From an uncultured Acidimicrobium sp. (GTDB taxonomy: Bacteria > Actinomycetota > Acidimicrobiia > Acidimicrobiales > Ilumatobacteraceae), in NCBI GenBank assembly GCA_903853285.1, contig CAINTF010000204.1:1-14562 (forward strand): a DNA stretch of 14,562 nucleotides. Direction: 5' to 3'. Every line of letters starts with the position of its first letter. The stretch's first letter is position 1. A model generated the notes under the pieces. The model made no database searches. It was not told the DNA's origin and was given only the letters and a program-made list of their open reading frames with translations. Positions 1 through 14,562 of this stretch are shown here, in pieces. The translations under genes and the position numbers were made by a program.

Positions 1-2
1 GT

Positions 3-821
3 GACCTTTCGATTGATGCGTCATCCGCCACCGTGATCTTTGCAGTGCCAACGACTATTGCCAACACGAGCACCACACTGACACCAAGTGTGGTTGGTTC
101 ACCTGCTTCGTCCACAACGTCTACAACGATTGCTCAATTGCCACGCAAACTGGTGATTGTCGGGGATTCTCAAGCGCATGCACTGGCCATTAATAAGCCG
201 TCGGGAATCGAAAAGACTTTTGCAATTACCGACGGCTCTATTGATGGTTGTGGTGTCTATGACCGGGGTGTCGGCGTTGGTGGCACGAGCGGAAATTTTC
301 GCCGCAATTTTGCAAACTGTGTCGGTTTTGAAAAGAGTTGGGCAAAGTCGGCAACCAAAGCTAAAGCCGATGTAGCACTTGTGGTGATTGGTGCATGGGA
401 AGTGCTCGATCTCAAAATCAATAGTTTTACTTTTGCAATGAACACTTCGCCGGCCGACACTATTTTTCGTACGCAAATGAAGCGCGGCATCGACGCATTG
501 CGCGCAACTGGCGCAACGATTGCACTTCTTGAAGTTGCATGCATGAGGCCAGTTGACTCAAAGGGCGGTCCGGTGCCCGCTCTTCCGCAGCGCGGCGACG
601 ATATGCGTACTGGTCACCTCAATGATTTATTACGCGAGATCGCTGCGCCAGAAGACGATGGCGTATTTTTTGTTAGCGGTCCGAAGGAATGGTGTTCTGA
701 TCCAAAAATTTCAACGAGTCTTTCCTACAGGTGGGATGGTGTGCACGCTTATAAGCCGGGAGCAAAACTCATTTTCGAAACAATCGCAAACTCGATTTTG
801 CAATTACCTGTCACGAAGTAG
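3..821 (+). CDS. SGNH-domain protein, C-terminal part (5' end outside window)
   Basis: The reading frame is open to the left edge, so only the last 272 residues are visible; the GTG at 33 is probably internal. The visible part opens with about 35 residues rich in Thr, Ser, Ala and Pro, which look like an exported linker. A globular domain follows, starting at LVIVGDSQAHALA (about 168 for the Ser codon) and ending with the WDGVHAYKPGA block near 733-765. GDS and DxxH are the nucleophile and Asp/His blocks of SGNH hydrolases. The middle block reads VVIGAWEVLD instead of a GxND motif; I recall this form from SGNH domains fused to the C-terminus of membrane acyltransferase-3 (OafA-like) proteins. 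I infer the tail of such an O-acyltransferase acting on a cell-surface glycan, but its membrane half is not in the window. A stand-alone secreted SGNH esterase is the alternative. The 3' end overlaps the convergent DUF1003 gene by 11 bases. Confidence 0.75.
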   Translation, partial: DLSIDASSATVIFAVPTTIANTSTTLTPSVVGSPASSTTSTTIAQLPRKLVIVGDSQAHALAINKPSGIEKTFAITDGSIDGCGVYDRGVGVGGTSGNFRRNFANCVGFEKSWAKSATKAKADVALVVIGAWEVLDLKINSFTFAMNTSPADTIFRTQMKRGIDALRATGATIALLEVACMRPVDSKGGPVPALPQRGDDMRTGHLNDLLREIAAPEDDGVFFVSGPKEWCSDPKISTSLSYRWDGVHAYKPGAKLIFETIANSILQLPVTK

Positions 822-1350
822 CGTTTGACTTTCGAGCCTGCTCGATAACGCCTTTGCAGAGGTTTTCGACATGTTCGATATCGAGTCCGAGTTTGTGCCC
901 GATATGCACAGACCAAATGAGAGCTTGCAGGTTTGCTTCGAAGTCGGCTTGCGACCTGGCATCTGACCTTGCCGCCTGACGATTCTGACTGACCATCACA
1001 AACGTTGCGAGAAAAATTGCTTCAAGACTGACAACCATTGTCAACAATCCAAATGGGTACTCGTCGAATTTCATTGATGCACCAAATACGCCGACATTGA
1101 ACATGACCCAAATTCCAAACCAAACGGTGTGGATGTATACGAAGTTCAGTGACCCAGCGAAACTCGTAATTCGATCAGCAAATTTGTCTTGGGCTTGACG
1201 GGCTGCTTCAAAATGCCGCTTGCCGCTGGTGACATTCCAGTGATCAAGGTCGAAGAGTTGCCCGTCTTCCTTGCCGTCCATGCGATCGACCAGTCTGCAG
1301 GCATCGCAGGTTTCTCGAGAGTGGGGTGCTGAGAGCGAATCGTTGTTCAT
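811..1350 (-). CDS. DUF1003 family membrane protein
   Basis: This 179-residue protein matches DUF1003. It has an aromatic transmembrane helix (about residues 69-90, IHTVWFGIWVMFN), a short FDEYPFG loop, a second helix (about 100-121, LLTMVVSLEAIFLATFVMVSQ) and the family signature SQNRQAARSDARSQADFEAN. The cytoplasmic tail is charged and helical. Residues 15-18 are CDAC, a possible metal- or thiol-binding CxxC near the N-terminus, a position where DUF1003 proteins often carry cysteines. The function of the family is not established, so I assign none. The start at 1350 is ATG with no Shine-Dalgarno; a TACCCT box lies 8 bases upstream on the minus strand (1359-1364), so a leaderless or near-leaderless transcript is possible. 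The gene is divergent from the acyl-CoA dehydrogenase (84-base spacer), and its 3' end overlaps the SGNH gene. Confidence 0.85.
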   Translation of the reverse strand: MNNDSLSAPHSRETCDACRLVDRMDGKEDGQLFDLDHWNVTSGKRHFEAARQAQDKFADRITSFAGSLNFVYIHTVWFGIWVMFNVGVFGASMKFDEYPFGLLTMVVSLEAIFLATFVMVSQNRQAARSDARSQADFEANLQALIWSVHIGHKLGLDIEHVENLCKGVIEQARKSNATS

Positions 1351-1422
1351 ATCTGTGAAGGGTAGATCAAGTGCCCATAAATTCTGGACCGCATGAATGT
1401 GGCGGACAGGACTACTGCACGG

Positions 1423-1428
1423 TAACTT
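1423..1428 (+). promoter_or_regulatory. Candidate -10 box of the acyl-CoA dehydrogenase gene
   Basis: TAACTT followed by exactly six bases and then the ATG at 1435. No Shine-Dalgarno is visible. The spacing puts the predicted transcription start at or next to the A of the start codon, as in leaderless actinobacterial genes. I see no convincing -35 box upstream. The surrounding 84-base spacer (1351-1434) holds nothing else I recognise. Confidence 0.4.
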
Positions 1429-1434
1429 GGTGAC

Positions 1435-2646
1435 ATGACCGAATTTTCACTTGCACTGAACGATGATCAACTTCAAATTAAAGATTGGATTCATCAGTTT
1501 GCTGTTGACACCATTCGACCTGCAGCTCATGAGTGGGATGAAAAAGAAGAGTTCCCTTGGCCGATCGTGCAAGAGGCAGCGAAGATTGGTTTGTACGGCC
1601 TCGACTTCATCATGAACGCAATGGCAGATCCAACAGGTCTCACCATGGTGGTTGCAATCGAAGAAATGTTCTGGGGCGATGCAGGAATCGGCATGGCAAT
1701 CATGGGTTCTGGCCTCGCTGCAGCAGGCATTGCCGGCAACGGCACACCCGAGCAAATGATGGAGTGGGTTCCACAGTGTTATGGAACAGCAGACGATGTC
1801 AAGGTTGGTGCATTTTGTGTGAGCGAACCAGATGCAGGTAGCGACGTGTCCAACTTGCGCACGCGCGCGGTGTACGACGAAGCAAAAGATGAGTGGGTAC
1901 TCAACGGCACAAAAGCATGGATCACCAACGGTGGAATTGCCAATGTGCACGTAGTTGTTGCCGCAGTTGATCCAGAACTCAAGGGTCGCGGTCAAGCGAG
2001 TTTTGTTGTTCCGCCAAACACAAAAGGTTTGTCACAAGGACAGAAATATATGAAGCACGGCATTCGCGCCAGCCACACAGCAGAAGTGGTGCTCGAAGAC
2101 GTTCGCATCCCAGGCCGCTGTCTACTTGGCGGCAAAGAAAAACTCGATGCCAAACTTGCGCGATATCGCGAGGGCACGTCGAGCGGTAAGCAACCAGCAA
2201 TGGCCACATTTGAAGCGACACGCCCAGCGGTTGGTGCGCAAGCACTCGGTGTTGCTCGTGCGGCATACGAATACGCACTTGACTACGCCAAAGAGCGCAA
2301 AGCTTTCGGCAAGCCGATCATCATGCACCAAGCCATTGCGTTCAAGCTCGCCAACATGATCACCCAGATCGACGCAGCGCGCTTGCTTATCTGGCGCGCA
2401 TCATGGCTTGCTAAAAACGGTGGCTATAAAAACGCAGAAGGCTCACAGAGCAAATATTTTGCCTCTGAAATGTCGGTCAAAGTCACCGAAGACGCAATCC
2501 AGATTTTGGGTGGCTACGGCTACACACGCGAATATCCAGTAGAGCGTTGGCACCGTGACGCCAAGATTCACACCATCTTCGAGGGCACCTCAGAGATTCA
2601 GCAGTTGGTGATTGCCCGTGCAATCTCCGGCCTGCGCGTCGAATAA
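1435..2646 (+). CDS. Acyl-CoA dehydrogenase family flavoprotein
   Basis: This 403-residue protein has the full acyl-CoA dehydrogenase fold: an N-terminal helical domain, the central beta domain with FCVSEPDAGSDVSN and the WVLNGTKAWITNGG flavin segment, and a C-terminal helical domain with ERKAFGKPI, ILGGYGYTREYPVERWHRDAKI and IFEGTSEIQ. Glu383 in IFEGTSEIQ is at the position of the catalytic base of medium- and short-chain enzymes (Glu376 of MCAD). The expected reaction is FAD-dependent alpha,beta-dehydrogenation of an acyl-CoA, with electrons passed to ETF. A loop of about 20 residues near 213-233 (KEKLDAKLARYREGTSSGKQ) precedes the flavin-site helix and may affect substrate choice. Chain length cannot be told from sequence. 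The gene appears to head a unit with the monooxygenase 25 bases downstream, and its own start looks leaderless. Confidence 0.9.
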   Translation: MTEFSLALNDDQLQIKDWIHQFAVDTIRPAAHEWDEKEEFPWPIVQEAAKIGLYGLDFIMNAMADPTGLTMVVAIEEMFWGDAGIGMAIMGSGLAAAGIAGNGTPEQMMEWVPQCYGTADDVKVGAFCVSEPDAGSDVSNLRTRAVYDEAKDEWVLNGTKAWITNGGIANVHVVVAAVDPELKGRGQASFVVPPNTKGLSQGQKYMKHGIRASHTAEVVLEDVRIPGRCLLGGKEKLDAKLARYREGTSSGKQPAMATFEATRPAVGAQALGVARAAYEYALDYAKERKAFGKPIIMHQAIAFKLANMITQIDAARLLIWRASWLAKNGGYKNAEGSQSKYFASEMSVKVTEDAIQILGGYGYTREYPVERWHRDAKIHTIFEGTSEIQQLVIARAISGLRVE

Positions 2647-2671
2647 CTAATAGACGGCAAGGGTTTTCACC

Positions 2672-3853
2672 ATGAAGATTGCAATAGTTGGTGGCGGAAT
2701 TGGCGGGCTTACTGCCGCTCTTGCACTTTCTCAAAGTTCTCATGAAATCACTGTCTTTGAACGTTCGGCAGGAATCAGAGAAATTGGCGCTGGCGTGCAA
2801 ATCAGCCCAAATGCTTCTCGTCTTTTACATTCGTTGGGTCTTGGCCGGGCATATTCAGAAATTGCGGTACATCCGCAACGAGTTATTTTTCGCCGTTGGG
2901 AAGATGACTCCATTCTTCGTACGGCAGACATTGACGACAGTTTCGTTGCGCAGCATCAGTTGCCGTTAGCGAATATTGCACGGAATGAATTGGTTGAAAT
3001 TCTTGGAGATGCGGTAGCGCAACAGTCAAATGTGACTTTGAAATTCTCCACACACGTTGTAGGGGTGGAACCAGGTGAATCATCATCGGCGGTTCGATTT
3101 TTCGATGGAACAAATCAATCCTTCGACATCGTCATTGGTGCCGATGGAATCCATTCCGTAGTTCGCCCATGTGTCGGCGGCCTAGATAAGCCCCGGTTTA
3201 GTGGCTCTGCTGCGTATCGCGCATTGGTCCCACGCAAGTTCGTGGAGGATCTACCAATTGATGTCACCAACCGCATGGGTCCAGATCGCCATGTGGTGAG
3301 TTATTTCATTGGACGTAATCGCAGTCATCTCAATCTGGTCTGTATCTCGCCTGAAGATTCGTGGGAAACCGAATCATGGACAGAGCAAGGAACAATTGAA
3401 GATCTGTATGCGCGATTTGAAGGTTGGTCACCCGAGTTTCTTTCACTGCTCGCCCGAGTCGAAGAACCAGTTTTCCGCTGGGCGTTATACGACCGCGAAC
3501 CACTTGAACAATGGGGAATAGGTACAACAACTTTGCTCGGTGATGCTTGCCATCCCATGCTTCCCTTCATGGCTCAAGGATCATGCCAAGCAATTGAAGA
3601 TGCAGTGGTTCTGGCACGTTGTCTATCTAATGTGAGCACAAGCGATGCCGCACTTGCCCTTCGTCGATATGAAAACGCACGTCAAGGTCGCACAGCTCAA
3701 GTGCAAACCTCATCGTTGATGAATCGTGATCTGTTCCACATGGTGGATGGTCAAGAACAAAAAGATCGCGATCTGTTTTTTTCGCTTACGCCACCAGGAA
3801 TGTCAATTCTTGATTGGGTCTTCGAATACGACGCACTCACTGTTGCCATTTAA
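2672..3853 (+). CDS. FAD-dependent aromatic monooxygenase, salicylate/6-hydroxynicotinate hydroxylase type
   Basis: This 393-residue protein is a class A flavoprotein monooxygenase. It shows the N-terminal dinucleotide fold IAIVGGGIGGLTAAL (residues 3-17) ending in the acidic VFERS, the DG motif IGADGIHSVVR (Asp158-Gly159) and the GD motif LLGDACHPMLPFMAQG (Gly290-Asp291) followed by a QAIEDAVVLA helix. Length and the HPMLPFMAQG segment fit the salicylate 1-hydroxylase / 3-hydroxybenzoate 6-hydroxylase / 6-hydroxynicotinate 3-monooxygenase group. It would hydroxylate an aromatic acid using NAD(P)H and O2. The exact substrate cannot be read from sequence. The ATG has an AAGGG Shine-Dalgarno 8 bases upstream. 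The 25-base gap to the acyl-CoA dehydrogenase supports co-transcription, although no shared pathway is obvious. Confidence 0.85.
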   Translation: MKIAIVGGGIGGLTAALALSQSSHEITVFERSAGIREIGAGVQISPNASRLLHSLGLGRAYSEIAVHPQRVIFRRWEDDSILRTADIDDSFVAQHQLPLANIARNELVEILGDAVAQQSNVTLKFSTHVVGVEPGESSSAVRFFDGTNQSFDIVIGADGIHSVVRPCVGGLDKPRFSGSAAYRALVPRKFVEDLPIDVTNRMGPDRHVVSYFIGRNRSHLNLVCISPEDSWETESWTEQGTIEDLYARFEGWSPEFLSLLARVEEPVFRWALYDREPLEQWGIGTTTLLGDACHPMLPFMAQGSCQAIEDAVVLARCLSNVSTSDAALALRRYENARQGRTAQVQTSSLMNRDLFHMVDGQEQKDRDLFFSLTPPGMSILDWVFEYDALTVAI

Positions 3854-3930
3854 GGCATTTCGGAGATTCGGCTAATTCGCAAAAGGCTCAGTAGTTTGGC
3901 GCTTGTGGAGTCCGTAGCGTAGAGGGTCAT

Positions 3931-5337
3931 ATGTCTACTCTGCCCAACGCTGCATTTTCTATCGCTCTCGATTGTCAGCTCGACAATGTGCCCGGCACCC
4001 TGGGGCGGTTATGTGCTGCCATTGGTGAAGCAGGTGGCAACATCGGCGCACTTGATGGTTTTGATGTTCGTGGTCCGGTCCTTCGTCGCAGTCTTGTTGT
4101 GCACTGTCGAAACGAAGAGCACCAACATGCGATTGTTGCTGCAGTACAAAAACTTGATGGCGTGACTGTTCTCGATTGGTGGGACCGAACATTCCGCATG
4201 CATGAGGCCGGAAAGATTGAAGTTCTGAGTACAGCGCCAGTAAATGATCGTGATGATTTGTCAATGGCGTACACGCCAGGTGTTGCTCGTGTCTGTACTG
4301 CAATTGAAAAAGATCCGTTGCTTTCACATAAGTACACCATTCGCAAAAACACCGTTGCCATTGTGAGCAATGGAACCGCAGTGCTCGGACTTGGCGACAT
4401 CGGCCCAGAGGGTGCGATGCCGGTCATGGAGGGCAAGGCTCTCTTATTCAAAGAGTTTGGTGGAGTAAACGGTTTCCCTGTTTGCATCAATGCGCGAACC
4501 GCAGATGAAGTTGTCGATTTTGTGCAACGTATTGCACCAACTTTTGGTGGAATCAACTTGGAAGACATCAAAGCACCTGAGTGTTTTGAAATTGAAGAAC
4601 GTCTACGCGCAAGTCTTGACATTCCTGTGTTTCACGACGACCAACATGGCACAGCAGTTGTCACATTGGCTGCATTGTGGAACTCATTGAAGATCACTGG
4701 CAAGAAAATGGAAGACCTCACGGTTGTCATCGCTGGTGTTGGCGCAGCTGGCGTTGCCATTGGCAAGATTCTTCTGAATGCGGGTATTGGTGATGTCATT
4801 GGTTGCGATCGCGTGGGCGCCATCTATACCGGCAGAGGAGAGATGAACTCTGCGAAGGAATGGTTTGCAGCACATACAAACTCGTCTCGCAAAATGGGAA
4901 CCATTAGTGACGTCATGAAAGGCGCAGACGTTTTTGTTGGAGTGAGTGGACCAGATCTGGTTACTGCTGCCGATGTGCGCTCGATGGCAAAGAACCCCAT
5001 TGTGTTTGCAATGGCAAATCCAAACCCTGAAATTCGTCCAGAGCAGGTCGACGGTTTAGCTGCCGTTATGGCAACAGGTCGCAGCGACTATCCGAACCAA
5101 ATCAATAACGTGCTTGCATTCCCTGGCATTTTCCGTGGTGCACTTGACGCAAATGCAACGGACATCACTGAAGGCATGAAATTGGCAGCCGCAATCGCCA
5201 TTGCTGAATCGGTGACCGATGCTCAGTTATCGCCAGATTTCGTCGTGCCATCGGTGTTCGACAGAACAATCGTTGAGCGTGTTGCGCCTGCGGTTGCTGC
5301 AGCTGCCGTAAAAGACGGCGTTATCCGCAAGTCGTAA
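3931..5337 (+). CDS. NAD-type malic enzyme with N-terminal ACT domain
   Basis: This 468-residue protein is a malic enzyme (malate to pyruvate plus CO2) of the compact bacterial class. Residues about 8-85 form an ACT-like module (SIALDCQLDNVPGTLGRLCA, then a beta-alpha-beta pattern), which normally binds a small ligand such as an amino acid. The malic domain follows with Tyr114 in MAYTPGVARVC, Lys169 in MEGKALLFK, metal ligands Glu211-Asp212 (INLEDIKAPECFEIE) and Asp236-Asp237 (VFHDDQHGTAVV). The Rossmann motif is GVGAAG (269-274), then IGCDR with an acidic residue at the end of strand 2, which suggests NAD over NADP. FAMANPNPEIRP is the family C-terminal motif. The start is ATG with GAGGG 4 bases upstream. 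The 77-base spacer before it (3854-3930) has no clear terminator, so it may share the upstream transcript or have its own promoter. It converges on kbl with a 5-base gap. Confidence 0.92.
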   Translation: MSTLPNAAFSIALDCQLDNVPGTLGRLCAAIGEAGGNIGALDGFDVRGPVLRRSLVVHCRNEEHQHAIVAAVQKLDGVTVLDWWDRTFRMHEAGKIEVLSTAPVNDRDDLSMAYTPGVARVCTAIEKDPLLSHKYTIRKNTVAIVSNGTAVLGLGDIGPEGAMPVMEGKALLFKEFGGVNGFPVCINARTADEVVDFVQRIAPTFGGINLEDIKAPECFEIEERLRASLDIPVFHDDQHGTAVVTLAALWNSLKITGKKMEDLTVVIAGVGAAGVAIGKILLNAGIGDVIGCDRVGAIYTGRGEMNSAKEWFAAHTNSSRKMGTISDVMKGADVFVGVSGPDLVTAADVRSMAKNPIVFAMANPNPEIRPEQVDGLAAVMATGRSDYPNQINNVLAFPGIFRGALDANATDITEGMKLAAAIAIAESVTDAQLSPDFVVPSVFDRTIVERVAPAVAAAAVKDGVIRKS

Positions 5338-5342
5338 AACAA

Positions 5343-6515
5343 TTACGCGTTGCGCGCAGTAACAAACGCAGCAACGCAAGCATCGATATCGGCTTTGGTG
5401 TGCGTTGCACAAACCTGCACGCGAATGCGAGCCTTGCCCATCGGCACGACAGGGTATGAAAAAGCAACGACGTAGATGCCAAGTTTGAAAAGTTCTGCAG
5501 CCATGCGAACAGCTTCGTGTTCATCAGCAAACATCACGGGAACGATTGGATGTTCGCCGGGAAGCAGTGTGAAACCAGCTGCGGACATTTGATCGCGGAA
5601 ATACTTAGCGTTGCCACGAAGTGTTTCGCGCATCGAATTTCCTTGAGTAACTAGGTCAAGCGCCACGAGTGATCCAGCCACAACAGTTGGCGGAATGGAG
5701 TTAGAAAACAAATAAGGCCGAGCGCGTTGGCGCAACAAGTCAACTATTTCTTGGTGGGCTGAAATGTAACCGCCCGATGCACCGCCGAGTGCCTTGCCAA
5801 GGGTGCCAGAAATGATGTCGACGCGATCACGAACCCCAAACATTTCTGGAGTGCCTGCGCCGGTTGCACCTATGAAGCCAACTGCGTGCGAGTCGTCGAC
5901 CATGACCATCGCACCATATTTGTCGGCGAGGTCACAGATTTCTTTGAGGGGGGCGAATGAACCGTCCATGGAAAAAACGCCGTCGGTCGCGATGAGCGTC
6001 CGTCGCGCTCCTCGAGCAGCAACGAGTTGGGCTTCGAGGTCTGCCATGTCGCGGTTTTTGTATCGATAGCGCGTTGCCTTGCACAACCTGATGCCATCAA
6101 TGATTGATGCGTGGTTCAACTCGTCTGAAATAACAGCGTCGTCTTGGTCGAGTAGCACTTCAAATACGCCACCATTCGCATCGAAGCATGATGGAAATAA
6201 AATCGTTGCGTCAGTGCCTAGCAATGTAGAAAGTCGTGATTCGAGTTCGTCGTGTTGTGACTGTGTCCCACAAATGAATCGCACGCTTGCCATGCCAAAG
6301 CCATTGATATCGAGAGATTCTTTTGCTGCAGTAATCACTGCGGGGTTATTAGCAAGTCCGATGTAGTTGTTGGAACAAAAATTGATCAGATCTTTGCTGC
6401 TGCTCGAAACATGCGATGCCTGTGGCGAATCGAGCAATCTCTCACGCTTATAGAGACCTGCAGATTGGATCTCGTCGAGAGTCTTTTTTAATTCTTGTTT
6501 AACACTTGTGTACAC
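5343..6515 (-). CDS. kbl: Glycine C-acetyltransferase (2-amino-3-ketobutyrate CoA ligase)
   Basis: This 390-residue PLP enzyme of the alpha-oxoamine synthase family has a length typical of Kbl. Visible motifs are [14 protein letters not shown] near the N-terminus, [24 protein letters not shown], the cofactor aspartate in VDDSHAVGF (Asp207) and the Schiff-base lysine in [15 protein letters not shown] (Lys241). It converts 2-amino-3-ketobutyrate plus CoA to glycine plus acetyl-CoA. The GTG start at 6515 is supported by a GGAG Shine-Dalgarno five bases upstream, which fits in the 9-base gap after the tdh stop codon. It is therefore the second gene of a tdh-kbl operon, probably translationally coupled, and its tight adjacency to Tdh suits the unstable intermediate. 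Related synthases (BioF, HemA, SPT) are unlikely given the tdh neighbour. Confidence 0.95.
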
Positions 6516-6520
6516 GACTT

Positions 6521-6524
6521 CTCC
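6521..6524 (-). promoter_or_regulatory. Shine-Dalgarno GGAG deciding the GTG start of kbl
   Basis: On the minus strand GGAG is followed by five bases (AAGTC) and the GTG of kbl. It lies wholly within the 9-base space between the tdh stop and the kbl start, which argues for this unusual start codon over later ATGs. Confidence 0.7.
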
Positions 6525-7550
6525 TTAAGACCAATCCATCACGACTTTGCCGGAGTTTGACGAACGAGCGGCAGCAAAAGCCTTCTCCCAGTCATTGGCT
6601 GCAAAGCGATCGGTGATCACGTCACGAATATCGAGACCGGTTTGGATCAGTGAGTTCATGGCGTACCAAGTCTCAAACATTTCCCGTCCATAGATGCCCT
6701 TGATGGTGATCATGTGCGTGACAAGCTTTGCCCAATTGATTGAAATCTCTTTGCTTGGCAAGCCGAGCACTGCAACTCGACCACCGTGACTCAAGTTGTC
6801 CAAGATGTCTGGCAGGGCAGTGGGTGCTCCACTCATTTCAAACGCAACGTCGAAGCCCTCTTTCATGCCGAGTGTTTGTTGTGTCGCTGCGATTGACGAA
6901 GTCAATGGGTTGACTGCAACGTCAACACCCATGGTGCGAGCAAGAGCAAGTCTTGATTCGTTGATGTCACTGACTACAACAAACCGCGCGCCAACATGTC
7001 GTGCAACTTTGGCTGCCATCAAGCCGATCGGGCCGGCGCCAGTAATGAGCACGTCTTCACCTGCAACAGGGAAAGTCAGTGCAGTATGAACGGCGTTACC
7101 GAATGGGTCGAAGATTGCGCCAAGTTCTGCGTCAACTGCATCGGAATGAACCCACACGTTGCTTGCAGGGATGACCACGTATTCGGCGAATGCACCGTCG
7201 CGATTGACTCCAATACCCAACGTGTTCTTACACATGTGGCGGCGACCTGCGCGACAGTTGCGACATGTTCCGCAAATGATGTGGCCCTCACCAGATACAA
7301 GTGCGCCGATCTCGAGGGCTCTTACTTCAGAACCCATTTCAACAATGCGACCAGAAAATTCGTGACCAATAATGAGTGGCGCATTGACAGCAGAAGCAGC
7401 CCATGCGTCCCAAGAATCAATGTGTAAGTCGGTGCCACAGATACCAGTTTTCTCAACACGAATCTTGACGTCGTACGGACCTGGGGTGGGTTCGGCGCAC
7501 TCGATCATCTCGAGGCCGGGTGCCGCGGACGGCTTGAATAATGCGCGCAT
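6525..7550 (-). CDS. tdh: L-threonine 3-dehydrogenase
   Basis: This zinc-dependent medium-chain dehydrogenase of 341 residues equals the usual Tdh length. It carries the catalytic zinc ligands Cys38 ([11 protein letters not shown]) and His63-Glu64 (IIGHEFSG), the four-cysteine structural zinc loop at 93, 96, 99 and 107 ([15 protein letters not shown]), the NAD motif GAGPIG (171-176) and an acidic Asp195 after strand 2 ([10 protein letters not shown]), fitting NAD. It oxidises threonine to 2-amino-3-ketobutyrate for Kbl. The frame stays open upstream to 7793, but those extra 81 residues overlap the divergent hydrolase gene and look non-protein-like ([19 protein letters not shown]). MRALFKP aligns with the family N-terminus, so I place the start at 7550. 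No Shine-Dalgarno precedes it; a promoter with its -10 box ten bases upstream suggests a very short leader. Confidence 0.95.
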
Positions 7551-7560
7551 AGTGCAAGTG

Positions 7561-7588
7561 ATCGTACAGCGATGTACAGAATTGTGAA
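7561..7588 (-). promoter_or_regulatory. Candidate tdh-kbl promoter
   Basis: Minus strand: TTCACA (7583-7588) as -35, a 16-base spacer, then TACGAT (7561-7566) as -10. The tdh ATG begins 10 bases after the -10 box, which predicts a leader of about three bases and agrees with the absence of a Shine-Dalgarno. TTCACA differs from TTGACA at one position. Confidence 0.45.
7564..7579 (+). repeat. Direct repeat GTACAG x2 over the tdh promoter
   Basis: GTACAG occurs at 7564-7569 and again at 7574-7579, ten bases apart, about one helical turn. The pair covers the -10 box and spacer of the predicted tdh promoter, where a regulator could bind. It may also be chance, since the unit is only six bases long. 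Confidence 0.3.
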
Positions 7589-7620
7589 AGTTAGGAAGAA
7601 TGCGACGATCGGTCGATTTG

Positions 7621-7626
7621 TAGGAT
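7621..7626 (+). promoter_or_regulatory. Candidate -10 box of the alpha/beta hydrolase gene
   Basis: TAGGAT is followed by six bases and the ATG at 7633, the same spacing seen at 1435, 9584 and 13810. The internal AGGA could instead act as a Shine-Dalgarno seven bases before that ATG; either reading favours 7633 as the start. No good -35 box is visible. Confidence 0.4.
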
Positions 7627-7627
7627 G

Positions 7628-7643
7628 TGCACATGCATGTGCA
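7628..7643. repeat. Perfect 16-bp palindrome over the hydrolase start codon
   Basis: TGCACATGCATGTGCA is a perfect inverted repeat with no central gap. It covers the ATG at 7633 and, if the transcript is leaderless, also the transcription start. It could be a repressor operator, or a by-product of the Met-His-Val codons. Confidence 0.4.
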
Positions 7644-8502
7644 ATTGGTTGATGGGACTCGGTTGTGGTTTGACATAGACGGAGTTGGGCTGATGCCTGA
7701 CGGCGATGTGATGCGCCAGCGCCCGACTTTGATCGTGATGCACGGTGGGCCTGGTGGCGACCACAACGGCTTCAAGCCAGCTTTTTCTGCCATGACCGAT
7801 ACATGTCAGGTGTTGTATTACGACCACCGCGGACACGGCAGAAGCGACCGCAGCACGCCAGATAAATGGAATCTCAATCGTTGGGCCGATGATGTGGTCG
7901 AGATGTGTGCAGTGTTGGGAATTAAAAAACCGTTTGTGCTGGGTTTGAGTTTCGGCGGTTTTGTTGCACAACGAATTGCTTCACGACATCCTGGGTTCGC
8001 TAGTGGACATATTTTTTTGAGCACAGCAGCCTATAAAGATCGTGTTGCGGTCTACGAAATGTTTGGTCGATTAGGTGGGCCAGAAGCCGAAGCAACTGCG
8101 CGCGAGTTCTGGGAAGCACCGACTCCTGAAGCAATGGCGGCGGTTGTTGTCAAATACGTAACCATTTGCGGGCCGCTCTATACGCAAGCACCAGGAAATC
8201 ACTTTTTGAATAAGCGAACGATTAACAACAACGATGTCCTGACGCATTTCAATCACAACGAAGGGCCGGTCATGAATTTGTTGCCCGAACTTGCCGCTGT
8301 TCGTGAACCTGTGCTTGTCGCGCACGGAGAACTCGACCCAGTGACACCAATGATTGGTGCGCAACGCATTGTTGATGCGCTGCCCAAAGATCTAGTGAGA
8401 TTTGAGCGTTTTGCAGGTTCTGGTCACGGAGTGTTTCGTGATGAACCAGAAGCATTCTTTGCTGTGTTGCGCACATTTTTGAATGATCATCGGGGCGATT
8501 AA
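7633..8502 (+). CDS. Alpha/beta hydrolase, proline iminopeptidase-like
   Basis: This 289-residue protein has the alpha/beta hydrolase fold with a complete catalytic triad. The oxyanion segment is HGGPGG (37-42), the nucleophile Ser106 lies in GLSFGGF, the acid is Asp235 in HGELDPVTP and the base is His265 in GSGHGVF. HGGPG is the hallmark of proline iminopeptidases and relatives (peptidase S33). The same fold also includes ring-cleavage C-C hydrolases of the MhpC/BphD type, so a role with the nearby aromatic operon cannot be excluded, although HGGPG argues against it. No signal peptide is seen, so it is cytosolic. A GTG at 7627 could add two residues; I prefer ATG 7633 because of the AGGA/TAGGAT spacing. 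It is divergent from tdh and followed at 10 bases by an SRPBCC gene, probably co-transcribed. Confidence 0.85.
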
Positions 8503-8512
8503 AGTAATTCTC

Positions 8513-8971
8513 ATGACTTACAACGTGGCGGTAGTACGAGAAGTTTCAGCATCTCCAGAAAAAGTGTGGTCGCTCGTCACTGACTTGCCCCGCATGGGTG
8601 AATGGTCGCCCGAAAACCTTGGAGGCGAGTGGCTCGAGGATGCAACATGTGCCGCAGTTGGTGCAAAATTTAGAGGCAACAATAAGAACGGCGACAAGTC
8701 ATGGCAGGCAACTGTGAGAGTTGACGTTTGTGATGCACCAAACAAGTTTGTGTTCAGCCTCAATTACAAAGAGAATCATTTATGTGATTGGGTATTTGAA
8801 ATTGAACCAACAGCTAGCGGCAGTCGTGTGACGCATGCATGGGTTGCGGGAACACATTGGGAACAATTTGCACCATTTGGCAAGGACATCAGTGGAGTTG
8901 AAGACCGTGCCACTCACAACCTTCGCAATATGGGTGTCACGCTCGACAACCTAGTAAACACGTTGAAATAA
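8513..8971 (+). CDS. SRPBCC family protein (START/polyketide-cyclase-like), copy 1
   Basis: This 152-residue protein has the SRPBCC helix-grip fold signature: an N-terminal strand with SASPEKVWSLVTDLPRMGEWSPE, then WLEDA, VGAKFRGNNKNG, a series of beta strands (WQATVRVDVCDAPNKFVFSL) and FEIEPTASGSRVTHAW, ending in a long C-terminal helix (DRATHNLRNMGVTLDNLVNTLK). Such proteins bind hydrophobic or aromatic ligands in a deep cavity; many are annotated as polyketide cyclases or dehydrases, but no enzymatic residue can be named here. The frame opens at 8483, but ATG 8513 is chosen because it aligns with the start of the paralogue at 13810. Identity to that copy is about 60% by eye. It lies 10 bases after the hydrolase stop, and only a weak AAAG precedes it. 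It converges on the MarR gene with a 20-base gap. Confidence 0.85.
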   Translation: MTYNVAVVREVSASPEKVWSLVTDLPRMGEWSPENLGGEWLEDATCAAVGAKFRGNNKNGDKSWQATVRVDVCDAPNKFVFSLNYKENHLCDWVFEIEPTASGSRVTHAWVAGTHWEQFAPFGKDISGVEDRATHNLRNMGVTLDNLVNTLK

Positions 8972-8991
8972 ATTCATAAATTACTGGGTAT

Positions 8992-9525
8992 CTATTTACG
9001 TAATGAACCTGTTCGCACACTCGTAGACGTCTGGTCTTCGACGTTTCGAATCAGTTGATCTATCACTCGCGTAAAGGCTGCAAGATCCGCCGGCTTCACT
9101 CCATCCAAAATGTCGGCCGAATGTTGAGCGGCGAATTCAATACCAAGGTCGGCAATTCTGCGCCCTTTCGCGGTGATGCGAACAAGTGAAATTCTGCGAT
9201 CATTTGGGTCGCTCAGTCTCACGATATGCCCCATTTTTTCCAACCGAGAAAGTCGATTAGTTAAACCACTCGGAGTGATCATTGCTAACACGGCTATTTC
9301 TGTAGGCATTAAGACGCCGTTTTTTCCGTGACGGCGCAGAGTTGCGAGCACATCAAATTCGCCAAGTGTGACGCCAAGGTTCAACATATGTTGATTCGTT
9401 ATCTCAAGTTGTTTTGTGACGAGAAGGTTGACCTTCAGGGCAGTTGACATTGCAGTGAAGTCGATGTCAGACCGTTCGACTGACCAAGTAGCAACTGTCT
9501 GTTTGACGAGATCCGAAATTTTCAT
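8992..9525 (-). CDS. MarR-family transcriptional regulator
   Basis: This 177-residue protein has the MarR winged-helix layout: N-terminal dimerisation helices (TWSVERSDIDFTAMSTALKV, then LVTKQLEITNQHMLNLGVTLGEFDVLATLRRHG), the helix-turn-helix MPTEIAVLAMITPSGLTNRLSRLEK (about 73-97), the wing GHIVRLSDPNDRRISLVRITAKGR and C-terminal dimerisation helices. The DPNDRR wing is the family hallmark. It probably represses itself and the divergent aromatic operon, with release by an aromatic substrate, an intermediate or its CoA ester. The frame is open to 9585, but that start would overlap the divergent gene, so ATG 9525 is taken. No well-spaced Shine-Dalgarno is present (AGGA is only one base from the ATG). 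A TAAGTT box seven bases upstream suggests a leaderless start. A 21-bp inverted repeat in the spacer is its likely operator. Confidence 0.92.
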   Translation of the reverse strand: MKISDLVKQTVATWSVERSDIDFTAMSTALKVNLLVTKQLEITNQHMLNLGVTLGEFDVLATLRRHGKNGVLMPTEIAVLAMITPSGLTNRLSRLEKMGHIVRLSDPNDRRISLVRITAKGRRIADLGIEFAAQHSADILDGVKPADLAAFTRVIDQLIRNVEDQTSTSVRTGSLRK

Positions 9526-9532
9526 ATCCTGC

Positions 9533-9538
9533 AACTTA
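9533..9538 (-). promoter_or_regulatory. Candidate -10 box of the MarR gene
   Basis: On the minus strand TAAGTT lies seven bases before the ATG at 9525. The -35 region would fall inside the inverted repeat at 9550-9570 and has no good match, so binding there would also block this promoter. This is a tentative assignment. Confidence 0.35.
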
Positions 9539-9547
9539 GCATTTAGT

Positions 9548-9577
9548 TTGACATCAAATATTTTGATGTCGTAGTAT
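9548..9577 (+). promoter_or_regulatory. Promoter of the aromatic catabolic operon
   Basis: A perfect TTGACA -35 (9548-9553) is followed by an 18-base spacer and TAGTAT -10 (9572-9577). The ATG of the FAA-hydrolase gene begins six bases after the -10 box at 9584, so transcription should start at or beside the start codon. The inverted repeat at 9550-9570 fills the spacer. Confidence 0.65.
9550..9570. promoter_or_regulatory. Candidate MarR operator (21-bp inverted repeat)
   Basis: Arms GACATCAAA (9550-9558) and TTTGATGTC (9562-9570) are perfect 9-bp inverted repeats around a 3-base TAT centre. Size, AT-rich centre and position in the MarR/operon divergent spacer match typical MarR operators. 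It overlaps the last four bases of the -35 box and ends one base before the -10 box, so a bound dimer would exclude RNA polymerase. I see no second full copy in the window. Confidence 0.75.
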
Positions 9578-9583
9578 CTCAGC

Positions 9584-10447
9584 ATGTCATTTATTTTGGG
9601 GAATATTGGAGACCGGGCTGTCCTGATCGAAGGTGATTCCTATTTTGATATCGAGACTTTGAGCAATGGAATGCTTTCAAGTGATCCGATGCAGTCAATT
9701 TCGTCTTTTGCATCGCTGCATCTGCTTTCAGATTCACTGAAAGACTCCGTGCCAACCGGCAAGGTTTCAAGCGTCAATCTTGGTCCACCGGTTCCAAGGC
9801 CACAAAAGAGTTTTGCTGTAGGTCTCAACTTTAAGAGTCATGCAGATGAGTCAAATATGCAACTCCCGACCAATCCCTTGGTATTCACCAAATTTCCTTC
9901 TTGTTTGGTTGGTGCCAACTCTGATATCGAGATGCGCTCAGATGGAGTTGATTACGAAGCTGAGCTAGTTGTGGTCATCGGTGTCGGTGGGAAAGACATT
10001 GATAAGAAAAATGCTTGGAATCACGTTGCGGGCGTGACGATCGGCCAAGACATCTCTGACCGGTTTGCACAATTTGCCGCACAGCCGCCACATTTTGATT
10101 TAGGCAAATCCTTCGACACGTTTGGGCCAATCGGACCGTTTGTTTATTCAACCGATCACTTTTCGGATCTAGATGACTTTCAATTAACGACTGACGTCAA
10201 TGGCGAAATCCGTCAAAGTGATACAACCAAAAATTTAATCTTTGATGTACCGACTCTGATTGAGTACTTGTCTCGGATCACGACTCTGGTGCCAGGTGAC
10301 ATTATTTTCACTGGAACACCAGATGGCATCGGTGCTGCTCAAGGCAAATTTCTTAAGGATGGCGACATCATTACAACGACTATCGCAGGCATCGGCACGA
10401 TGATTAATCATTGTCGCCGAGTGAGCGACTATGTGAAAGGAGCATAA
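9584..10447 (+). CDS. Fumarylacetoacetate hydrolase family enzyme
   Basis: This 287-residue protein has an N-terminal region of about 70 residues and then the FAH catalytic domain: FAVGLNFKSHADE (77-89), the metal ligands Glu125 and Glu127 in DYEAELVVVIG, Asp156 in GQDISDRFAQF, the GKSFDTFGPIGPFV segment, VNGEIRQ and FTGTPDGIG (252-260). These are the Mg-binding carboxylates and signature segments of FAH-superfamily isomerases, decarboxylases and hydrolases. Members act on ring-cleavage products, for example 2-hydroxyhepta-2,4-diene-1,7-dioate isomerase, 4-oxalocrotonate decarboxylase, 2-hydroxypentadienoate hydratase and acylpyruvate hydrolases. Here it should process the product of the dioxygenase encoded 2 bases downstream. 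Which of these reactions it performs is not decided by sequence. It is the first gene of the MarR-flanked operon and its start looks leaderless. Confidence 0.88.
   Translation: MSFILGNIGDRAVLIEGDSYFDIETLSNGMLSSDPMQSISSFASLHLLSDSLKDSVPTGKVSSVNLGPPVPRPQKSFAVGLNFKSHADESNMQLPTNPLVFTKFPSCLVGANSDIEMRSDGVDYEAELVVVIGVGGKDIDKKNAWNHVAGVTIGQDISDRFAQFAAQPPHFDLGKSFDTFGPIGPFVYSTDHFSDLDDFQLTTDVNGEIRQSDTTKNLIFDVPTLIEYLSRITTLVPGDIIFTGTPDGIGAAQGKFLKDGDIITTTIAGIGTMINHCRRVSDYVKGA
10436..10442 (+). promoter_or_regulatory. Shine-Dalgarno deciding the dioxygenase start
   Basis: AAAGGAG lies seven bases before the ATG at 10450 and overlaps the last codons of the FAA-hydrolase gene. It rules for 10450 over the in-frame upstream start at 10411. 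Confidence 0.8.
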
Positions 10448-10449
10448 GC

Positions 10450-11403
10450 ATGGCACTGAATGGATTACTCGACATTGACTTAGCGGTAAAGAATCCACAG
10501 GAACTTTGCGAGTTCTGGGGGCGACATGGACTCAATAGTCCGTCTGATGGCGTGCTTGGAACTGATGACCGAAAGAAACAAATCACTGTGATCGAGGATG
10601 ACTACCGCCATCTCGATGCATTGCACTTAAGTTGCGAGTTTGAAAGCGATTTAGCAGCGATTGCTCAACGTATTGGAGAGATGGGCGTAGAGTCAAAAAT
10701 TAGTGGAACCAATCTGAGCTGTGTGGATCCAATATTTGGTCACCGAATTTCGATTGACGTTGGAGCTGCACCATCATTGAAACAAAATCCCGAGCGAGTC
10801 TCTAACTCACCAGGACGCAATCAACGTGTTGGCACACGAGCAGAGGTATTGCTTGAGACTGCGTCCCGTCGACCTCGTCGGCTTGGACACGTTGTGCTCG
10901 CAACACCGCATTTCGAGAAGGCAACAGCGTTTTATGTCGATGGAATTGGGTTTCGAGTCTCGGATCAAGTTTTGAATGGAATAGCGACATTTATGCGTTG
11001 TGAGTCGGACCATCACAACTTCTTCATTCATCCTGGATTTACCAGTCATCTCAACCACTATGCGCTTGAGGTAGATGATGTCGATGCAATTGGCAAGTTG
11101 GGTATGGAGGTGCTGGCCGAACGTCCAGATGCAAACGTGGTCGGAATCGGTCGACACAACTTGGGCGCCAACATCTTTTGGTATCTCACCGACCCTTCAG
11201 GGAACATGTTTGAGTTTTTCTCTGACATGGATCAGATCACTGATGACGAAGCATGGGAAAGAGATTTCTGCAAGCGAGATTGGGAAGGTGCAGATGGACC
11301 GGCCGGATTTTCGGTGTGGGGGCCAAAGGAACCTGAAAGTTTTATTAACCAACCTGATCTATTCGAAATTGCAGCAGCTCGTGAAGCTCGCGGACTGATT
11401 TAA
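10450..11403 (+). CDS. Type I extradiol ring-cleavage dioxygenase (VOC superfamily)
   Basis: This 317-residue protein has two vicinal-oxygen-chelate modules: a degenerate N-terminal one (about 1-110) and a catalytic C-terminal one (about 143-265). The 2-His-1-carboxylate iron site is complete: His147 (RRLGHVVLAT), His203 (SHLNHYALEVDD) and Glu255 (GNMFEFFSD). His188/His189 in SDHHNFFIHP and Tyr245 in IFWYLTDPSG sit where the second-sphere acid/base His and Tyr of BphC-type enzymes are found, and GRHNLGANIFWY is a family segment. It should open a catechol-type ring next to the hydroxyls (meta-cleavage) with Fe(II) and O2. The substrate could be a 2,3-dihydroxyphenyl compound or catechol derivative; this cannot be fixed from sequence. 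It sits between the FAA-hydrolase gene (2-base gap) and the SDR gene (9-base gap). Confidence 0.88.
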   Translation: MALNGLLDIDLAVKNPQELCEFWGRHGLNSPSDGVLGTDDRKKQITVIEDDYRHLDALHLSCEFESDLAAIAQRIGEMGVESKISGTNLSCVDPIFGHRISIDVGAAPSLKQNPERVSNSPGRNQRVGTRAEVLLETASRRPRRLGHVVLATPHFEKATAFYVDGIGFRVSDQVLNGIATFMRCESDHHNFFIHPGFTSHLNHYALEVDDVDAIGKLGMEVLAERPDANVVGIGRHNLGANIFWYLTDPSGNMFEFFSDMDQITDDEAWERDFCKRDWEGADGPAGFSVWGPKEPESFINQPDLFEIAAAREARGLI

Positions 11404-11412
11404 AGAACTGAC

Positions 11413-12192
11413 ATGGATCTCGGAATAGCAAAACGTCACGCAATATTGCTCGCTTCAAGTAGGGGGCTCGGTCGTGCATGCGCCGAAAGCCTTGCACGAG
11501 AAGGGGTGAATGTCGTGATCAACGGTCGCACAGCTGACGATGTGCACCGTGCCGTAGATGAAATAACGAGTAGGTACAAAGTAAGTGCCAAAGGTGTCGT
11601 CGGCGATTCTTCAACGTCTGAAGTTCAGGAGCAGTTGATCGCAGCTTGTGACTCTCCGGACATCGTTTTGTTAAACGGTGAAGGTCCATCTCCAAAAATG
11701 TTTCAGGACATTACGGAAAATGATTTGCAAGAATCCATTGAGCGAGCCCTCACTGCGCCACTCATGTTTTTACAGCGGGTTATTCCTGGAATGTGTGAGC
11801 GAAAATTCGGTCGAATTATCGCGATCAGTTCAGCAATGGTTAAATCACCAAACCCAGCGATGTCACTTTCGCACGGACCGCGTCTTGGACTAACTGGAGT
11901 TCTGAAAGGACTTTCGAAAGACCTTGCAAAATTTAACGTCACCGTTAATCAATTGCTGCCAGAGCGATTTGATACCTACCGTCAGGAACAAATGGCTCAA
12001 ATCGTGATGCAAGTGCGTGGTGTTACTTACGAAGAGGCTCGGGCAGATCAAATCAAGTCAATTAAGGCTGGCCGGCTGGGAAAACCAGAAGAGTTTGGTG
12101 ATGCATTCGCGTTTTTGTGTTCTGCTCAAGCTGGCTATATCAGCGGACAAAACTTGCAACTTGATGGCGGCAGTTACGAAGGCGTTTTCTAG
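11413..12192 (+). CDS. Atypical short-chain dehydrogenase/reductase (YxxxK pair missing)
   Basis: This 259-residue protein has a clear SDR Rossmann fold: the nucleotide loop ILLASSRGLGRA (11-22), VINGRTADD, the strand-4 segment IVLLNGEGP in place of NNAG, GRIIAISS (133-140) and the C-terminal GRLGKPEEFGDAFAFLCS plus YISGQNLQLDGG. At the active site the canonical Tyr-x-x-x-Lys is replaced: aligning on the following GLTG segment puts Met150 and His154 where Tyr and Lys belong. Ser140 is kept. This matches a known BKR-like SDR subgroup that lacks the standard catalytic tetrad, so the variation is a subgroup trait and not random decay. It may still bind NAD(P), but a classical alcohol/ketone redox mechanism is unlikely. 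It is inside the aromatic operon, with AAAGAA as a weak Shine-Dalgarno, so a dedicated role with a ring or ring-cleavage intermediate is inferred. Confidence 0.85.
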   Translation: MDLGIAKRHAILLASSRGLGRACAESLAREGVNVVINGRTADDVHRAVDEITSRYKVSAKGVVGDSSTSEVQEQLIAACDSPDIVLLNGEGPSPKMFQDITENDLQESIERALTAPLMFLQRVIPGMCERKFGRIIAISSAMVKSPNPAMSLSHGPRLGLTGVLKGLSKDLAKFNVTVNQLLPERFDTYRQEQMAQIVMQVRGVTYEEARADQIKSIKAGRLGKPEEFGDAFAFLCSAQAGYISGQNLQLDGGSYEGVF

Positions 12193-12207
12193 AAATTGAT
12201 TTGGGTA

Positions 12208-13788
12208 ATGCCTAAGAACTCAATAGATATTCTCATCGTTGGTGCCGGACCTGTTGGACTTACCGGCGCGTTAATTGCACACGAGCTTGGTCTTTCTGTT
12301 CGCATCATTGAACGTCGACCAACTGCACAAAGCGCACCAGCAGCACATGTCATCAATGCGCGTACGTTTGAGATTTGGAAACAAATTGGACTTGATGTCG
12401 AAAAAATCCGAAGTACTGCGCAATCACCAGAACAAGCAGGTTTTGTTCATTGGGTTACTCGCCTTGGCGAAAAAGTATTAGGAACATTGCAATATGAACA
12501 ACAAGGTGATGACAATTTGAGTGTTACACCAACGCCGCTTCGAAACCTTTCGCAGCATTTGCTTGAGCCATTGCTTGTCTCTGAATTAAAGAATCGTGGA
12601 ATCGGCGTTGAATACGCATCAACTTGGGAGGCATACGAAGAAGGCCCTGATGGCGTAATTTCTTCGGTTGCAATCGATGGTCAGAACGAAAAGATTTCCA
12701 GCAAGTGGCTCATCGCATGTGACGGCGCATCAAGCAGTGTTCGCAATGCATGTGGTATTTCGATGATTGGTCCCGACAATTTGCAGAAATTTTTCATGGT
12801 TCACTTTAAGGCCGACCTCAAATCACTGACTGCTTCAAATCCTGGCGTTCTGTATTGGATCTGTGATCCTCGCGCAGGTGGAACCTTGATTTCGCACGGA
12901 GGCGACAACGAGTGGGTATATATGTATCCAATCGCAGAAGGAAATGAAGTGCAGATTTCTCCATCCGAGTGTGATCAGTTGATTCGCAATGCAATTGCGC
13001 CAACAAGTGCAACAATTACGGTACTTCGACAATCTTCTTGGACTATGACTTCACAAATTGCGGACTCATATCGATTGAGTCGCGTATTGCTCGCAGGAGA
13101 TGCTGCACACAGGTTTCCACCGTCCGGGGGAATGGGTCTGAACACCGGAGTAGGCGATATTCATAATTTGATGTGGAAAATAGATCGAATTGAGGCTGGA
13201 GTAGCGGACTTAGCGCTACTGGACACATATGAGAAAGAACGCCGACCAATCGCTGAACGAAATGCGCAAGCAAGCATGGACAACGCGTTCAAAATGTTTG
13301 AGGTGTTTATGGCTCTTGGAGTTGACGCAGACACAGAAGTCGCGTTCGCAAACCTCAATAGAGTGCTCGAAGATGCTGAAGCCATGAAAGTTCTGGACCA
13401 AGCGATTCAGAATCAAGCGACACATTTCGACATGCTTGGATTGCAAATTGGTTATCGATACATTCTTCCGACCTCGACAACTGAGCTTGAGCCACTCACT
13501 GATGAAATCATTCGTAATTATCGCCCATCGGTCGAGGTGGGCAATCGACTTCCACATGGTTGGCTCGAGCGAAACGGTGAAAAAATATCGTCGTTGGATC
13601 TTGTCAGTTTGGATGACTACTCGATCATTGGAGGTTTGGAGTTTTCGAGCGATTTACCGCACATCAAAATCGGTCGAGATGTTCAAGACACCGATAACTG
13701 GTGGTCACAGACTCTTGGTTTGTCATCCACTGAAGGATTACTTATTCGCCCAGACCAGCACATTGAACTGCGCCTTTCCAGTAACTAA
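12208..13788 (+). CDS. FAD-dependent aromatic hydroxylase, MhpA/TfdB/PheA type
   Basis: This 526-residue protein has the class A flavin monooxygenase layout: DILIVGAGPVGLTGALIA near the N-terminus ending in IIERRP, the DG motif WLIACDGASSSVRN (Asp172-Gly173), the GD motif VLLAGDAAHRFPPSGGMGLNTG (Gly297-Asp298) with GDIHNLMWKI, and a C-terminal region (about 430-526) where this subfamily has a thioredoxin-like domain. HRFPPSGGMGLNTG is characteristic of the phenol hydroxylase/MhpA group and differs from the salicylate-hydroxylase type encoded at 2672. It should hydroxylate a phenolic substrate to a catechol with NAD(P)H and O2, supplying the extradiol dioxygenase. A TTG at 12196 would add four residues; ATG 12208 gives the usual short N-terminus before the beta strand. 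Shine-Dalgarno is weak. It is the last enzyme gene of the operon. Confidence 0.88.
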   Translation: MPKNSIDILIVGAGPVGLTGALIAHELGLSVRIIERRPTAQSAPAAHVINARTFEIWKQIGLDVEKIRSTAQSPEQAGFVHWVTRLGEKVLGTLQYEQQGDDNLSVTPTPLRNLSQHLLEPLLVSELKNRGIGVEYASTWEAYEEGPDGVISSVAIDGQNEKISSKWLIACDGASSSVRNACGISMIGPDNLQKFFMVHFKADLKSLTASNPGVLYWICDPRAGGTLISHGGDNEWVYMYPIAEGNEVQISPSECDQLIRNAIAPTSATITVLRQSSWTMTSQIADSYRLSRVLLAGDAAHRFPPSGGMGLNTGVGDIHNLMWKIDRIEAGVADLALLDTYEKERRPIAERNAQASMDNAFKMFEVFMALGVDADTEVAFANLNRVLEDAEAMKVLDQAIQNQATHFDMLGLQIGYRYILPTSTTELEPLTDEIIRNYRPSVEVGNRLPHGWLERNGEKISSLDLVSLDDYSIIGGLEFSSDLPHIKIGRDVQDTDNWWSQTLGLSSTEGLLIRPDQHIELRLSSN

Positions 13789-13803
13789 TCGTTTTGCTAT
13801 GGT
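13775..13803 (+). promoter_or_regulatory. Candidate internal promoter for SRPBCC copy 2
   Basis: TTTCCA (13775-13780), a 17-base spacer and TATGGT (13798-13803), followed by six bases and the ATG at 13810. The -35 part lies within the end of the hydroxylase gene. There is no Shine-Dalgarno, so a leaderless transcript independent of the MarR operon is possible. Confidence 0.4.
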
Positions 13804-13809
13804 TGCGAA

Positions 13810-14271
13810 ATGACACAACCTGCACCAGTTTCGGTAACACGAGAGTTTTCTGCATCACCTGACAAAGTGTGGGCACTCGTCACTGACTTGCCTCGGATGG
13901 GTGAATGGTCGCCAGAAAACCAGGGTGGCAAGTGGGCTAAGGGAGCAACCGGACCAGCTGTTGGCGCAATATTCAAGGGCCGAAACAAAAACGGCAAGAA
14001 GGCTTGGGGCACAAACGTCAAAGTCAATGCATGCGATGCTCCAAAGAAATTTTCTTTCGGACTGATGGTCTTCGGAAACAACTGGTGTGATTGGGTGTAC
14101 GAAATTGAGCCGACTGCTGCAGGCAGCAGAGTGACACACAGCTGGATTGATCACCGTGGTGGTATCAGCTCTTTTCTTGGCAAACTCGTAAGCGGTGTTG
14201 CCGACCGAGCAACGCATAACAAAAAGAACATGGAAATCACCATGGACAACCTTGCGAAGGCAGCGAACTAA
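13810..14271 (+). CDS. SRPBCC family protein (START/polyketide-cyclase-like), copy 2
   Basis: This 153-residue paralogue of the protein encoded at 8513 is about 60% identical by eye, with the same order of motifs: SASPDKVWALVTDLPRMGEWSPE, ATGPAVGAIFKGRNKNG, VNACDAPKKFSFGL, CDWVYEIEPTAAGSRVTHSW and the C-terminal helix DRATHNKKNMEITMDNLAK. The copies differ most in the loop between the last strand and the final helix, which lines the cavity mouth in this fold, so their ligands may differ. The start at 13810 fits both the family N-terminus and the TATGGT box. It lies 21 bases after the hydroxylase, so it may belong to the aromatic operon, have its own promoter, or both. A ligand-binding or cyclase-like role for an aromatic intermediate is inference only. 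Confidence 0.85.
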   Translation: MTQPAPVSVTREFSASPDKVWALVTDLPRMGEWSPENQGGKWAKGATGPAVGAIFKGRNKNGKKAWGTNVKVNACDAPKKFSFGLMVFGNNWCDWVYEIEPTAAGSRVTHSWIDHRGGISSFLGKLVSGVADRATHNKKNMEITMDNLAKAAN

Positions 14272-14282
14272 CTAGCTATAGC

Positions 14283-14300
14283 GATCCCGTAGCAGGGATC
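14283..14300. terminator. Hairpin between convergent genes, possible bidirectional terminator
   Basis: GATCCC (14283-14288) and GGGATC (14295-14300) form a perfect 6-bp stem with a 6-base loop. A further GCTA/TAGC pairing (14275-14278 with 14301-14304) is possible across a bulge. It sits 11 bases after the SRPBCC stop and touches the stop codon of the convergent ThrH-like gene. No T-run follows on either strand, so intrinsic termination is uncertain. Confidence 0.35.
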
Positions 14301-14562
14301 TAGCAGTCCAGTGCAGTGCAAAGTTTTGCAAAGAGTTCGTCGTACGTTTCGAGTGCCTGAAATTGTGGAAACTCCGCCTTGATGTTGTCGGGAGCATGAA
14401 ACAAGAAGCCAGCGTCCGCAGCACCCAACATTGCGGTGTCGTTATATGAGTCGCCAGCAGCAGCAACGCGGTAATTCAATTTCTTGAATGCCTCTACGGC
14501 AAGACGCTTTTGGTCGGCCTGACGCAATTCAAAATCAACAATGTGATCATCCTTGACAATGA
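14300..14562 (-). CDS. thrH: ThrH-like phosphoserine phosphatase/homoserine phosphotransferase, C-terminal part
   Basis: Only the last 86 residues are visible; the frame is open to the right edge, and the TTG at 14527 is internal. The sequence runs IVKDDHIVDFELRQADQKR, VEAFKKLNYRVAAAGDSYNDTAML, GAADAGFLFHAPDNIKAEFPQF and a C-terminal YDELFAKL helix. GDSYND is HAD motif IV, and the RQxDxKR, FKxLNYRVxAAGDSYNDT and LFHAPxN segments are distinctive of ThrH, a HAD phosphatase that dephosphorylates phosphoserine and can transfer the phosphate to homoserine. A SerB-type phosphatase normally lacks the FHAPxNI and EFPQF segments. Activity cannot be judged because the nucleophile motif DxDxT lies outside the window. 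It converges on SRPBCC copy 2. Confidence 0.82.
   Translation of the reverse strand, partial: IVKDDHIVDFELRQADQKRLAVEAFKKLNYRVAAAGDSYNDTAMLGAADAGFLFHAPDNIKAEFPQFQALETYDELFAKLCTALDC

Follow-up and report, generated by a model that had tools for sequence, protein, structure and literature searches.

A question raised by this locus is how two back-to-back genes, one encoding a MarR-family regulator and the other heading an operon of putative aromatic metabolism, might be governed from a gap of 58 nucleotides, and whether the regulator would bind there at one operator or at two. The gap lies in a contig of an uncultured Acidimicrobium sp.; the window, that is, the whole stretch of DNA analysed, is 14,562 nucleotides long. 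The original prediction placed one MarR operator, a perfect inverted repeat, exactly between the -35 and -10 boxes of a leaderless operon promoter, where it could repress the genes on both sides. The part of that prediction which makes the gap a shared regulatory block of the MarR gene and the divergent operon stands; the single operator is probably better read as two that overlap. The reading we favor, to which we assign a probability of about 0.6, is that the gap is a bidirectional autorepression switch with two overlapping palindromes (O1 and O2), a leaderless operon and release by a ligand.

Layout and conservation of the gap

The inverted repeat of the original prediction is present, with arms GACATCAAA (9550-9558) and TTTGATGTC (9562-9570) that pair at every position. 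When 20,000 spacers of 58 nt were simulated by a first-order Markov model from the dinucleotides of the real one, 54 contained a comparable repeat, defined as a perfect inverted repeat of at least 9 bp with a loop of at most 10, and the whole window contains no second inverted repeat of at least 9 bp with a loop of that size. The predicted TTGACA/TAGTAT promoter was also found, with an 18-nt spacer and 10 of 12 matches to the consensus hexamers, and the operon ATG indeed lies six bases past the -10 box. The promoter scan by itself performs at chance level (2 promoters found in 9001-10000 versus 1.2 expected), and we regard the operon promoter as credible because it is conserved in relatives. 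The predicted nesting of the repeat exactly between the two boxes was wrong: the last four bases of the -35 hexamer (GACA, 9550-9553) are shared with the left arm, and the right arm ends one base before the -10 hexamer.

Two 18-bp PecS-type sites can be placed over the same bases, with cores that start 15 bp apart (Table 1). O1 covers the operon -35 box together with the putative -35 region of marR, and O2 overlaps the operon -10 box. Both are putative operators, and the one TTGANNTCAA core that the window contains is no more than chance would give (mean of 0.76 expected). As a separate observation, TATTTTGATATCG at 9641-9653, inside the FAA-hydrolase gene, repeats 12 of the 13 bases of 9559-9571 and may be either chance or an extra site.

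Table 1. Features of the divergent gap and of the genes on either side of it
Feature	Position	Strand	Size or centre	Remarks
MarR-family regulator	8992..9525	-	177 aa	ATG at 9525; Pfam MarR E 1.3e-10
Divergent intergenic region (entire putative switch)	9526..9583		58 nt	between the marR ATG (9525, minus) and the operon ATG (9584, plus)
Candidate marR -10 box TAAGTT	9533..9538	-		7 nt before ATG
O1, 18-bp PecS-type site	9544..9561		centre 9552.5	candidate operator; core TTGACATCAA 9548-9557
Operon -35 box TTGACA	9548..9553	+		promoter scan
Perfect 9-bp inverted repeat, 3-nt centre	9550..9570		centre 9560	arms 9/9 complementary
O2, 18-bp PecS-type site	9559..9576		centre 9567.5	candidate operator; core TTGATGTCGT 9563-9572
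Operon -10 box TAGTAT	9572..9577	+		promoter scan; TACTAT in many relatives
FAA-hydrolase family enzyme, first gene of the operon	9584..10447	+		Pfam E 3.7e-61; apparently leaderless
VOC / type-I extradiol dioxygenase-like protein	10450..11403	+		start codon chosen from relatives' starts; ORF from 10411
Short-chain dehydrogenase	11413..12192	+		family profile matches
FAD-dependent monooxygenase, aromatic-hydroxylase type	12196..13788	+		Pfam FAD_binding_3 E 2.4e-75; start approximate

Homologous loci were drawn from 100 relatives, 221 genomes of the family, 397 genomes of the order and a named genome collection, in which the nearest relatives are records of Acidimicrobium, Acidimicrobiaceae and other Actinobacteria; we call the group acidimicrobial. 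Removal of identical sequences left 50 distinct regions upstream of related marR genes, and 42 of them passed a score against the promoter-operator consensus, retaining promoter and site. Conservation in orthologous spacers, which are similar in length to the 58-nt gap, was the test that the original prediction had set for itself, and the block came through it. The eight rows left out of the counts on 42 are L190, L162, L185, L191, L161, L187, L188 and L194, among which L161 was poorly extracted and L162, L185, L187 and L188 retain the even-centred core by eye. In a gap-free anchoring of the 42 relatives, the columns between 9544 and 9579 are mostly more informative than the flanks, whose columns mostly hold less than 0.6 bit and in a few cases about 1 bit; the contrast is inflated because the rows were picked by their match to the consensus, and the scoring included O2 bases and may favor O2. 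The first two T residues of the -35 box are invariant in these rows, themselves aligned on this consensus. In the six closest divergent pairs of marR and FAA-hydrolase genes, the repeat keeps nine of nine pairs in four, eight in one and seven in one.

The composite repeat is associated with this marR gene across the family. Searched with at most one mismatch allowed, a degenerate composite pattern matched 34 sites spread over 33 of the 221 family genomes (the reversed control gave 0), and 33 of these sites lie beside a marR match by coordinates, the remaining one being 77 bp from a contig end. Of the 59 family genomes in which marR was matched at E 1e-24, 26 lack the composite, and some of these 26 keep O1 or O2 alone or no recognised site. 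Five of the 23 genomes of the genus have the marR orthologue, and it is these five that also have an FAA-hydrolase at 74% identity or more. A search of the organism's own genome (82% complete) for the 21-bp repeat with at most three mismatches returned the repeat itself, one site with three mismatches and nothing else, and a wider regulon is not supported because there is just that one other site.

Several deeper relatives (L068, L163, L168, L069, L071, L155 and L186) have a different first gene behind a leader with a Shine-Dalgarno-like string. They retain the promoter along with O1, O2 or both, so that the switch precedes different first genes. The locus is also found in L060, L061 and L072, metagenome-assembled contigs whose records are named Bifidobacterium breve and Ferrithrix thermotolerans and look mislabelled.

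The operon start looks leaderless, as originally predicted, to judge from the spacing of its sequence elements. In 30 of the 42 relatives the first ATG or GTG falls 5-7 nt past the -10 box and a Shine-Dalgarno-like string is lacking; 7 combine such a string with a first ATG or GTG at 18-21 nt, and 5 show neither arrangement. The marR start is possibly leaderless too. A TANNNT hexamer stands 6-7 nt before it in 36 of the 42 when the best of six offsets is chosen, with at least four TATAAT positions in 23 of the 42 versus 27% of shuffles, and the counterparts of the marR -10 box in relatives read TATAAT, TAGAAT or TACAGT. A short Shine-Dalgarno-like string precedes the marR start in 9 of the 42, including the window (a weak AGGA). 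The claim that the repeat covers the -35 region of marR holds if TAAGTT, a candidate, is the marR -10 box; a good -35 hexamer for the marR promoter was not seen in the window, and O1 sits where this unrecognisable box would be expected.

One operator or two

One possibility is that a single MarR dimer binds the 21-bp repeat centred on 9560 and represses both genes from that one operator. The perfect 9-bp arms, rarely matched in the Markov sequences, speak for it, and so does the scan of dyad centres over the 42 relatives, in which 9560 ranks first in mean symmetry, 9552.5 (O1) second and 9567.5 (O2) third. At least eight of nine pairs of the repeat are kept in 22 of the 42 relatives, and in the window the composite has 9/9 pairs versus 5/9 for each of O1 and O2. 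Since the composite is more symmetrical there than either unit, the single-site reading keeps an appreciable minority share, although we consider it unlikely. Against it are the nine of 42 relatives in which the composite is weak (at most 5/9 pairs): O1 is kept in three of them (8/9) and O2 in five (6-7/9), and L192 alone keeps neither. The even-centred unit is favored because eight of these nine retain O1 or O2.

More distant MarR homologues point the same way. Upstream loci numbering 66 were taken from the best 80 of 569 relatives, and 65 were long enough for core counts. The unit that recurs in them is an even-centred palindrome, TTGA-NN-TCAA with flanks ATC/GAT or GATAGT/ACTATC, whose core occurs with at most one mismatch in 30 of 65 loci (shuffles, 3.3). 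Enrichment is also seen for the odd-centred core TCAA-N5-TTGA, in 27 of the 65 loci versus 3.6, which counts against the two-site reading. Longer repeats separate the two: among 107 distant upstream regions, pooled from three sets with many related and not independent members, perfect repeats with arms of at least 7 are found at gap 2 in 16 loci versus 1.8 in shuffles and at gap 4 in 21 versus 2.2, with other even gaps likewise enriched, whereas odd gaps are at background (gap 3, 4 versus 3.6; gap 5, 1 versus 1.4). That these longer odd-centred repeats are not enriched speaks against a single operator, and on this ground we read the odd-centred core as the seam of tandem sites. The sites of PecS and MhqR are described as 18-bp or 9+9 bp palindromes (PMC6391409, PMC12893000), which is also at odds with a 21-bp operator. 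From these sequence comparisons, the elementary site in the relatives is more likely a compact even-centred palindrome with a TTGA-NN-TCAA core, as in PecS, and the 9-bp repeat at 9550-9570 is probably a composite of two overlapping PecS-type sites, O1 and O2.

Two further explanations were weighed. The block might be conserved simply as a promoter, or because a different regulator binds there, with its symmetry incidental; much of the conserved block does consist of promoter hexamers, and the promoter scan alone is at chance. This is made very improbable by the conserved bases inside the 18-nt spacer (e.g., 9556-9558, 9560 and 9562-9566), which fall outside the hexamers, by the position of nearly every composite site beside this marR gene, and by the recurrence of the core near distant marR relatives. 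It is also improbable that MarR activates the operon, or represses it while activating its own gene. Some MarR proteins are activators, according to a general statement in the CouR report (PMC4737184), but both candidate sites overlap the operon promoter hexamers, a position expected to block RNA polymerase, and no activator seems needed because the hexamers match so much of the consensus.

For the switch with two overlapping palindromes, we infer the following mechanism. A MarR dimer would bind each of O1 and O2, compact palindromes whose centres are 15 bp apart. The core of O1 contains the operon -35 box, the site would also span the -35 region of marR, and the right flank of O2 would coincide with the operon -10 box. 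Two dimers, placed on roughly opposite faces of the helix because 15 bp corresponds to about 1.4 helical turns, would shut both promoters together. Transcription of the operon would begin at its ATG or directly beside it, and the same may be true of marR. The repressor would be released by a small molecule connected with the operon, be it substrate, intermediate or product of the enzymes of the FAD monooxygenase, extradiol-dioxygenase-like and FAA-hydrolase types.

The 15-bp step in related loci

Upstream of distant MarR genes (L073-L138 and L195-L224), sites resembling TTGA-NN-TCAA overlap and repeat in steps of 15 bp. Few second cores turned up when they were counted by offset (3 at +15 and 4 at -15 versus 0.2 each, in 56 of the 65 loci; offsets 25 and 53, with 7 and 4, are also above expectation and unexplained), and for that reason we adopted a measure of self-similarity, by lag, of windows around the best core; relatedness among loci makes all of its z values overstate certainty. 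For the 65 distant loci in 23 genus groups, z was 11.4 at lag 15 and 4.3 at lag 30, and for 61 of the 65 loci in 24 groups it was 11.4 and 5.0, with the next lag at 2.5. Measured against random segments of the same loci, which show a 3-base period like that of coding DNA, lag 15 still reached 7.1 and lag 30, at 0.5, was not outstanding. Lag 15 is likewise highest in the 42 acidimicrobial regions, whose rows are closely related (z 16.1; next, lag 10 at 5.9).

A replicate of 30 actinobacterial loci, from a search that matched in 55 of 396 genomes, gave z 8.4 at lag 15, 7.2 in a rerun and 4.5 after removal of five close Streptomyces loci; several of the replicate loci show no recognisable site. 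In 12 loci from the Burkholderiales, the order of an Achromobacter genome, there was no 15-bp period (z 1.7), and the sites are mostly single by eye. Rouanet reportedly described in 2004 a PecS consensus made up of two elements at a distance of 15 bp, a statement on which our reading does not draw. Our search of the literature for MarR sites overlapping at 15 bp or on opposite faces, and for the motif letters, returned nothing on 15-bp phased MarR operators; subscription literature was mostly outside its scope, and their absence from print is unproven.

Tentatively, and with some doubt, we suggest that a branch of the MarR family extending from actinobacteria to alphaproteobacteria and cyanobacteria may use overlapping operators that are phased by 15 bp, place neighbouring dimers on roughly opposite helix faces and have flanking bases in common. 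In the window, such an array would be fused with the promoter between two leaderless back-to-back genes: one site would have the -35 box as its core, and the adjoining site would have the -10 box as its flank.

The regulator, its operon and known switches

The window protein has a MarR winged-helix domain, with scores of 41.4 bits for PF01047 and 41.2 bits for PF12802 that exceed the cut-offs of 24.6 and 27. Its nearest solved chains are 8ylf (6.8e-20), 8ylh (1.4e-16, as for 8yli and 8ylj) and then 3vb2 (1.4e-8). For the 8YLG entry, which has the same sequence as 8ylf, the publication named is that of Song 2024 on UrtR, and 8YLI and 8YLJ are given as PecS of P. atrosepticum (PMC12893000). The same source describes a (T/S)SGT element in the allosteric loop of UrtR proteins (PMC12893000); the loop of the window protein reads TPSG, and we rejected its assignment to the UrtR/PecS group on this ground. 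Of 22 related loci compared, duplicates included, 21 carry the form xPSG and one is without a match. The loop test is blunt, with [TS]SG[TS] matched in 7 of 66 distant loci and the loop-element pattern giving no motif in 20 of 30 actinobacterial replicate loci and 5 of 11 Burkholderiales loci.

The aromatic character of the operon is an inference at the level of enzyme families. The best solved relative of the FAA-hydrolase protein is a putative HpcE, and those of the FAD monooxygenase are 2,4-dichlorophenol and 2-hydroxybiphenyl monooxygenases. The VOC protein, whose best solved relative is a glyoxalase/bleomycin-resistance/dioxygenase protein, carries candidate metal-ligand motifs, which may be the His-His-Glu metal ligands of extradiol dioxygenases. 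In the scan of the four operon proteins, every NCBIfam match listed (up to 25 each for two of the proteins) stays below its curated cut-off, and no CoA ligase assignment was obtained. A second FAD monooxygenase gene lies away from the operon at 2672-3853; its best NCBIfam match, 3-hydroxybenzoate 6-monooxygenase, is below the cut-off.

The MarR-operon cassette is flanked by two SRPBCC-type genes in the same orientation (8483-8971 and 13810-14271), paralogues that are 62% identical over 145 positions. Genome G018 has the counterparts of these two genes (83% and 90%; L253) adjacent to each other with no cassette, an apparent empty site, and genome G016 has the gene order of the window on one contig that ends inside the second SRPBCC gene. 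This one empty site suggests that the cassette, some 4.8 kb long and with the switch inside it, was gained or lost as a unit.

The layout is of a known type, exemplified by CouR and PecS, and by analogy the window switch would work as these do. In Rhodococcus jostii RHA1, the divergent couN and couR genes share one inverted repeat, which overlaps both of their -35 boxes (PMC4737184). As proposed for the regulator in the window, CouR is a MarR repressor of an aromatic catabolic pathway acting on divergent promoters with a TTGACA-type -35 box (PMC4737184). As described there, however, the cou transcripts have leaders of 23-54 nt, whereas the window operon is apparently leaderless, and CouR uses a single repeat (ATTGA/TCAAT with a 5-bp spacer) where the window probably has two overlapping sites (PMC4737184). 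The two proteins are weakly similar (E 0.0077).

The PecS-pecM systems of Vibrio vulnificus and Agrobacterium fabrum also pair a MarR gene with a divergent target (PMC6391409, PMC12288460). According to these reports, VvPecS binds an 18-bp even-centred site, TATCTTTATATTAAGATA, in V. vulnificus, and PecS sites overlap in the A. fabrum pecM promoter (PMC6391409, PMC12288460). The window has the same divergent arrangement, and O1 and O2 have that even-centred 18-bp geometry but 5/9 pairs each; PecM, in contrast, is an efflux pump, and the ligands of PecS are urate and xanthine (PMC6391409, PMC12288460). MhqR, a MarR repressor that senses quinones, is described with a 9+9 bp even-centred palindrome (TATCTCGAA-ATCGAAATA), but it is a Firmicute protein with other target genes (PMC12893000), and its likeness to the window protein is at the level of the MarR family. 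SCO3205 of Streptomyces coelicolor is, like the window protein, an actinobacterial MarR protein with sites upstream of its own gene (consensus TTnAAnnnTCAA); these sites were predicted by orthologue comparison and confirmed by SPR, and a crystal structure with DNA is reported (PMC3737563). Unlike O1 and O2, the two SCO3205 sites are separate and do not overlap, as presented in that report (PMC3737563).

The gap offers a delimited and testable switch in a lineage known here from metagenome-assembled contigs only, and switch and operon appear to move together as one discrete module. More broadly, our analysis suggests that a conspicuous perfect repeat may mark the junction of two operators and not be an operator in its own right, which would change the footprint to be expected. 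The 15-bp phasing is the part worth following: if it is general in this branch of the MarR family, paired binding would be predictable from sequence alone for many regulators.
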